Below are positions 1-64,000 of a stretch of DNA of 64,000 nt, in pieces (within the stretch, counting starts at the first letter, position 1; every line of letters begins with the position of its first letter). The notes under the pieces were generated by a model. That model was not told the origin of the DNA. It was given only the letters and a program-made list of their open reading frames with translations, and did no database searches. Position numbers and translations under genes: made by a program. This stretch comes from Thermoplasmata archaeon (GTDB taxonomy: Archaea; Thermoplasmatota; Thermoplasmata; Thermoplasmatales; Thermoplasmataceae). The DNA lies in the NCBI GenBank assembly GCA_021810045.1, contig JAJZJR010000002.1:62001-126000 (forward strand), given 5' to 3'.

Positions 1-105
1 TGTGGAAAGATCAAGCAAAAGTCTTCTTTTAACATCGCTATCGGCTGCATGGAAAATGGAGACTAACTCTCCTACGTCATTGACAACTTTTATTCTGCTG
101 ACCAT
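1..105 (-). CDS. N-terminal part of a probable winged-helix regulator (truncated by window edge)
   Basis: A minus-strand reading frame begins with ATG at 105 and stays open to the window edge, giving 35 residues that start MVSRIKVVND. The segment has a short beta-like start and then a helix with the pattern DSDVKRRLLLDLS, which resembles the first helix of ArsR/MarR-like archaeal winged-helix regulators. The helix-turn-helix itself lies outside the window, so the family is an inference from a few residues. The 70 nt between its start and the next gene would hold its promoter. Confidence 0.4.
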   Translation of the reverse strand, partial: MVSRIKVVNDVGELVSIFHAADSDVKRRLLLDLST

Positions 106-176
106 CTATAGGACATGGCACGATAAGATTTAATCATTGTTGGTAAAAAAAATTATTGTCAGGGGTAGGTCTGGTT

Positions 177-563
177 TTACTTCCTTCTTTTTCTAATCTC
201 GTACAGAATCATTTTGTCATATTCCACACGATGCTTTATTTTCTTGTTTTTAAGAATCTTGGAGATAGATTCAGTAATTTCTCTGATTTCTTCAGAAAGA
301 GAGCCCCTATAAACCACAATTTCTTTAGTATCAGATGGAAAAACCATCTTGTATTTTACTCCCTCTTTTATGTAACCGATGGGTTTTTTGTTTTTCTTGA
401 TTTCATTGAGATTCAGTTCAAGTGAGATTTCATCGTATTGTGCTTCTTCGGCATTCTGCTTTGTTTCACTCTCAATGAGCTGCCACATTTCTGGGAACGC
501 CTTTTCAAGGTCCTTCCACTGGAAATCATCGTTGAAGTAAATGTGTCCACTCCAGTTCTTCAC
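177..563 (-). CDS. Hypothetical protein, 128 aa
   Basis: I do not recognise this family. The product is 128 residues, highly charged, with a Trp/aromatic-rich N-terminus (MKNWSGHIYFNDDFQW), a central strand-rich part and a very basic C-terminus ending RKRRK. There is no signal peptide or membrane segment, so it is probably cytosolic. It is divergent from the membrane-protein gene that starts at 622, with a 58-nt shared intergenic region. The long open frame and ATG start support a real gene; function is unknown. Confidence 0.6.
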   Translation of the reverse strand: MKNWSGHIYFNDDFQWKDLEKAFPEMWQLIESETKQNAEEAQYDEISLELNLNEIKKNKKPIGYIKEGVKYKMVFPSDTKEIVVYRGSLSEEIREITESISKILKNKKIKHRVEYDKMILYEIRKRRK

Positions 564-621
564 CTTTCTTTATCCTCATGAATCTATTTAAGGTTGTGTA
601 ACCTAACCAAGAGATATAGAA

Positions 622-1038
622 ATGGACAAGTACAGCAGACTCTCAATGTCTTTAGGCATTTTATCAATGCTTCTGGGAATTCAGTTTCTCTTGGGCATGT
701 ATATCAATTTATATGTTTCACTCCCCACAGGAACAAACTCATTTGCAGGATACATAACTGAAAATGGAGTTGTTGCAGCCCATATTTTCCTGGCCTTTCT
801 GATTGTAATTATGGATTTCTTTGCATTCTTTATGGCGATACACGCTAGGATAGGAAACAAATACATCCTGTCAGTATTACTCTCTCTGATTTCCATTGTA
901 ATAGCTGGTGTAAGCGGTATGCTGTTCATAATGGGAGGACAGAATGATGCGTATTCATTCATTATGGCACTCTTCTTCCTCCTTGCCTACGGTTTTATCG
1001 GATTCGGAATGACAGGGATAAGGAAAGCAAAGAGTTAA
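622..1038 (+). CDS. Four-helix membrane protein of unknown function
   Basis: The 138-residue product has four clear hydrophobic segments, at about residues 8-33, 50-73, 80-104 and 112-132, with a basic C-terminal tail (GIRKAKS) that is probably cytoplasmic. There are no recognisable catalytic or ligand motifs. It lies just upstream of tRNA-Gln on the same strand. It could be a small integral membrane protein of a lineage-specific family; nothing in the sequence decides its role. Confidence 0.65.
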   Translation: MDKYSRLSMSLGILSMLLGIQFLLGMYINLYVSLPTGTNSFAGYITENGVVAAHIFLAFLIVIMDFFAFFMAIHARIGNKYILSVLLSLISIVIAGVSGMLFIMGGQNDAYSFIMALFFLLAYGFIGFGMTGIRKAKS

Positions 1039-1063
1039 AAATACCAATACTATCGCATTTGGA

Positions 1064-1136
1064 AGCCCCGTGGTGTAGTGGCCAAGCATAACGGGCTCTG
1101 GACCCGTCGACGGCAGTTCGAATCTGCCCGGGGCTA
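1064..1136 (+). tRNA. tRNA-Gln (anticodon CTG)
   Basis: A full cloverleaf can be drawn. The acceptor AGCCCCG (1064-1070) pairs with CGGGGCT (1129-1135) and A1136 is the discriminator. The anticodon stem ACGGG/CCCGT encloses loop CTCTGGA, giving anticodon CTG (codon CAG). The T arm is GGCAG-TTCGAAT-CTGCC. No CCA is encoded and no intron is seen. Archaea normally charge this tRNA indirectly through Glu-tRNA(Gln); the gltX gene at 14096 would supply that first step. Confidence 0.95.
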
Positions 1137-1159
1137 TTTAATGGGCTCGGTGAAATATA

Positions 1160-1639
1160 GTGCCAGATTTTAAGGAAGAAGACTACACGAAAACGATTTG
1201 CGAATTTACTGGAGATGAGCTCCCGAGGGAACACCCTATTTTCTCTTATCAGGCAGAAATGAAACTGGCACAGGCTGAAATGGGCCTTGCCATAGCCGAA
1301 GGTGTTAGACTGCAGGCTACAAGAGAGCTGCTGGACATGCTCGATACCTTGTATCAGATCCTTATCGATTCGGAATCTAAACTGCCTGATGCCCAGAGAA
1401 AAATGCTTAATCATGCAGATGATGTTTGGCTTGATCTAAAGGAAAAAATGAGCCAGGGAGATAAAAGGGCAGCACACCTGCTTAGCAGTCATGCCCATAT
1501 GGATATGGCTCTTGCCCATCTTTTGCAAGCTAAAAAGGATGAAAAATTTGCCGATATTGTCACGGATTACCTGGTAAAATACCTTGGTAAACTGAGTGTT
1601 TTCACCTACAGAGAAGCCATAGGTCACGTAATGCTCTGA
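1160..1639 (+). CDS. Hypothetical alpha-helical protein, 159 aa
   Basis: The product begins with GTG at 1160, preceded by a GGTGA ribosome site about 7 nt upstream, only 23 nt after tRNA-Gln. It is almost entirely helical by composition: Ala/Leu/Met-rich amphipathic stretches at about 35-65 and 105-125 include HAHMDMALAHLL, and there is a single Cys near residue 14. No membrane segment or signal is seen. The helical-bundle character and His/Met content might suit a ferritin-like or helical scaffold fold, but no diagnostic metal motif is present, so function is left open. Confidence 0.6.
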   Translation: MPDFKEEDYTKTICEFTGDELPREHPIFSYQAEMKLAQAEMGLAIAEGVRLQATRELLDMLDTLYQILIDSESKLPDAQRKMLNHADDVWLDLKEKMSQGDKRAAHLLSSHAHMDMALAHLLQAKKDEKFADIVTDYLVKYLGKLSVFTYREAIGHVML

Positions 1640-1973
1640 ATTAACATCACTGGAGGAAGTATACCTCTAATGCAGGTATATATTGGGATTCAATTTTCAC
1701 ATTAATGCCAAATCCTCGCCAATATTAGACGTTTATAAAACGTCTTTGTGAACTTAAAGCCAGTTATATCAAAAGAATCTGTAAGGCATTTCAGATCGGG
1801 CAGTTATTTTTCCAATATTTTAAACAGGTTTTTCAATTCAGTTACTTCTCCTGTCCCGTGACTGACACTATCTGTTTAGCCAAACATGTTAACTAATTGC
1901 CTTTATCAGAAATAATGCATTATGTATTTATTATTCAGAAAAACGTATTTATGACTTTTAATATTGAAGCCAA
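1640..1973 (+). other. Intergenic region with one inverted repeat
   Basis: No gene longer than 24 codons is supported here. The region contains an 8-bp perfect inverted repeat AGACGTTT-ATA-AAACGTCT at 1727-1745, which could be a terminator stem for the upstream gene or an operator. The 3' end is very AT-rich and carries the TATA-like sequence TTTTAATATT just upstream of the AbrB-like gene at 1974. Confidence 0.6.
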
Positions 1974-2156
1974 ATGGAACAGGCAAAAAAGGTCATTATT
2001 GATGTTGCCCACATAAAAAGCAGGGACGGGAATTCTCTGCGCATTACCCTCCCAAAAAAAGTTGCAGAAAAATTAGAATTAACAAGCGAGGATAACGTTG
2101 TAGTTTTCACAATGGATGAGGGAAGAATTTGTATTGAAAAACTAAAACAGATCTAA
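1974..2156 (+). CDS. AbrB/SpoVT/MazE-like DNA-binding protein
   Basis: The 60-residue product has the swapped-hairpin AbrB pattern: a beta strand, then SLRITLPKKVAEKLEL (about residues 20-35), an acidic turn and the strand NVVVFTMDEGRICIEKL. The R-x-T-L-P-K-x-V core is typical of archaeal AbrB-type regulators or antitoxins. A TATA-like TTTTAATATT lies about 17-26 nt upstream, consistent with a leaderless transcript. No toxin-like partner gene follows; the next gene is convergent. It is probably a small dimeric transcription regulator with unknown targets. Confidence 0.8.
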   Translation: MEQAKKVIIDVAHIKSRDGNSLRITLPKKVAEKLELTSEDNVVVFTMDEGRICIEKLKQI

Positions 2157-2167
2157 TTATCAGGCTT

Positions 2168-2455
2168 TTAGGCTTCCCAACTGTTACTTATAAGCACATT
2201 AACGTCCTTTACTTCGCCTATACCTAATTTTAAACAGTAATATGACTGCGTTCTTATCCATAGGACTTCCCCATCAAAATTTTCCAGATGAGCAAGAAAT
2301 GATTTTCCAAGTTCCACAGATGATCTGGCAGGATTGGTACAAGGAATCCCCATTGATGTGAAAGAGTCTCCGTCGTCAATGCTGAAGGGCGTAACATATA
2401 TTTTAGCCCCTCTTCTTATCTTAGATATCTTCGTACGCAGTTCTTCGACTTCCAT
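2168..2455 (-). CDS. Small protein of a paralogous family (copy 1), unknown function
   Basis: This 95-residue protein shares a clear pattern with the products at 2618-2962 and 26138-26410: a basic I-x(2)-G element near residue 15, a P followed by an acidic turn, GIPC, then NFDG (about 58-61), a RT-x(3)-YCL segment and a conserved (E/D)-(I/V/L)-K-D near the C-terminus. The predicted content is mostly short strands, like a small beta barrel. It has no membrane segment. The gene is convergent with the AbrB-like gene, 11 nt away. Function is unknown. Confidence 0.65.
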   Translation of the reverse strand: MEVEELRTKISKIRRGAKIYVTPFSIDDGDSFTSMGIPCTNPARSSVELGKSFLAHLENFDGEVLWIRTQSYYCLKLGIGEVKDVNVLISNSWEA

Positions 2456-2617
2456 TGTTCAATGGACACTTTTGGACATATACTAATTTTTCTATTGGCA
2501 CACTAGAAATCATCGTACGAAATACACAGAAACTCCATCTGTCCTGAAAAAATTGTGGTCAGATTTTTTTCGTCTATTGCAAGGAAAACATGAATTGATT
2601 TGCTTTTTAGGCATACA

Positions 2618-2962
2618 TTATCTTACTGTCTTTCCAATCAGAACATCTTTGAGATCACTTATAGCGAAAAGCAGAAGGTTTCCATTATCAGTTCTTACTT
2701 TGAGCATATTCCCATCGAAGTCTTCGAAAGTACATTCCATGGATTCTCTTAGTTCGATATAGTGCCATTTTGAACACAAATATATTTCTCCTGGAGAAGT
2801 TCTTTCCTCTCCCAGTTTTATGCTGTATGGAATCAGGAAAGCTCTCTTGCCCCTCACAATACCTGATAGTTTATCGCTTAAATCAGAACATTCATAATCT
2901 GTTGTGAGGTAGATAGAATTGCTCAAAATTCTATCTAATGTGGATTTTACCAGAACATACAT
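2618..2962 (-). CDS. Small protein of the same paralogous family (copy 2), divergent
   Basis: The 114-residue product carries a roughly 30-residue N-terminal extension followed by the family pattern: GIVRGKRAFLIPYS, a degenerate GEIYLC in place of GIPC, FEDFDG, KVRTDNG and DLKD. It is the most diverged of the three copies in the window, having lost the Cys of the YCL segment. It is about 160 nt upstream of copy 1 on the same strand, which suggests an old tandem duplication. No known domain is recognised. Confidence 0.6.
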   Translation of the reverse strand: MYVLVKSTLDRILSNSIYLTTDYECSDLSDKLSGIVRGKRAFLIPYSIKLGEERTSPGEIYLCSKWHYIELRESMECTFEDFDGNMLKVRTDNGNLLLFAISDLKDVLIGKTVR

Positions 2963-3062
2963 CCAATGGATTGATTTTTACACCGGATTTAACTTGGAGG
3001 TTTTCATTGTAATGAAATATTTATTTTGTATTCATTTGTAGTATACATTCGCTAGGGAGATA

Positions 3063-3230
3063 TTACATTCTCGCCCAAACGCTTTCGAGCCTCACTTTGG
3101 CCCTTTCAATACTGTCTTTTTTCTGCAGAGTAACGATAATTGCGTCCCCTTCAGATATCTCTTCAAAATCCCGGATATTTTTTGGTATTTGTATGACAAA
3201 CTTTTTCCCTACTTTTGCTGGAAATTCCAT
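3063..3230 (-). CDS. AbrB/SpoVT-like small regulator
   Basis: Starting at the internal ATG at 3230 gives a 55-residue product, MEFPAKVGKKFVIQIPK..., with the AbrB pattern: a strand, K-K-F-V-I-Q-I-P-K-x-I, an acidic E-G-D turn and a closing strand. An in-frame ATG at 3260 would add 10 residues (MRYSRFICIY) that do not fit the family N-terminus, so I prefer the shorter start, though the promoter does not decide it. It is the second AbrB-like gene within 1.3 kb and lies upstream of copy 2 of the small paralogous family on the same strand. Confidence 0.65.
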   Translation of the reverse strand: MEFPAKVGKKFVIQIPKNIRDFEEISEGDAIIVTLQKKDSIERAKVRLESVWARM

Positions 3231-3315
3231 ATATATGCAGATAAATCTGGAATATCTCATTTTTTATGTGTCTGACAAATGAGAAAATGAGTTTTCTTCT
3301 TTGTTTAACCTGAAA

Positions 3316-3924
3316 TTATAGCCATGGAGAATCCATTAAATTTGCCATTTCAGAAGATTCTGAATTCCCCAATGCTCTCAAATGCCTTGATACATTCATA
3401 CACTTTTCCCGAGGGTGATTCTGGCTTAACTTCCATTTCCCCTGTACTTCCTTTACAAGGATTTCAAAAGCCACAATAGATTTCGTCATGTCCATTAATG
3501 TTGGGTCTGACCAATCTGCAGCCCAGTCCCCTCCAATCTGCTTTTCCCCAAAGGCAGTTAGATCGTCGAGTATCCGTTTCAACCGTTCCAAGTCATCGAT
3601 AATCCTTAATTCGCCTGATACCGTAATGCTAACATAATTCCATGTGGGCACAGCATGTTCTTCCTCGTACCAATCTGGAGAAATATAGTGGTTTGGCCCA
3701 TTGAACTGCACCATTACAATTTTACCATCCAACCCGCGCCATATGTTATTCGCCAAAGCAAAATGTCCACTGATTTTAGAGAATTTATCATCTATCAGCA
3801 TAGGTACAGAAGAAACAGAAAGTGTTCCATCCAGACTTGAAAAGACTGTTCCAAAATTATACTTTCTTGCATACTTTACAAGTTTTTCCACATTTTTCAC
3901 CTTGAATGGTTCAGGGTTATACAC
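3316..3924 (-). CDS. PaiB-like FMN-binding protein
   Basis: The product matches the PaiB family of flavin-binding split-barrel proteins: an N-terminus like the family's MYxPxxF (here VYNPEPF), a central GPNHYISPDWYEEE and VPTWNYVSITVSG, and a helical C-terminal half. I chose the GTG at 3924 because it gives this N-terminus and has ATTATTAA about 22-29 nt upstream; an ATG at 3975 would add 17 atypical residues. In Bacillus PaiB is a regulator of sporulation and protease genes; in archaea the role is unproven and may be flavin-dependent redox chemistry. Confidence 0.85.
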   Translation of the reverse strand: MYNPEPFKVKNVEKLVKYARKYNFGTVFSSLDGTLSVSSVPMLIDDKFSKISGHFALANNIWRGLDGKIVMVQFNGPNHYISPDWYEEEHAVPTWNYVSITVSGELRIIDDLERLKRILDDLTAFGEKQIGGDWAADWSDPTLMDMTKSIVAFEILVKEVQGKWKLSQNHPREKCMNVSRHLRALGNSESSEMANLMDSPWL

Positions 3925-4006
3925 ACTTATTGCAGACTTTGAATGAATTAATAATTTTGATCTCCTGAACAGCAAAAATAATTATGCCATCAGATAATTT
4001 TAATTG

Positions 4007-4261
4007 ATGGAAAAGAAAGTACATAAATGGAAAATACATTGCAAAAGCTGTGGAACGGATTTTGAGCACATATTTGTAGCCACAGACCTCTTTAAGCCCC
4101 ACATATTCAATGAACTTGAGATGAAGTGCCCGAATTGTGGATCAACAAAATTCGATCCTGTAAAACTTGACGGCAAGGAAACCTTAGAGCAGTGGCAAGC
4201 AGAACATCCTGACCTGGACATTAAGCAACTCCCTGATCACTCATATCTTGAAAAACAGTGA
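4007..4261 (+). CDS. Zinc-ribbon protein, 84 aa
   Basis: The product has a CKSCG pair near residues 12-15 and a CPNCGS pair near residues 43-46, forming one zinc ribbon with a roughly 30-residue spacer, followed by an acidic helical tail (EQWQAEHPDLD). I use ATG 4007 rather than the TTG one codon earlier. It is divergent from paiB with a short AT-rich promoter region. Small stand-alone zinc ribbons in archaea often accompany transcription or RNA-processing complexes, but no partner is evident here. Confidence 0.7.
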   Translation: MEKKVHKWKIHCKSCGTDFEHIFVATDLFKPHIFNELEMKCPNCGSTKFDPVKLDGKETLEQWQAEHPDLDIKQLPDHSYLEKQ

Positions 4262-4318
4262 AATTGTCAACTTCCCTATTGATCTGGCTCCCTGCTTTGT
4301 TTATTAAAGGGGAGACAC

Positions 4319-4328
4319 TTTTTTTTAA
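4319..4328 (+). promoter_or_regulatory. Probable TATA box of the aldo/keto reductase gene
   Basis: The T-tract TTTTTTTTAA ends about 22 nt before ATG 4350, the spacing expected for a leaderless archaeal promoter. The same oligo-T run follows the zinc-ribbon gene by 57 nt and could also end its transcript. Confidence 0.5.
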
Positions 4329-4349
4329 CCCAATCTTCTTTACTTGACT

Positions 4350-5147
4350 ATGAAGAACACACTGTGTGGAAAGAAAGTATCTGACATTGGACTTGGAACA
4401 TGGGGGATGGGCGGAGGTGAGTCTCCAGAATTCAGTCAAGACGAAAAGTATGTCGAAGCAATCAGATATGCGATCGAACATGGTGTAAATGTCATTGACA
4501 CTGCTGAGATGTATGGGGGCGGGCATACTGAAGAGATAGTCGGAAAGGCAATTTCAAACTACGAAAGGGAAAAATTATTCGTAATTTCCAAAGTATGGAA
4601 TAACCACCTTCATCACGATTCCCTGTTGAATTCTGCAAGAAAGAGTGTAAAGAGAATGCAAACTGACTATATTGATCTGTATCTGATCCATTGGCCAAAT
4701 GAGACTGTGGAAATAAAGGAGACTGTATCCGCCATGGAAGAGCTTGTTTCCTCCGGACTTGTAAAAAATATTGGAGTGAGCAACTTCAGTGTTTCACAGC
4801 TGAAAGAGGCAATGGATGCAGCAGAACAGACAAGGATATGTGCAAATCAGGTTGAATATAATTATGGCACAAGAGGCATTGAAGATGACCTCATCCCTTT
4901 CTGTGAACAAAATGAGATTGATGTGATAGCATATACACCAATAATGAGGGGAGCCATCTCAGATTACGGGAAATTACTTTCAATGGCCGAAAAATATCAA
5001 GTCACACCGGTTCAGATCGCCCTCAGGTATGTTATGGAAAAGGCATATGCCATACCGAAGTCCTCTAACAAAGCCCATATGGATGAACTTATTGCAGCAG
5101 GTAAAATAGAACTGGATCCGGAAGATTACCGGGAACTCAGTTCGTGA
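4350..5147 (+). CDS. Aldo/keto reductase
   Basis: A 265-residue NAD(P)H-dependent oxidoreductase of the AKR superfamily (TIM barrel). The catalytic tetrad is visible: Asp50 and Tyr55 in DTAEMYGGG, Lys81 in SKVW and His114 in LIHWP. A GVSNFS motif follows near residue 140 and the cofactor-binding IPKSSNKAHM near 235. I start at ATG 4350, not the TTG at 4344. The protein is slightly short for the family (usually 270-330), mainly at the C-terminal loop that shapes substrate choice, so the substrate cannot be told; sugar or aldehyde reduction is typical. Confidence 0.92.
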   Translation: MKNTLCGKKVSDIGLGTWGMGGGESPEFSQDEKYVEAIRYAIEHGVNVIDTAEMYGGGHTEEIVGKAISNYEREKLFVISKVWNNHLHHDSLLNSARKSVKRMQTDYIDLYLIHWPNETVEIKETVSAMEELVSSGLVKNIGVSNFSVSQLKEAMDAAEQTRICANQVEYNYGTRGIEDDLIPFCEQNEIDVIAYTPIMRGAISDYGKLLSMAEKYQVTPVQIALRYVMEKAYAIPKSSNKAHMDELIAAGKIELDPEDYRELSS

Positions 5148-5160
5148 GTGTTTGCCGTTC

Positions 5161-5513
5161 TCAAAATGTTATGCAATCCTTTGCACAACACTTGTTCGGA
5201 ACGTATGCCATCTCAGTCCTTCCTGGTCCGGAAAGCAACCTGAGCTTTCCGGTGTAAAGGTATTCATCCATCATGGATGGTAAAGAGGATTCCACACTCA
5301 CGGTGAACGGAACTCCTCATAGATCAAGGCCACAAATGGAGATCGCTGATAAAGCGAGCCCGTCCCTGTCGTAGTCATGATCACAGTTGTTACTTCTGAA
5401 TATCTTCCAGGTAGGGTGCTTCAATCTTCCACCACATACAGGACACTCGGATGAGGTCCCTTCTGGATTCACCGGATGATTTCACATCCCTTTTTATTGT
5501 ATATTGTGGAAAT
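5161..5513 (-). pseudogene. Decayed TnpB (IS200/IS605 OrfB-like) C-terminal remnant
   Basis: Read on the minus strand, 5472-5161 encodes NPEGTSSECPVCGGRLKHP followed by a second half-ribbon (NNCDHDYDRDGLALSAI), which is the C-terminal zinc ribbon and the last RuvC Asp region of TnpB. The second half-ribbon keeps only one Cys. Upstream the frame breaks at about 5472: a segment reading ISTIYNKKGCEIIR continues only in another frame. An in-frame TGA at 5319-5317 interrupts the tail before PFTVS. The first three quarters of the gene are missing. This is a fossil of an IS605-type element, not a working nuclease. Confidence 0.8.
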
Positions 5514-5550
5514 ACTCTTCTGTCTGTGTGAAAAATAAGTAAATGAGACT

Positions 5551-5569
5551 GTTGTGCAACTTGCACAAC
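5551..5569 (-). repeat. Perfect palindrome GTTGTGCAA-C-TTGCACAAC
   Basis: A 9-bp perfect inverted repeat with a 1-nt centre sits 4 nt beyond the stop of the metallo-hydrolase gene. A near copy (GTTATGCAA-TCCT-TTGCACAAC, one mismatch) lies at 5168-5189, at the other side of the TnpB remnant. It may be a relic of the mobile element's ends or a terminator for the minus-strand operon. Confidence 0.6.
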
Positions 5570-5572
5570 ATT

Positions 5573-6550
5573 TCACAGGATCAATCGGTGTTTTCCATTG
5601 GCTGTTAAAGCCCTGTACATAACTACCCCATTATTTTCTTTTTTATCGACATACCCGCTGGAATCCAGGTATCTGATGTGAGATATTGCCTCTCCAATTG
5701 CAAAATTCATCTCCATTAGATTCATGGCATCCAAGGTTCTTCCCCTGCTCCACCTTATGCGCGATGCGACTTCAAATGCAGTGCTCCAGTCCCCTGTCAC
5801 AGACAGGATTTCGTTGAGCCTTTCCCTGTGATGATCAAGAATTTCATTTATCCTCTGGTTTCCGTGTGCAAAAGGATCTCTGTGACCAGGATATATCATT
5901 TTTGCATCCAGCTTTAATGTCTCTTTGAGGCTTGTGATGTAAAGACCCAGCATATCTGATTCTTCGTCATAGAAGCTGATATTTGGCGTTATACCTGGAA
6001 GCAGATGATCGCCAGTAAAAAGAGAACCGTTTTCCTTAAGGTGGATAGATATGGAGCCGGGAGAATGTCCGGGGTTATTCAGGATCTCCACATCATTTCC
6101 AAATGTCTCGCCGCCATCCAGTTTTTTGTCTATGTCGATTTCATGGTAAAGGGACATGTTGTCAAGGACAGAGTGCCGGTCAACAATCTTTGAGAGTATT
6201 TCATGTGGAGTGCCGTTAATGCCAAGCTGTCTTGAGAGAAATTCCCCAAATTCATCTTTGTTATCCTTTATCCTCTGTATCCTCTCCGCATCGTTTCGGC
6301 CTATTGCAATTGGGGTACCATACTTGTCTCTTATTGCCTGTGCACCGCCAATATGGTCAACATGCAGGTGAGTAAGGATGATCAAATCAATCTGCGAAAG
6401 ATCTACTCCCCTTTCCATGAGAAAATCCAGTGAAGCGGGCGACATTCCTGTATCCACAAGGATGTGACTGCCATTTCTGATTTCGTATATGTTCGCAGTT
6501 TTTAATGCCCTAATGGCAATTGGAACTTCGTGTCTGATTACTTCAGTCAA
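5573..6550 (-). CDS. Metallo-beta-lactamase fold hydrolase with C-terminal winged-helix-like region
   Basis: The 325-residue product has the dinuclear-metal motif LTHLHVDHIGGA (near residues 59-70), then GHSPGSISIHL, TGDHLLPG and YPGHRDP, supplying the expected His/Asp ligands. The last 100 residues (from about 225) are helical and resemble the winged-helix tail of LACTB2-like hydrolases, so a nuclease or thioester/glyoxalase-type substrate is possible. The start is TTG 6550 with a GGTG ribosome site about 8 nt upstream. It lies 36 nt after the homoserine dehydrogenase gene and probably ends the gyrBA-hom operon. Confidence 0.88.
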   Translation of the reverse strand: MTEVIRHEVPIAIRALKTANIYEIRNGSHILVDTGMSPASLDFLMERGVDLSQIDLIILTHLHVDHIGGAQAIRDKYGTPIAIGRNDAERIQRIKDNKDEFGEFLSRQLGINGTPHEILSKIVDRHSVLDNMSLYHEIDIDKKLDGGETFGNDVEILNNPGHSPGSISIHLKENGSLFTGDHLLPGITPNISFYDEESDMLGLYITSLKETLKLDAKMIYPGHRDPFAHGNQRINEILDHHRERLNEILSVTGDWSTAFEVASRIRWSRGRTLDAMNLMEMNFAIGEAISHIRYLDSSGYVDKKENNGVVMYRALTANGKHRLIL

Positions 6551-6586
6551 GATACACCAGTATCACTCTTTGCCGTAAAAGATTGA

Positions 6587-7609
6587 CTAAACTTTATTCC
6601 CTTTTGCTTCTCTGGCGAGAATCATCACATCATTCATAACTGCAGATGCGGTTTCCCTAGGTCCGTCATGAGCACTTGATACCCTTAGAATGCCGTTGTT
6701 GTCAGTGGTTACCTCATAACCAAGTGCTGATTCAGGCAGTGTCAGCAGGAAATCATCAGCATCCAGCAGTCCAAAACCCGTGCTTACCTCTACCTGGCCC
6801 TTTTCCAGGGATATCTCTGTGAACAATCTTAGGCGGTCTCCATTCCTCTTGATTTCATCCGGATCAACTTCAGGAATTCCTGAATATTTGATGTCCTTGA
6901 GGCTCATGGCTTTACCAAAAAGAGCGTTTGCAAGTATTACTGTCTTTCTGGCACCATCGAGGCCAGATGTATCGTCAGTGTAATCTGTTTCTGCAACGCC
7001 TATTTCCTGTGCTTTTTTAACAGCATCCCCGAAGGATGTGCCTGATCTCATCATTTTCAGCACAAAATTGGCCGTAAGGCTCACTATACCCCTGAATTTT
7101 AGTACCTTAGAGGGACCACAGCTGTACTTTACGAAGTTGAAGACTGGTACTCCTCCTGCAACAGTTGCTTCATGAAGCAGCCTGATGCCTCTTTCTTCCG
7201 CATAAGGGATTAGTTCTGCCCAATGTAGTGCAAGAGGAGACTTGTTTGCTGTAACGATATCTATGCCCCTGTCAATAGCCGATCGGAATATCTGCAGTTC
7301 CCTGTTTCCATCCTTGGATGCCGATGAAACATCAATGAGAATATCAATTCCTGATGCAAGAACCTCATCCATAGTTACAGTTTCACCGAGAATCCGGAGA
7401 TCCCCGGCTTTCTTTGCAGAAAGAATATCATAATAAGTTCTCCTGGGGTCCACTCTGACGATCTCCCGGGAATCAGCTGCAAATGAAACCTCAATTTCTT
7501 TTCCGCATGCCTCTTTGATATGGTTCCCGCTTTCCGACAGTATCCTGACGAAATTCTGGCCAACGTTTCCCATGCCCAGAATTGCAACCTTCAGGCTACT
7601 GCTGCTCAT
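6587..7609 (-). CDS. hom: Homoserine dehydrogenase
   Basis: Catalyses NAD(P)H-linked interconversion of aspartate semialdehyde and homoserine. The 340-residue protein has an N-terminal Rossmann motif GMGNVG (residues 11-16), [13 protein letters not shown] near 120, [12 protein letters not shown] near 150 and the family signature [19 protein letters not shown] near 205. It lacks a C-terminal ACT domain, so threonine feedback through ACT is unlikely. Its ATG overlaps the end of gyrA by 14 nt, so the two are co-transcribed, an unusual pairing. Homoserine kinase at 29110 would take the product towards threonine. Confidence 0.93.
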
Positions 7610-9995
7610 CTGAACCTTCCACTCTGGACAATTCTATGACCCAGTCTCCCTCGCCTACATCTATTAACTTTACACCGGATGTAACCCTGGCCTGGCTCTT
7701 TATACCACTTACGTTCAGCCTGATGGTTTTCTCGTTCTTTGTAACCACCATGATGTCGTCATCTGAACTTACGGGTATAGCCTTAACAAGCCTGCCTGTC
7801 CGTTCTGATTTCTTGAAGACCAGAATTCCTGATGAGCCCCTATGATGGACGGTAAACTGTTTAATGGGTGTGCGTTTCCCGATTCCAAATTCAGATATGG
7901 TGAGAATTTCCTGATCATCTTCTGCAATGAAACCAGTTATGATGTAGTCTGAATCCTTAAGCCTCATTGATCTCACACCTCTGGAGGATCGGCCTGTTCC
8001 CCTCACCTCTGATAACTTGAATACGGAGGCTTTACCCTGGTTGGAAATTACCACAACATTCTTTCCACCATCTGTTGATTCGACAGCCACAACTTCATCA
8101 TCCTCACCGAGGTTGATGATCTTGAGTCCGGAAGCCCTCATGTTGAAAAGACTCGTTGCTGGAGTCTTTTTTATGAACCCGTTTCTTGTTATTATTACAA
8201 GGTCCGATTTCTTGTTATCGGGAGACTTGATAATCTGCTTAATGGTTTCTCCCTCAGAAAGTGAAAGGTATGTTGAGGCAGTTACTCCCACAGACTTTCT
8301 GGTTTTCTTTTCTATCTCATATGCCTTTGATTTCAAAACCCTGCCTGTGTTGGTAAAGAAGAATATATCATCATGTGAACTGCATCCTACTATACTCTTG
8401 ATGCTATCTTCCCTGCGGGTCGAGGTTATAATCCCTTTTCCACCGCGTCTCTGGGCCCTATATTCCTCAAGGGAAACCCTCTTGAGGAGATTTCCCTCGC
8501 TTAGGATTAAAACGTCGTCCTCCCGGGGAATAAGATCCTCTATAGATCTGCCCTTAACCTGCTTATAAGTTATCTTTGTACGTCTCTTGTCGCCGTACCT
8601 CTTGGAGAGATCACGCATCTCTTCCTTGATGATCTCTTTTCTCTTCTCTTCGCTTCCCAGAAGCTCCTCCAGTGATGCAATCTTTGACCTGACATCTGCC
8701 AGTTCTTCCAGAACCTTTGACACCTCAAGAGTTGTGAGCTTCTGCAACCTTAAATCGAGAATTGCGTTGGTCTGCACTTCATCGATGCCAAGGGCTTTCA
8801 TGAGCTTTGCTCTTGCATCGGGTACATCCTTGGCTTTCCGTATTATTTCAATAACATGATCTATGTCTTCAAGTGCTTTTGTGAGACCTATAAGAATGTG
8901 CTCCCTGTCCCTGAGTTTCCTGAGATCATACTCAGATCTCTTGACTATGACCTCAAGCCTATGGTCAATGAACATCTGTACCATGCCCTTCAGGTTCAGG
9001 GTTTTTGGCTGATTATTGACTAGAACAAGATTGATGATACCGAATGAGGATTCCAACTCAGTGTGCTCATGGAGCTGGTTAAGAATGAGGCCTTTCATAT
9101 CGTCGTCCCTCACTTTTATGACAATACGCATCCCTGTCCTGTCACTTTCATCCCGGATATCAGTAATGCCTTTAAGAACCTCATTTTTCACGTGTTCTGC
9201 TACATTCTGGATGAATACTGACTTGTTGACATTATAGGGAAGGCTCTTGATTATGATGTACTTGGGTTCGGTCATATCCACCTCTCCCTGTGTTATTACC
9301 TTCCCCCTTCCTTTTGTATAGGCATCCACGAGTTCAGGTGTATAGAAGGAAATACCTCCGCCCGGAAAATCAGGCCCTTTGATAATTTTGAGAAGGTCCT
9401 CTACCTCGTAATCCTTGTGATCTAGTGCATACACTACGGCATTGCAGACCTCGTTGAGATTGTGAGGGGCCATATTTGTTGCCATTCCCACTGCAATACC
9501 AGAACTCCCGTTGATGAGCAGATTCGGCACTTTTGTCGGGAAGTATTCCGGTTCCTCAAGGGAACCGTCAAAGTTCAGTCTGAACGGGACAGTCTCCTTG
9601 TCAATGTCCTGGATCATTTCCTCAGAAAGCCTTGCCATTCTTGCCTCAGTGTACCTCATAGCACCTGGGGAGTCCCCATCTATAGAGCCGAAGTTTCCCT
9701 GGCCATCTATGAGGGGATATCTGAAGGAGAAATCCTGTGCCATTCTTGCTAGTGTGTCATAAATAGCAGCATCTCCATGGGGATGATACTTACCCATGGT
9801 CTCTCCAACTATCCTTGCGGATTTCTTGTAGGGCTTGTCGTGCGTAAAACCAAGCTCGCTCATGGCGTAAAGAATACGCCTCTGAACCGGCTTAAGGCCG
9901 TCTCTTACCTCTGGAATGGCCCTGGATACTATTACGCTCATTGCGTATTCTAGATATGATTGTTTGATCTCGTTTTCAATTGGTCTTTTTTCCAT
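7596..9995 (-). CDS. gyrA: DNA gyrase subunit A
   Basis: The breakage-reunion subunit of a bacterial-type gyrase, 799 residues. The catalytic Tyr115 lies in [12 protein letters not shown], the winged-helix region contains [17 protein letters not shown], and the C-terminal beta-pinwheel domain carries an exact GyrA box QRRGGKG near residue 515, the feature that separates gyrase from topoisomerase IV. Members of Thermoplasmatales are known to have acquired gyrase from bacteria. It follows gyrB with a 9-nt gap and overlaps hom, so gyrB-gyrA-hom read as one operon. The preserved GyrA box implies real negative supercoiling. Confidence 0.98.
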
Positions 9996-10004
9996 GTTTA
10001 AACC

Positions 10005-11945
10005 TCACAGGTCAATATTTGAAACAAACCTGGCATTCTCCTCAATGAATTTTCTTCTTGGCTCTACCTTATCACCCATCAATATGGAGAATAACCTGTC
10101 CGCGTATGCCCCATCCTCGATTGAAACCTCTACAAGTCTTCTTGTTTCAGGATTCATGGTTGTGTCCCAGAGCTGTTCAGGATTCATTTCTCCCAGTCCC
10201 TTGAACCTCTGGGTTACTGCATTGTTTCCCATTTTTGCTGCCACAGCATCTTTTTCCTTCTCGGAGTAGACGTATTCAACCTTGTCTCCTTTCTGAATTC
10301 TGTACAGTGGCGGTTGGGCAAAGAATATTCTTCCATTTGTGATAAGATCCCTTGCATACCTGTAGAAAAAGGTCAGGAGCAATGTCCTGATGTGAGCACC
10401 GTCAACATCGGCATCTGTCATGATAATTATCTTTCCGTACCTGAGCTTGGCCAGATCGAGGTCTTCTTTAATGCTTGTACCCATTGCAGTGATAAGATCT
10501 CTTATGATCTGGTTTTCCAGAGTTTTCACATCTGTTGCCTTTTCAACGTTCAGGATCTTTCCCCTCAATGGCAGTATGGCCTGAAAATTCCGGTCTCTTG
10601 CCTGTTTTGCTGTTCCACCTGCAGAGTTACCCTCTACAATGTAAAGTTCTGTTTTTGTGCTGTCATTGGAGGAACAGTCCGCAAGTTTTCCCGGAAGTCC
10701 ACCACTTTCCAGTGCGGATTTCCTTCTGACCAGATCTCTGGCCTTTCGGGAAGCTTCCCTTGCTGCGGCGGCAGCAATTGCTCTTTTGACTATTAAATCT
10801 GCAATGTTTGGATAAGACTCGAAGAATTCTCTTAGATAAGATTCAGTAACAGACTGGACCATCCCTCTTGCTTCACTGTTCCCAAGTTTTGATTTCGTCT
10901 GTCCCTCGAATTGCGGTTCTGCTATTTTCAAGTGAAGAACTGCCACAATTCCTTCTCTAACATCATCGCCCGTAATTGATTCTACACCCTTGATCATGTT
11001 TCTGTTCTTGGCATAGTCCTGTATTGCCCTGGAGAGACCTGCCCTGAAACCGGCAACATGTGTTCCACCTTCAATGGTGTTGATGTTGTTTACGAAACTC
11101 TCTATGGTCTCAGAAACGCCCGTATTGTACTGGAAAGCGAATTCAACGACACCGTTCTCCATCTCAACTTTATGGGCAATTGGTTCCCTGTGTACTGAAT
11201 TGTAACCCTCACCCAGATATTCCACAAAAGCAGAAAGCCCCCCCTCAAAGTGGAGTGTTTCGTTCTGTTCTGTCCTCATGTCTTCGATGGTGATGCTTAT
11301 TCCAGGGTTGAGGAAAGCCAGATCCCTGATTCTCTCAAGGATTGTGGTATATGAGAAATCCACTGTTTCAAAAATCTCTGGATCCGGATAGAACCAGATT
11401 ATGGTCCCATGGGTCTTTTCAAGTTTAATTGAAACCGTTTTCATATCTTCCGGAGGGTGCTTTGTGAAATCGGATGTCTTCATGCTTTCCAGCTTGGATG
11501 CAGGGATACCCTGCTTGAATGACATGTAATAAACATCGCTTCCCTTCTTAACAATAGCCGTAAGGCGTGAAGAAAGGGCGTTTACAACGTGCACACCAAC
11601 ACCGTGAAGACCTCCGGTGATCTTGTAAACCTTCTTGTCGAACTTTGCTCCGCTGTGAAGTTCTGTAAGCACTATCTCGAGTCCGGGTTTCTTGTATTTT
11701 GGATGGGGGTCTACTGGTATTCCCCTTCCATCATCTTCGATGCTTATGGATGTGTCAGGGTATATTGTAATATACAAGTTCTTTGCAAACCCTGCATTTG
11801 CTTCATCCACACCATTATCCACAACTTCGTAGACGAGATGGTGGAGACCACGTTCATCCGTTGAACCTATATACATCCCCGGTACTTTTCTGACTGCTTT
11901 CAGCCCTTCTAGAATCTGAATCTGCGATGAATCATAATTTTCCAT
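10005..11945 (-). CDS. gyrB: DNA gyrase subunit B
   Basis: The ATPase subunit of gyrase, 646 residues. The GHKL ATPase motifs are present (VVDNGVDEA near 40-48, DDGRGIPVD near 72, GGLHGVGVHVVNALS near 112). The TOPRIM domain shows EGNSAGGTAKQARDR and DADVDGAHIRTLLLTFF, and the C-terminus has QRFKGLGEMNPEQLW. Its length fits archaeal and short bacterial GyrB without the large insertion. An AGAGGT ribosome site precedes the ATG, and an AT-rich TATA-like sequence lies near 12001-12011. Confidence 0.98.
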   Translation of the reverse strand: MENYDSSQIQILEGLKAVRKVPGMYIGSTDERGLHHLVYEVVDNGVDEANAGFAKNLYITIYPDTSISIEDDGRGIPVDPHPKYKKPGLEIVLTELHSGAKFDKKVYKITGGLHGVGVHVVNALSSRLTAIVKKGSDVYYMSFKQGIPASKLESMKTSDFTKHPPEDMKTVSIKLEKTHGTIIWFYPDPEIFETVDFSYTTILERIRDLAFLNPGISITIEDMRTEQNETLHFEGGLSAFVEYLGEGYNSVHREPIAHKVEMENGVVEFAFQYNTGVSETIESFVNNINTIEGGTHVAGFRAGLSRAIQDYAKNRNMIKGVESITGDDVREGIVAVLHLKIAEPQFEGQTKSKLGNSEARGMVQSVTESYLREFFESYPNIADLIVKRAIAAAAAREASRKARDLVRRKSALESGGLPGKLADCSSNDSTKTELYIVEGNSAGGTAKQARDRNFQAILPLRGKILNVEKATDVKTLENQIIRDLITAMGTSIKEDLDLAKLRYGKIIIMTDADVDGAHIRTLLLTFFYRYARDLITNGRIFFAQPPLYRIQKGDKVEYVYSEKEKDAVAAKMGNNAVTQRFKGLGEMNPEQLWDTTMNPETRRLVEVSIEDGAYADRLFSILMGDKVEPRRKFIEENARFVSNIDL

Positions 11946-12000
11946 TACTTTAACCTCTTACAAAACGAAATCTGAATTTTGTCTCCTTCACTATCCCATG

Positions 12001-12011
12001 TAATATAAAAA
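12001..12011 (-). promoter_or_regulatory. Probable TATA box of the gyrB-gyrA-hom operon
   Basis: The minus strand reads TTTTATATTA about 57-66 nt before the gyrB ATG, preceded by the A/T-rich ATAAAT. Unlike many single genes in this window, gyrB would then have a leader of about 30 nt carrying the AGAGGT ribosome site. Confidence 0.45.
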
Positions 12012-12033
12012 TTTATTCGAAAGATAGTGAAAA

Positions 12034-12282
12034 TTATTCCTTTGGTTTCCTCACAAATATTTGAACATCCGGGCCGGCTTCCTTAACGTCCACCAGTGAT
12101 AATTTTGTTGTTTTTGCAAGCCCCTCATAAGTACCCTTTGAATATGGGAATTTCTCTTTTAGAACCAGGATCTCTGCATCCTGTCCAGGCTCAAGTTGAA
12201 TGTTGATGCCTTTCAATACACTCTTGAGATAATTGAATGGATCCCCGCCACATGAAATGTTCCTGTGATCCTCTTGTATCAT
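12034..12282 (-). CDS. Hypothetical protein, 82 aa (possibly TusA/SirA-like fold)
   Basis: A small soluble protein with the order: an N-terminal CGGD segment, helix (PFNYLKSVLKGINIQL), strand (AEILVLKEK), helix and closing strand (VQIFVRKPK). This beta-alpha layout and the 82-residue length recall TusA/SirA-like proteins, but the usual N-terminal Cys-Pro motif is replaced by Cys-Gly, so sulfur-carrier function is not supported. It lies 88 nt upstream of gyrB on the same strand and 47 nt after the next small gene. Confidence 0.55.
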   Translation of the reverse strand: MIQEDHRNISCGGDPFNYLKSVLKGINIQLEPGQDAEILVLKEKFPYSKGTYEGLAKTTKLSLVDVKEAGPDVQIFVRKPKE

Positions 12283-12329
12283 TAATCATCCTTATTGCAA
12301 AATGAGTTAAAACCTTGATCATTGACCAA

Positions 12330-12680
12330 TTAGAACTTCATCATAAGGTATTTTGAAAGCAGTTCTTCGAGGTCATTTTCAATTTCCTTTGAGAGGCGCT
12401 GACCACTGATTCTGATAGCTGCTCTGTGACCGCTAATGGCAATTGAATTCGTATGTACAGCCATAAACGTCTCGTAATTTTCGTAATTCAGTTTAGCCTC
12501 TTCGGATGAGAGCTTTGAAAATTCTTCTTTCAGCTTGTTGTACTTGTAGGCTTGATCAATTAGCTTCAGCACAGAGTTTTCGTAAATGGGGAAATTTTCA
12601 CGTATTTCCTTGAGTTCATCACTGGTAAGGTCAACGTATCTGACCAGTTCCCCCATAATCCTATCCATGTCAGACTGCAT
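12330..12680 (-). CDS. Hypothetical helical protein, 116 aa
   Basis: A charged, mostly helical 116-residue protein with no membrane segment. The C-terminal third contains AVHTNSIAISGHRAAIRISG, an unusual Ser/Ala/Arg-rich segment that could be a nucleic-acid or ligand contact. Its start overlaps the end of the next upstream gene (12670-12873) by 11 nt, so the two are translationally coupled and probably act together. I do not recognise the family. Confidence 0.55.
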   Translation of the reverse strand: MQSDMDRIMGELVRYVDLTSDELKEIRENFPIYENSVLKLIDQAYKYNKLKEEFSKLSSEEAKLNYENYETFMAVHTNSIAISGHRAAIRISGQRLSKEIENDLEELLSKYLMMKF

Positions 12681-12873
12681 TTTCCCTCAATAGATCAAGA
12701 AGGTTGTGTGACAGAGCCAGATCTTTACGAAGCTCTTTGAGATGCATTTCCATATCGATAACCTTTATCCGCTTTTCCTCTATGTTCTCCTGCAATTTTT
12801 CCCCGCGGACCAAGAAGAATTCCCGTTCTTTTTCAAGCTTATCCAGGAGCATTTTGTTCAAGAATAACACCAC
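12670..12873 (-). CDS. Short coiled-coil protein, 67 aa
   Basis: Almost the whole product is one charged helix with heptad spacing of Leu/Ile/Met (from about residue 9 to 62), so a coiled coil is likely. The GTG at 12873 is taken as the start; an in-frame ATG at 12852 with AGGTG upstream is an alternative. It overlaps the following helical-protein gene and may be its dimerisation partner. No enzyme motif is present. Confidence 0.5.
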   Translation of the reverse strand: MVLFLNKMLLDKLEKEREFFLVRGEKLQENIEEKRIKVIDMEMHLKELRKDLALSHNLLDLLRENAV

Positions 12874-12910
12874 CTGTTAACTGTGTTGTATGGTTTCTTA
12901 ACTCAACATC

Positions 12911-12920
12911 TTTTTAAATG
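12911..12920 (+). promoter_or_regulatory. TATA box of the DUF1059 gene
   Basis: TTTTTAAATG lies 19-28 nt upstream of ATG 12939, typical of a leaderless archaeal promoter. This spacing is one reason to prefer ATG 12939 over the upstream in-frame codon at 12918. Confidence 0.6.
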
Positions 12921-12938
12921 CAATTGAGATACATTGCT

Positions 12939-13127
12939 ATGCCGAGATACTATTTCAAGTGTTCTGATGCAGGATACCAGTGCAGCTACGAAGTTGACGG
13001 TGCAACCCCGGAAGAGCTGGAACCTAAAATCAAGATCCATGCAAAGTATGCCCACAACATGTTCGAAGTTCCTGAAGATAAAATGAGTGCTTTTAAAGCA
13101 GCCATTAAAGAAAAACCTACAAGCTAA
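12939..13127 (+). CDS. DUF1059 family small protein
   Basis: A 62-residue protein starting MPRYYFKCSDAG, with a Cys pair (YFKCSDAGYQCSYEV) and the HAKYAH motif near residue 40, as in DUF1059 proteins. The family is widespread in archaea and bacteria and has no assigned function; the Cys and His residues could bind a metal. It is followed after 8 nt by a NOG1-like GTPase gene on the same strand, so the two may share a transcript. Confidence 0.8.
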   Translation: MPRYYFKCSDAGYQCSYEVDGATPEELEPKIKIHAKYAHNMFEVPEDKMSAFKAAIKEKPTS

Positions 13128-13135
13128 GAAATTTA

Positions 13136-14092
13136 ATGTTTACACGAATACCGACAGTTCTAAGAAGCCAGGAACTTATAGACAAGTCTTTTCTCAAGGC
13201 TTCCAAAATAACCGAACCATATCATCCAAAAATTGAGGACAAGATCAGAAAGGAGATAATAGACAGAATTTCTACGATTGAATCGATTACATGTACCCAT
13301 CTCCTGAAATTGGTAAAGAAATTCCCCACTATCGAGAAACTTCATCCTTTCTATGAGGACATGATTGATCTCATGTTTGATGTGGACCAGTATAAGGTGA
13401 GTCTGAGTAAAGCCCAGTGGGCTGCGGAAAGAATCCAGGTCTTAAGTACTGAGATCATAGGCCAGCTGAAGAAGTCCAAAACCATTGAAAAACTTAACAG
13501 ATTAATGAAGGAATATTATGGAAGGTATTCCTCGATCATCAAAAGCATTGACAAGGATCTTCAGTTCCTTTCAAAATGCAGGGACTGGATGAGAAAAATT
13601 CCAGATATAGACGCAGAAATGCCAACTTTCATCATAGCAGGAATGCCAAATGTGGGCAAAAGTTCCCTTCTATCAAAACTGACAGGGAATGAGCCTAAGG
13701 TTGCGATTTATCCTTTCACTACTCAGACTATCTCAATTGGATACATGCAATTGAACAACCAGAAAATACAGATCATAGATACGCCCGGTATTCTGGACCG
13801 GCCCATGGAAGAAAGAAACGAGATGGAAATCAAATCTATTCTTTCCCTCAGAGATATAAAAGGCGTGATAATTTTCCTCATTGACCCTACAGGTCACTCA
13901 TCCTATACAATGGAACAGCAGGAAAACCTTTACAGGGAAGTGAAGCAGCGGTTTACCTCACCTATCATAAGGGTGCAGACTAAAGCCGATCTCACTGAAG
14001 AAAGGATAGAGAAACTCGCAGTTTCTACTTCTACAATGCAGGGATTTGATACCCTGAAGGAAGTTATGACCTCCATGATCGGAATGAGGTAA
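13136..14092 (+). CDS. NOG1-like GTPase (ribosome biogenesis)
   Basis: A 318-residue Obg/NOG1-type GTPase. An N-terminal helical domain of about 160 residues precedes the G domain: G1 GMPNVGKSS at 169-177, a G2 region with PFTTQTISIGY, G3 IDTPGILDRP and G4 QTKADL. The helical domain plus G domain order is that of NOG1, which binds the large ribosomal subunit. The protein is shorter than eukaryotic Nog1, as is normal in archaea. It is followed after 3 nt by gltX, so the two form a translation-related operon. Confidence 0.9.
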   Translation: MFTRIPTVLRSQELIDKSFLKASKITEPYHPKIEDKIRKEIIDRISTIESITCTHLLKLVKKFPTIEKLHPFYEDMIDLMFDVDQYKVSLSKAQWAAERIQVLSTEIIGQLKKSKTIEKLNRLMKEYYGRYSSIIKSIDKDLQFLSKCRDWMRKIPDIDAEMPTFIIAGMPNVGKSSLLSKLTGNEPKVAIYPFTTQTISIGYMQLNNQKIQIIDTPGILDRPMEERNEMEIKSILSLRDIKGVIIFLIDPTGHSSYTMEQQENLYREVKQRFTSPIIRVQTKADLTEERIEKLAVSTSTMQGFDTLKEVMTSMIGMR

Positions 14093-14095
14093 AAC

Positions 14096-15751
14096 ATGCC
14101 AATTGAAGATGAAATCAGAAAGATAACCATAAAAAACGCTTTTGAGCACAAAGGAAAAGCTGAAACAGGGGCCATCATGAGCAAGGTTCTAGGCCAGTTT
14201 CCCGAATACAGATCAAAGGCCAAGGAAATATTTCCCATAGTAAGCAAGGTAGTCGCTGAAATTAACGCAATGGGACCTGATGAAATCTCAAGAACAGTAG
14301 AGAAAAAGTACCCTGATTTCCTCCATAAAGAAAAGAAAATACAGGAGCACCGGCTTCCCGACCTTCGAAACGTAACGGGAAAAGTGGTCATGAGAATGGC
14401 ACCTTCTCCTTCCGGACCACTTCATGTTGGTCACTCAAGACTTGCAATCCTAAACGATGAGTACGTGAAACGTTATGGAGGGGAGCTAATCCTTAGGATT
14501 GAGGATACGAATCCTGCCAATATCGATCCCAATGCATATGAACAGATCCCAAAAGACCTTGAATGGCTTGGCGTGAATTCTACCCAGATAGTAATACAGT
14601 CGGACAGAATGGATCTTTATTACAATGAAGCCAGGAATCTCATAAAGCTTGGATTTGCATATTTATGCACTTGTGAAACAGAGGATTTCAAGAAGAAACT
14701 TTCAAAATCCATTGCCTGCCCCCACAGATCAGTTTCTCCAGAAGAGAATCTGAAACAATTTGAAAAAGTGCTTAATGGAGAATATGCCCCAGGGGAGGCT
14801 GTTCTTATTGTAAAGACACAGCTTGATCACCCTAACCCCTCTGTGAGGGACTGGATTGCATTCAGGATTTCTGAGGCGAATCATCCCAGGTATGGCCACA
14901 AATATCGCTTTTACCCTATGATGAATTTCAGTGTTGCAGTGGACGACCATTTGCTTGGCCTTACTCACGTTATAAGAGGTAAGGATCATATCAACAACAC
15001 TGAGAGGCAGAAATACATATTCTTGTACAATAACTGGGAACTCCCTGAATATTACCATTACGGCCTTGTGGATTTTCCTCAGGTCGTATTGAAGACTTCG
15101 ATCATAAAGAAAGGAATAGCAGACGGTACATATACTGGATGGGATGATATAAGATTGGGGTCCCTTATGACTTTCAGAAAAAGAGGCTTTTCACCTGAAA
15201 CCTTCCGCAGGTACTGGATCGAGTCTGGAATGAGGGAAATAGATTCTGAGTTTTCCATTGAGATATTCTATGCCATGAACAAGGAACTTATCGATCCAGA
15301 AACAAGAAGACTATTTTTTGTTCCGGATCCGGTAAAAATAAAACTGAATGGATCACCGGAACTTAATCCTGTAATCCAGAATCATCCTTCCAACAGGGAA
15401 CTTGGTTCAAGAACCTACAATCTTGGCCTCGAACCGGAAGTTTTTGTGCCTAAAGCTGACTGGGATTCCATTTCAGAAGGTGAGGAGTTCAGGCTAAAAG
15501 ATCTCTGTAATGTGAAGAAAACTCAGGATAGAACGGAATTCATTAGCATGGAACCAAGCGGAAAGAGAGTAAAAATCATCCAGTGGTGCCCAAAAAACAG
15601 CCATGAATTCAGAATCATGAAACCAGATGGAGTTGTGGATCATGGTGTGATGGAACCACAGGGAAAAGAATTCAGAGGCGTAGCCCAGCTGGAAAGATAT
15701 GCTTATGCAAACATTCTATCCTCTAACGAGGCTTATTTTACCCACAAATGA
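14096..15751 (+). CDS. gltX: Glutamyl-tRNA synthetase (archaeal GluRS)
   Basis: Class I aminoacyl-tRNA synthetase of 551 residues, archaeal/GlnRS-like type: a roughly 95-residue N-terminal helical domain, HIGH-type signature PSGPLHVGHSR near residue 105, then the beta-barrel anticodon-binding domain typical of archaeal GluRS after about residue 370. The second signature, normally like LSTSK in archaeal GluRS, reads LKTSIIKKG here, with Ile where the catalytic Lys is usual. It probably charges both tRNA-Glu and tRNA-Gln, the latter then amidated. Co-transcribed with the NOG1-like gene. Confidence 0.95.
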   Translation: MPIEDEIRKITIKNAFEHKGKAETGAIMSKVLGQFPEYRSKAKEIFPIVSKVVAEINAMGPDEISRTVEKKYPDFLHKEKKIQEHRLPDLRNVTGKVVMRMAPSPSGPLHVGHSRLAILNDEYVKRYGGELILRIEDTNPANIDPNAYEQIPKDLEWLGVNSTQIVIQSDRMDLYYNEARNLIKLGFAYLCTCETEDFKKKLSKSIACPHRSVSPEENLKQFEKVLNGEYAPGEAVLIVKTQLDHPNPSVRDWIAFRISEANHPRYGHKYRFYPMMNFSVAVDDHLLGLTHVIRGKDHINNTERQKYIFLYNNWELPEYYHYGLVDFPQVVLKTSIIKKGIADGTYTGWDDIRLGSLMTFRKRGFSPETFRRYWIESGMREIDSEFSIEIFYAMNKELIDPETRRLFFVPDPVKIKLNGSPELNPVIQNHPSNRELGSRTYNLGLEPEVFVPKADWDSISEGEEFRLKDLCNVKKTQDRTEFISMEPSGKRVKIIQWCPKNSHEFRIMKPDGVVDHGVMEPQGKEFRGVAQLERYAYANILSSNEAYFTHK

Positions 15752-15753
15752 AG

Positions 15754-16005
15754 TTATTCCTGAGGAACTTTAAGGAAAGAGGGAAACTTCCTCAGTAGAA
15801 TTATTTCCCCAATTGATTTTATCCATCTGAAAGGTACACTTATTGCTGAACCCATTTCCACCAACTGTGTATTTGGCTGTGCAATATAAATACCGTAAAC
15901 ATCCTGCTGCTCCATGTCAAAGATAACATCATTGACCTGTCCGAGAAGAACGCCTTTGTCAGTGTAAACCGACATCCCATAAAGTTCAGTTACTTCTGTG
16001 AGCAT
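15754..16005 (-). CDS. PRC-barrel domain protein
   Basis: An 83-residue single-domain PRC barrel: strands around GMSVYTDKGVLLGQVNDVIFD, then VYGIYI and VPFRWIKSIGEIILLRK. Stand-alone PRC-barrel proteins are common in euryarchaea and bind RNA or act in ribosome assembly or cell-division contexts; which applies here is not visible. The gene is convergent with gltX (2 nt apart) and 40 nt downstream of guaA on the same strand. Confidence 0.88.
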   Translation of the reverse strand: MLTEVTELYGMSVYTDKGVLLGQVNDVIFDMEQQDVYGIYIAQPNTQLVEMGSAISVPFRWIKSIGEIILLRKFPSFLKVPQE

Positions 16006-16045
16006 GAAGCAATATAATAATAGAGTAAATAAAAAGGTTGGCAGA

Positions 16046-16612
16046 TCAATGCCTGCAGATCTCTATAAAATTCTCGAAAATTTTCTTTCCGAATTGAGTG
16101 TTTTCTACCTCAGGATGGAACTGGACACCGTAAATGGGGCGTTCTTTATGCCTGTATGCCTGTATTTCACAGGTTTTTGATGAAGCCATTATCTCGAACG
16201 TATCAGGTAGTGATTTAACTTCATCATTATGGTTTTCCCAGGCTATTATTTTTTCAGGAAGATCTTTCAGAATATACTCTGGTTTGGATATTGATACTTC
16301 TGTCTTTCCGAACTCCGGGTGTTTTCCTGGAGCAACATTTCCACCAAAGTGCAGTGCTATGAAGTGAAAACCAGCACATATGCCAAGAATAGGGTAATCG
16401 TGATCCTCGATAAATGAGCCTATATTTCCAAGTTTATCAATTTCTGAAGCTATGCTGGGGGCTCCACCCGATAGAACCAGACCGTCAAGGCCATCAAGAT
16501 CAGATGAGGGAGAGGTATTGGGAACTATCTTGACCTCAACATCAAGGTCCCTTATCACCCGATACTCCCTGTGTGTCCACTGGCCTCCGTTGTCGACCAC
16601 GTAGATTTTCAT
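16046..16612 (-). CDS. guaA: GMP synthase glutamine amidotransferase subunit (GuaAa)
   Basis: A 188-residue class I glutamine amidotransferase that supplies ammonia to a separate ATP-pyrophosphatase subunit for XMP to GMP conversion, the usual archaeal two-gene arrangement. The triad is complete: Cys79 in GICAGFHF, His165 and Glu167 in QFHPEV. The oxyanion motif LSGGAPSI is near residue 47. The synthetase subunit is not in the window. It starts 6 nt downstream of the first TFB gene, suggesting co-transcription with it. Confidence 0.94.
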   Translation of the reverse strand: MKIYVVDNGGQWTHREYRVIRDLDVEVKIVPNTSPSSDLDGLDGLVLSGGAPSIASEIDKLGNIGSFIEDHDYPILGICAGFHFIALHFGGNVAPGKHPEFGKTEVSISKPEYILKDLPEKIIAWENHNDEVKSLPDTFEIMASSKTCEIQAYRHKERPIYGVQFHPEVENTQFGKKIFENFIEICRH

Positions 16613-16618
16613 GAGAGT

Positions 16619-17548
16619 TTATTCCATTCCGGGAATACCTAATGATTTGCTGATTTCCTTGTATCTGTTCCTGATTGTTACCTCAGTAACACCGGAAACC
16701 CTTGCGATTTCCTTTTGTGTTCTTGGTTTTCCTACCATCACAGAAGCTATGTAAATTGATGCTGCTGCTACACCAGTAGGACCTTTCCCTGAGGATATAC
16801 CAAGTTCGATGGATCTCCTTACAATATCCTCACTGACAATTATTGCCTGTTTGTCAAGGTCAAGTTTGCTGCAGAACTGTGCAACGTATGAATATGGAGT
16901 TGTTGGCTTAAGGTTCAGACTCAGTTCTTTTGCAAGATGTCTGTAGGCCTTACCTATCTTTTTCTTGTTGACTTCGGAAGCCTTAGAAATTTCGTCAAGG
17001 GTTCTTGGGAGGTTGACCATCCTACATGCTGCATATATTGATGCACAAACTATGCTCTCTATGCTCCTTCCTCTTATGAGATTCTTCTCTACAGCCCTTC
17101 TGTAAATAAGAGCCGCTGTTTCCTTTATATCTTTAGGTATGCCCAGCTTTGCACCATTGTCATTGAGCATCTGAAGGGCAAGTGACAGATTCCTTTCAGC
17201 TGCATTGCTTACCCTTATTCTCTGGTGCCATTTTCTGACACGATAAATTTGAGCTCTGTTCTTGTGTGGGATTCTTTTTCCATAATAATCTTTGTTCGAC
17301 CAAGAAATTTCGGTTGCCAGACCCTTATCATGGCTTAAAAATGTCATTGGCGATCCGGTTCTTGCCCTTCTATCGTCCTGCTCTGAGTCGAAAGCCCTCC
17401 ACTCTGGACCCTGATCTATGAATGAATCTTCTAGAACCATACCACAATCATTACAAATCAGTTCTCCCCTCTCATAATCTCTAACGAGATGCTCAGAACC
17501 ACATTCCTGGCACCTCTTTGTAATATCCTGATCAATATTGGAAGCCAT
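16619..17548 (-). CDS. tfb: Transcription initiation factor TFB (copy 1)
   Basis: Recruits RNA polymerase to TBP-bound promoters. The 309-residue protein has the N-terminal zinc ribbon (Cys13, 16, 32, 35), a B-reader/linker region with [11 protein letters not shown] and GSPMTF, and two cyclin repeats (from about 110 and 205) including [17 protein letters not shown] and [15 protein letters not shown]. The final helix-turn-helix that reads the BRE is intact ([19 protein letters not shown]). TTAAATAC lies about 25-31 nt before the ATG. It is divergent from the gar1-tfb2 pair. Confidence 0.97.
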
Positions 17549-17785
17549 TTTAACACCAATGAATAATTAGTATTTAATGTCATAGGAAAAGCTATTAAAG
17601 TTTTTCCACCATTGATATATTAAAATTTCACTACACAACCTTGTTTTTTTATTAAAACCGTAAACCTAAGTAATACCAAATACAAAAACTATGTAAGGCT
17701 ATCTATTACGCACCCCGTAGTTAAACAAAACAGGATACCAATACTTTAATATCTAGATAAGATGTATTAATAAATTTGCGTAGAG

Positions 17786-17793
17786 TTTAAATA
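17786..17793 (+). promoter_or_regulatory. TATA box of the gar1-tfb2 operon
   Basis: TTTAAATA lies 20-27 nt upstream of the gar1 ATG at 17813, fitting a leaderless start. The wider 17549-17812 region is strongly AT-rich and holds the divergent promoters of both tfb operons; no RNA gene is recognised in it. Confidence 0.6.
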
Positions 17794-17812
17794 CCATGTT
17801 GTCATAACTAAT

Positions 17813-18031
17813 ATGTTGGCAAAAGAAAACTTAGAAATTGTGCATGTAATGAGTAAACAGCTAGTAATAAGAGCAGGGCAGTGCACAAAAATCAAAGCAA
17901 AGGTACTGGATGAAAATGACAAGATCGTTGGCCGACTGATGAAGATATTTGGCCCTGTTTCCAACCCATATGGGCTGGTTAACTTGAATGAAGAAGTAAA
18001 TGAGCCTGAGAAATTAAGGCTCATATGTTAG
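17813..18031 (+). CDS. H/ACA ribonucleoprotein subunit Gar1
   Basis: A 72-residue beta-barrel protein matching archaeal Gar1: LEIVHVMSKQLVIRAG, then a V-x-D-E-N-D-K-I-V-G-R segment and the diagnostic IFGPVSNPYGLV near residues 45-56. Gar1 joins Cbf5, Nop10 and L7Ae in RNA-guided pseudouridylation. The Gar1-TFB gene order is widely conserved in archaea, which supports the call. Its stop is directly followed by the second tfb gene. Confidence 0.9.
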   Translation: MLAKENLEIVHVMSKQLVIRAGQCTKIKAKVLDENDKIVGRLMKIFGPVSNPYGLVNLNEEVNEPEKLRLIC

Positions 18032-18040
18032 GTGAGAAAA

Positions 18041-18982
18041 ATGGAGAACACAGAAAGTAAAAAGAAACATATCGAAGAAATTGAAAAGTGCCCAGAGTGT
18101 GGCTCCTTCCAGCTTGTAAGAGATTATGAAAGAGGTGAGCTTGTCTGTAACAACTGTGGTCTCGTCATAGATGACAGTTACATCGACCAGGGACCTGAAT
18201 GGAGAGCATTTGATTCAGAACAGACTGAATCAAGGTCCAGAGTAGGTTCACCCATGACCTTCACAATTCACGACAAGGGACTTTCCACAGACATTTCATG
18301 GAAGAACAAGGACTCTTACGGTAAATCAATTCCTACCAGAAACCGTGCACAGTTATACAGACTGAGAAAGTGGCAGAAGAGGATCAAGGTATCCAATGCC
18401 GCAGAGAGAAACCTTTCGCAGGCACTTCAGGAGCTTGAGAGAATGGCTTCAAACCTGAGCATACCGAACGATGTCAGGGAAACTGCTGCTGTGATTTACA
18501 GGAAAGCAGTCAAGCAGAACATGATCAGGGGAAGAAGTATTGAGGGTGTTGTGGCGGGTTCCATATATGCCGCATGCAGGATCACAAACGTTCCCAGAAC
18601 ACTGGATGAAATTGCATCTGTGACAAGAGTAAAGAAGAAGGAAATTGGAAGGACCTACAGGATAATGAGCAGGTACCTCAAACTCAACATCATGCCCTCA
18701 AAGCCTGATGACTATGTGAACAGGTTCTGCAGCAAGCTGAAGCTTTCAATGGAAGCCAGAAAGAAAGCAACAGAAATCCTGAAGATGGCCCAGGACAATG
18801 ACCTGACCTCTGGAAAAGGACCAACAGGTGTAGCGGCAGCAGCCATATACATCGCCTCCCTTATAACAGAGGAGAGGAGAACACAGAGGGCAGTCGCAGA
18901 GGTTGCAGGTGTCACTGAAGTGACAATAAGGAACCGCTACAAAGAGCTCACAGAAAAGCTCTCCCTAAACGTGGAACAGTAA
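18041..18982 (+). CDS. tfb: Transcription initiation factor TFB (copy 2)
   Basis: A second complete TFB, about 313 residues. The zinc ribbon uses Cys17, 20, 36 and 39; the reader region with [11 protein letters not shown] and GSPMTF is nearly the same as in copy 1; two cyclin repeats follow ([33 protein letters not shown]) and the end helix-turn-helix is [13 protein letters not shown] start at ATG 18041 because GGTGA lies about 6 nt before it; GTG 18032 is the alternative. It is probably the ancestral copy, as it keeps the conserved link to gar1. Confidence 0.96.
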
Positions 18983-18997
18983 AATTTACATTCCACA

Positions 18998-19225
18998 TCA
19001 ATAAATTTTTTTGAATACTTCGTAAGATCTTAAAAGATCGTCGACAAGATTGTAGAGGGATGTTATTTTATCTGTACTTACAGTAACTTCAATTCTGCCA
19101 TCTTTTACTACCGTAACCCAGTTATTGGCATCATCTGCCTTTAAGGCATCCAGTAGATCAGTACATTCATGCCCTTCACATTCTATTGCCACCTTGATTT
19201 GCAACATACGAATAGTGGGCACCAT
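18998..19225 (-). CDS. KEOPS complex subunit Pcc1
   Basis: A 75-residue protein with the Pcc1 pattern: a strand (LQIKVAIEC), helix (LLDALKAD), two strands and the C-terminal helix SLYNLVDDLLRSYEVF, where the D-D-L-L segment is the family's dimer element. KEOPS makes the t6A modification of ANN-decoding tRNAs. The start may be ATG 19225 or the ATG at 19207. It is convergent with tfb2 and next to tRNA-Leu. Confidence 0.8.
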   Translation of the reverse strand: MVPTIRMLQIKVAIECEGHECTDLLDALKADDANNWVTVVKDGRIEVTVSTDKITSLYNLVDDLLRSYEVFKKIY

Positions 19226-19288
19226 TATTTAGCCTTGACGTGCCAGAAAGGAAAATATCATAAGTATACTACAGTTCCTGAACGAAAA

Positions 19289-19373
19289 GCGGAGGTTGCC
19301 GAGCCAGGTCAAAGGCGACAGACTCAAGATCTGTTTCCGTAGGGGTTCGCCGGTTCGAATCCGGCCCTCCGCA
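19289..19373 (+). tRNA. tRNA-Leu (anticodon CAA)
   Basis: A type II tRNA with a long variable arm. The acceptor GCGGAGG (19289-19295) pairs with CCTCCGC (19366-19372); A19373 is the discriminator. The anticodon stem ACAGA/TCTGT encloses CTCAAGA, giving anticodon CAA (codon TTG). The T arm is GCCGG-TTCGAAT-CCGGC. No CCA and no intron. Confidence 0.95.
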
Positions 19374-19686
19374 TCCTTATTTTGAGAGAGGGAAGCTTTT
19401 TAACGATTTAAACGGGCACAATTTGGGGGATATAGTATGTTTTTCGCTCCTTAGATTAACCTAATCCTGCTGTTTAAGGTGGCAAATAAGAAAAATTAGA
19501 AGCACGAAACATCAGAATTAATCTGAATAATAGGGGGAGTTGCACACTTATTCCTTTACTAAATAAGTGAGAAAAATTGGTATCTCATTTAGAGAAACTA
19601 TTCTAAAAACAGAGAATTTAGAGTAATTTAGCTGTTTTCTCCGCAGTTTTTACCAGTGTTTTTGCATACATTAAGAAATTTCAGAG
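19374..19686 (+). other. Intergenic region without recognised gene
   Basis: AT-rich sequence between tRNA-Leu and the B3/B4 gene. I see no ORF with a credible protein pattern on either strand and no strong hairpin; a weak stem can be formed by CTAAATAAGTGAG and CTCATTTAG near 19558-19600 with a bulge. Confidence 0.5.
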
Positions 19687-20382
19687 TTACCATTGTATTT
19701 CCATTCTACTTTTATCCAGAATGAAAATTCTAACCTCTGCATCGCAGTACGATGTGAGATAGTTTGAAAACTCTTCCAGTGCTTTGTGAAGTATGTCTTC
19801 ATTGATTGGCGGTAAAGCCTCCGTTACAAAGAATGCCTCCTTTGTGCCCTCCGTAAGTTTAGTTAAGTCAGATTCTCTCCAGTTGAATTTTCTGCATAAT
19901 ACTTTTTCCTCATCAGAATATATTACCTCATCCGGGTTTGGATGTGTTAGCTCACTGGAACCCAGCTCGATAAATTCTTCTGTTCCCTGTGCAAACCTCA
20001 GTTGAATGTTGCCATTTATTTTATCCAAATCTTCACCTCCGAAAGGTGTCATGTATCTCAATGACAGGTAGTTGTAAATGTCAACTAAATTGTTTATGTG
20101 AGGCAGTTGACCTCCTTTCAACACTCTCCTTATCAGGGCTTCATGAGATGGCCTGCCATCCTTCACTTTCAGATCCTTATAAGCAGCTCTCCAGTTGGAG
20201 ATTAACGGGTTATCTTTCACAGTTTCCAAATCCAATCTTAACCGTATCTCTGATTCTGCCTTTCTTAAGAGATTTTCAATTTCCTTTTTTTCTCCATGAT
20301 TTTTAATCCCGCTGGAAACTAAAACACCAAGTCTCAGATCTGGAAATAACTGGAATATTTTCGGATTAACTGAAAATTCCAT
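19687..20382 (-). CDS. Stand-alone B3/B4 domain protein
   Basis: A 231-residue free-standing B3/B4 domain, the module that in bacterial PheRS beta binds and edits misacylated aminoacyl ends. Visible elements are KVKDGRPSHEALIRRVLKGG near residue 75, INNLVDIYNYLSLRYMTPFGGEDLD near 100-120 and the C-terminal FFVTEALPP. Family members are proposed to act in trans on amino-acid or aminoacyl-tRNA quality control, but the substrate is unproven. I start at ATG 20382, which has TTTTTTAATA about 20-29 nt upstream; a TTG three codons earlier is unlikely. Confidence 0.82.
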   Translation of the reverse strand: MEFSVNPKIFQLFPDLRLGVLVSSGIKNHGEKKEIENLLRKAESEIRLRLDLETVKDNPLISNWRAAYKDLKVKDGRPSHEALIRRVLKGGQLPHINNLVDIYNYLSLRYMTPFGGEDLDKINGNIQLRFAQGTEEFIELGSSELTHPNPDEVIYSDEEKVLCRKFNWRESDLTKLTEGTKEAFFVTEALPPINEDILHKALEEFSNYLTSYCDAEVRIFILDKSRMEIQW

Positions 20383-20505
20383 TTTAAGCAATGTTATTGA
20401 TTATTAAAAAATGAGCTTTGGGAACTACTTCTTAGACATTTGACAATATAATTGCCTTCAAATCAAAATGCTTTAATGTCTTAGTGAAGTGCCATTTAGA
20501 GGATC

Positions 20506-21762
20506 ATGAACGAGAGAATCCAATCCGCGACCACAGTATTAAAAAAACTGCTCCCAGAAATAGAATCAACATACAAATTAATCCATTCTCATCCGGAACT
20601 TTCAATGCAGGAATATGAAACAGCAGATCTTGTCGCTAAAAATCTGGATAGATCTGGATTTGAGGTACTTACAGGAATAGGAAAAACCGGTGTTGCTGGA
20701 ATTTTGCGGAATGGTGATGGGCCTACTGTGATGACCAGAGCCGACATGGATGCCTTACCGGTAAAGGAAGGAACTGGTCTTCCATATGCCAGCAAAGTAA
20801 TCACAACTGATGAAGAAGGAAAAACTGTGCCTGTTATGCATGCATGCGGACACGACATGCATGTTGCCTGGCTTTTAGGTGCAGCCTCTTTGTTTGCGAG
20901 TAACAGGAATATATGGAAAGGTACACTGATCGTTATTTTCCAGCCCGCAGAAGAAACCGCCGCAGGTTCAAGAGCCATGATAAACGATGGGCTGTTCCGG
21001 AAAATACCAAAACCTGATGTGGTTCTCGGACAGCACGTCATGGTCGGTTCTGCCGGGGTAATTGGCTGGCGTGATGGAGTAGTAACATCCACAGCGGATA
21101 GTCTGGAAATAAAAATGTTCGGCCGTGGGGCTCACGGTTCCATGCCGCAATCCAGTGTTGATCCGGTAATCATGTCGGCATCTACCGCCCTTCGGTTGCA
21201 GACTATTGTATCCAGAGAGATTTCACCTTCTGATTTTGCAGTTCTGACAATAGGTTCTCTGCAGGCAGGAACCAAGGAAAATGTGATTCCAGACGAAGCA
21301 GTACTTAAGCTTAATATCCGAACATTGGATGAAAATGTACGTGCACATATTTTGTCGGCAGTTGAGAGGATTGTGTATTCCGAGGCCTCTGCATCTGGTG
21401 CCCCTAAGAAACCTGAAATAAGGTCCATAGAGCATTATTCTCTTGTGAGGAATGACAGTAAAGCCACTGAAAAGGCAGTTGAATCTTTTAAATCCTGTTT
21501 CCCTTCTGAGGAATTAAAGGAAGTGCAACCCACCTCTGCAAGTGAAGATTTCGGGAACTTTGGTGATGAGGCAAATGTACCTTCAGTATTCTGGTTTGTA
21601 GGGGGTACTGATCCCGATGAATTTGCAAGGGCCGAAAAAGATGGAAAAATTGGAGAGATACCGACAAACCACAATCCATGCTTTGCACCGGTTATTCATC
21701 CAACACTGGAAGCAGGAATAAAGGCAATGTATTGTGCTGCAGGAGCATGGTTATTCCAATAA
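20506..21762 (+). CDS. M20D-type metallo-amidohydrolase (N-acyl amino acid / IAA-amide hydrolase family)
   Basis: A 418-residue zinc-dependent aminoacylase/carboxypeptidase of peptidase family M20D. The metal motif MHACGHDMHVAWLLGAA is near residues 111-127, with the family elements HSHPELSMQEYET near 30, EEGTGLPYAS-type loop near 87, PAEETAAGSRAMI near 147 and HNPCF near 390. The lid/dimerisation domain lies at about 190-310. It releases amino acids from N-acyl or short peptide substrates. It is 32 nt upstream of the TRIC channel gene on the same strand. Confidence 0.92.
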   Translation: MNERIQSATTVLKKLLPEIESTYKLIHSHPELSMQEYETADLVAKNLDRSGFEVLTGIGKTGVAGILRNGDGPTVMTRADMDALPVKEGTGLPYASKVITTDEEGKTVPVMHACGHDMHVAWLLGAASLFASNRNIWKGTLIVIFQPAEETAAGSRAMINDGLFRKIPKPDVVLGQHVMVGSAGVIGWRDGVVTSTADSLEIKMFGRGAHGSMPQSSVDPVIMSASTALRLQTIVSREISPSDFAVLTIGSLQAGTKENVIPDEAVLKLNIRTLDENVRAHILSAVERIVYSEASASGAPKKPEIRSIEHYSLVRNDSKATEKAVESFKSCFPSEELKEVQPTSASEDFGNFGDEANVPSVFWFVGGTDPDEFARAEKDGKIGEIPTNHNPCFAPVIHPTLEAGIKAMYCAAGAWLFQ

Positions 21763-21794
21763 CCCAGATATTGTATGTAGGTGGATGAGCAGTA

Positions 21795-22409
21795 TTGACC
21801 CTGTTACTTGAAGTGTTGGATCTCACTGGTACATTCGTATTTGGCATTAGTGGAGCAATTGCCGGAGTCAGACACAAAGTTGACCTTTTCGGAGTACTGG
21901 TACTTTCTTTTGCTGCTGCAAATGCAGGCGGAATTATGAGAGACCTTATTATTGGTTCAATTCCCCCGGCAACAATCAGTCAATGGCAGTATATTGTGGC
22001 CGCACTTCTCCCCGGTTTGCTGACATTTTATTTTTATCCTGTAGTCAAGAAACTCAATCACCCCTTATTGATTTTTGACGCAGCCGGACTTTCACTCTTT
22101 GCTGTTTCTGGCTCATTGAAAGCATTGGAATTTCACCTGAATCCACTTGCCGCAGTGCTTTTAGGTATTCTCACAGGTGTTGGTGGTGGTGTGACACGTG
22201 ATATCCTTGTCGGCGAGGTCCCTGTCATTTTACGTACAGATATCTATGCTGTGGCAGCCCTTGCAGGTTCATCGCTAGTTGTTGGAGGATACTTTTTGGG
22301 ACTTCCGTCTGTGGCTCTTGCAGTCATGGGTGGGGCACTTTGCTTTTTCATAAGGATTATGGCGATTCATTACCATTGGAGATTGCCTATTCCAAAAGTA
22401 CATGAGTAA
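21795..22409 (+). CDS. TRIC-type trimeric cation channel (UPF0126/YicG family)
   Basis: A 204-residue membrane protein with seven hydrophobic segments arranged as two repeats plus one. Each repeat has the family glycine motif: ANAGGIMRDLIIG near 50-62 and GVGGGVTRDILVG near 135-147. This inverted-repeat pattern with GG-x(2)-RD is diagnostic of prokaryotic TRIC channels, which form homotrimeric potassium/cation pores. The start is TTG 21795, as no ATG fits the N-terminal helix. It may share a transcript with the upstream amidohydrolase. Confidence 0.88.
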   Translation: MTLLLEVLDLTGTFVFGISGAIAGVRHKVDLFGVLVLSFAAANAGGIMRDLIIGSIPPATISQWQYIVAALLPGLLTFYFYPVVKKLNHPLLIFDAAGLSLFAVSGSLKALEFHLNPLAAVLLGILTGVGGGVTRDILVGEVPVILRTDIYAVAALAGSSLVVGGYFLGLPSVALAVMGGALCFFIRIMAIHYHWRLPIPKVHE

Positions 22410-22568
22410 TTTGATTTGTAAAAGGCTTTAAAAATACTACAGGAGATTTGAATAGATGAATTGTTTATTTTTATGATCCAACCAAATGAAATATGAGTTT
22501 TGCTCAGCCATTTGGAATGTCTAAAGTTTCCCCATCCATTTCTTAGTAAAGGAATATGTTATGAAAAT

Positions 22569-22721
22569 TTATTTTACAGCAAACAGAGTCCCCGGGACAA
22601 ATATCCCCACGGCAGGATGCCTAACGTTTCCCTCCTGTTCAAAGGGAATTTTTGCAGTTTGACAAAGTAAGAAATGATTCTGACTGAAGCAGTGGGAAAT
22701 ATTGCCATGAATTATTTCTTC
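22569..22721 (-). other. 50-codon open stretch, possible remnant of a mobile element or gene
   Basis: This lies in the 344-nt gap 22410-22753. The minus strand is open between two stop codons and ends with a protein-like segment (IPFEQEGNVRHPAV, then GIFVPGTLFAVK), but it has no start codon. It includes a GC-rich patch in an AT-rich gap (22591-22620) with the palindrome GTCCC-C-GGGAC. It may be a decayed gene tail or the end of an insertion element; nothing recognisable confirms either. The rest of the gap holds nothing I can name. Confidence 0.25.
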
Positions 22722-22753
22722 TTAAGGCAAACGGTCATTTTTAGGAAACTGCA

Positions 22754-23908
22754 TCAGGGTGCAAAATTTTTCCCGAAGAGCTTTCTCGCTATTATGAGCT
22801 TCTGTACTTCAGGAGTTCCGTCTCCTATCAGGAAACCTCTCGAGGCACGAAATTTTCTCTCCAGTGCTGAGGTTTTGACATATCCGGCTGCCCCCAGAGT
22901 CTGCAGGGCATGACTTACGGCTTCAAAGGAGGCTTCACACCCGAATCCTTTTACTGCAGAACTCTCAGCACCATTGTCAATTCCTGAATCGCTCATTGCC
23001 AGAGCTTTGAATGCCATCATTCTTGCAGACTGAAGCTTGGACCAGTCCTCAGCTATCCTGAACGATATTGCTTCATACTTTGAAATGTAATCTCCAAAGA
23101 CTTTCCTTGTTCTGGCGTATTCTATTGCTTCTTCCAGGGCACCCATGGCCAGGCCGATTGCATACAATCCAACATGAACTCTCTGTATTCCAAGTATGTT
23201 CATAAGAATTGCAAAACCCTCATTTTCACCACCTATCAGATTTCCGGATGGTATCCTGACATTGTTTAGCCTGACCCGGCCAAAATCTCCCTGGAAGAGT
23301 GATGCCATGTTTTCATCTTCGTAAGGTTCTACTCCCTGTTCTCCGCCTTCAACTATCATTAGGCTGATACCTTTGTGTTTCTTTTCATCCGGCACATTTG
23401 AAGTCCGTACTGAAATTATGTGCGCATCGGCAATCCCGGGACTGCTGACAAAGGCTTTCTCCCCGTTTATTACAAACTCTTTATTTTCCGGAACTGCACT
23501 GGTTGTGATTGAGGCCGAATCAGAACCGAAACCAGGTTCTGTAAAAGCTCCGCATAGGACTAGTTCCCCGGAAAGATATCTGTCCAGGTAACTCTTTCTT
23601 GTATTTTCATCTGAGATCAATGGGAGCATCTTAGCAAAATGCATTGTAAGAAAAGCAGACACTGGTACCTCATATCGTCCCATTGTTTCTGAAAGGAGTC
23701 CGAGCGTAACTTCATTGAGGCCACCTTCTCCTTTAGGCAATACAGTAGCTCCAAAGATTAGCTGCGACAGATCTTTCAGGAGTTTTCTGGGGAACTTCCG
23801 TTCCCTGATCCAGCCTTCATAAGCTGGAACAACATTCTTTCTGCAGTATTCCTCTAATGATTCCTTTATGATTGATTCCTCGTCACTGAGTGTTCCATCC
23901 AGGTTCAT
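22754..23908 (-). CDS. Acyl-CoA dehydrogenase
   Basis: A 384-residue FAD enzyme that introduces the alpha-beta double bond into acyl-CoA. Typical motifs: CGAFTEPGFGSDSASITTSA near 115-134, VINGEKAFVSSPGIAD near 145, QRVHVGLYAIGLAMGALEEA near 240 and QTLGAAGYVKTSALERKFRASR near 335. In the C-terminal LIGDGTPEVQKLIIAR the position of the usual catalytic Glu (EGT) is Asp. It begins 4 nt after the stop of the fused hydroxyacyl-CoA dehydrogenase/hydratase gene, so both work in one beta-oxidation operon. Confidence 0.95.
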   Translation of the reverse strand: MNLDGTLSDEESIIKESLEEYCRKNVVPAYEGWIRERKFPRKLLKDLSQLIFGATVLPKGEGGLNEVTLGLLSETMGRYEVPVSAFLTMHFAKMLPLISDENTRKSYLDRYLSGELVLCGAFTEPGFGSDSASITTSAVPENKEFVINGEKAFVSSPGIADAHIISVRTSNVPDEKKHKGISLMIVEGGEQGVEPYEDENMASLFQGDFGRVRLNNVRIPSGNLIGGENEGFAILMNILGIQRVHVGLYAIGLAMGALEEAIEYARTRKVFGDYISKYEAISFRIAEDWSKLQSARMMAFKALAMSDSGIDNGAESSAVKGFGCEASFEAVSHALQTLGAAGYVKTSALERKFRASRGFLIGDGTPEVQKLIIARKLFGKNFAP

Positions 23909-23912
23909 AGGT

Positions 23913-25880
23913 TTACCTTCCTCTCCACAATGGTTTCTTCTTTTTCATGAACGATTCCTGGCCATGATGGAAGTCTTCCGAGGATGCAAGGATAAGAAGA
24001 TCGTCGGTTGCAGACTTGGCATGACCGGCAAATGTCTGCCTTACGGCGTTAATAGATGATTTAATTCCAGCAACTGAAAGTGGTGCGACTTTTGCTATTT
24101 TCTTTGCATACTCGGTAGCAACTGCCATTAACTGATCTCCGGAAACAACAACATCAACCATGCCAAGTTTCAGGGCTTCCGCGGCAGAAAACCAATCTCC
24201 TGTAAGGGCGTACCTGGCTAATTTTCTGCTTATCAGTGCTATACCATATGATGACCCCAGAGGCGGCATAGCGCCGATAAGTCCTTCCGGCAGTGAGAAC
24301 ATTGCCGTATTGTCGGCGATTACAATATCAAACATCATGTTCAGTTCACATCCACCACCAAATGCAATGCCGTTTACAGCTGAGATTATTGGCTTGGGGT
24401 AACGTGAAATGACATCAAGCAATGGCTGGGCAAGAGTATTCATCCATATCTTGGCATCCATGGAACTTTTCCATTTTTCCATCATGTCAATATCGTCTCC
24501 TGCGCTGAATGCTCTGCCACTCCCAGTGAGAATTACTGATCTCACGCGTTCCTGGGCTAGGGCTTCCTCCAGGGCCTTCCTAATACCTTCCCAGGTCTCT
24601 TCATTCAACGCGTTTAGTCGGTCAGGCCTGTTCAGGGTAATAATTGCAAAGCAGTCTACACTTATGTAAGATACAGGGCCAAAATTCCTGCTGTCTGCAT
24701 TCCAGGCCAGGAAACCCTCTCCTTTTCTGATGCCTGTTTTCCCCTTGTCGAGCATTTCCTGAATCAGGGGATCTACTCTATACCTCTCACTTCCCGTTTC
24801 CTTGAATTGCTTGTCAAGCATGGCTGCGACATTGTCAAGGCCAAATCTGTCCGCCATTTCCAGTGGACCTTCCGGCCAGTTCATTGCCATTTTCATGGAT
24901 CTATCAACGTCTTCCTTGCTTGCTACACCGTTTCTGACAATCCAAGCAGCTTCATTTATTGCAGATGAAAGCAGCCTTATAGGACTTATACTGAACATGC
25001 CTTCATTTGGTAGCAAAACGGGCCTTGCATATACATTTGGTTTTGGATACGGGTAAAAACCTCTGCCGGATTTCATACCCAGCTCTCCCACTTCCACCTT
25101 TTGTTTGAGTACAGTGGATTCCTCTGTTGAAAATCCCCGGCTCCTCATTTCCCTGTTTGCATTGTACACGGTATCTATACCGACAAAATCCAGAAGTTCG
25201 CATATACCCATTGGAAAACCGAGCCTGAATCTGAACATGGCATCAATATTGCCCATGTCTGATCCTGCTTCAAGCATTTTCATGGATTCCAGGATAACTC
25301 GATCATTAAGTCTGTTAATGAGAAAACCGGGAACATCTTTTCTGACAGTTACGTATTCCTTGTGAATGCTTTTCACAAGATCTTCAGTTGTAGAAAGCGT
25401 TTTTTCGCTCGTATTGCTTGCCAGAATAATTTCCACTATTGGCATCATAATGGGAGGGTTGGAAAAATGCAATCCTATGAACCTGTCTGCTCTCCTTGTC
25501 ATTGAGGCAAGTTCTGTGATAGGTATTGTAGAGGTGTTTGAAGCGAAAATGCATTCCGGACCGGCGATGCTGTCGAGTTTTTCCAGCACGTTTCTTTTTG
25601 CAGTGGAATCTTCTTTGACCACTTCTACAATGTAATCTGCTGAAGCAAATTCATTAAGATCTGTTGTAGTCCTGACCCTCGCAATTATATCTTCTGCTTT
25701 TTCTTTCAGGGTGCCTTTCTTATATAGGTTCTCAAGACTCCATTTCATTTTGTCAATAGCTGCTGAAAGAAAAGAATCCTGAACATCGGACAGAATGACA
25801 TTATATCCTGATGAGGCGAAAACCGCGGCAATGCCGTGACCCATTACACCCGCACCAACAACTCCAATTGTACGACTCAT
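23913..25880 (-). CDS. Fused 3-hydroxyacyl-CoA dehydrogenase / enoyl-CoA hydratase
   Basis: A 655-residue bifunctional enzyme in the archaeal order: dehydrogenase first, hydratase second, the reverse of bacterial FadB. The NAD-binding motif GVVGAGVMGHGIAAVF starts at residue 5; FIGLHFSNPPIMMPIVEI near 140 contains the catalytic His; the second dehydrogenase domain covers about 185-380. The crotonase domain (about 400-655) has GSGRAFSAGDDI, GIAFGGGCELNMMFD with one catalytic Glu and FSLPEGLIGAMPPLG with the other. It precedes the acyl-CoA dehydrogenase gene and supplies the next two beta-oxidation steps. Confidence 0.96.
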   Translation of the reverse strand: MSRTIGVVGAGVMGHGIAAVFASSGYNVILSDVQDSFLSAAIDKMKWSLENLYKKGTLKEKAEDIIARVRTTTDLNEFASADYIVEVVKEDSTAKRNVLEKLDSIAGPECIFASNTSTIPITELASMTRRADRFIGLHFSNPPIMMPIVEIILASNTSEKTLSTTEDLVKSIHKEYVTVRKDVPGFLINRLNDRVILESMKMLEAGSDMGNIDAMFRFRLGFPMGICELLDFVGIDTVYNANREMRSRGFSTEESTVLKQKVEVGELGMKSGRGFYPYPKPNVYARPVLLPNEGMFSISPIRLLSSAINEAAWIVRNGVASKEDVDRSMKMAMNWPEGPLEMADRFGLDNVAAMLDKQFKETGSERYRVDPLIQEMLDKGKTGIRKGEGFLAWNADSRNFGPVSYISVDCFAIITLNRPDRLNALNEETWEGIRKALEEALAQERVRSVILTGSGRAFSAGDDIDMMEKWKSSMDAKIWMNTLAQPLLDVISRYPKPIISAVNGIAFGGGCELNMMFDIVIADNTAMFSLPEGLIGAMPPLGSSYGIALISRKLARYALTGDWFSAAEALKLGMVDVVVSGDQLMAVATEYAKKIAKVAPLSVAGIKSSINAVRQTFAGHAKSATDDLLILASSEDFHHGQESFMKKKKPLWRGR

Positions 25881-26137
25881 AAAAATCCTGATTTATATTA
25901 TTAGATTAGCCATATTTAATTTTGCCGATTTCTATGGACACAGCAATAATAAGTATAATTTGAGTGACTTCATGAATATTCTGACAAACCATTCCTCATC
26001 AATTTCTGATCGAGAAACACAGTATATCCGTAATGCTGATCCTATTTATCCGGATTAAATACGGAATAGCGTCCCTCATTGCATACAGCGGTGAAATTTC
26101 AGGATATTAAATTTAGTCGAACCTTTAATGAATGATT

Positions 26138-26410
26138 TCAGCCCACGAGATCAATGTCCTTTATTTCTGCTGCCAGGATGGTTAGACAGTAAAAACGCTC
26201 TGTTCGCATTTTGATCCTTTTCCCGTCAAAATCCTCGAAAATTGCCTCGAAGGGCTCTCTGATTTCCAGCACATTCTCATCAACATCGTTTTCACAGGGA
26301 ATTCCTGTTGTTGTTATCCTGTCGCCGTGACTTGTGTTTAACGGCAAAATGAGGATACGGGCACCCTTCTGGATGTTGTATAATTTGCTCTGTATCAAGG
26401 ATTCTGACAT
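26138..26410 (-). CDS. Small protein of the paralogous family (copy 3), unknown function
   Basis: The 90-residue product matches copy 1 (2168-2455) closely: YNIQKGARILILPLN, TTTGIPCEN, FEDFDGKRIKMRT, FYCLTILAAEIKD. The shared order (basic loop with Gly, Pro, GIPC, FDG, RT, YCL, E-I-K-D) across 24 kb shows a real gene family. It is isolated, with about 257 nt upstream-side and 170 nt downstream-side AT-rich gaps, and the 10-mer GGAATAGCGT occurs on both sides (26063 and 26473). No function is known to me. Confidence 0.65.
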   Translation of the reverse strand: MSESLIQSKLYNIQKGARILILPLNTSHGDRITTTGIPCENDVDENVLEIREPFEAIFEDFDGKRIKMRTERFYCLTILAAEIKDIDLVG

Positions 26411-26583
26411 GCTGACACTGAAGATAATGTGGAATTATTTGAATGAATGATATCACATATTACGGAGTACGAGGAATAGCGTGTTATTTTACAGCATGCC
26501 AGGAACGTATTAGTTACATAGAGTTGGAAACATCCATAGTTATTTTGTACCACAAGTGATTTTAAAAGAATTCCTATTTTTTG

Positions 26584-26778
26584 ATGATGTCAATTACAGG
26601 ATTGGCTGTAGCAAAAGGCGTTGCAGCTTCTTTAGGAATTGCAGCAGCAACCGGTGCTGCAGCGGTAGCTACAGGTAATGCCCATGGTTTGACAATTGCA
26701 CTTCAGCATGTACCAGCCTGGACTCATGCACATACTGTTTTGAGCCACCTTGTACAGGGTCAAAAACCACACAGTTAA
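26584..26778 (+). CDS. Small hydrophobic protein, 64 aa
   Basis: A 64-residue product with one Ala/Gly-rich hydrophobic segment (about residues 4-32: GLAVAKGVAASLGIAAATGA and on) followed by a His-rich soluble tail (HVPAWTHAHTVLSHL). TTTTAAAA lies about 20 nt upstream, fitting a leaderless transcript. ATG 26584 and ATG 26587 are both possible. It may be a small membrane protein or a secreted peptide; the five His residues in the tail could bind metal. Family unknown. Confidence 0.5.
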   Translation: MMSITGLAVAKGVAASLGIAAATGAAAVATGNAHGLTIALQHVPAWTHAHTVLSHLVQGQKPHS

Positions 26779-26874
26779 GATACAGCACTTTCGTTTTCTA
26801 ATTTATAACCAAAATATTTTTCTTATAGACCATATTTAATTAGTGCTCCGTAGTATGCTCAAATTAGTGATTCC

Positions 26875-27807
26875 ATGCCTTCAACAGTAAAAGCACCTGC
26901 ATTAAGACCCGGAGATACAATAAGAATTATTGCCCCTGCCAGTGCTCCTGATATGAACAACCTGTCCAAGGGAATTTCCAAACTGCGAAACTGGGGTTAC
27001 AAAATATCCCTGGGGAGGAACATCAGGAAACTTGTACAGAGAAATTCTCTTGCAGCCCCTGATGTTGACCGTGCAGAGGAATTGATGAATGCTTTTACTG
27101 ATGATTCTGTAAAAGCTATATTTTGTGCCAGAGGTGGCTATGGCTCCATCCACACACTACCTCTTCTGGATTACGATGTCATAAGGGATCACCCCAAAAT
27201 ATTCGTTGGATACAGCGATATTACTGCCCTACACCTTGCATTAAGCAAATTTTCCAGCCTTGTAACTTTCCACGGACCTATGCCAGGTTCCGATCCTGAC
27301 GAAATACGAAAACCTTCCTTCAGAAATTTTGCTGAAATTCTATCAGGTCAGTCAACTGACTTAAGCGGTTATCTTGACAAAGTGATCAAGTATATTATTT
27401 CCGGGAAGGTGGAAGGTGTCTCCCAGGGTACCAACATTTCTGTGGCAGCTTCTTTGATTGGCACTGAATACATGCCATCCTCAGATGGAAAAATTCTTTT
27501 CATAGAGGATACCGGGGTAACCAGTGGTGATATTGACAGATATTTCTTCACCATGAAACTTGCAGGACTCCTTGACAAATATGTGGGGTTTGTTTTTGGT
27601 GATTTCCGTGCCATAACAGAAGCCGAGGAACCAATGCCTTTCATAGAAGACGTTGTACAGCTTTATCTGAATCAGCTGAAAGTCCCTTCCCTTTACGGAC
27701 TCCCCTTCGGCCATGGAGATGAACAGATGCTCATTCCACTCAATGCCAAAATCAGGCTTTCCACCGAGGATCCTTACCTGGAACTGCTTGAAAATGTTGT
27801 CGAATGA
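26875..27807 (+). CDS. S66-family LD-carboxypeptidase / MccF-like peptidase
   Basis: A 310-residue serine peptidase of family S66. The nucleophile Ser114 is in VGYSDITALH, preceded by ARGGYG near 85-90; the Glu of the triad is in FIEDTG near 210 and the His in GLPFGHGDEQM near 280. Bacterial members trim peptidoglycan (LdcA) or cleave microcin C-type peptide-nucleotides (MccF). Thermoplasmatales lack peptidoglycan, so an MccF-like detoxifying or peptide-scavenging role is more plausible. It is a single gene with its own AT-rich upstream region. Confidence 0.9.
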   Translation: MPSTVKAPALRPGDTIRIIAPASAPDMNNLSKGISKLRNWGYKISLGRNIRKLVQRNSLAAPDVDRAEELMNAFTDDSVKAIFCARGGYGSIHTLPLLDYDVIRDHPKIFVGYSDITALHLALSKFSSLVTFHGPMPGSDPDEIRKPSFRNFAEILSGQSTDLSGYLDKVIKYIISGKVEGVSQGTNISVAASLIGTEYMPSSDGKILFIEDTGVTSGDIDRYFFTMKLAGLLDKYVGFVFGDFRAITEAEEPMPFIEDVVQLYLNQLKVPSLYGLPFGHGDEQMLIPLNAKIRLSTEDPYLELLENVVE

Positions 27808-27848
27808 TTTACAGGTAATTTTTTGGATAATATGGTTAAACTGAAATT

Positions 27849-27998
27849 TTAGAGTTTCTCAATCTTCCTTTTTAAATCCTTGACTTCTTCCTGGAGCTGT
27901 TTGTTCAGGGGATTCTTTCTCGCTTTTTCTTCAAGTTCCTTCAATTTCTCTTCGAGACTGTTCTTTTTTCTGGTGATATCTCTTTTGCTTAGTCCCAT
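27849..27998 (-). CDS. 49-aa coiled-coil microprotein
   Basis: A short frame from ATG 27998 to TAA 27851-27849 encodes MGLSKRDITRKKN followed by a lysine/glutamate-rich helix with Leu/Ile heptads (SLEEKLKELEEKARKN, then LQEEVKDLKRKIEKL). The regular heptad pattern suggests coding rather than chance sequence. It sits between the S66 peptidase gene (convergent) and the GNAT gene (divergent). No homologue comes to mind; it could be a small dimeric adaptor. Confidence 0.5.
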   Translation of the reverse strand: MGLSKRDITRKKNSLEEKLKELEEKARKNPLNKQLQEEVKDLKRKIEKL

Positions 27999-28082
27999 AC
28001 ATGTGTACGGCTTTGGCTTATGATAACCTTTGCATTTATTTCAGGTTGCAATTATTATTATGTATGGTTATGTAACCTGAAC

Positions 28083-28619
28083 GTGGAAGATATCATTGAG
28101 CTCAGAGGACCTAATTTACGACTTTCCAATAATCTTGAAAAAAGATTTGCAAAGGGTATGGCAAAAGCTGCGAATCATCCCGAAATTGCAAGGAACATTG
28201 GCAGTCATTCTTTCCCACATCCATACACAGAAGAAGATGCCCTCATCTGGTTTGACCATAACCGGAAGGAGGGCAGGAAATTTTTTGCAATTGACTTCCT
28301 AATATTTTATGAAGAACAGGTTGTGGGTGTAATCGGCCTGAAAGATATCAATTACACGGACCTTAATGCACACATAGGTTACTGGATTGGGAAAGAATAC
28401 TGGAATAGAGGTTTTGCCACAGAAGCATTGTCAATTCTGTCACAATACTGTAAAGCCGAACTTGGGCTGGTCAGACTTTATTCTGGTGTTTTGGACTACA
28501 ATCTTGCATCCCTGAGGGTGATGATGAAAAATGGGTACAGAGTTGAAGGATTCCAGCAGGACTGTTTTAAAATGGAAGATGGTTTTCACTCAATTTTTTT
28601 AGTGGCAAAAATCCTTTAA
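28083..28619 (+). CDS. GNAT-family acetyltransferase (RimJ/RimL-like)
   Basis: An acetyl-CoA-dependent N-acetyltransferase. From GTG 28083 the product begins VEDIIELRGPNLRL, as expected for RimJ-like proteins, and contains VVGVIGLKDINY, HIGYWIGKEYWNRGFATEAL (the acetyl-CoA-binding Q/R-x-x-G-x-A region) and NLASLRVMMKNGYRVEG. The frame is open to 28020 (ATG would add 21 atypical residues with two Cys). TTATTATTATG lies 23-33 nt upstream of the GTG. Substrate is unknown: ribosomal N-terminus or small amine. Confidence 0.82.
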   Translation: MEDIIELRGPNLRLSNNLEKRFAKGMAKAANHPEIARNIGSHSFPHPYTEEDALIWFDHNRKEGRKFFAIDFLIFYEEQVVGVIGLKDINYTDLNAHIGYWIGKEYWNRGFATEALSILSQYCKAELGLVRLYSGVLDYNLASLRVMMKNGYRVEGFQQDCFKMEDGFHSIFLVAKIL

Positions 28620-28625
28620 GAAGTC

Positions 28626-28653
28626 AAATTGTGGGAAACCTTTCCCACAATTT
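28626..28653. terminator. Bidirectional terminator-like hairpin
   Basis: A 13-bp perfect inverted repeat, AAATTGTGGGAAA-CC-TTTCCCACAATTT, lies between the convergent GNAT and NifX-like genes (stops at 28619 and 28660). The position and symmetry suit a bidirectional terminator or mRNA end-protection structure; the 2-nt centre means the physical loop would be larger. Confidence 0.6.
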
Positions 28654-28659
28654 CTGTGA

Positions 28660-28989
28660 TTAATGGTTTGGAGCACTGAGCTCTGGAAGAGTCCCTTTTG
28701 TGGCCCCTTGAATTATCTGCTCCAACGTCAGTCCAGCTCCGCTCAGGACCTTCAGGTTTCTTCTTGCTACATCGAACGCATGCTGTCCAATGCCACTGAC
28801 AACAAGTGCCTCAGCCTTCCTCTCCATTACAGACCGGATCATGGCAATACCACGTCCTGAAGTGGCGGTCAGTGCCGGATTCTCATATCGTTCTATCTCC
28901 TTGCCGGCCAATGTGTCAAAAATCAGAACCTCCTCAGCCTCTCCTGGCCCGGATGGCTGGTTCCCTGAAACAGGAACTGCAATAATCAT
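28660..28989 (-). CDS. Dinitrogenase Fe-Mo cofactor (NifX/NifB-type) family protein
   Basis: From ATG 28989 the 109-residue product reads MIIAVPVSGN, then an EEVLIFDT strand, GRGIAMIRSVMERKAEALVVSGIGQHAFD and a Leu-rich C-terminal helix, the ribonuclease H-like fold of NifX/MTH1175 proteins. Many archaea that do not fix nitrogen have these small proteins, thought to bind iron-sulfur or Mo/W cofactor precursors. No nif genes are near. An in-frame ATG at 29007 would add six hydrophobic residues and is less likely. Confidence 0.82.
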   Translation of the reverse strand: MIIAVPVSGNQPSGPGEAEEVLIFDTLAGKEIERYENPALTATSGRGIAMIRSVMERKAEALVVSGIGQHAFDVARRNLKVLSGAGLTLEQIIQGATKGTLPELSAPNH

Positions 28990-29109
28990 GGCAAAAAATA
29001 AGATCATTCATCTTAAATCTAACTACTAAAACTGCCTCTCTTAAAGAAAATTCCTGTGAGTAATGTCGTATTAAATAATATTCTTATGAGTCAGCTTTAT
29101 CTTCGCAAA

Positions 29110-30039
29110 ATGAAAAATGCTGCTGCATGGGCATATTCAAGTTCAGCCAATCTTGGTCCGGGGTTTGACACCCTGGGACTTGCTCATGATGCGGGAAGGA
29201 ACAAGGTAAGTGTAGAATTCCTTGGACCTTCGGAAAAACCGGAATTGAGACTAGTTTGTGATGGCCTTCCCACTGACCCTGGAGAAAATACGGCCTCGCT
29301 TGCCATTGAAAGTATCATGGAATCCAGGGGAATTGCAGGAAATTTAAGAATAACTGTTACCAATGAAATACCCATGGGACTAGGACTTGGATGCAGCGGA
29401 GCTTCGGCAGCAGCAGCTGTTGTTGCAATGGACGCACTGTTGGACCTGAACCTCACCATGGATGAGAAAGTCTATTTTGCAATGCTTGGTGAAACAGCTT
29501 CATCGGGAACCCCTCATGCGGATAATGTTGCGGCCTCAATCTACGGTGGACTCGTCTCAATCCAGTCTCTGAAACCAATGAAGGTAAAACCTGTCAATGT
29601 GAGTGATAATTTCACCTATATGACAGTGGTTCCTAAAGTGAGAATAGAATCGAAAACAAAAATGTCCAGATCCCTGGTTCCAAAATCAATATCCATGAGT
29701 GAACACATTGAACAGATTAGATATACCAGTTTACTTCTTCATGGCTTTATGAGCGGGGACAGTGATTCTCTAAGATACGGAATGAATGACGATGTTGTCG
29801 AGAAAGCAAGACTTGAAATTTTTCCATTTTACCCGGAAGTCAAAGAAATGGCTTTAGCTCATGGCGCTGCAGGAGTTTGCATTAGCGGGGCTGGCCCAAG
29901 TGTTCTTATGGCTCTTGACAATAATACAGATGCCGAATCTATACTCAATGGTGTTCAAAAACTAATGGATAAATCTGGATTGAAGTACTCAATATTCAGA
30001 TCTAAAGCCGCAAGAGGTGCGTATGTCGAAAAAGATTAA
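29110..30039 (+). CDS. thrB: Homoserine kinase
   Basis: GHMP-family kinase that phosphorylates homoserine on the way to threonine. Motifs: SSSANLGPGFDTLGLA near residue 10, the ATP-binding PMGLGLGCSGASAAAAV near 90-106 and GVCISGAGPSVLMAL near 260. I chose ATG 29110, which gives the family N-terminus; the frame is open to GTG 29056 and ATG 29086. A TATA-like TTAAATAATATT at 29070 would place the transcript start near 29098. It overlaps the following PLP-enzyme gene by 17 nt. Confidence 0.93.
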   Translation: MKNAAAWAYSSSANLGPGFDTLGLAHDAGRNKVSVEFLGPSEKPELRLVCDGLPTDPGENTASLAIESIMESRGIAGNLRITVTNEIPMGLGLGCSGASAAAAVVAMDALLDLNLTMDEKVYFAMLGETASSGTPHADNVAASIYGGLVSIQSLKPMKVKPVNVSDNFTYMTVVPKVRIESKTKMSRSLVPKSISMSEHIEQIRYTSLLLHGFMSGDSDSLRYGMNDDVVEKARLEIFPFYPEVKEMALAHGAAGVCISGAGPSVLMALDNNTDAESILNGVQKLMDKSGLKYSIFRSKAARGAYVEKD

Positions 30040-31138
30040 TTTTCCGATTAAAGAGTCAGTTGATCGAATTACTGGAAGCTTGAGCTTTCCCATTCATCAG
30101 ACCAGTGCTTTTCTTATGCCTGAAGGTGAACATTTCAGGTATTCAAGAGAATCAAACCCTACCGTGGAGGAACTTGCGAGAGTGATGGCCTTAATTGAAA
30201 ATACAGAAGCTGCAACCTGTTTTTCATCTGGAATGGGTGCCATTTCCACAACATTGCTTACTCTGTGTAAACCCGGTTCAACCATACTGATTCATAAAGA
30301 CACCTTTGCAAGGACTTTCAGGTTTGTTACTGAATATCTTACTAAGTGGGGAGTAAAGGTGATTGTTCCAGAACTGGGTACGGATGCTTTTCTCGAACAG
30401 GCCGGTAAAGCAGACTTAGTCTTTTTGGAGAGTCTAACCAATCCTATTCTGCGTGTGTACGATGTTGAAGCCGTTGCAAAAGCTGTGCATGAAAACCATG
30501 GAACCCTGATCGTGGATGAGACATTTGCCACCCCCATCAACCAACGTTCCAGTGATCTTGGTGCTGACGTAGTGATACACAGCCTTTCCAAATTTATCTC
30601 GGGACACAACGATGTAATCGGCGGATCAGCTGCCGGCAAAAAAGAAATCATAGACAGAATTGACAGTTTTAGAAGAACACTGGGCACCACCATGGATCCA
30701 AATACTGCGTATCTCACTCTCAGGGGCATTAAGACTCTCAAGACACGAATAGATCGCATAAACGGAACAGCAGGGTTACTTGCAGATAAACTTCAGAATC
30801 TGGAGGGTTTTTCAAACATCAGGTATCCGGGATTGAATGACCACCCCGACAGAGAAGTATCGCTGAGAAATCTTAAGGGGTTTGGAGGCGTAATCACATT
30901 TGACATAAAAATATCCGGCGATCCCCTTAAAGCTATGAAAAAACTTGAAGTGATCGCTCCGGCAAATACCCTTGGCGGCGTAAATTCCACTATTTCACAT
31001 CCTTTGACAATGTCACATCGATCTTTGAACAAAACAGAACAGGAAGCGTTAGGGTTAAAAAATGAGACATTCAGGCTCTCTGTTGGCCTTGAAGAGCCGG
31101 AAGTCCTGATTGAAGATTTGGAAAAAATGATTTATTGA
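30023..31138 (+). CDS. Cys/Met-metabolism PLP enzyme (cystathionine gamma-synthase/lyase-like)
   Basis: A 371-residue PLP enzyme of the trans-sulfuration family. FRYSRESNPTVEELARVMA near 38, the cofactor-stacking region CFSSGMGAISTTLLTL near 70, LESLTNPILRVYD near 140 and the PLP lysine in VIHSLSKFISGHND near 193 are present, with APANTLGGVNSTISHPLTMSH near 318. The start ATG 30023 has GAGGTG 7 nt upstream. Overlap with thrB suggests use of phosphohomoserine or homoserine esters in methionine synthesis, but the exact reaction cannot be told from motifs. Confidence 0.88.
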   Translation: MSKKINFPIKESVDRITGSLSFPIHQTSAFLMPEGEHFRYSRESNPTVEELARVMALIENTEAATCFSSGMGAISTTLLTLCKPGSTILIHKDTFARTFRFVTEYLTKWGVKVIVPELGTDAFLEQAGKADLVFLESLTNPILRVYDVEAVAKAVHENHGTLIVDETFATPINQRSSDLGADVVIHSLSKFISGHNDVIGGSAAGKKEIIDRIDSFRRTLGTTMDPNTAYLTLRGIKTLKTRIDRINGTAGLLADKLQNLEGFSNIRYPGLNDHPDREVSLRNLKGFGGVITFDIKISGDPLKAMKKLEVIAPANTLGGVNSTISHPLTMSHRSLNKTEQEALGLKNETFRLSVGLEEPEVLIEDLEKMIY

Positions 31139-33774
31139 GAGGAGATTTTTCCTTTCTCCTTTTTTCTGAGGATTGACAGCATGGCCGGGAAGTAGAATGT
31201 CCTGATAATGAATGTATCAATTATCAGGGATATGAAAAAGGCTATTCCAAGCTGCTGCAGAAATCCCGACCTTATAAGACCAAGTGAGCCAAGAGATAGG
31301 GCAAGGATCATTCCCAGCGAGGTTACAACCCGTCCTGAGCTTGCCATTGCTTTTGGCAGGCCTTCCTCAAAACCTTCCTGTGAGGAATATTCCTTGACCC
31401 TTGAGATAATAAAAACAGTGTAATCATTACCAAGTGACATAAGAATGATGAACAGGATAATGGGTATGAGATAGATCAGCCCTTCCCCAAGTATTGTTCC
31501 GGATATCAGATAAAGTATGAAAGTTGTCCAGGATATGCTTATGAATACTCCTGATATGGATATGAGAGGATATTTCGGGGACATGAAGGAAACCAGAAGT
31601 ACTATGAATATAACTGCAATTATGAGAATTTCAAGTTCAGTGTAATGAAGCGTATTCTCATGCTGTTGATCAATAATGCCTGAAGTTATTCCTCCCACAA
31701 CAAGAGAACTGTTTTCCCTAAGATTGCTAACTACGTTAATTGCATTCTGGGAATATGGGCTATACGACGTGTAAACGAGATAATAGACATATTTTCCATT
31801 GTCCAGAATATAGGAGGAGGCATTTATGCTTGAAGTGTAAGCACTCCCATTGGAATATGGTCCAATTACCTTAGTCACACCTGAGGTGCCCAGTAGCATA
31901 TTTGTTGTAGCATTTATTGCAGCCAGTTCACCGCCGGGTATAACACCACCTGTACCGTTTACTTCCTTTATTACAGTAATAGGGTAGAGTACATTTGAGC
32001 CGAATTTCTGGTCAAGGATATTCAGTGCCTGGACCGAATCGAGATTCTGAGGCAGACCTGTGTTGAAATTATATGTGGTTGGTGCTGCAAAGAAGAAATA
32101 ACCTGCTGGAGCCCCAAGAAGAATGATTATGCCTGCAACTGCCCACTTTCTCTTCATAGAGACTTTTGCAGCTTTGTAGAATGCAGATTTTCTGTGATAG
32201 CCTTCCTCTTCCAGGCCCCTTCCTTTTCTGGTAAAGAATTTTGGGCCAATGTAAGAAAGTATCGCCGGAAAAAGTGTTGTCTCAAGTGCAATTATCATGA
32301 GTATTGCGAAAAGAAGAACAAGTCCCCAGCTCTCAAATCCAGGTATTACAGAGAATGTTGCAAGGCTGAATCCTACGGTTATTCCGCTGATTACCACTGC
32401 CTTCCCTGCCTTCCTGGTTGCAGCTTCCATTGCCTCGTCATGACTCTTTCCCTCCCTGATTTCCTGCCTGTATCTCGATGCAATGAAGACAAGGTAATCT
32501 GTGGACACTCCAACAGCCACAGCAGTCAGCGTATAATTGACAATGTAGCTGACATTCTGGACAATGAGCCCCGTAAGATATATTGAAAGATAACCGAGCA
32601 GAGTTGCCAGTGAGACAAAGATCAGGGAGATCAAACCTCCCTTCCATGAAACCAGTGTTATGGCAACCGCAACTGCCAGAACTACGAAAAGAAGACCGAA
32701 TACAAACCCGTACTGAGCAGTGATCTGCTGTGTTTCATACTGTATTGCACCGTCTCCGGTAAGCTTTGCCTGGGTTCCAAAATACGCACTGGAGATTTTC
32801 TGGATCTGCGGAGTTGCGGTGGACGATGGTGTGGAACCTCCTGAACCCACATACCCTGATGGGACTGAAAATACCACATTCACTATGAATGTTGAATTAT
32901 CCTTGCTTATGTATCTGTCAGAAATGAATGCGGGAATTCCTTTGAGTCCATAGAGGTGAACATAATTCAACCCTATATTGCCACCCACAAGGGTTGCATT
33001 AAGCATATCGGTTGTGAGACTGAAGTTGAAAGTCTGAGACACAAACATGGAAAGCGCTTCTTTCACGTTTGTTGTGTAGTTGTATATTCCAAGATACTCC
33101 TGGGCGGCATATATCATAAGGGGATTTCCCGTAATCTCATTAATGGCCCCGGATATGGATGTATTTACAATTTCTGGGGCATTTGTTACTGTTGTATTTG
33201 AAGGAATAGAGGCGATACTGCTGTTAAGCCCGGAAAGAAACGCTGACTGGTAGGAATTGGTGCTGTTGAATTGGGCATTTGCTGCGGCATCCATAACAAG
33301 ACTTGAGTTATAGGCCAGTAAAGACCAGTTGGTCAGGAAAGCCGCCGGGAAAGAATATATCTGAAATGCAGACTGGTTTAATTCATAATAGGAAGTAACT
33401 AGGCTGTTTGAATAACCCGAAAGGGCTGAATTCAGGAATGCGATATATGCCGAATATGGGGAGTCAGAAGAGGAGTAATTTGAAATTGTCGAATTTCCTA
33501 AGGCATTCTGAAACTCAAGGGTACTGTTTGCTATGCCCGTAGTGTTATAGGGGTTTTCCTGAACAACAAGGAAAAGTGTTGAATTCTGTTTGCTGGAATT
33601 GGCCAAAATGTTGCTTGCGATCTGAGATTCAGCATGGGAATTTGCAGCAGATGAATTGGAGTATGAAATGAAATGAGAATATCCCATCAGTGCGGGAGTG
33701 GATGCCAGAAACACTACTGCCCAGACTATTATAACAAGAAGCCTTCTCTTGATAATCAACTTGTGTAACTTCAC
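31132..33774 (-). CDS. MMPL/RND-superfamily membrane transporter
   Basis: An 880-residue protein with RND topology: one N-terminal membrane helix (about 12-32), a large extracytoplasmic domain (about 35-345), five to six helices (about 350-540), a second ectodomain (about 570-715) and six C-terminal helices. GVSTDYLVFIASRYRQEIREG near 425 and SLGNDYTVFIISRVKEY near 780 hold the paired Asp-Tyr motif of MMPL proteins. Both ectodomains are packed with N-x-S/T sequons. The start is GTG 33774. Likely a lipid or hydrophobic-compound exporter; the gene overlaps the PLP-enzyme gene by 7 nt, convergently. Confidence 0.92.
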   Translation of the reverse strand: MKLHKLIIKRRLLVIIVWAVVFLASTPALMGYSHFISYSNSSAANSHAESQIASNILANSSKQNSTLFLVVQENPYNTTGIANSTLEFQNALGNSTISNYSSSDSPYSAYIAFLNSALSGYSNSLVTSYYELNQSAFQIYSFPAAFLTNWSLLAYNSSLVMDAAANAQFNSTNSYQSAFLSGLNSSIASIPSNTTVTNAPEIVNTSISGAINEITGNPLMIYAAQEYLGIYNYTTNVKEALSMFVSQTFNFSLTTDMLNATLVGGNIGLNYVHLYGLKGIPAFISDRYISKDNSTFIVNVVFSVPSGYVGSGGSTPSSTATPQIQKISSAYFGTQAKLTGDGAIQYETQQITAQYGFVFGLLFVVLAVAVAITLVSWKGGLISLIFVSLATLLGYLSIYLTGLIVQNVSYIVNYTLTAVAVGVSTDYLVFIASRYRQEIREGKSHDEAMEAATRKAGKAVVISGITVGFSLATFSVIPGFESWGLVLLFAILMIIALETTLFPAILSYIGPKFFTRKGRGLEEEGYHRKSAFYKAAKVSMKRKWAVAGIIILLGAPAGYFFFAAPTTYNFNTGLPQNLDSVQALNILDQKFGSNVLYPITVIKEVNGTGGVIPGGELAAINATTNMLLGTSGVTKVIGPYSNGSAYTSSINASSYILDNGKYVYYLVYTSYSPYSQNAINVVSNLRENSSLVVGGITSGIIDQQHENTLHYTELEILIIAVIFIVLLVSFMSPKYPLISISGVFISISWTTFILYLISGTILGEGLIYLIPIILFIILMSLGNDYTVFIISRVKEYSSQEGFEEGLPKAMASSGRVVTSLGMILALSLGSLGLIRSGFLQQLGIAFFISLIIDTFIIRTFYFPAMLSILRKKEKGKISSQ

Positions 33775-33955
33775 TTTGGATTATTTTTACCTTAACCTTA
33801 AACTGTCATCAAAAAAATTTTTCAAGTTTTTACAACCGGATTCTTTCTTGTGAATGTACATAGAGAGGAAAATGCTGTAGATTCTGTTATTATGAAGATT
33901 TCTTTTTTCCACATGCACCTCTGGTAAAGGATTACAAATCAGTCGATGATAAAAA

Positions 33956-33979
33956 GTTTTAACACTTTTATGATACAAG
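33956..33979 (+). promoter_or_regulatory. Promoter of first MFS gene, shared element with second
   Basis: GTTTTAACACTTTTAT followed by GATACAAG, ending 4 nt before ATG 33984. The same arrangement, GTTTTAA-x-ACTTT ... GATACAAG, occurs at 35431-35455 in front of the next MFS gene, 5 nt before its ATG. TTTTAA is at the TATA position, and GATACAAG spans the likely transcript start. Confidence 0.55.
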
Positions 33980-33983
33980 TGTA

Positions 33984-35294
33984 ATGAAGTTCTATGGTCT
34001 CAATGGCCAGCAGTGGACAAATGTAATTGCCGCGTGGTCCGGATGGCTCATGGATGGTTATGTCACGATCATATACGCACTCATGGCAGCATATTACCTT
34101 GGATCTGTGTTCTTTCCCGGAAATTTTGGCGGATCGCTGTTATATCTGGTCCTTGGACTCGCAGTTGGAGCCATAGCCAGATCTGTGGGTTCGCTTGTCT
34201 TTGGCAATTACCTTGGCGACAAGGTTGGCCGACGTAATATGTTAATGATCACTGTGATTGGATTTTCGATCTTCAGTTTCCTTATCGGACTGTTGCCACC
34301 ATACGCAACAGCAGGCTATTTTGCACTGGCAGCACTCTATATTCTCCTATTCCTGGTTGGACTCTTCGCGGGCGCAGAATATGGTGGTGGAACAGCACTC
34401 TATGCGGAAACCGTTCCCATAGAGAAAAGAGGGCCCATAGGAGCATTCGTTCAGAGTGGATTTGGAACCGGATATTTTATCGCGGCAGGCATATTCGGAC
34501 TTGCATCACTTTATTACAGCGATGCTGACTTCATTAATTTTGCATGGAGAATCATGTTCTTTACAACCATTATCCCAGGAATCATTGCACTGATTTCAAG
34601 ACTTGGAGCCCGGGAAACACCTGTATTTCAGGAAATGGTGGAAAAAATGCAGGTGGAGAGATCACCTGTCCTGAAGATGCTGAAGGAAAATCCTTTACCC
34701 ATTCTTTTTGCTGTATTCATCACAACTGGACTTCTTTACATCAACTCTGCTACCATTGGCTTCTATCCATTTATTATGGGCCCAAAGATCAATAATTTGT
34801 CAGCAGTTTCCAGTGCCAAGATACTTCTTCTTGCCAATTTCGTATCCCTCATAGGTGTATGGCTGGGAGGAATAATCGCTAACAGGATACCCGGTAGAAG
34901 ACTTGCTATGATGATTTTCTCATTAGTCTTCCTGATAGCACTTTACCCCCTATCCGTTCTCGGTATAGGAAAAGATGTCGATACCTTGTATTTTGCTTAC
35001 GGCGTGGAATCCTTCCTGATGGCCATGATATTCTCCACACTGCCTTCCTACCTTGCTGAAAGATTCAGCAAAAAATACAGATCTACAAGTGTGGGTTTTA
35101 CATACAATGCCGGCGCCATTATAGGCGGATTTGCTGGAACATTCATAGTTCTCAGCAAATCCTTCCTTGGCCTGCTCAATGGATGGTTTATAAACATAGC
35201 AATTGCCAACGTGCTGCTAATTGTGGGACTGGCGCTTTCAGCAGAAACATGGTCAAAGGCAAAAGCTGGAGCGAGGGATATCATACAAAATTGA
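33984..35294 (+). CDS. MFS transporter (MHS/sugar-transporter-like)
   Basis: A 436-residue permease with 12 hydrophobic segments. The loop 2-3 motif LGDKVGRRNMLMI (near 79) and the loop 8-9 counterpart with GRRLAMMIF (near 307) mark the major facilitator superfamily; AGAEYGGGTALYAETVP near 130 resembles the metabolite:H+ symporter branch. TATA-like GTTTTAA lies about 22 nt before the ATG. Substrate unknown; organic acids, amino acids or sugars are typical. It is followed by a second MFS gene with a near-identical promoter, so the pair may respond to the same regulator. Confidence 0.9.
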   Translation: MKFYGLNGQQWTNVIAAWSGWLMDGYVTIIYALMAAYYLGSVFFPGNFGGSLLYLVLGLAVGAIARSVGSLVFGNYLGDKVGRRNMLMITVIGFSIFSFLIGLLPPYATAGYFALAALYILLFLVGLFAGAEYGGGTALYAETVPIEKRGPIGAFVQSGFGTGYFIAAGIFGLASLYYSDADFINFAWRIMFFTTIIPGIIALISRLGARETPVFQEMVEKMQVERSPVLKMLKENPLPILFAVFITTGLLYINSATIGFYPFIMGPKINNLSAVSSAKILLLANFVSLIGVWLGGIIANRIPGRRLAMMIFSLVFLIALYPLSVLGIGKDVDTLYFAYGVESFLMAMIFSTLPSYLAERFSKKYRSTSVGFTYNAGAIIGGFAGTFIVLSKSFLGLLNGWFINIAIANVLLIVGLALSAETWSKAKAGARDIIQN

Positions 35295-35430
35295 GATGCA
35301 TTTTTTTGAGCAACTATAAACCAAAAATCATTTTTTATTGATACTAGTTAGATGTTGACACGGAACCTGAAAAGAGAGATGTTCTTGGAAAGCTTCGTTT
35401 ATCCGTCTTTTCGAATATAATAAAGATATT

Positions 35431-35455
35431 GTTTTAATACTTTCTACGATACAAG
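35431..35455 (+). promoter_or_regulatory. Promoter of second MFS gene, shared element with first
   Basis: GTTTTAATACTTTCTAC followed by GATACAAG, ending 5 nt before ATG 35461. It matches the upstream region of the MFS gene at 33984 in 21 of the 24-25 positions by eye, allowing a 1-nt gap, although the surrounding intergenic sequences differ. Confidence 0.55.
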
Positions 35456-35460
35456 CTTCG

Positions 35461-36768
35461 ATGCAATCTAACATAAATGCAAATGCTCATCCAGCGAGAC
35501 CCATGTCCGTGTACCCCGGTGCTTTAGTGGGATGGATAATGGATTCGTTTGACCTGAGCATGATGTTCCTGCTGGTCCCTGTTCTATCGGAAATATTCTT
35601 TCCACAGAATTATGGCCTGGCAATAATTGGAACCTGGAGTATCTACACCACCACATTCATTTTCAGACCGGTTGGTGGGGTAATATTTGGAAGGCTTGGA
35701 GATAAGATTGGGCGAAAGAATTCCATGGTAATCACCTTATTTGGGCTTGGAATCATAATATTTGCCACAGGATTCCTGCCAACATATGCTTCCATTGGCA
35801 TTGCTGCACCTATAATCCTGTTCCTTTTCAGGATAATAACCGGAATATTTGGAGGAGGAGAATATGGAAACAGTGCTTCAATACTTACAGAATCAGTTTC
35901 CAGTAAACGCAGGGGAATTTGGGGGGCCGCAATTCAGAGCGGTTACCCTATTGGATATACACTAGCTGCAGTTTTCTTCCTATCGCTCCATTATGTATTC
36001 CCGGGAGCACAGTTCAACCTGAACGGGTGGAGATGGATGTTCTGGATTGGGATCATTCCTGTTGTAATAGGTCTGATTGTGAGATACAGGATGCCTGAAT
36101 CAGCCCTCTGGTCAAACCTGAACAAGAGTTCCGAATTGAGCAAGAGCCCGGTAAGAGAACTTTTCAGAGACAGGAAAAATCTGGTAGGTGCAATCACAGG
36201 GATGCTTGCAATGACAGGTATTGCCTGGGTATATGGCCTCACACTTGGCTTTTTCCCAACAGCCTTTCTCAAAGAAAACATCATGGCATTTCCCGAGTTT
36301 CTTTATGTTGTCATAGGTGCAATCCTTTTCTCACTTGTAGGTTATATGACATCCGGAGCTGTGAGCGACAGGATTGGCAGAAAGAGAATGGTATATATCT
36401 ACACAATAGCTGCCATAATCCTTGCAATTCCCCTGACTTACGCAATATATGTAAGCAAAGCGAGTCCTGTAGAAATTGGTGTATTTTCAGCCATACTTGC
36501 CTTCCTGACCACGGGAATATATGGTGTGATCCCAGCATATCTAAGCGAAAAATTCCCCACAAGAATAAGGAGTACAGGAGTTGGTCTGGGATTCAATGGC
36601 GGATTTATCCTTGGAAACTGGAGTACAGTGTTCCTTCTTTTAATAGTCGGGTTCACCTCACCACATTTCTACATCTACCTGGGGATATTCATAATTATTG
36701 GTGAGTTGTTTATCCTGGCCTCAGCCCTACTATCAGAAGAGACTAAGGGTAAGGATCTTAATTTCTAA
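35461..36768 (+). CDS. MFS transporter (second of a tandem pair)
   Basis: A 435-residue permease with 12 hydrophobic segments. FGRLGDKIGRKNSMVITL near residue 77 and SDRIGRKRMVYIY near 302 are the repeated MFS motif A; GGGEYGNSASILTESV near 137 parallels the same region of the upstream MFS protein, so the two are paralogues. It differs in loops and in the C-terminal tail, which argues for different substrates. It is convergent with the DapB-like gene. Substrate unknown. Confidence 0.9.
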   Translation: MQSNINANAHPARPMSVYPGALVGWIMDSFDLSMMFLLVPVLSEIFFPQNYGLAIIGTWSIYTTTFIFRPVGGVIFGRLGDKIGRKNSMVITLFGLGIIIFATGFLPTYASIGIAAPIILFLFRIITGIFGGGEYGNSASILTESVSSKRRGIWGAAIQSGYPIGYTLAAVFFLSLHYVFPGAQFNLNGWRWMFWIGIIPVVIGLIVRYRMPESALWSNLNKSSELSKSPVRELFRDRKNLVGAITGMLAMTGIAWVYGLTLGFFPTAFLKENIMAFPEFLYVVIGAILFSLVGYMTSGAVSDRIGRKRMVYIYTIAAIILAIPLTYAIYVSKASPVEIGVFSAILAFLTTGIYGVIPAYLSEKFPTRIRSTGVGLGFNGGFILGNWSTVFLLLIVGFTSPHFYIYLGIFIIIGELFILASALLSEETKGKDLNF

Positions 36769-36809
36769 GATCCCCTCTTATTTATAACTAAATTTTTGTA
36801 ATTTATTAT

Positions 36810-37613
36810 TCAAATATATAGAAGCTTGTCCAGACCTCTTGTGAGACCAGTCAGATTCTGAACATTTCTTACAGCAAGAAAAGTGCCTTCTATGTAAGGA
36901 CCTGCTCCACTACCACCATCATATTTGAGAATTAGTCTTTCATCAGGTCTCCCATATATCACTTCAGATCCAATAATGTGGCCAGGAAGTCTTATTGAAT
37001 GTACCTGGTTTCCATTCAAATTTGCACCCCTGCTTTCCTTCGGGCCAATAATTTTATCGGGTGAAACCTCAAATTCAGGATTCTTCACTCTGGATAAACG
37101 GTATGCAAGTTCTCTTGCGGTTCCGCTTGGTGCATCCGGCTTACTGTCGGAGGCGTAATCTATAATTTCCCAACTTGGCATGAATTTAGCTGCTACGGTT
37201 GCGAAATGAAGCAAAAGTGCTGATGACAAAGAAAAATTAGCTGCTGCAACAACCCCAACATTGTTTTTCAAGGCAGCCCCGTTTATTTCCTCATAATCAT
37301 CATCCGTGAGTCCGGAACTCCCCACAACACAGTTGACGCCATGATTTACAGCCGTGAGAATGTTGGATTTCACAGCATCTGCTGAAGTGTAATCAATCAT
37401 TACATCGGTGTCGGTTCTGATGGCTTCATCCACTGCTCCTGAAATTGTAAGGGTGTGTTCTTTGTTTCCGGTTACTTCATAAAGTGGTTTTCCTGCATAA
37501 TTCCTTGAAACTGCACCAACTAGTTCCATGTCCTCTGACTCCATTATAGCTGGAACCATTGCTTTGCCTACCCATCCTGATACGCCTGCCATACACACTC
37601 TGATTATGGACAT
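36810..37613 (-). CDS. DapB-like reductase (dihydrodipicolinate reductase family, altered active site)
   Basis: A 267-residue protein with the DapB fold: NAD(P)-binding GVSGWVGKAMVPAI at 9-22, IDYTSADAV near 75, VGSSGLTDDDYEEI near 97, AANFSLSSALLLHFATVAA near 119 and DAPSGTARELAYRL near 156. The DapB signature E-x-H-H-x(2)-K-x-DAPSGTA reads EIIDYASDSKPDAPSGTA, keeping the Lys but lacking the catalytic His pair. It may therefore not be a true 4-hydroxy-tetrahydrodipicolinate reductase. It is divergent from the lyase/CoA-transferase operon at 37741. Confidence 0.78.
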   Translation of the reverse strand: MSIIRVCMAGVSGWVGKAMVPAIMESEDMELVGAVSRNYAGKPLYEVTGNKEHTLTISGAVDEAIRTDTDVMIDYTSADAVKSNILTAVNHGVNCVVGSSGLTDDDYEEINGAALKNNVGVVAAANFSLSSALLLHFATVAAKFMPSWEIIDYASDSKPDAPSGTARELAYRLSRVKNPEFEVSPDKIIGPKESRGANLNGNQVHSIRLPGHIIGSEVIYGRPDERLILKYDGGSGAGPYIEGTFLAVRNVQNLTGLTRGLDKLLYI

Positions 37614-37740
37614 ATTATTTCATTATCCTGTTTTAGGTGCATAAGTGTTGTTATTCCTTTATGGTTGGAACGATGTCAAAAATTGGTTTTTCTAACACGT
37701 TTTAAGTGTTATTCAAATATTTTGGTTTAGTTTAACTTTT

Positions 37741-38781
37741 ATGTTAGTGGACGACACACTTAGGGAGGGATTACAGACTCCGGGAATGTCTTACACCATT
37801 GAAGAAAAAATAAAACTTTCCAGATTGATCGCAGATTGCGGCATTAAAAGGGCACTAGTCTCGTATCCTTCTGCACACTGGTCTGAAGTAGAGGTTACCA
37901 GAAAAATCTGTTCGGAAAATATTTTTGATGAGACTTTCGGTCTGGGACGAACTGTTGAAAGTGATATAGACAAAATAGCGGAAACTGGAGCCAACATTTC
38001 ACTCCACCTGCCGTTTCAGTTTGAAGATATCGCCCCCATACTGGAAGCTGTACGTTATGCAGCCAAGAAAGATAGAATTCTTGAGGTAAGTGTTGTCAAT
38101 ATTGCGAAATTTCCGGTCAAGGATTTGATAAAACTTGGAACAAAAATAGAAGAAGCAGGTGCAGACATAGTTCAGTTGCCTGATACAACGGGCCAGGCTT
38201 CACCAAAGCTGATAAGAAATGTTATAGAAGAAGCAAAAAGGATAATGAATTGTCAGATATCAGTCCATTGCCACAATGATCTTGGAGGTTCCATAGCAAA
38301 TGCACTTGAAGGTTACCGATCTGGTGCAGACATTGTGGACACCTGTATCTATGGTCTTGGGGAAAGAAACGGAATTTCAGATACTGCAAGTATTGCTCAT
38401 CTGATTGAACTTGAGGGAGGAGCTACAGGAATCGACTACGTGAAACTTTCCAGGGCTTACAGAGAGGTCCTTGATTTAATCATGAGAAAAATAGGGCCAG
38501 ATCTGTTCATTGACAATTATCCTGTTGAGGGGAAAAACACACTCATACATACAGCCGGCACCCACGCTGCATCTTCCAAGACCTTCCAGGGTGCAAATTA
38601 TTCGGTGAATGTATATACCGGCAGATCAATGATAGCAAAAATTCTGGAATCAGCTGGAATAAAAATTTCAAGAGAAAGTCTCTCTAAGTTAACAGATGAA
38701 ATTAAGGATCTTGCAGTGTCAAGAGGAACCACATTCAGTTCGGATGAGATAATCAAAATGAGCAGGGAAAAAGCAGATTGA
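37741..38781 (+). CDS. HMGL-like protein (isopropylmalate/homocitrate synthase or HMG-CoA lyase family)
   Basis: A 346-residue TIM-barrel enzyme of the HMGL-like family. DDTLREGLQTPG (residues 4-15) is the metal/catalytic motif of the synthase branch, ISVHCHNDLGGSIANALEG near 177 supplies the HxH metal ligands and GLGERNGISDTA near 207 is the second conserved element. It lacks the C-terminal LeuA dimer regulatory domain. The partner gene 16 nt downstream encodes a CaiB/BaiF CoA transferase, which suggests acyl-CoA carbon-carbon bond making or breaking rather than leucine synthesis. The substrate is not decided by motifs. Confidence 0.85.
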   Translation: MLVDDTLREGLQTPGMSYTIEEKIKLSRLIADCGIKRALVSYPSAHWSEVEVTRKICSENIFDETFGLGRTVESDIDKIAETGANISLHLPFQFEDIAPILEAVRYAAKKDRILEVSVVNIAKFPVKDLIKLGTKIEEAGADIVQLPDTTGQASPKLIRNVIEEAKRIMNCQISVHCHNDLGGSIANALEGYRSGADIVDTCIYGLGERNGISDTASIAHLIELEGGATGIDYVKLSRAYREVLDLIMRKIGPDLFIDNYPVEGKNTLIHTAGTHAASSKTFQGANYSVNVYTGRSMIAKILESAGIKISRESLSKLTDEIKDLAVSRGTTFSSDEIIKMSREKAD

Positions 38782-38797
38782 AGGGGGTCGCAAAGAA

Positions 38798-39925
38798 ATG
38801 GTAAGAGTCATTGAAATCGGACATATTGTTGCCGGACCCACTGCAGGACTGATCATGTCAGATCTCGGACATGAAGTGATAAAAGTTGAGCAACCCGGAA
38901 AAGGTGATATAGCCAGGCATTTGACCGGGACTAGTTCTGGCACATTTCCTTATTTTAACAGAAACAAAAAGAGCATAGCCCTAAATTTTAGGACAGAAAC
39001 TGGAAAAGAGATATTCAAACGGTTGATAAAAACCGCAGATGTTCTCATAGACAACATAGGTTTTGGATCTCTTGAAAGGGCTGGCCTGTCCTACGAAGTG
39101 TTGTCGAAAATAAATCCTGCTCTTATATATCTCTCTCTTAAGGGTTATGGAAAAGGTCCGTACGAAGAAAGGAAATCACTGGATTACCCTATTGAAGTGC
39201 ATTCTGGACTGGCATATATGACAGGACTCATTGGCCGGCCCATGAGGGTAGGAACTTCTATTGTGGATATAACGTCGGCCATGTTTGGAGTCATAGGAAT
39301 TCTTGATGCCATCATAGAGAGGGATAAAACAGGTTTTGGCAAGTATATTGATCTTGGAATGTTTGAAACCTCTTCATTCCTCATTGGCCAGCATATCGTT
39401 TCCTATCAGATGAATAGAGAACCACTGAAACCCATTAATGAAGAAGGGTTTGCCTGGGCGATATATGATTTCTTTCGAACCAGAGATAATAAAGATATTT
39501 TCATAGCTGTAACCACTGATCCACAGTGGCTAATCTTCTGTAAAGCCCTCAGTCTGGGACTCTGCTTTGATGAAGATTACTCCACCAACGAGAAGAGATA
39601 TTCTAAAAGAAAAGAAATGCTTGATATAGTATCCAAGAGAATTTCACAGGTTGATTATGAGGACCTGGAAAACCTCCTAACAAAAGAAAATATTGCTCAT
39701 GCTTTATTGAACAGACCATGGGATCTCCTGAATGACCCCCACATGTCTCAGAAGATGGTCAGGAGTGATTTCAACGGACTCGAACTGTCAATGCCCCCCA
39801 TACCAATCGAAGGTGCCAAATCCGGCAAATATCCGTTACTTGGTGAAGACACTGAAGAAATCCTCGCTGAACTTGGTTACAAAAAAGATGAAATAGAATA
39901 TTTTAAAAAAGAAAAGTTGGTGTAA
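38798..39925 (+). CDS. CaiB/BaiF family (class III) CoA transferase
   Basis: A 375-residue type III CoA transferase. VRVIEIGHIVAGPTAGLIMSD-type N-terminus, VIKVEQPGKGD near 27-37, FNRNKKSIALNF near 50-61, ADVLIDN near 83 and GTSIVDITSAMFGVIGILDA near 150, where the Asp fits the catalytic aspartate. These enzymes move CoA between carboxylic acids through an aspartyl-CoA anhydride. It follows the HMGL-like gene by 16 nt with GGGGG at the ribosome site, so the two act in one pathway: activation of an acid to its CoA ester and cleavage or condensation. Confidence 0.92.
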   Translation: MVRVIEIGHIVAGPTAGLIMSDLGHEVIKVEQPGKGDIARHLTGTSSGTFPYFNRNKKSIALNFRTETGKEIFKRLIKTADVLIDNIGFGSLERAGLSYEVLSKINPALIYLSLKGYGKGPYEERKSLDYPIEVHSGLAYMTGLIGRPMRVGTSIVDITSAMFGVIGILDAIIERDKTGFGKYIDLGMFETSSFLIGQHIVSYQMNREPLKPINEEGFAWAIYDFFRTRDNKDIFIAVTTDPQWLIFCKALSLGLCFDEDYSTNEKRYSKRKEMLDIVSKRISQVDYEDLENLLTKENIAHALLNRPWDLLNDPHMSQKMVRSDFNGLELSMPPIPIEGAKSGKYPLLGEDTEEILAELGYKKDEIEYFKKEKLV

Positions 39926-39933
39926 ACCAACTT
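39914..39933. terminator. Terminator-like hairpin between convergent genes
   Basis: AAGTTGGT-GTAA-ACCAACTT, an 8-bp perfect stem with a 4-nt loop, spans the stop codon of the CoA transferase gene and reaches the stop of the convergent MFS gene at 39932. Suited to ending transcripts from both sides. Confidence 0.55.
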
Positions 39934-41317
39934 AATTTGAAATTTCTTCCAGAGTTACTCTCGTTGTTTTGCTTGGTCCCAGTCCAAGAAGAACTACAGC
40001 ACAGATTACAACAAGTACCCAAATGAAGGCAAATATTGCATAGTTCCCTATTGGTTTGATAAAAGCTGCGATTATTATAACCAAAATAGCTGTAGATATC
40101 CTGCTAATGGAGTAGACGAATCCAGCTGCAGTTGTTCTTAGTCTTGTAGGGAAAATTTCAGCGTTGTACTGGTGATAGAAGTTGGAGAAGTTCCAGAGTG
40201 CGAATGTAGCTATGAAACCGAATGCAACAGCCTCGAATATGTTGTTCACAATAACAAAGAGTGTTCCGAAGATACCTCCGAGTATTGCAAATCCGATGAT
40301 CCCGAGTCTCCTCTCTATTTTGTCGATTATGAATATGTTAACGATGCTTCCTATAAGGAATCCAGAGAAAATCACCGCAGCATAACCGAGAGGATCGTTC
40401 AAATTCTTGTACTGGCCTGAAATAATTCCAGGAGCAAAAGTTACAAATCCATAGAATATCCCGGACTGGAAAAACATGAAAATCATCATCATGATGGTTG
40501 TTTTTCTCACATCTGGTGCGAATATGTCTTTGAATTCCGACTTGCGTTCTATTGTGGAGTGCTTGTTCTCAACAGGTGGGAGCTCCTTCAGGTTTTTATC
40601 TTTCATCACTGAAGTTTCTATATCGGTCATCAGTGTGTCCGCTTCTTTGTATCTTCCCTGTATCTCAAGCCACCTTGGGGATTCTTTCATTCTAAGTCTT
40701 AGGGCCCAGACGACAAACCCAGAGATACCCATGATCCATAGAGGAATCTTAAATGAGTATAGTCCTACGTTGTTTGTCAGAGGTCCAACATTCGATGTCA
40801 GTGATGTGATGTAGACAATTATTGGGGCTGCTGTAACTGCGAGAGTGTAGATCATAGCCAGTCTCTTGCCCCTCTGCTTTCCCTCAAAAACTTCAGTTCC
40901 GTAACTGTCCACAAGAGGGAATTCACCGCCTACACCGATACCTCCAATGAAGACAAACACTGCAATCAACTGCCAGTACGGCATAAATCCTGCAATCAAC
41001 ATTCCTGCTCCAAACAGCAACTGATTGTAGAAGAACACCATCTTCCTTCCACGCTTATCTGCCAACCTGCCAAAGAACATAGACCCGACGAATTCTCCAA
41101 TGAAGAATGGGGCGGGCAGGGCATATGCAGCGTAAGCGCCCGTTAAACCGTAGAAGGTCGCAACCAATCCTAGAATGGCTCCGTTTCCCAACAGCATAAG
41201 ACTTTCTGCCCATTCATCGCTTGTTAGCATCAGCAGAAAATTCCGGTGGAATTTACTGAAGGGAAGTCTTTCCAGTCTATCGGCTATACTTCCTTCATAG
41301 TCCTTAGTTTCGGCCAT
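39932..41317 (-). CDS. MFS transporter (third, sugar-transporter-like)
   Basis: A 461-residue 12-helix permease. An unusually polar N-terminus of about 25 residues precedes the first helix. FFGRLADKRGRKMVFFYN near 80 is motif A, GGIGVGGEFPLVDSYGTEVFEG near 131 and PESPRWLE-like KESPRWLEIQGR near 208 place it with the sugar/aromatic-acid porters. A long cytoplasmic loop (about 215-265) separates the halves. It is divergent from the HTH_10 regulator gene at 41499, which may control it. Confidence 0.9.
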   Translation of the reverse strand: MAETKDYEGSIADRLERLPFSKFHRNFLLMLTSDEWAESLMLLGNGAILGLVATFYGLTGAYAAYALPAPFFIGEFVGSMFFGRLADKRGRKMVFFYNQLLFGAGMLIAGFMPYWQLIAVFVFIGGIGVGGEFPLVDSYGTEVFEGKQRGKRLAMIYTLAVTAAPIIVYITSLTSNVGPLTNNVGLYSFKIPLWIMGISGFVVWALRLRMKESPRWLEIQGRYKEADTLMTDIETSVMKDKNLKELPPVENKHSTIERKSEFKDIFAPDVRKTTIMMMIFMFFQSGIFYGFVTFAPGIISGQYKNLNDPLGYAAVIFSGFLIGSIVNIFIIDKIERRLGIIGFAILGGIFGTLFVIVNNIFEAVAFGFIATFALWNFSNFYHQYNAEIFPTRLRTTAAGFVYSISRISTAILVIIIAAFIKPIGNYAIFAFIWVLVVICAVVLLGLGPSKTTRVTLEEISN

Positions 41318-41498
41318 GAAGGCTTCAACCCGTTAATATCTATATTAAGATTATTTGTAATGTGTTAGAAAAAATATCAGGTTAGAAATGAATTTATACT
41401 AACAATTTTTTGATAAAAAAGTCAAATAATTACGATTTATACCCAATTTAAGAGGTTTCGATACATTTATACAACAATTACATTTTGGAAGATTGCAT

Positions 41499-42155
41499 AT
41501 GTTCCTCACCAAGATGACCATAGATAGTGAGTGCGGTATTTCCAATGCTTCCAAGATTATTGAATCAAAAATTATTGTCCCCTACATATATCCACTGACA
41601 AATGAACGCAGTTACATCTTCTCTATCATGAAGGTTCGCAGGGATACCCCATTGAGAAAAGAAGTCCTTTCTGACTTTGAGAATTTTAATATCATCAATA
41701 ATGGAAATTTTACAATACTGGATGGAGTGAAAAGATCTCATCACATAATAAGCCCAATTTCAGGATTAGGAGGTATCCCAATTTTTCCACTTATCATAGA
41801 AGACGGTAAGGAAATCATCTCTTTTTTGACCTTTACAAAAGACATAAGTGAACAGATTTTAGAAAAAATAAGCGAAGATAACCACATATCCGATGCAGTT
41901 TCCAATAAAGTTGACATGGGAAGTGTGGTACAGGAAGTTACAAGCAAGCTCCTTTCAAATGTATTTATGGGCTTATCCACCATGGAGAAGGATCTCATGG
42001 AAACAGCCTATAGCTCAGGTTTCTATTCCTGGCCAAGAGAATCAGCACTCGAGGACCTTGCTGTCAGGTTTAAGCTTTCCAAACCCACTATATCTTACCA
42101 TGTAAGGAGTGCTGAAAGGAAAATTATGAGGGCCCTCTTTGGACAAGGTACCTGA
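41499..42155 (+). CDS. HTH_10 (bacterio-opsin activator-like) transcription regulator
   Basis: A 218-residue protein from ATG 41499. The N-terminal 140 residues have alternating strands and could sense a ligand; the C-terminal part, LMETAYSSGFYSWPRESALEDLAVRF then SKPTISYHVRSAERKIM, is the HTH_10 domain of archaeal bacterio-opsin activator-like regulators. TTTATACAAC lies about 24-33 nt upstream. It is divergent from an MFS permease, a common arrangement for a transporter and its regulator. Confidence 0.88.
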   Translation: MFLTKMTIDSECGISNASKIIESKIIVPYIYPLTNERSYIFSIMKVRRDTPLRKEVLSDFENFNIINNGNFTILDGVKRSHHIISPISGLGGIPIFPLIIEDGKEIISFLTFTKDISEQILEKISEDNHISDAVSNKVDMGSVVQEVTSKLLSNVFMGLSTMEKDLMETAYSSGFYSWPRESALEDLAVRFKLSKPTISYHVRSAERKIMRALFGQGT

Positions 42156-42239
42156 TAAAAAACCAAATGTTGAGCAACGAATATTTGCCTTTGATATGTT
42201 TATCAACAGTGATTAAATAGTAATTATTCTTTTATAATT

Positions 42240-42746
42240 GTGAATGAAGGAAGTAAACTAGAGGAAATTGTTCAAAAGGTAATGCACCTTGTGGAAGGTA
42301 ATTCAATATTAGATGTGGGAACTGGATTTGGCACAGTTATTTCACAACTTCTAAAAAGAAATGTAAATTCCGTTACTTCCATAGACCCTGAAGCATGGTC
42401 TTTCGAACAGATAAAGAATGTTTACAGTGAAGAAATATCAACTGGAAGGTTGAAATTGCTTCAAGCAAGAGCCGAAGAAATGCCGTTTGATGATAACTCT
42501 TTCGACACAACCATGGCAATATGTTCACTCCATCATGTAAAGAACACTTTAGAAGGTATCAGGGAAATAGAAAGAGTTACTTCTGACAGGCTTATAATTA
42601 CAGACTGGAACCCATCATCTTCAGGAATCTATAATCCCCACACTCCTGAAGATCTTCTGGCAGTTAAGGAAGTAATATTTCAACATGCCAGTAAAAACGG
42701 GTATAGTTTCAGTGAGACAGAAATGTGGTACTTTGCTTGGAGATAG
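42240..42746 (+). CDS. SAM-dependent methyltransferase, small class I
   Basis: A 168-residue class I methyltransferase. Motif I is ILDVGTGFGTVISQLL near residues 23-38, the acidic residue ending strand 2 is in SIDPEAW near 49, and the post-I/motif IV region is AEEMPFDDNSFDTTMAICSLHHV near 78-100. It starts at GTG 42240 and is somewhat short for the family. Its substrate is not predictable. It lies 84 nt after the HTH_10 gene on the same strand. Confidence 0.85.
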   Translation: MNEGSKLEEIVQKVMHLVEGNSILDVGTGFGTVISQLLKRNVNSVTSIDPEAWSFEQIKNVYSEEISTGRLKLLQARAEEMPFDDNSFDTTMAICSLHHVKNTLEGIREIERVTSDRLIITDWNPSSSGIYNPHTPEDLLAVKEVIFQHASKNGYSFSETEMWYFAWR

Positions 42747-42812
42747 GCTTAATTCCAACATTTAATGAAGTTTTTTTATTATTATTCGCAGAAACAATGG
42801 AATATGGATCGT

Positions 42813-43049
42813 CTAAATTGTTTCATAGATAAAACTGCTAAAAATCAGGATTAAGCCCAGTGTGAATGGTGCATAGACAACAGGGTATCTAAAGGAATCC
42901 GACTTCTGTGCAGGCGTGTTTAAAGAGTTGGTGTCTCCTTCTTCGCTACCATTGGAATCGATGTTATTCCATACGGCAATTGTTATGGATATGAAGACAA
43001 GGATTACCCCAATCACAAAAAGAATCTTGAAGATAACAATGTTTGGCAA
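42813..43049 (-). CDS. Two-helix membrane protein, 78 aa
   Basis: Two hydrophobic helices (about 3-27 and 57-76) flank a polar, Asn/Ser/Glu-rich loop of about 30 residues with the sequence SNGSEEGDTNS, so both ends are on the same membrane side. No known motif. Probably a small lineage-specific membrane protein, isolated between a convergent methyltransferase gene and tRNA-Gly. Confidence 0.5.
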   Translation of the reverse strand: MPNIVIFKILFVIGVILVFISITIAVWNNIDSNGSEEGDTNSLNTPAQKSDSFRYPVVYAPFTLGLILIFSSFIYETI

Positions 43050-43159
43050 TAATTCGCCCCATATATATTATTGTAAAGCCAATAAATTTTTTTTGGTTCG
43101 ATATTGATGGATTTTGGATACAGGTGAAGTATCACCTTTGAAAATACGTAATGGAAATA

Positions 43160-43231
43160 TGCGGGCGCCGGGATTTGAACCCGGGTCAAGAGCTTGGGAA
43201 GCTCCTGTGATAACCCCTACACTACGCCCGC
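43160..43231 (-). tRNA. tRNA-Gly (anticodon CCC)
   Basis: On the minus strand the acceptor GCGGGCG pairs with CGCCCGC, with discriminator A. The anticodon stem GGAGC/GCTCT encloses TTCCCAA, giving anticodon CCC (codon GGG). The T arm reads CCGGG-TTCAAAT-CCCGG. No intron and no encoded CCA. Confidence 0.93.
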
Positions 43232-43286
43232 TTCAAAATATGTCAGTTAACCTGTAGTGATATGAAAAATAAAATTTTTGAGGTGG

Positions 43287-44537
43287 TTAGAACCATCCTC
43301 TGTATTTCATTGCATCAGCAACTCTCTTGACAGAAACTGTATATGCAGCTGTTCTTGGGTCAACGTCGTATTTCTTTGCTGCATCTAGCACGGCATGAGT
43401 TGCCTCGGTCATTTTTCTGTCAAGTTTCTGATGAACCTCTTCCTCAGTCCAGTAGTATCCTTCCTGGTTTTGTACCCACTCAAAGTAAGATACAGTAACT
43501 CCACCGGCGTTGGCCAGGAAGTCTGGCAGAAGGAGAACTTTCTTCTTGTGGAAGATCTCATCTGCGTCCGGCGTGGTTGGGCCGTTCGCTAGTTCCAGAA
43601 TTACCTTTGCCTTTATCTTTGATGCATTGTCTGCTCTGAGCTGGTTTTCAATTGCAGCTGGTACAAGAACATCCACACCAAGTTCAAGGAGTTCCTCGTT
43701 TGTTATATTCTTGGCACCGGGGAAGTTCTGAACTGTACCGGTTTTCTTCTTGTGTTCCAGGAGTTTGTTGTAATCAATACCAGACTCGAGGTAAATACCT
43801 CCCTTGGTATCAGATACTGCAACAACCTTTGTCTTGAACAGATCGGTTATTAGTTTGAGGGCAAACTGGCCTGCATTTCCGAATCCCTGAATGGCAGCTG
43901 TTGCCTTTCCAAGATCCATGTTGATTGTTTTTGCGGCCTCTCTTAGAACATACATACCACCTCTGGCTGTTGCATCTCCTCTTCCAAGTGATCCCCAGTT
44001 TTCAAGAGGCTTTCCTGTAATAACACCAGGTGCTGATGTCCTTACAATGGTTTCATATTCATCCATCATCCAGGCCATGATCTGTGGTGTAGTGTAAACA
44101 TCAGGTGCGGGAACGTCAATTTCCGGGCCTATGAAGTCTGCGACTGCTCTTATGTAGCCTCTGCTCAGTCTTTCAAGTTCGCCTTCACTCATTGATTTTG
44201 GATCGCAAATGATACCGCCTTTTCCTCCGCCTAGTGGAAGGTTTGTTATTGCGGTTTTCCATGTCATCCATGCAGAAAGAGCCTTCACTGTTGAAAGAGT
44301 CTCTTCCGGGTGATATCTTATTCCACCCTTTGCAGGTCCACGGGCATTGTTATACCTTACTCTGAATCCTTTGAATACTTTTGTTTCACCGTTGTCCATC
44401 CTTACAGGTATGCTAACCTCAAGGATCGCCTTCGGAGAACTCAAAAGGGCGAGTGCTTGCTTGTCCAGTTTCATAACCTTGGCAGCTTTGTTAAGCTGTT
44501 CCAATGCTATTTCGAACGGATCCAAATTTTCCGGCAT
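43287..44537 (-). CDS. gdhA: Glutamate dehydrogenase
   Basis: Converts glutamate to 2-oxoglutarate and ammonia, a key step for a peptide-degrading heterotroph. The 416-residue hexameric-type enzyme has [12 protein letters not shown] near 69, the catalytic-lysine region [16 protein letters not shown] near 95-110, the proton-shuttle Asp in PAPDVYT near 143 and the nucleotide-binding [12 protein letters not shown] near 219. Length is normal for archaeal GDH. Coenzyme preference cannot be read with certainty. Confidence 0.97.
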
Positions 44538-44678
44538 TTTTTCACCTTATGTCTTAAAATAAGACCGTTAGAGATGCTCGGGTTGTAATTTAACCTTTCA
44601 CGTGAATACTTCGCGTGATCCTTTATATCATGGCAGATTTCAATGAAAGTTTTATAGAATAACTATCAGTACACACTT

Positions 44679-45272
44679 ATGGAAGAATCTGGAGAGAACC
44701 CCACATTTCGCTGGCTCATGATCTTTGGAATCATCGGGCCCATTGTTGCAATAGGCTTTGTGATTATCGACATCCTTGTTTCGCCGTGGTATAGCTGGAG
44801 CAAGAACGCACTGAGTGACTTAGGAGTTCATCCCTATTCTTTTCTCTTTAATGGGGGACTACTTTTTGAGGCAGCTACCAATGTCCTTTTTGTTATCGGA
44901 TTAAAGAAGCTGAGACTCGCCAGCACTCCGGTATCTGTCATGCTAATTGTTTCCGGATTGGCACTTGGCCTGGTGGGGATATTCAATGAACACCATGAAC
45001 CGTTTCACCTCATATTTGCACTTATCTACTTCATCCTGTTTCCCATAGGAATAATAATATTCTCTTTGACAAAGATGACATCTGGGAAAGGATATATCAG
45101 ACCAGTCGGTGTGCTTCTTGCAATAATCGGTCTCGCTTTCATAATAGTTGGAATACTGGAAGATTTCAACACTATCAGCACAGGCCTGGGACTTGGCTTC
45201 TATGAATTCGTTGAAGCTGTCATGATAGGCATATGGCCAATATATACCGGAGCAGTTTTCTTTCGAAAATAA
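44679..45272 (+). CDS. DUF998 family membrane protein
   Basis: A 197-residue integral membrane protein with six hydrophobic segments. The conserved start SWSKNALSDLGVHPYSFLFNGGLL near residues 38-61 and GIFNEHHEPFHLIFAL near 100-115 are typical of the DUF998 family (archaeal and bacterial, no biochemical role established). It is divergent from gdhA with about 140 nt between them. Confidence 0.82.
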   Translation: MEESGENPTFRWLMIFGIIGPIVAIGFVIIDILVSPWYSWSKNALSDLGVHPYSFLFNGGLLFEAATNVLFVIGLKKLRLASTPVSVMLIVSGLALGLVGIFNEHHEPFHLIFALIYFILFPIGIIIFSLTKMTSGKGYIRPVGVLLAIIGLAFIIVGILEDFNTISTGLGLGFYEFVEAVMIGIWPIYTGAVFFRK

Positions 45273-45278
45273 GTATGG

Positions 45279-45312
45279 GATGGGTGATGAAAAGCCTTAA
45301 TTATCACCCATC
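45279..45312. terminator. Inverted repeat after the DUF998 gene
   Basis: GATGGGTGAT (45279-45288) and ATCACCCATC (45303-45312) form a 10-bp perfect stem with a 14-nt loop, 7 nt after the DUF998 stop and 40 nt before the pcn ATG. It could end the first transcript or lie in the pcn promoter region. Confidence 0.5.
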
Positions 45313-45351
45313 TGATTATCTCTGGCTTAGTTGAATCGATTGGTGTAAATT

Positions 45352-46098
45352 ATGCTGAGACTTACTATATCCGTTAAAAATCTCAAAGAAATTGCAGATC
45401 TTCTGAACACTGTAGTGACAGAAGCAAAATTCAAAATTGATGCCAACGGGATATCCGTTATTGCTGTGGATCCAGCACACGTTGCAATGATTAGCATCAG
45501 TGTACCTAAAGAAGTTTTTTCAGAATTCCAGACAGATGGAGAAGAGGAGATTGCGCTTGACGTGGAAAGACTGAAGTCTGTCATAAGGCTTGCAAACAGC
45601 AGCGATCTGGTGTCCCTTGCAAAAGAAAAGGAGAAACTGAAATTTGAAATAAACAATATTGTGAAGAGCATTTCTCTGCTTGACAACAGCACAGTAACAA
45701 CCCCAAGAATCCCCCAGATAAACTCGGAGTTTTATGTTGTACTGGGCAAGACTGAACTTGAAAGGGGATTGAAAGCTGCAGAAGACGTTTCTGATTCAAT
45801 CAAATTCAGCCTTTCATCAGAGGATTTCAGGGCAAGATCAATGTCGGATTCCGAGGAATCAGAAATGATACTGACAAAAGATATGATCAAGGAACTTCAG
45901 TGTTCAACACCCATAAAGAGTTCGTACCCGTTAGAATACCTGCTGAAACTTGTTAAATCTCTCGCATCGTCTGATGAACTCAAACTCAGTTTCAAGGATG
46001 ATTACCCCCTTACCATTGAATTCAGCTTTGGTCAGGGTAAAACAAACCCGAACGCAATAAAGGGATCATTCCTTCTGGCACCCAGAATGGAACAGTGA
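45352..46098 (+). CDS. pcn: DNA polymerase sliding clamp PCNA
   Basis: A 248-residue archaeal PCNA that encircles DNA as a trimer and tethers polymerase and repair enzymes. Two similar halves are seen: the first with LKEIADLLNTVVTEAKFKI and ISVIAVDPAHVAMISISV, the interdomain connector near 115-130 and the second with LERGLKAAEDVSDSIKFSL. The C-terminal MEQ end and PIKSSYPLEYLLKLVKS near 187 fit the family. It is the only PCNA in the window. Confidence 0.97.
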   Translation: MLRLTISVKNLKEIADLLNTVVTEAKFKIDANGISVIAVDPAHVAMISISVPKEVFSEFQTDGEEEIALDVERLKSVIRLANSSDLVSLAKEKEKLKFEINNIVKSISLLDNSTVTTPRIPQINSEFYVVLGKTELERGLKAAEDVSDSIKFSLSSEDFRARSMSDSEESEMILTKDMIKELQCSTPIKSSYPLEYLLKLVKSLASSDELKLSFKDDYPLTIEFSFGQGKTNPNAIKGSFLLAPRMEQ

Positions 46099-46104
46099 AA
46101 TCTT

Positions 46105-46124
46105 CCCCGGCCTAACGGACGGGG
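46105..46124. repeat. GC-rich hairpin directly after pcn, IS605-end-like
   Basis: CCCCGGCC-TAAC-GGACGGGG forms a stem of seven pairs with one G-A mismatch and a TAAC loop, followed by CTTTCTCGC, starting 6 nt after the pcn stop. It may serve as the pcn terminator. The sequence also recalls the GC-rich terminal hairpins found at ends of IS200/IS605 elements, but no transposase gene is attached. Confidence 0.5.
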
Positions 46125-46155
46125 CTTTCTCGCTCGGCTTTTGGTAATCACACCT

Positions 46156-46701
46156 TTATTCTTTATTCTCAAAATCGTATGCCATCAGAACTTCATCGGC
46201 ATATTTCCCATTGATTTTTGCAATGTTTCTGTGACAGCCTTCAATATGGAAACCGAATTTGTTGTAAAGTGCAAGTGCCCCGATATTTGTGCTCCAGACA
46301 CCAAGTACGATTTTTCTTATGCCTGGTGTCTCCCGGGCCCAGTTCATCACATATTCCAGCATAGCGGAGCCCATTCCGTCTCCCCTGTATTCTTTCAATA
46401 GCCACATTCCCAGTTCCAGCACGTGGAAAGTCTTCGGAGACTTTGAGTACTTGTTGAGAACAATTCCGCCTGTGAGTTTGCCATGGTATTCAGCAACACA
46501 GAACAGGTGATTGGCACCATTGTCCTTCCAGCGTTCCGTCCATACATTCTTGATGTCGGGCGCCACTTCCTCGGTATTCAGGTATAATTTCTCGGATGCA
46601 ACCGAAGCAAAAGTCATAATGGATTCATCGTAGTCATCGGGTGTTGCCAGGCGAACTTTAAATTTCTGCCCGTCTTTCGTTTTGTAGATTTTAGGATCCA
46701 T
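46156..46701 (-). CDS. GNAT-family acetyltransferase
   Basis: A 181-residue N-acetyltransferase: an N-terminal KVRLATPDDYDESIMTF, GGIVLNKYSKSP near 78, the acetyl-CoA-binding LLKEYRGDGMGSAMLEYVMNW near 95-115 and VWSTNIGALALYNKFGFHIEG near 135-155. The R-G-D-G-M-G pyrophosphate loop is canonical. The substrate is unknown. It is convergent with pcn and next to tRNA-Arg. Confidence 0.9.
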   Translation of the reverse strand: MDPKIYKTKDGQKFKVRLATPDDYDESIMTFASVASEKLYLNTEEVAPDIKNVWTERWKDNGANHLFCVAEYHGKLTGGIVLNKYSKSPKTFHVLELGMWLLKEYRGDGMGSAMLEYVMNWARETPGIRKIVLGVWSTNIGALALYNKFGFHIEGCHRNIAKINGKYADEVLMAYDFENKE

Positions 46702-46758
46702 TAATGTAGTTAATTCAGTGTCTGAATAATAATGTTTATCAACTGCACAAGTTAAAAA

Positions 46759-46833
46759 CGGGCGGAGAGGGATTCGGACCCCCGACCTGCAGCTTAGGAG
46801 GCTGCTGCCATATCCTGACTAGGCCACCCGCCC
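46759..46833 (-). tRNA. tRNA-Arg (anticodon CCT)
   Basis: On the minus strand GGGCGGG (5') pairs with TCCGCCC (one G-T wobble), discriminator G. The anticodon stem GCAGC/GCTGC encloses CTCCTAA, giving CCT (codon AGG, heavily used here). The T arm is GGGGG-TCCGAAT-CCCTC with one G-T pair. No intron or CCA. Confidence 0.92.
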
Positions 46834-46989
46834 AATTTGTTAGTCCATAATTCTTAGGTAGTATTTATTTTGAGCCCTAAATTCGGACAGATTTAACATA
46901 ATTATATAGATAGTTATTTCATGAAAATTTAATATTTTTTTCAAACGAAGTTATGAACTTATTTAATATTTGAAATAATACACACTCAA

Positions 46990-47469
46990 ATGATCCTCAA
47001 GGTAGAAGGCACACATAACAGGATTAACTTTTCTGCTGCACATTTCATTCCAACAATTGAGAAATGCTCCAGGATACATGGCCATGATTATTCGGTAGAT
47101 CTTGAAATTGAAGGAGAACCGAAAGATGGAATTCTCATTGATTATGGAATAGTTAAAAGTGCAATTCGAGGACTTGTCGACACTTTTGATCACAAAGTAT
47201 TGCTTCCTGAAAGTTCAAGCATGTCAAAGGTTTCCTGCAATACAAGAGAGTGCATCGTTTCCTATAACGATAAACAATTCAGATTTCCGGTGAGCGATGT
47301 TTACATGCTTGAACGCCCCATTACCTCAAGCGAGATGATTGCAGATTACCTTGCAGAACAGATGAGAATTAAGTTGAGACAATACAAGAATCTCAAGAGG
47401 ATCAAGGTATGTGTTTATGAAGGCCCGGGACAGTGTACCTGCCAGGAGCTGCCATTTAATGACGAATGA
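46990..47469 (+). CDS. queD: QueD / 6-carboxytetrahydropterin synthase
   Basis: Makes 6-carboxy-tetrahydropterin on the way to preQ0, precursor of archaeosine in tRNA. The 159-residue protein has zinc ligands His18 (FSAAHFI), His30 and His32 (RIHGHDY) and catalytic Cys26, with DTFDHKVLLP near 67 holding another active-site His. A Cys-rich C-terminal end (CVYEGPGQCTCQELP) is seen, with the EGP-type substrate-binding Glu. TATA-like TTTAATATTTG lies about 23-33 nt upstream. It overlaps queC by 11 nt. Confidence 0.93.
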   Translation: MILKVEGTHNRINFSAAHFIPTIEKCSRIHGHDYSVDLEIEGEPKDGILIDYGIVKSAIRGLVDTFDHKVLLPESSSMSKVSCNTRECIVSYNDKQFRFPVSDVYMLERPITSSEMIADYLAEQMRIKLRQYKNLKRIKVCVYEGPGQCTCQELPFNDE

Positions 47470-48172
47470 GAAGGCAGTATGTCTCCTTTCAGGCGGACTT
47501 GATTCAGCAACAGTCCTTGCCATTGCCAAATCTAAGGGATATGAATGCCATACCATAAGTTTCAGTTATGGGCAGAGACATGAAAGGGAACTGATTGCTT
47601 CACAAAAAATTGCAGAACGTTTCGGTGTAGACAGGGTGATTTCCCAAATTGATCTAAGGGATATAGCAAAGAGCTCCCTCACCGGTCATGGAGAAGTGCA
47701 GAAAAGAGATGTTCATGAAATAAGTGAGGAGATACCCAACACATATGTGCCTTCAAGAAACATAATATTCCTTTCTATTGCAGCATCATATGCTGAGAGT
47801 ATTGGGGCAAGACATATTTTCATAGGTGCAAATGCCATTGATTATTCCGGATATCCAGACTGCAGACCTTCATTCTATAATGCCTTTGAATATGCACTTA
47901 ATCTGGGAACGAAATCCGGTCTTGAAACCGGATTTAGAATTCACGTGCCTCTTCAGTTTCTTAAAAAATCAGAAATAATTAAACTTGGAACAAAACTCGG
48001 GGTCCCTTATGAATTGACAACCTCGTGCTATGAAGGTGGTGAGGAAGCATGTGGAGAATGCGATTCGTGTATTCTGAGGCTACAGGGATTCATGGAAGCA
48101 GGCCTTTTAGATCCTGTAAAATACAATAAAATTCCTGGATTTTACCAGGAATATCTGGAAAAAAAATATTAG
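47459..48172 (+). CDS. queC: 7-cyano-7-deazaguanine (preQ0) synthase QueC
   Basis: ATP-dependent conversion of CDG to preQ0. From ATG 47459 the 237-residue protein has the PP-loop LLSGGLDSATVLA at 9-21, PSRNIIFLSIAASYAES near 98, GANAIDYSGYPDCRP near 120 and a C-terminal zinc site with four Cys in TSCYEGGEEACGECDSCILR-like order (near 194-212). The frame is open 16 codons further upstream inside queD, but the ATG at 47459 gives the family start. It overlaps mdh by 4 nt, convergently. Confidence 0.95.
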   Translation: MTNEKAVCLLSGGLDSATVLAIAKSKGYECHTISFSYGQRHERELIASQKIAERFGVDRVISQIDLRDIAKSSLTGHGEVQKRDVHEISEEIPNTYVPSRNIIFLSIAASYAESIGARHIFIGANAIDYSGYPDCRPSFYNAFEYALNLGTKSGLETGFRIHVPLQFLKKSEIIKLGTKLGVPYELTTSCYEGGEEACGECDSCILRLQGFMEAGLLDPVKYNKIPGFYQEYLEKKY

Positions 48173-49143
48173 TTTGATGATTTCAGGAAATCGTCTACTT
48201 TCTTGCAACTGGACTTGACTGATTCAAGGGTCTTTTCCCAGAGTGCCTTTTCATCAGCGTTGAAGTCCATATCATATATCTGCTCAACCCCATTCTCTCC
48301 TATTTTAATGGGGAGACCTATAAAGATTCCTTCCGCACCGTAGTGTTTAGCATGGTTTCCTGTAAGATAGGCTGCGCATGGAATGACTCTCTTCTTGTCC
48401 TTTATGATTGATTCTACCATTGCAGTTATGGATACGCCGGGAGCATAGTATGCACTTCCTGTCTTGAGGTAGTTCACGATTTCTCCACCGCCAAACCTCG
48501 TTCTTTTTACAATCTCCTCAATCTTTTCCTTTGAGAGCAATGATGTTATGGGAATCCCCGAAACATTCGAGTATCTGATAAATGGAACCATGTCATCTCC
48601 ATGTCCACCAATGACGAATGCGTTTACATCCTCAACGGAAACAGACAGCTCTTCTGCAAGGAAAGTTCTGAACCTGGAACTGTCAAGTGAACCGCCAAGT
48701 CCCATGATGCTTTCAGGTTTCGTTCCAGATGCCTTCTGGAAAGCGTAAGCCATTATGTCTGCAGGATTGGAAACGATAACTACCTTTGAATTTGGAGAGT
48801 ATTTCTTGACGTTTTTGGCGATTGAAGTCATTATTTCTACATTCTTGTTGAGAAGATCGTCTCTGGACATGCCAGGTTTTCTTGCAAGTCCAGCTGTAAT
48901 CACGATAACATCTGAACCTTCCAGATGCCTGTAGGCTGAAGGATCAGCTGTTGTGAAGCCTTTAACATTAACATCTGCCCCCCAGTGTGGATTTCCTTCG
49001 AAAATATCAAGGGCCTTTCCCTCCGGCACACCGTCAACAACATCAAATAAAAATAGGTCACCAAGTTCTTTCAGGGCCAGAAACTGGGCAACGGATGCTC
49101 CTACATTTCCTGCACCAATAAGTGAAATCTTTTTCCGTACCAT
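48169..49143 (-). CDS. mdh: Malate dehydrogenase
   Basis: A 324-residue LDH-like malate dehydrogenase: NAD-binding LIGAGNVGASVAQFLA at 8-23, VITAGLARKPGMSRDDLL near 81-98 where Arg in the mobile loop marks malate rather than lactate specificity, VSNPADIMAY near 126 and the catalytic His in FVIGGHGDDMVPFI near 174-187. It acts in the citric acid cycle, feeding NADH to respiration. Single gene with a long AT-rich upstream region. Confidence 0.95.
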   Translation of the reverse strand: MVRKKISLIGAGNVGASVAQFLALKELGDLFLFDVVDGVPEGKALDIFEGNPHWGADVNVKGFTTADPSAYRHLEGSDVIVITAGLARKPGMSRDDLLNKNVEIMTSIAKNVKKYSPNSKVVIVSNPADIMAYAFQKASGTKPESIMGLGGSLDSSRFRTFLAEELSVSVEDVNAFVIGGHGDDMVPFIRYSNVSGIPITSLLSKEKIEEIVKRTRFGGGEIVNYLKTGSAYYAPGVSITAMVESIIKDKKRVIPCAAYLTGNHAKHYGAEGIFIGLPIKIGENGVEQIYDMDFNADEKALWEKTLESVKSSCKKVDDFLKSSN

Positions 49144-49496
49144 GGAACAAGGATTGGTGAAACAATCTTAAATGTGTTGGACAATTATTAAAATAATTAT
49201 TAAATCATAATAAGGATTGAGACCAACAGATCCTGCTTAATAACTTCGACCCACAGCAGATTGGCAGAACTAAAATGTTCAAAGCTATATTTAGTAAAGC
49301 CTATAAAAAAAGATATACTGATCTGTATGCAGTCTGACTTGGGAAATCACCCATTAATATCCGTGAGAAAATGATCCGGATAGGACAAACATTAACATTA
49401 AGCGATAATGTTCGACGTTTTTGCAACAATTACGTCATATTACACATCTATCACAATAGTAAAAATTAAATAAAGATCAACTTTAGTTAAAGAGTA
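49144..49496 (+). other. Intergenic region with AT-rich promoters and a small inverted repeat
   Basis: Between the divergent mdh and DUF835 genes. No coding pattern is seen. It contains AACATTA-AGCGA-TAATGTT at 49394-49412, itself preceded by an overlapping AACATTA copy, about 85 nt before the DUF835 gene, and the TATA-like TTAAATAAAG about 30 nt before ATG 49497. The length and the inverted repeat suggest regulation of the downstream pair. Confidence 0.5.
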
Positions 49497-50363
49497 ATGA
49501 TACTGGTTTATGATGGGAGCGGTAAACAGGAAAAACTGTTTAATGATATTATGGCTCCCACGGGAATAGAATATAGAATCCTGAATAAGATTTCAAAGGA
49601 TCTTATTGAAAAAACAAATCCCACTTCCCTAATTTATTATGTAGATGGTGCTATGAATAAGGAAGATGCCAAGCTCTTTATGGAGGAGCATAGAGGGTAT
49701 CTCCTTATCATAATGTCACAGAAGGAGCCGGATCTGGATGAAAAGATCCGTTATACCTCTGAAATGGTTATTCTGGATCCGGGCAATATTGAGGAGACAA
49801 GAAAGCGTCTCAGACAAGCCCTTTCCGGCCATGTGATGAGCAAGCTGAAGACCATTAATGATACTACCATTTATCTCGCAAAAAATGGCCTTTATCCAGG
49901 AAACACTTATTTTACCAAACCTGAATCAACCCCTGTTTTTATGTCAATGCTTATTTCCAACCGCATAAACAAGGATTCCATTCTTGTTGTTTCCCGATTC
50001 AATCTTAAGCTTGAAATGCCTGAAATCCTCAACGACGATAATTTCATCTGGGTAACTGATTCCATGGGGGCTCAGAGAAACAGACCCGTTAATCTTACGT
50101 TTATTGTCGACTCCATAATTAAAAGGATAGCGGAGAACAAGGCGAACATTATTTTTATAGATGTATTTGATTTACTCATAGTTTACCACTCGTTCTATGA
50201 TGTGGCCAGATCCTTCGAACAGATCAAGAGCGTAGCTCTGGAAAGGAATTCCTACCTCGTTCTTGTGTTTGGAGAAGGTTCAATGGATCACATACAGTTT
50301 GGGCAGATTACCAGATACTGTCTGAACTGGAACAGGGATGCGGTGACTGACTTAGAGGAATGA
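49497..50363 (+). CDS. DUF835 domain protein
   Basis: A 288-residue soluble protein. The C-terminal 150 residues follow the DUF835 pattern of euryarchaeal signalling proteins: SILVVSRFNLKLEMPE, IWVTDSMGAQRNRPVNLTFI near 185-205, NIIFIDVFDLLIVYHSFYDV near 222-241 and YLVLVFGEGSMD near 258. The N-terminal 120 residues (MILVYDGSGKQEKLF ...) look like an alpha/beta domain, perhaps a degenerate receiver, without a phosphoacceptor motif I can confirm. It is 4 nt upstream of an ATPase gene, so both probably work together. Confidence 0.75.
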   Translation: MILVYDGSGKQEKLFNDIMAPTGIEYRILNKISKDLIEKTNPTSLIYYVDGAMNKEDAKLFMEEHRGYLLIIMSQKEPDLDEKIRYTSEMVILDPGNIEETRKRLRQALSGHVMSKLKTINDTTIYLAKNGLYPGNTYFTKPESTPVFMSMLISNRINKDSILVVSRFNLKLEMPEILNDDNFIWVTDSMGAQRNRPVNLTFIVDSIIKRIAENKANIIFIDVFDLLIVYHSFYDVARSFEQIKSVALERNSYLVLVFGEGSMDHIQFGQITRYCLNWNRDAVTDLEE

Positions 50364-50367
50364 AAAC

Positions 50368-51810
50368 ATGAAGAGAGACGGATTGATCGGCCTTCTGGAC
50401 CAGTTTTTCGATCAACAGTATGGAAGATCTCTCATTATCAAGGGAAAACCTGGAGCCGGAAAGACAACATTTGCTCTTGAATACATGGAGACTATTATGG
50501 AAAAGGTCCCAGTATGCTATCTTTCTGCACGTTTCTCTGACGAATCACTTCAACAGACATACCCCTGGCTCAAAGACGTATCAATAAGAAATCTTTCATC
50601 CTCCCTTAAAGGAGACATAGGTAACGTCAGCACCGAATCACTTCAAAAACTTGAGAGAATGATTGAAGAGGGAAAAGTGTCTAATGGAATGGAAAGTGGC
50701 CTGATTCTGAACATAACAGACCTGTTGCCTGAAGTGAGGGCACTTTATGAGTTTGTGGATTCAAACTATGGAAATGAACCACTGATCGTTATCGACTCTA
50801 TTGAAGCTCTTTCTGAAAAATACGATATAAACAATCTACTGCTCTTCTCGATGATACACTCTGATCTTGTTGAAAAGTCAGGTGCAAAGCTCATCGTTAT
50901 ACTTGAGGCAAAGGAAAACCAGAAACTGGAATATTTTTCAGATGGTGTTATCTCAATGGATTACAGCATTGAAGATGATTTCCTGGTCAGGAAAAGCATT
51001 GTTGAGAAATTGAGAGGAGTTTCCCTTGGAACAACGCCTGTTTACCTTTACTCATTGAATAATGGAAGATTCTCACCTCTGGACCAGAGACAGATTATTT
51101 ATCCGGAAAAGAAAGTAAAAATTGATAAAAAGAGCAAAAGAGAACAGTTCGAGGTCCCACTTGAGTCCGATGAACTGCAGAAACTCACAAAGACCGGTGA
51201 TAATTCTGTTCCCCTGGGTTCAGTGATAATGCTACACAGAAAAGGGAATTCCAATGTGGTGAATGATGTTGTAAACCTTGTCAAAAACAATCTCATCAAA
51301 GATGCAATTTTAGATGGCAGAGGTGTAATAGATGCAACATCAAGCAGTTATGAGACGTCAAGGATACTTGTAAACTCAATGGATTCAGACACCATGAAGC
51401 ATTACATAACTGCGGAAAAATCAAAGAGAGCAAATTCATTCGTCATCAATCTTGAAGGAAAGAGTATAGTTGAGGACTTCCCTAATGATGTTATTGATTT
51501 CTTTATGTCATCTTCGTCCAGACCGGATCTCTATTTCTTCTCTACAGATTTTCTTATGTTCACCTATGGCCCCGATTTCTTTGGGGATCTTGTAAACCTG
51601 ATAAACAGTATCAGACCAACTGGTGCAATTGTCATAATAGCTGATGATGATTATTATGAAAAAATCAGCCATTATTCAAATTTTACAATGCATTTCAAAG
51701 AAGTAAGCGGGTACGCCGTTGTAAACTCGGCACCAAAAGTCTTTTATGTTGCTATACCAGAATTCAGTGGAGAAGGATGGCCTTCTCTGGCAATGCACGA
51801 AATGGTATGA
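50368..51810 (+). CDS. RecA/KaiC-like (GvpD-type) ATPase
   Basis: A 480-residue protein with a RecA-fold ATPase: Walker A IIKGKPGAGKTTFALEYME near 23-41, CYLSARFSDESLQQTYPWL near 50-68, and the Walker B-like strand PLIVIDSIEALSEKY near 138-152. The remaining 250 residues form a second domain with alternating strands and helices (LPLGSVIMLHR-type and VIIADDDYYEKIS near 435). It resembles KaiC/GvpD-type signalling ATPases of euryarchaea. It follows the DUF835 gene by 4 nt. No gas-vesicle genes are near, so the GvpD name is only structural. Confidence 0.78.
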   Translation: MKRDGLIGLLDQFFDQQYGRSLIIKGKPGAGKTTFALEYMETIMEKVPVCYLSARFSDESLQQTYPWLKDVSIRNLSSSLKGDIGNVSTESLQKLERMIEEGKVSNGMESGLILNITDLLPEVRALYEFVDSNYGNEPLIVIDSIEALSEKYDINNLLLFSMIHSDLVEKSGAKLIVILEAKENQKLEYFSDGVISMDYSIEDDFLVRKSIVEKLRGVSLGTTPVYLYSLNNGRFSPLDQRQIIYPEKKVKIDKKSKREQFEVPLESDELQKLTKTGDNSVPLGSVIMLHRKGNSNVVNDVVNLVKNNLIKDAILDGRGVIDATSSSYETSRILVNSMDSDTMKHYITAEKSKRANSFVINLEGKSIVEDFPNDVIDFFMSSSSRPDLYFFSTDFLMFTYGPDFFGDLVNLINSIRPTGAIVIIADDDYYEKISHYSNFTMHFKEVSGYAVVNSAPKVFYVAIPEFSGEGWPSLAMHEMV

Positions 51811-51826
51811 TTGCTTCTGATTTAAT

Positions 51827-52195
51827 TTATTTATCAGATACGTCTAGTATAATTATGTCTCTGATTGCCATCAGGGTGTCCTCATTTTCAATGTCCCTGT
51901 CTTTCAGACTGTGTTCAAGCAATTCCGAGAGCACGTCAAACACTACATCAAAAGAACGTTTGAATGCCCCTTTTATGCTCTTGCCTTCTGTGTCGCAAGT
52001 AACTATGACTCTGTTTCCGGAAACCTCGAATTCAATTGAACCGAGCATCATTTCCTCGTGTCTGTTGGCCATACGGTCTATCACGGCTTCCCTAGCAAGG
52101 TGAAACCTGTTTTTTTCCGTATCAACCGTCTTAAGTAATTCCTGTATTCTCTGAAAGGGAAGTACCATTGTGCCCTGTGAGGTTATTCTAACCAT
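51827..52195 (-). CDS. Hypothetical protein, 122 aa
   Basis: From ATG 52195 the product is MVRITSQGTMVLPFQRIQ..., with two helices, a central strand pair (MLGSIEFEVSGNRVIVTCDT) and an acidic C-terminal helix. An ATG at 52168 is also possible; longer starts would run into hemB. The fold could be an alpha/beta sensor-like domain, but I recognise no family. It is divergent from hemB with the two starts about 52 nt apart and convergent with the ATPase gene. Confidence 0.55.
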   Translation of the reverse strand: MVRITSQGTMVLPFQRIQELLKTVDTEKNRFHLAREAVIDRMANRHEEMMLGSIEFEVSGNRVIVTCDTEGKSIKGAFKRSFDVVFDVLSELLEHSLKDRDIENEDTLMAIRDIIILDVSDK

Positions 52196-52247
52196 ATTAT
52201 CAAGACCCTGCTCAATAAGTTTAATTGCGGGAGGCAATTTATGCTTT

Positions 52248-53207
52248 ATGTTTCCAGTTTCACGCCAAAGGCGATTACGCAGCACGGAAAAATTAAGAGA
52301 TATGATTGCTGAGTCACATATAGACCCAAATAAACTTATAATGCCAATTTTTGTGGATGAGACAGCCAAGAAGCCAGTTCCTGTCCAATCTATGCCGGGA
52401 ATTTACAGACAAACCGTTGAGAGCCTGCCTGACTATCTGGGACAATTAGTGGAATCCGGTGTCAAGAGTATACTCCTTTTCGGAATCCCCAGTGAAAAAG
52501 ATGAAAAAGGCACATCAGCATATCAGGAAGATGGAATTGTTCAGGAATCCATAAGGATAGCAAGAAAAGAATCGAAACTCACCGTTATTGCCGACCTTTG
52601 TATGTGTGAATATACATCACATGGACACTGTGGAATCCTTAATGGGGAAGATGTGGACAATGACTCCACTTTGGAAAGCTATGGAATGATTGCCCAGTCC
52701 TATGCAAAATCTGGAGTTCACATGGTTGCACCCAGCGGAATGATGGACGGCCAGGTGGGATTTATCAGGGAATCTCTTGACAGATCAGGTTTTCACAATA
52801 TACCAATAATGGCCTACAGTGCAAAATATGCTTCTGCAATGTATGGCCCTTTCAGGAATGCAGCCGATTCCACCCCATCTTTTGGAGACAGACGCACGTA
52901 TCAGATGGACCCAAGGAATTCCCGGGAAGCCATGGTGGAAATTGCTCATGATCTCAATGAAGGTGCAGATATTATAATGGTAAAACCTGCCCTTCCTTAC
53001 CTGGATATCATAAGCAAGGCCAGAGAGTCATTCGACGCGCCAATTGCGGCATACAGCGTTAGTGGGGAATATACCATGATTAAGATGGCAGTGGATCAGG
53101 GATTTCTTGCCCCTTCTGCCATTGATGAGAGCATAAATTCAATATTCCGGGCAGGGGCGGATATGGTCATTACATACTTCGCAGAGTATCTCAGTAAAAA
53201 TCTATAG
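52248..53207 (+). CDS. hemB: Delta-aminolevulinic acid dehydratase (porphobilinogen synthase)
   Basis: Condenses two 5-aminolevulinate molecules to porphobilinogen in haem and sirohaem synthesis. From ATG 52248 the 319-residue protein has the zinc-binding Cys cluster in ADLCMCEYTSHGHCG, the first catalytic Lys in MAYSAKYASAMYGPFR near 195 and the Schiff-base Lys in IIMVKPALPYLDII near 243. The Cys cluster marks the zinc-dependent type. I prefer 52248 over 52170 because of the family N-terminus and the TAAGTTTAATTG about 21-33 nt upstream. Confidence 0.95.
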   Translation: MFPVSRQRRLRSTEKLRDMIAESHIDPNKLIMPIFVDETAKKPVPVQSMPGIYRQTVESLPDYLGQLVESGVKSILLFGIPSEKDEKGTSAYQEDGIVQESIRIARKESKLTVIADLCMCEYTSHGHCGILNGEDVDNDSTLESYGMIAQSYAKSGVHMVAPSGMMDGQVGFIRESLDRSGFHNIPIMAYSAKYASAMYGPFRNAADSTPSFGDRRTYQMDPRNSREAMVEIAHDLNEGADIIMVKPALPYLDIISKARESFDAPIAAYSVSGEYTMIKMAVDQGFLAPSAIDESINSIFRAGADMVITYFAEYLSKNL

Positions 53208-53280
53208 AATAATCCCATTTTTGCACCTATCTCCACGATTAATATAGGAAAATCAGATCAAGTAACCAGGTGAAATAAAA

Positions 53281-53895
53281 ATGCCAGTACATCTTGGACA
53301 AAAAGCACCAGACTTTACCATAAACTCGACACAGGGGCCAATAACCTTTTCCGATTATAAGGGAAAATGGGTCCTGCTATTTTCGCACCCAGCGGACTTT
53401 ACTCCTGTTTGCACAACTGAGTTTATGGCATTTACAGAAAACTATGAAGAATTCAAGAAGCTTGGTGTCGAGCTCATTGGGCTTAGCGTAGACAGCATTT
53501 ACAGCCATATTGCATGGCTTAAGGATATCAAGGAGAAATACGGTGTGGAGGTACCATTCCCTGTTCTAGCCGACCTTGAAAAGGAAGTGGCAAGAGAATA
53601 CAACCTGATGGACGAGAAGGTTGGGACCACGGTAAGAGGCGTGTTCCTTATAGATCCAAACCAGACCATCAGGTGGATGGTTTATTACCCAGCCGAAGTT
53701 GGACGAAACATGAGAGAAATTGTCAGAGTCATCAAGGCATTCCAGTTTAACTGGGACAAGAAACTTGCCACACCAGCCAACTGGGAACCTGGAACTGCAG
53801 GTATTGCATCGGCACCTAATACCTTCAAGGGCGCACTTGAAAGAGAGAAGGAAGAGGGAGCTGAAAGATGGTACCTCAAAAGAGTTAAAGCCTGA
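53281..53895 (+). CDS. Peroxiredoxin, Prx6/AhpC type, one cysteine
   Basis: A 204-residue thiol peroxidase that reduces H2O2 and organic peroxides. The active site is HPADFTPVCTTEF with peroxidatic Cys44, and the Thr41/Arg pair is in the usual places (Arg in VRGVFLIDP). The C-terminal extension (WEPGTAGIASAPNTFKGA) is like archaeal Prx6 proteins. Cys44 is the only cysteine in the protein, so no resolving Cys is available, making it a 1-Cys enzyme that needs an external thiol. GGTGA lies 8 nt before the ATG. Confidence 0.95.
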   Translation: MPVHLGQKAPDFTINSTQGPITFSDYKGKWVLLFSHPADFTPVCTTEFMAFTENYEEFKKLGVELIGLSVDSIYSHIAWLKDIKEKYGVEVPFPVLADLEKEVAREYNLMDEKVGTTVRGVFLIDPNQTIRWMVYYPAEVGRNMREIVRVIKAFQFNWDKKLATPANWEPGTAGIASAPNTFKGALEREKEEGAERWYLKRVKA

Positions 53896-53900
53896 TTACT

Positions 53901-54239
53901 GTGACTAACTGCGCAATGTACAACTTAACCGTTGGGTCCATTCACCCATCGGTAATTTGTGTGGAGATTTCAAATCTGGTTCCTTCCCTTGACGCGCTCG
54001 TTGATCTTCTCAATTCGGAATACATTGAAGAGGAGTTACCAGAATTCATTGAAAGCTATGCAAGAACAGACGAGGTTATGCCAACCGATAAAACTCTGGG
54101 TTTTGTTGTTCTAAACAGCAACAAGAAAATAATATCATTTTCATTCAGTGCAGTAGATCCTGAAACAAAAGCAGGACTCACGAAAGCCAGTGAAAAATTC
54201 AAACAGATCGATTACACCGTAGACCTCGATCTTCCCTAA
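53901..54239 (+). CDS. Hypothetical protein, 112 aa
   Basis: A 112-residue soluble protein starting at GTG 53901, 5 nt after the peroxiredoxin stop; ATG 53916 is an alternative. It has a strand-rich N-terminus (MYNLTVGSIHPSVICVEIS), a long acidic helix (EYIEEELPEFIESYA) and FVVLNSNKKIISFSFSAVDPE near 70-90. I do not recognise it. Close spacing suggests co-transcription with the peroxidase. Confidence 0.55.
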   Translation: MTNCAMYNLTVGSIHPSVICVEISNLVPSLDALVDLLNSEYIEEELPEFIESYARTDEVMPTDKTLGFVVLNSNKKIISFSFSAVDPETKAGLTKASEKFKQIDYTVDLDLP

Positions 54240-54289
54240 TATTTTTTCCAATGTAAACAGTTTCAATTACTTCTTGTTTATCGGGTTAT

Positions 54290-54754
54290 GTGATCACTGT
54301 CTCAGATCAGTTAAAGGAATTTTTGGTAGAGGCAAAGAAAAACACATATGCTTCCGATTCACCAAATATTGTTGCAAAACCGTATCTTGAATCGTCTAAG
54401 CAATTTCAGTTCTCCAATGGGAAATACCTGTATCAGGACATTTACTTTGGAACTGAAAAGTTTTCCGGAATGGAAATTGTATACGATGAAAATGTTCCCA
54501 TATGGACCATGGTATACAGTGGCGGGGTTGATTACCCTACGGATTTAAAGGAGGTTTATTCTTTTCTGAAAAGAGCTTTAAGAAATATTTCCTTTGATTT
54601 CCCTGCAAGAGGTCCAAGGATATTCAGGGAGGGACATCTCACATATGAGAATAATTATGAGGGGTCCATTGAAAGATTCCATGGCGAAGAATACATCCTC
54701 CTCAATGAGACTGAGGTCTACAGACTCAGTTATTATGGCGGAATTGTAAATTGA
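54290..54754 (+). CDS. DUF5680 family protein
   Basis: A 154-residue protein with GTG start. The order KNTYAS near 17, YQDIYFGTEKFSGMEIVY near 48-65, WTMVYSGGV near 72-80 and the C-terminal ERFHGEEYI with VYRLSYYGGIV fits DUF5680, a widespread small-protein family without known activity. It is probably cytosolic. It stands between the peroxiredoxin-linked gene and tatA, same strand. Confidence 0.7.
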   Translation: MITVSDQLKEFLVEAKKNTYASDSPNIVAKPYLESSKQFQFSNGKYLYQDIYFGTEKFSGMEIVYDENVPIWTMVYSGGVDYPTDLKEVYSFLKRALRNISFDFPARGPRIFREGHLTYENNYEGSIERFHGEEYILLNETEVYRLSYYGGIVN

Positions 54755-54849
54755 ACCCTAACATATTAGTGTCTTTTACAGAAGGTCTAATTTACAAGGT
54801 CCCGGAGATACTCTAAAAGATTAAATAAATAGCCAATATACATAGACAT

Positions 54850-55155
54850 ATGTGGGACAATATTGGTGGCTGGATCATCATATTGGTTGTTGCACTGGTC
54901 TTATTTGGTGGTGCAAAAAAGATCCCTGATTTCGCAAGGAATCTGGGAAGAGCCACCGGAGAATTCAAGAGAGGTCAGGTTGAGCTTGAAACTGAGCTCA
55001 AGAAGGCCATGTACAGTACTCCGGAAGCACCATCTGAGCATCCAAAGCAAAATTTTGCTGAAGCAGCAAGAAACCTTGGAATAGACCCTGCAAACAAATC
55101 AGATGAGCAGATCAGCCAGGAAATCTCTGAAAAACTTAACTCAACTGCCAAATGA
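54850..55155 (+). CDS. tatA: Twin-arginine translocase subunit TatA
   Basis: A 101-residue TatA: a single N-terminal membrane helix (GGWIIILVVALVLFGG, about 6-21), the hinge ALVLFGGAKKIPDFARNLG containing the conserved Phe-Gly, then an amphipathic helix and a charged, disordered tail. TatA polymerises to form the passage for folded proteins. Its TGA overlaps the tatC ATG by 4 nt (ATGA), so the pair is co-translated. Confidence 0.93.
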   Translation: MWDNIGGWIIILVVALVLFGGAKKIPDFARNLGRATGEFKRGQVELETELKKAMYSTPEAPSEHPKQNFAEAARNLGIDPANKSDEQISQEISEKLNSTAK

Positions 55156-55979
55156 ATCGGGACGACATTATTCCGATAGTATTTCGGAATCTTGACGAGT
55201 TACGTCATAGAGTGGTCAGGATACTAGTTGTTTTCCTGTTTTTTTTCGCATTCCTTTTGTTCTTCAGTATCAAGGATATAACCCTTTTTGGCAGAACTTT
55301 TCCATTCATAACTCCAGATATATACCATAACATATCAGCGCAGATCCTTCAGGCAATAGAAAAATGGGTGCTTCTTCCAAACACCAAACTTATAATCATT
55401 AAACCCGCAGATGGCCTCACAGCAGATGCATACGTTTCAATGTTCGTATCATTGATATTATCTATGCCAGTGATTGTTTATGAAATTGGCATGTTCCTGG
55501 GACCTGCACTAAAGAAGAGCGAGAAACTCCTACTTAGAACCATACTGGTACCTGCAAGCCTCCTTTTCCTGGCAGGATCCCTTATGGGCCTACTGTGGAT
55601 AGCTCCGACTCTTTTCAGAATTTTCAATAGCTTTGATATAGGAATTGGTTCGCAGACTACCATGAGTCTGATGAGTTTCATTTCTTTTCTTATAATTTAC
55701 ATTATTAGCTTCGGAATTTCATTTGAAGTTCCAGTTTTCATGTATGGCCTTACAAGAGCCGGAATGGTCATGGCCGATACATGGGCTAAGAACTGGAGGT
55801 ATGCAGTGATAGGTTCCCTCTTCTTTGGACTTATATTTTCACCAGGAGTTACAGGCTTCACAGAAGTACTAATGGCCCTGCCGATGATTGGTCTATATTT
55901 TTCTGGCATCTATTTCTCTAAGAGATACGAGAAAAAATTTGGTACTCATGATTCAAATACTGTTTCTGAAGCGCTCTAG
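55152..55979 (+). CDS. tatC: Twin-arginine translocase subunit TatC
   Basis: A 275-residue polytopic TatC, receptor for twin-arginine signal peptides. NLDELRHRVVRILVVF near 13-28 is the conserved N-terminal motif, and six hydrophobic segments follow, with MPVIVYEIGMFLGPALKKSEK near 104-124 and FGISFEVPVFMYGL near 187-200. It slightly exceeds the usual 240-260 residues through a longer first periplasmic loop. The gene ends overlapping the convergent crotonase gene by 27 nt. Confidence 0.94.
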   Translation: MNRDDIIPIVFRNLDELRHRVVRILVVFLFFFAFLLFFSIKDITLFGRTFPFITPDIYHNISAQILQAIEKWVLLPNTKLIIIKPADGLTADAYVSMFVSLILSMPVIVYEIGMFLGPALKKSEKLLLRTILVPASLLFLAGSLMGLLWIAPTLFRIFNSFDIGIGSQTTMSLMSFISFLIIYIISFGISFEVPVFMYGLTRAGMVMADTWAKNWRYAVIGSLFFGLIFSPGVTGFTEVLMALPMIGLYFSGIYFSKRYEKKFGTHDSNTVSEAL

Positions 55980-56693
55980 CTGCATCATTGTCAGGCAGCT
56001 TGGATCATAAATTTTAAAGAAAAGGTCATCTAAAATATACCTGTTTTGGGATCCAATGTAACCACTTTTTATGATCTTGAACAACCTGGAGTCAATATTT
56101 TTTGCGTGACCCAATGCATGTCTCTGGAAATTTTCAGAACCTACAATTTCTTTGACAATCCCCGCATTTTTAGCTTCATCTGTATCAAAGATCTTTCCTT
56201 TTTTTATTAGCGAATATGCGGTACCAGAGTATCTTTCCGGAACTTCTGGCAGAATTCCGGTAAGTGAAGGGATTCCAAATGCAACTTCGGGCATCCCGAA
56301 CTTTGATCTCTCGGTGGATACAATTATATCAGAACACAGGGCAATTTCGAGACCGAGTCCAAGAGCATAACCATCTATTGCACTTATTATGGCATTTTTG
56401 GAACTCAGCATTGTCCTGGCAATAGTTGTACCAAGGGAATAGGCCTCTCTTAGATGTGTCTTATCACTGATTTTTCTGCAATCGGAAGTATAACCCATGC
56501 TGAAAGCTCGTCTACTGTCAGAGGTCAATAAAATTGGAGCATCGCCATTTGATATAGCATCCGTTAAGGCGATCAGAAGGTCCCTTAAACCATCATTGTT
56601 AAGACAGTTGTTTACTCCATTTGAAACCACTATTCTGTTTATACCTTCATTCTCCTCGAGAGAAACCATTGGCGTGCGTATAATAGGCAACAT
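55953..56693 (-). CDS. Enoyl-CoA hydratase/isomerase (crotonase) family protein
   Basis: A 246-residue crotonase-fold protein. The oxyanion-hole regions are SRRAFSMGYTSD near 60 and SAIDGYALGLGLEIALCSDIIV near 104-125; both usual acidic residues are present (Glu in GLGLEIAL, Glu in GMPEVAFGIPS near 136). It is more divergent than the hydratase half of the fused enzyme at 23913, so it may be an isomerase or act on a different acyl-CoA. It overlaps tatC by 27 nt, convergently. Confidence 0.88.
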   Translation of the reverse strand: MLPIIRTPMVSLEENEGINRIVVSNGVNNCLNNDGLRDLLIALTDAISNGDAPILLTSDSRRAFSMGYTSDCRKISDKTHLREAYSLGTTIARTMLSSKNAIISAIDGYALGLGLEIALCSDIIVSTERSKFGMPEVAFGIPSLTGILPEVPERYSGTAYSLIKKGKIFDTDEAKNAGIVKEIVGSENFQRHALGHAKNIDSRLFKIIKSGYIGSQNRYILDDLFFKIYDPSCLTMMQLERFRNSI

Positions 56694-56821
56694 ATCAGTT
56701 ATGTTTCAGGTAATTAAAATTTAGCCACGGAGAGAACGAAACTTATGATTTTCTGACTGAATAAAAAAACCCATTATATTTTTTCAGGTGAGTTGAAGGA
56801 ACCTTAAATAATTGGTATCGA

Positions 56822-56835
56822 TTTCGATATCGAAA
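56822..56835. promoter_or_regulatory. Palindromic putative operator of the methyltransferase gene
   Basis: TTTCGATATCGAAA is a perfect 14-bp palindrome; the overlapping TATCGA-TT-TCGATA at 56816-56829 is a second inverted repeat. It lies just downstream of TTAAATAATT (about 56803-56812, TATA position) and 18 nt before the TTG start, so a bound dimer would block initiation. Confidence 0.55.
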
Positions 56836-56852
56836 CAAGAGGATGATAAAAT

Positions 56853-57458
56853 TTGTACAATCAGAATGAGCCCAGTAAAGAGAAGGAGGAGTTTGGGCCT
56901 TTGCTGGCTAGAATATATGCCTTCTTTGCTTCAAAATCTGGAAAACACCGGTTAGTTTATTCAAGAATCACAGAAGATGTTACTTCCCTGCATCCTTCTT
57001 CTATTCTAGAAATTGGAAGTGGCCCTGGGATTGCTGCAGCCATGATAGCCGGAAAATTACCAGATACGAGGATCCTTTGCGTAGATCCATCAACTACCAT
57101 GACTAAGATTGCAAATCGTAGGTTTGAAAAACTGTCACTGACGCCAAGAGTAAAATGCATATTGGGTGACAGCAGCAATATCAAGACTGAAGAGTTATTT
57201 GATCTGATATATACATCTCTTTCCTTCCACCACTGGAGCGATGGAAAGAGAGATCTTCTTGAGCTTGGGAAAAAACTCGTTCCCAACGGGACACTTATCA
57301 TTTATGAGAATTTTATTCCTGATAACGGCAATAATAAGAAGGTGAAGCACCAACATGGAATCGGCTTAAGAGATATCGAATCCTTTGAAATACCTGGGTT
57401 TGTGAAAAACCATACAATCTACGACGGCCTTGTAACTGTTAAATTCAGTAAAATATGA
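56853..57458 (+). CDS. SAM-dependent methyltransferase
   Basis: A 201-residue class I methyltransferase starting at TTG 56853 with GAGGATGA upstream. Motif I is ILEIGSGPGIAAAMIAG near 50-66, the acidic end of strand 2 is in CVDPSTTM near 76, motif IV is LFDLIYTSLSFHHWSD near 111-126 and LVPNGTLIIYENF near 141. It resembles ubiquinone/menaquinone-type or small-molecule methyltransferases; substrate unknown. The palindrome in its promoter suggests tight regulation. Confidence 0.87.
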   Translation: MYNQNEPSKEKEEFGPLLARIYAFFASKSGKHRLVYSRITEDVTSLHPSSILEIGSGPGIAAAMIAGKLPDTRILCVDPSTTMTKIANRRFEKLSLTPRVKCILGDSSNIKTEELFDLIYTSLSFHHWSDGKRDLLELGKKLVPNGTLIIYENFIPDNGNNKKVKHQHGIGLRDIESFEIPGFVKNHTIYDGLVTVKFSKI

Positions 57459-57516
57459 AATAGTTTAGAGTTAAGTTTTTCTAAATTAGGAATATAAAAA
57501 TCTCCCATGTCTGAAA

Positions 57517-57771
57517 TCAGTACATGGTGAGATTATATTTTTTGTCCATTTCTTCGTATGATTCCCTTGAATTAATACCGAGAAGTCCTGTAACGGTCTT
57601 CATTTCACCGGAATAATGCTTATCATATACTTCTCTACCGAGTTTCAGACGTTTCTCCTGTTCATCATACAGTACCTGCTCTCCATGCTTTTTCAGGCAG
57701 TGTATGCAATGTGCAGCAGACTCCTCAGTATTTTCAAGATGTGAAAAGCAATGATCAAAGTCTCTTTTCAT
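57517..57771 (-). CDS. His/Cys-rich small protein at the end of the nuo operon
   Basis: An 84-residue protein whose first 30 residues hold a dense set of potential metal ligands: His7, Cys8, His11, His21, Cys22, His24, Cys25 and His29 (DHCFSHLENTEESAAHCIHC). The rest is helical and charged. Its ATG overlaps the stop of the preceding small gene by 4 nt, and both follow nuoN. It may be an iron-sulfur or haem/metal-handling accessory of complex I, but this is inference from position and ligands. Confidence 0.6.
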   Translation of the reverse strand: MKRDFDHCFSHLENTEESAAHCIHCLKKHGEQVLYDEQEKRLKLGREVYDKHYSGEMKTVTGLLGINSRESYEEMDKKYNLTMY

Positions 57772-58133
57772 TTGTCATCACACCTTTTTCCATCATAATC
57801 AGGGTATTTCACATTGTATCTGTCCAGTGAATACTCAAGCAGATAATACAATGAGTCGAGGATTTCTCCTGTATCCCCAGTAATGTCAAAAATTTCCGGC
57901 AGACCCTCCAGGTTATTGACTTTATCCTTGAAGGTAACCAGATTGATTTCTCCCTTAAGAAGTGAGTCGAGGGCCTCAAGAAATTTCGCGTAGATAAGGT
58001 TCTTGGGTTTCGGATTCTTCTTTAGGTAGAATGCCAGAGACTTTTGCCTTCTCCTTATGATGGACATAGCATCATCGAGGTCACCATAGAATATTGCACT
58101 CTTGATTATTTCCATATCAGATATTATTGGCAT
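57768..58133 (-). CDS. Hypothetical protein downstream of nuoN, 121 aa
   Basis: A soluble helical protein of 121 residues with two helical repeats-like segments (IIKSAIFYGDLDDAMSIIRR and YAKFLEALDSLLKGEIN) that could be a small TPR-like scaffold. It starts 6 nt after the nuoN stop and overlaps the next gene by 4 nt, so it is part of the nuo operon. I recognise no named family; an assembly or accessory role for complex I is possible. Confidence 0.6.
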   Translation of the reverse strand: MPIISDMEIIKSAIFYGDLDDAMSIIRRRQKSLAFYLKKNPKPKNLIYAKFLEALDSLLKGEINLVTFKDKVNNLEGLPEIFDITGDTGEILDSLYYLLEYSLDRYNVKYPDYDGKRCDDK

Positions 58134-58139
58134 TTTTTA

Positions 58140-59582
58140 TCACCTGAACAGTCCCGGGGCAATCCCTATCATAGTTGGGAACCATATTACAAGAACAGAA
58201 ATTGCAACAGTAAGGAATGCTGAAACATACACTGGAATCTTGAATGAGTTTTCAAGATTGAATATGTCATCCTTCTGCGGATCCTTTCCAAACATGTACA
58301 AGATTATCCTGAAGTAATAAAATACTGAAATTGCACTGTTTAAAATAGCAATAACAGCAAGCCACCAAAGTCCACCCTCAATAAGAGACAGGAAGAGGAG
58401 ATACTTCGCAAAGAATCCGCCTGTGAGTGGGATACCCGCAAGTGCCAGGAGCATGATTGAGAAACCTACTGCGACGCCGGGAGCCTTCTTTGCCAGACCT
58501 GAAAGATCTGATACCTGAAGGTTGTCTCCCTTCACAGTGTTCATTGTTATGAATGCCCCTCCCTTCATGAATATATAGGCAATTGCATAGAACATTCCTG
58601 CCGCCACTGCGACCGCTGCCACCGGAGAGTTAGTGTTGCCCACTGAACCAACAACAGCCAGGACAAGGATGAGGTATCCGGCCTGTGCAACGCTGGAATA
58701 AGCGAGAAGCCTTTTCATATTGTTCTGTGACAAAGCTGATACGTTCCCGTAAGTCATTGTGAGGATTGCCAGAACTGCAAAGAGATAGTAGACTTCATGC
58801 AGATCCGAGGAAAACCCTACCAGAAACATTTTCAGTACTACCACAAATGCCAGAACTTTGCTTCCTGCTGAAAGGAATGCGGAAACAGAGTTTTCTGTTC
58901 CATCGTATGTATCGATTGCCCACTGGTGCATCGGGAATATTGCCAGCTTAAAACCAAATCCTACAATAAGGAATATCAATGCGATTGTCAGTTCCGGGCT
59001 AGGGGTGGATGCGGTGAGAACTGCAAGATTAAATGTATGTGTGTCAATGTAGAAGAAAGATGCCCCAAACAGGATGAATGCTGTTGCTATTGTTCCAGTG
59101 AAAAAGTATTTCACAGTGCCTTCTAGGTTTCTTTTGTTCTTTCCAAAACTTGCCAGAACATATGTCCCTATACTAACTGATTCGAATGCTATGAACAGAG
59201 TTATGAGGTTATAGCTGAAAGCGGCGACAACCATTCCTATTGTGACAAACAGCAGCGTCGCATAGAATATTTCACTCTTTGCCTTCAAACCGTAAATTGA
59301 CGGATATGTAATGAACATCGCAGAAATGATCATAACAATGGCAAAGTAAAGGCCAAATTGATTGAACACAATAGTTCCATCAAAGACGGATGTGCCATTT
59401 GGAAAGATCAGATAGAGCCATATAGCCGAGATGCCCAGAGAGGCAAATGTAATCCAAGAAAGTGCTTTCTTGCTTGTTTTAAGGATTGATAAACCGAGAA
59501 TTGCAAATCCTACAATTCCAAGGAAGATCAAGGGGCTGAAATAACCCAGTACTGTTAACCCTCCTGTTGTGATGCCTGACAT
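58140..59582 (-). CDS. nuoN: NADH-quinone oxidoreductase subunit N
   Basis: A 480-residue antiporter-like membrane subunit of respiratory complex I with about 14 hydrophobic segments. The proton-channel residues of the family are in LFIAFESVSIGTYVLASFGKNKRN near 128-151 (Glu and Lys) and MHQWAIDTYDGTENSVSAFLS near 219-239, and NNMKRLLAYSSVAQAGYL near 283-300. Its ATG overlaps the nuoM stop by 1 nt (TAATG). Confidence 0.94.
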   Translation of the reverse strand: MSGITTGGLTVLGYFSPLIFLGIVGFAILGLSILKTSKKALSWITFASLGISAIWLYLIFPNGTSVFDGTIVFNQFGLYFAIVMIISAMFITYPSIYGLKAKSEIFYATLLFVTIGMVVAAFSYNLITLFIAFESVSIGTYVLASFGKNKRNLEGTVKYFFTGTIATAFILFGASFFYIDTHTFNLAVLTASTPSPELTIALIFLIVGFGFKLAIFPMHQWAIDTYDGTENSVSAFLSAGSKVLAFVVVLKMFLVGFSSDLHEVYYLFAVLAILTMTYGNVSALSQNNMKRLLAYSSVAQAGYLILVLAVVGSVGNTNSPVAAVAVAAGMFYAIAYIFMKGGAFITMNTVKGDNLQVSDLSGLAKKAPGVAVGFSIMLLALAGIPLTGGFFAKYLLFLSLIEGGLWWLAVIAILNSAISVFYYFRIILYMFGKDPQKDDIFNLENSFKIPVYVSAFLTVAISVLVIWFPTMIGIAPGLFR

Positions 59583-61057
59583 TATATTATACCTCCAACG
59601 TAAGTTATAAGAATTCCATAGATTAGATTTGGAACAACACCCAGTACAAAGATCACTATGAGCATTCCCATAAGCTTAACAGTAGTTGCCCTGTCCGCGT
59701 CATGGATTGCCCCTAGTTTTTCATTGTAAGGGCCATAAAGTGATTTTTGTGCTGCCCAGATATGATATGATGCAGTGACTATCATGGCAAAAATTACTAT
59801 GAGAATGAGCCAGCCTATTGCACCGAAGACGCCCACAAGAATCGAGAATTCTCCAATGAATCCTGCAAGGCCGGGTAGACCAAGGGACGCTAGAAGTCCA
59901 GCCAGCAGGAAAGAGCTGAGAATTGGAGCCTCTCTGAATATACCCCCGAGTGAGTGAGTGGATTCATGTCCTGTACTTCTGGAGATGTAGAACAGTGCGG
60001 AGAAAATGAGTGCCATTATGAGTCCATGGGCAATGATTTGGAACATACCTCCTGCCAGTTCAAGGCTTGCCGAATAACCGGATTCCACAAGTCCTGCACC
60101 AAATGACAGTGTGACAAAACCCATGGCTGCTGCACTTGCAAAAGCCATCATCCTCTTAAGACTCTGCTGCATCATTGCAGAGAGTGAGAAGTACACCAGG
60201 CTGATTATACCCAAAGCCATGAGAAGATCCATTACACCTGTACCCATAGATTTGTAAACCGGCATCAGAATACCAAATAAACCGTATCCTCCCATAATGG
60301 ATAGACCTCCTGCAAGAATGACGGTCCCAGGGTAAGGGGCTGATTCGTATGTATCAGGAAGCCACGAATGAACAGGGAAAGATGGCATTTTGACAAGAAA
60401 AGCCAGCAGAAAACCAAACATTGCGAAATACATCCAGAATGCTGGAATCTGCGAGAAGTATGTGTTTACCATCAGCTGACTCATTTCAAATGTGAAAACA
60501 TGGGTTGCCTCGTAATGGAATGTGTAAACTGTGAATATTGAAAGAAGCAGAAACACGGAACCTATGTGGGTATACACAAAGAATTTCAGTGAAACACTAT
60601 CCTTGTTTGGTCCTCCATATTGGGCTACGATGAAATAGACTGGAATCAGGACAACCTCCCAGAAAATATAGAAGAAGAGGAAATCCCTCGAAAGAAGGAT
60701 ACCGAAAAGGCCAGCTTCTGTAATGAGGATATAGCTGTAAAGTGATTCTCCGTATTTTCCTTTCTCCGTTATTAACACTGACAGGAAGATCACTATTGCT
60801 GAAAGGATCAGGAGTGCGTCTGAAAATCCGCTGACCCCTGTGGAAAATACTATTCCAATTGATGAGGCGATATTGAATGTTTCCTGTGAAATAATCCCGC
60901 CGGTGTATCCTGAATGGAATCTCAGTATACTGTATATTACAGTCAGAATCAGGAAAATTCCTGATGATGCCATTGCATAATCTCTGCGTCTTCCCTGTAC
61001 TGCGAAAGATAATGCGGAGATAAGTATGGTTAGCAGGAAGATAATGAGCATGAACAC
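59582..61057 (-). CDS. nuoM: NADH-quinone oxidoreductase subunit M
   Basis: A 491-residue antiporter-like subunit with about 14 hydrophobic segments. FFYIFWEVVLIPVYFIVAQYG near 127-147 has the conserved Glu, MPSFPVHSWLPDTYESAPYPG near 224-244 is the family signature, and QSLKRMMAFASAAAMGFV near 293-310 holds the channel Lys. It is 1 nt from the nuoL stop, so translation is coupled. Confidence 0.95.
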   Translation of the reverse strand: MFMLIIFLLTILISALSFAVQGRRRDYAMASSGIFLILTVIYSILRFHSGYTGGIISQETFNIASSIGIVFSTGVSGFSDALLILSAIVIFLSVLITEKGKYGESLYSYILITEAGLFGILLSRDFLFFYIFWEVVLIPVYFIVAQYGGPNKDSVSLKFFVYTHIGSVFLLLSIFTVYTFHYEATHVFTFEMSQLMVNTYFSQIPAFWMYFAMFGFLLAFLVKMPSFPVHSWLPDTYESAPYPGTVILAGGLSIMGGYGLFGILMPVYKSMGTGVMDLLMALGIISLVYFSLSAMMQQSLKRMMAFASAAAMGFVTLSFGAGLVESGYSASLELAGGMFQIIAHGLIMALIFSALFYISRSTGHESTHSLGGIFREAPILSSFLLAGLLASLGLPGLAGFIGEFSILVGVFGAIGWLILIVIFAMIVTASYHIWAAQKSLYGPYNEKLGAIHDADRATTVKLMGMLIVIFVLGVVPNLIYGILITYVGGII

Positions 61058-61058
61058 T

Positions 61059-62963
61059 TTACATCAACCCCAGTAATTTTACAATTATGAATATCACAGA
61101 CACACCTATTATCAGAACAACGAAGTAGTTCTCAACTACACCGTTCTGTATTTTTCGGAACATATCACCAAGCTTGAGCGTAGAAGTCCCGACATTGTTC
61201 ACTGCCTTATTGTAGGAATTTTCAAACAGTGTAAATCCTGCAGATATTGGAACAATAACACGTTCCGCTATAATGTTGGTGAACAGGTAATCCAGGTAGA
61301 ACTTGTTCTTTGCAATTCTGTAAAGGGGATTCTTTGCAAATTTAAATCTCTGCCAGATAGTAGTCCCGTAAAGCACATAGGTTATCACAAGACCGATGGC
61401 CATAAGAGTCATCGGAATTATGTCGATGTAAAATGGAATATTTGGCATCTGGTAAGATGAATCTATGTAACCATAGAAGTATGATTGTATTGCACCAAGT
61501 CCCAGAGCACCTATTGCCAACACAAAAAGAGGCAGGAGTGCAAAAACACTTGGATCCTTTGCATGCTCAGCCAGGTATGATCTCGGTTTTCCAAGAGCTG
61601 TTCTGAAGAACATCCTGAATGTATATAGTGTTGTGAGAAGTGCACCTATTGCGAGGAATAACCATGGCAGGAAACTCGAAAATGTTCCGTAATGTGCATA
61701 ATATTGCCATGATGCTGCAATAATCGTATCCTTTGAGAAGTAGCCGGATGTGTATGGGAATGCTATCAGTGCCAGTGAACCTATGAAGAGCAGAGTTATG
61801 GTCATAGGCATCCTTTTCCAGAGACCGCCCATGTATCTCGTATCTCTCAGGTCCATGAGAGCAATAAGAATAGCTCCAGCTGACATGAACAGCAGTGCTT
61901 TGAATACTGCGTGAACAACGAGATGGAACATTCCGAAGGATACACCGCCGTATCCAAAGACACCACCTAGTCCGATTGCAGCAAGCATGTATCCTATCTG
62001 ACTGATCGTAGAATATGCAAGAATTCTCTTGATGTCATTGACAAAAATGCCAACTATACCTGCAAACAGTGCGGTGAACGCCCCAAGAATCACTACAGAA
62101 TACAATGCGAATGGTGCTGAGTAGTAATAGATGTTGAATACTCTTGCAACCAGGTATACTCCTGCCGTAACCATTGTTGCCGCATGTATAAGAGCGGAGA
62201 CTGTGGTAGGACCTTCCATTGCATCCGGTATCCAAACATGCAGGGGAAACTGTGAAGACTTTCCCGCAGCACCAGCAAGGAAAAGAACCGCGACTGCTCC
62301 GAGAACATTTGGTCCAACATAGGCTGCAATGGCCTTTGCATTAGCAATGAGGAATGGGATACTCAATGGACTGTTTGAACCGAGTCCATGGAAACCCTGA
62401 AGACTGCTGTAAAGAATTGCCATTCCTACAAGAAAGAGAAGATCTCCTACTCTTGTTACGATAAATGCCTTTTTTGCAGCTGCTGTGGCGTTTGGCTTGA
62501 AGAACCAGAAACCTATGAGGAGGTACGAACAGAGACCTACAAGTTCCCAGAACAGGAAAAACAGAACAAGGTTTGATGATACCACCAAGCCAAGCATTCC
62601 TGCTGTGAAAAGAGATGTCTCTGCAAAATAGATGTGCTTGTTTGGATCATCCTTCATATAGTAAAGGGCGAAAAGATGGATCATCAGTGATACGAAGGAA
62701 ACCATCAAAGCCATTACAAGTGTAAGATGATCTATATAGATCCCGGCGTGGATGTTGTAGAACCATTCATAAGAATTGTAAATGGTCCCATTGCTCTGAA
62801 CATAAAAGAATGTCAGAACTGCAGCGATAAATGAACCGAGAACGGCAAGAGAGGCAATAATACCTGAAAGATTCCGGTAGTATCTGCCTACAACGTATGT
62901 TAGAACAAATCCGAAAATTGGACTTAGAAAAATGAACCAGCCTGGCCAATACATGTTTACCAC
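61059..62963 (-). CDS. nuoL: NADH-quinone oxidoreductase subunit L
   Basis: The largest membrane subunit, 634 residues. LFFLFWELVGLCSYLLIGFWF near 133-153, SQFPLHVWIPDAMEGPTTVSALIHAATMV region near 235-262 and NDIKRILAYSTISQIGYM near 310-327 are diagnostic. The C-terminal part includes the lateral helix region (after about 540) and a last membrane helix. It overlaps nuoK by 7 nt. Confidence 0.96.
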   Translation of the reverse strand: MVNMYWPGWFIFLSPIFGFVLTYVVGRYYRNLSGIIASLAVLGSFIAAVLTFFYVQSNGTIYNSYEWFYNIHAGIYIDHLTLVMALMVSFVSLMIHLFALYYMKDDPNKHIYFAETSLFTAGMLGLVVSSNLVLFFLFWELVGLCSYLLIGFWFFKPNATAAAKKAFIVTRVGDLLFLVGMAILYSSLQGFHGLGSNSPLSIPFLIANAKAIAAYVGPNVLGAVAVLFLAGAAGKSSQFPLHVWIPDAMEGPTTVSALIHAATMVTAGVYLVARVFNIYYYSAPFALYSVVILGAFTALFAGIVGIFVNDIKRILAYSTISQIGYMLAAIGLGGVFGYGGVSFGMFHLVVHAVFKALLFMSAGAILIALMDLRDTRYMGGLWKRMPMTITLLFIGSLALIAFPYTSGYFSKDTIIAASWQYYAHYGTFSSFLPWLFLAIGALLTTLYTFRMFFRTALGKPRSYLAEHAKDPSVFALLPLFVLAIGALGLGAIQSYFYGYIDSSYQMPNIPFYIDIIPMTLMAIGLVITYVLYGTTIWQRFKFAKNPLYRIAKNKFYLDYLFTNIIAERVIVPISAGFTLFENSYNKAVNNVGTSTLKLGDMFRKIQNGVVENYFVVLIIGVSVIFIIVKLLGLM

Positions 62964-63256
62964 TTTATCTCCTTAAGCAGAGCAATTGCAACTCTGCCCA
63001 CTTTTCTGTATGTTGCTGTTAAAAGGCTGAGACCTATAACTGATTCAACCGCACCAATGGCAATTCCAAAGAGAGCCATGAGTATTGGGCTGATATTGCC
63101 AAATGCAATGGCAACCATTACAAGATTCAGTATGGCAGCATTTATGAGTATCTCGATTGATATTAGCATTTTTATTCCAATGTTTGAGGTCATTATGCCA
63201 TACAAACCAATTGAGAACAATATGAGGGATAGAACCGAGACAAGGAATATTTCCAT
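62957..63256 (-). CDS. nuoK: NADH-quinone oxidoreductase subunit K
   Basis: A 99-residue subunit with three membrane helices. MLISIEILINAAILNLVMVA near 30-49 holds the first conserved Glu and IAIGAVESVIGLSLLTATYRK near 65-85 the second, both in the proton path. It overlaps nuoL by 7 nt and the second NuoJ half by 1 nt. Confidence 0.94.
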   Translation of the reverse strand: MEIFLVSVLSLILFSIGLYGIMTSNIGIKMLISIEILINAAILNLVMVAIAFGNISPILMALFGIAIGAVESVIGLSLLTATYRKVGRVAIALLKEIKW

Positions 63257-63474
63257 TACTCTTCCCTCCCTGCTATGTAAAACATTCCAATTATTCCAGC
63301 CACCAGAATCAGTGAAAGTAATTCAAAAGGCACAACATAAGTGTTGAAAAGAGCGACACTTATGCTTGTTAAATCCTGAGTGACAGGAGTGAATGTGCCC
63401 GGGATAGAAACTGCCTCTATGGTGAAAACCACAAAGAAAAGAGCTGAAGCGACTGCGGCAAGTGCCTTATTCAA
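63256..63474 (-). CDS. nuoJ: NuoJ C-terminal half (separate gene)
   Basis: A 72-residue protein with two membrane helices, equivalent to the C-terminal part of NuoJ: an N-terminal helix (ALAAVASALFFVVFTIEA), a loop and LFNTYVVPFELLSLILVAGIIGMFYI near 43-68, where F-E-L-x-S-x(2)-L is a NuoJ feature. It overlaps the gene for the N-terminal half by 8 nt. Confidence 0.88.
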   Translation of the reverse strand: MNKALAAVASALFFVVFTIEAVSIPGTFTPVTQDLTSISVALFNTYVVPFELLSLILVAGIIGMFYIAGREE

Positions 63475-63715
63475 GTTCCTTCCCTCCTGTAAGCATTATG
63501 GTAAATACAAGCAATGTCACCACTGCCCCGATGAATACCAGCAACTCTACTGCCCCCACAATTGATGCCCCGAGGAAGATGAAAGAGGCAGAAAGAACAA
63601 ACAGGAATGCCATCAGATAGATGGCTGCATGTGTTATATTCTTGTCCGAAACTGCTTTCATTGCCAGTGGGATCATAATTATGGCAAATATTATGAAAAT
63701 AATAGTGTAAATCAC
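63467..63715 (-). CDS. nuoJ: NuoJ N-terminal half (separate gene)
   Basis: An 82-residue protein with three membrane helices matching the first half of NuoJ: NITHAAIYLMAFLFVLSASFIFLG near 26-49 and VELLVFIGAVVTLLVFTIMLTGG near 56-78, where V-E-x-L-V-x(2)-G-A-V is the NuoJ signature. In most bacteria this and the next gene are one protein of about 180 residues. It overlaps nuoI by 4 nt. Confidence 0.9.
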   Translation of the reverse strand: MIYTIIFIIFAIIMIPLAMKAVSDKNITHAAIYLMAFLFVLSASFIFLGASIVGAVELLVFIGAVVTLLVFTIMLTGGKELE

Positions 63716-64000
63716 TTAATCACCTCATCCTCTGGAAGTGAAAGTTCCTCAGGAGAGTAGGTGAAACTGTTTCTTGTCCTTGCCGTTTCAAACACGTGTG
63801 TAAGATATATGGCATCGGTTGGACAGATTTCCTCACAGTTCCTGCAAACTGTACAGGTTCCGAAATTTACATCGGGATAAATCTTCCTCTTGTTCCTGGG
63901 ATTTTCCCTTTCAACTTTCTGCATGTGTATTGTCAGGTTAGGACAAACCTGTTCACAAAGCGTGCAGCCGACGCAGTCATCCAGACTAAGGAAGATTCTG
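63712..64000 (-). CDS. nuoI: NADH-quinone oxidoreductase subunit I (C-terminal part, truncated by window edge)
   Basis: The frame is open to the window edge, giving 96 codons including the stop. Two complete 4Fe-4S motifs are visible: CVGCTLCEQVCP and CTVCRNCEEICP, the double cluster of NuoI/TYKY, followed by TDAIYLTHVFETA and the quinone-side C-terminal tail. An internal ATG at 63924 would cut off the first cluster motif and is not the start. Its stop overlaps the first NuoJ gene by 4 nt. Confidence 0.94.
   Translation of the reverse strand, partial: RIFLSLDDCVGCTLCEQVCPNLTIHMQKVERENPRNKRKIYPDVNFGTCTVCRNCEEICPTDAIYLTHVFETARTRNSFTYSPEELSLPEDEVIK

Follow-up and report, generated by a model that had tools for sequence, protein, structure and literature searches.

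Signalling hubs of archaeal KaiC-like ATPases, in which a KaiC-family ATPase is accompanied by inactivated KaiC homologues, were reportedly described by Makarova et al. in 2017 (mBio 8:e01959-17). The general idea that KaiC-family ATPases with inactivated KaiC partners form archaeal signalling modules is already published, and the exact pair considered here may already be in that survey. DUF835 is already assigned in the literature as an inactivated KaiC (iKaiC) domain, with REC-DUF835 proteins occurring in Thermoplasmata (PMC5847659), and the haloarchaeal repressor GvpD depends on its p-loop for removing the activator GvpE (PMC4390858). A 2016 survey of archaeal pili found no evidence of a second component for most KaiC-like ATPases (PMC4858521), and the authors of a 2025 review of pseudo-receivers know of no published functional study of the archaeal ones (PMC12632262). 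A sequence-only reading of the present locus had held that no biochemical role is settled for proteins of these kinds; this has to be amended, as the effect of haloarchaeal GvpD is known and DUF835 has already been named an inactivated KaiC.

The locus lies in a 64,000-nt stretch of contig JAJZJR010000002.1, from an acid-loving Thermoplasmata archaeon (the window, to which all coordinates refer). Starting from the gene pair, its domain make-up, its conservation and one-way dependence, and the gene context of its relatives, all of which are direct observations, we read it as a two-gene operon for a GvpD-family KaiC-type ATPase and a dedicated accessory subunit whose ancestral target was a transcription factor, a reading to which we give a probability of roughly 0.55. 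The features are as follows:

49453-49493, + strand: putative core promoter with a TATA-like TAAAAATTAAATAAAG at 49460-49475 and a short leader (conserved in five genomes of the genus)
49497-50363, + strand: DUF835 protein gene, 288 aa, candidate accessory/adaptor subunit (ORF; PF05763, 75.2 bits; dN/dS; model pLDDT 85.9)
49497-49823, + strand: predicted N-terminal pseudo-receiver domain, residues 1-109, (beta-alpha)5 (order in the model; Foldseek match 2qxy_B; weak REC profile match)
49869-50348, + strand: DUF835 domain, residues 125-284, putatively of inactivated KaiC/RecA type, without Walker A (PF05763; Foldseek; PMC5847659)
50368-51810, + strand: GvpD-family KaiC-type ATPase gene, 480 aa (PF07088, PF20440 and PF06745; tblastn to haloarchaeal GvpD)
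50443-50466, + strand: Walker A, GKPGAGKT, residues 26-33 (G26, P28, G29, G31, K32 and T33 invariant in 32 homologues)
50794-50799, + strand: Walker B, D143-S144 (invariant in 32 homologues)
51007-51018, + strand: KLRG motif, residues 214-217, equivalent to the KxRG inter-subunit finger of KaiC (K214, R216 and G217 invariant in 32 homologues)
51151-51807, + strand: C-terminal domain, residues 262-480, a P-loop-less alpha/beta domain corresponding to the GvpD bR2 region, in a KaiC CII-like position (PF20440; Foldseek)

Both open reading frames were confirmed on the + strand, with the ATPase gene starting 4 nt downstream of the DUF835 gene as first described. Between congeners dN/dS is low in the comparisons that allowed an estimate of dS (DUF835 gene, 0.02-0.04; ATPase gene, 0.012-0.017), which indicates that both are maintained coding genes. 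The upstream neighbour, on the opposite strand, is what we take from its sequence to be a malate dehydrogenase gene; downstream lie a small convergent gene and hemB, likewise named from its sequence. The small gene (51827-52195, - strand, 122 aa), convergent with the ATPase gene, is found beside hemB in many genomes of the family and was not seen adjoining the ATPase gene in G007, G017, G028 and their congeners. It had no Pfam match and in the loci of the window's family its presence does not track that of DUF835, and it was therefore left out of the module.

The description of the second protein as a KaiC/GvpD-like ATPase was right in kind and can be made more exact. The protein matches PF07088 (GvpD_P-loop; 99.9 bits, cut-off 24), PF20440 (GvpD_bR2; 50.9 bits over residues 303-480, cut-off 27.9) and PF06745 (KaiC; 36.7 bits, cut-off 26.6), and in tblastn residues 10-235 aligned with plasmid-borne haloarchaeal genes annotated as gvpD, with an identity of 25-26% (E 2e-9 to 1e-7). 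With both GvpD Pfam domains above their cut-offs and these tblastn matches, it is a full GvpD-family protein; NCBIfam returned no above-cut-off match and a sequence search of the PDB gave only weak KaiC matches. The RecA fold, the intact Walker A and the large second domain reported earlier for this 480-residue protein were all confirmed, Walker A being kept in every relative aligned. Walker A, Walker B and the KxRG finger of a KaiC-type RecA ATPase are all present, in the first domain only, which matched KaiC in HHalign with an E-value of 1.2e-13; the second position of KLRG shows only conservative K/M-L variants among the 32 homologues, and the motif aligns with KMRG of single-domain KaiC. 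In Foldseek the model of the whole ATPase matched two-domain KaiC at E 2e-16 across >500 columns, with poor rigid superposition; the second domain of the ATPase has no P-loop, and the protein therefore lacks the two active RecA domains (CI and CII) of clock-type KaiC. No arginine triplet (RRR) occurs within the 480 residues, the nearest basic run being KSKR near residue 353. By its domains the protein is a GvpD member, and the corresponding function, ATP-dependent removal of GvpE, is putative; members of the KaiC-like family need not hydrolyse ATP, as archaeal ArlH illustrates.

The DUF835 protein was modelled with AlphaFold2 (mean pLDDT 85.9, pTM 0.76). The extra N-terminal alpha/beta domain seen in the earlier reading is real: in the model, residues 1-109 alternate strands and helices in receiver order (E2-6, H12-22, E26-29, H34-40, E44-49, H55-61, E69-74, H82-87, E89-92, H98-109), and a second alpha/beta domain comes after these units. 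Foldseek matched the N-terminal domain to the Thermotoga response regulator 2qxy_B (probability 1.00, 115 columns, TMt 0.62), and HHalign gave a weak match to true receivers (REC; P 0.001, probability 22%). The acidic pair, the phospho-acceptor Asp, the Ser/Thr and the Lys of receivers are not conserved in the window's family or in the sister families, and no Response_reg domain was found anywhere in the window's genome; since the phosphorylation positions are not conserved and the genome has no Response_reg match, 'pseudo-receiver' is the best name for what is, on the model, a predicted receiver fold without phosphorylation residues. Support for this identity comes from families f24, f32 and f33, in which a canonical receiver is fused to DUF835 in the same place as the pseudo-receiver (in L190, PF00072 at E 6e-25 and PF05763 at E 3e-37), and from a paralogous set in f5 (L094) where a DUF835 gene and a GvpD-like gene are followed by a separate receiver gene.

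The second domain matches PF05763 over residues 155-273 (cut-off 33.1), and no NCBIfam family matched the protein. Foldseek matches of the whole model include sigma54 activators, RecA and KaiC; for the DUF835 domain itself the probabilities against KaiC/RecA were 0.98-1.00, but with TM of only ~0.3-0.4 and E ~1e-3. The Walker A pattern GxxxxGKT is absent from the DUF835 proteins of all homologues examined, and the KxRG finger is also absent from DUF835. HHalign comparison of DUF835 with the ATPase domains gave no significant profile match (probability at most 5%, from shallow alignments). Profile-profile comparison was accordingly set aside as a route to KaiC descent for either DUF835 or the ATPase C-terminal domain, and the KaiC descent of DUF835 rests on the fold comparison together with the published assignment. 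Four genomes of f5 (G050, G053, G055 and G057, genus g27) carry 13 to 19 DUF835 matches each, many of them within 500-1200-aa frames, an expansion of these proteins that is specific to this lineage.

Across 37 genomes of the window's family, both genes were present in 16, the ATPase gene only in 14 and neither in 7; the DUF835 gene was never found by itself, and in 16/16 genomes with both it lies directly upstream of the ATPase gene. Sister families f5 and f6 (Aciduliprofundum/DHVE2 type) have the adjacent pair in 9/9 genomes. The expectation that the pair is conserved together in related genomes is thereby borne out, the two genes being adjacent in 25/25 genomes of the three related families that have both, and the distance between them staying between about -30 and +15 nt; among the loci sampled from other families, the best-matching DUF835 and GvpD-type genes were mostly not neighbours. 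Conservation of the pair extends across the order, and it is probably a signalling switch of an ordinary archaeal kind that has gone unstudied.

The ATPase occurs without DUF835 in 14 of the 30 family genomes that have it. With the ATPase tree rooted on f5/f6, three changes are required to account for the genomes lacking DUF835, and their grouping into one clade was rejected (AU p = 2.6e-5); because the outgroup bears the pair, this is most simply read as three losses. After loss the ATPase gene stays at the same syntenic place. Since the ATPase is kept alone after these losses and DUF835 is never alone, it is DUF835 that depends on the ATPase and not the reverse, and such one-way dependence is the signature of an accessory subunit. 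Two of the three DUF835-losing lineages have long stem branches on the ATPase tree (1.32 changes per column for G010/G028 and 0.76 for G017/G033), suggesting faster evolution after DUF835 loss. Both pair genes are split into several frames in Thermogymnomonas acidicola JCM 13583 (L174, G012:C3:16228-18395), which may reflect draft-assembly errors or pseudogenes. A 778-aa frame in L103, considered as a natural fusion of the pair, contains an in-frame TGA and was for this reason rejected.

The pair is thus deeply conserved and of signalling type, as the sequence-only reading supposed. The dedicated complex that it had also proposed is, however, not obligate, as DUF835 has been lost at least three times from lineages that retain the ATPase, and no confident interface was obtained. 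The pair was folded as one chain from L042, where the genes are naturally in frame and the intergenic TAG was read as Gln, from an alignment whose rows were largely unpaired. The individual domains were all confident (mean pLDDT 84.4) and the pTM was 0.57, so that neither protein was confidently placed on the other, a weak negative because the linker was nearly absent, each protein was present once and paired rows were few. Mirror-tree correlation for the pair was high (r = 0.94), a value obtained without a control and uninformative on contact. We also considered 127 ATPase positions fixed in 17 DUF835-bearing genomes, scoring those that differed in two or more of the three DUF835-losing lineages: these numbered 13/62 in the C-terminal domain versus 4/65 in the N-terminal domain (p = 0.018), with p of 0.09-1.0 for ten control sets of DUF835-bearing clades and 0.007-0.29 for other choices of background. 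This hints that the C-terminal domain is the contact with the DUF835 protein.

Upstream of the operon, the gap 5' of the DUF835 gene is indeed 353 nt long (49144-49496), but the regulatory inverted repeat suggested within it does not stand. Inverted repeats there are short or imperfect (the longest 15 nt, 73% complementary), and the sole conserved stretch among five genomes of the genus is ~40 bp just 5' of the start codon, which would be a core promoter with a TATA-like core. The repeats were consequently rejected as an operator, being weak and lying in a region where, within the genus, conservation is confined to this putative core promoter.

Gene context in the relatives bears on the output of the system. 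In the f5/f6 operons, genes for two winged-helix regulators, an inactive-KaiC-like protein and a single-domain KaiC come after the pair (L091, L093, L095, L097 and L098); a GvpD-type gene lies beside winged-helix genes in two other families too (L189, L195). As the sister-family pair adjoins winged-helix regulators and KaiC proteins, the system in its ancestral form probably served to control transcription. At E <= 1e-6 the winged-helix family had no match in the window's genome and a single weak match in the window's family, inside an 815-aa frame of G019. The common theme would be a nucleotide-dependent ATPase controlling a transcription factor, from which we infer the output of the window's pair. 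The proteins of ~180-230 aa encoded between the winged-helix and KaiC genes (L095 9418-9951, L097 9142-9705, L091 9167-9727, L098 7897-8562, L189 9581-10273) have a KaiC-like look and no P-loop, and the one member tested had no Pfam match; they are a possible undescribed family of inactive KaiC proteins.

In the mechanism that we propose, the ATPase would probably assemble into a ring, in which the first RecA domain is predicted to bind ATP and the P-loop-less second domain to serve as a platform for partners. The pseudo-receiver, presumably not phosphorylatable in the usual way, would be the input domain, and DUF835 would most likely dock on the ATPase and gate either the nucleotide cycle of the latter or the way it binds a target; the original target would be a transcription factor, by descent from the sister-family clusters and by analogy with GvpD. 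A narrower version, in which a ligand- or redox-sensing pseudo-receiver directly gates a KaiC-type ring as a counterpart of KaiA/CikA, with an ancestral transcription-factor output, is unlikely.

It is somewhat unlikely, although it has to be taken seriously, that the two genes are linked without contact between their products, being co-transcribed and acting in one pathway without stable binding, with DUF835 working on the target of the ATPase. Such an arrangement would sit well with the lack of a confident interface in the read-through model and with the ATPase being kept alone after three losses, and part of the adjacency is explained by the stable synteny of the family, which keeps malate dehydrogenase upstream and hemB downstream; the two genes nevertheless also adjoin each other in the sister families, where the surrounding genes are entirely different, no genome of the window's family carries DUF835 alone, and ring ATPases with inactive paralogues usually assemble. 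Contact of another sort is envisaged if the dead RecA unit of DUF835 replaces some ATPase subunits or stacks on the ring, in a structural role and not as an input. RecA/KaiC-type folds in both proteins, one active and one dead, and the enrichment of loss-associated changes in the ATPase C-terminal domain agree with this, yet that enrichment is nominal, depends on the background chosen and could be explained by relaxed evolution, and DUF835 lacks the KxRG finger; we regard a hetero-ring as improbable.

The KaiC homology of the ATPase, and the action of the archaeal KaiC-like proteins ArlH and CirA on motility, could point to a system related to the clock or to motility. This is highly improbable: no archaellum or KaiB neighbours were recognised in the pair loci read, and DUF835 is missing from G010 and G028, which we take to be Thermoplasma, an archaellated genus. 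The earlier statement that no gas-vesicle, motility or clock genes lie near the pair agrees with the loci read, in which none was recognised beside it, gvp genes included; PF00741 (the GvpA family) had no match in G000, a search in which control genomes gave none either.

Read as an ATPase with a dedicated accessory subunit, the pair is a defined two-protein system, joining an archaeal pseudo-receiver to a conserved partner of a KaiC-like ATPase, and it comes with species that have naturally lost the partner and with relatives whose clusters contain a likely DNA-binding target. It makes the proposed archaeal KaiC signalling hubs testable in vitro. The present analysis contributes a precise assignment of the domains, the pseudo-receiver among them; the finding that dependence between the genes runs in one direction, with losses that recurred; and a winged-helix context that is conserved.

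Among known systems, haloarchaeal GvpD has the same two Pfam domains as the window's ATPase, in the same order, with an intact p-loop, and is likewise an ATPase of regulatory type. The window's protein differs in being 25-26% identical, in the P-loop half only, in having no literal RRR in its C-terminal region, and in lacking gas-vesicle neighbours or an adjoining GvpE, its partner being DUF835 instead. The REC-DUF835 (REC-iKaiC) regulators of Methanomicrobia and Thermoplasmata have, as here, a receiver-like domain and then DUF835 (Galperin et al. 2018, PMC5847659). In the window, however, the receiver no longer has its phosphorylation residues and the gene goes together with that of a GvpD-type ATPase, whereas the canonical REC-DUF835 genes sampled do not adjoin GvpD. 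The pseudo-receivers of cyanobacterial KaiA and CikA, acting on KaiC/KaiB, are a further case of pseudo-receiver input to a KaiC-family ATPase, a likeness by analogy only; KaiA and CikA carry other C-terminal domains. It is with the archaeal KaiC-like signalling hubs that the window's pair shares the combination of a KaiC-family ATPase and a putatively inactivated KaiC partner.
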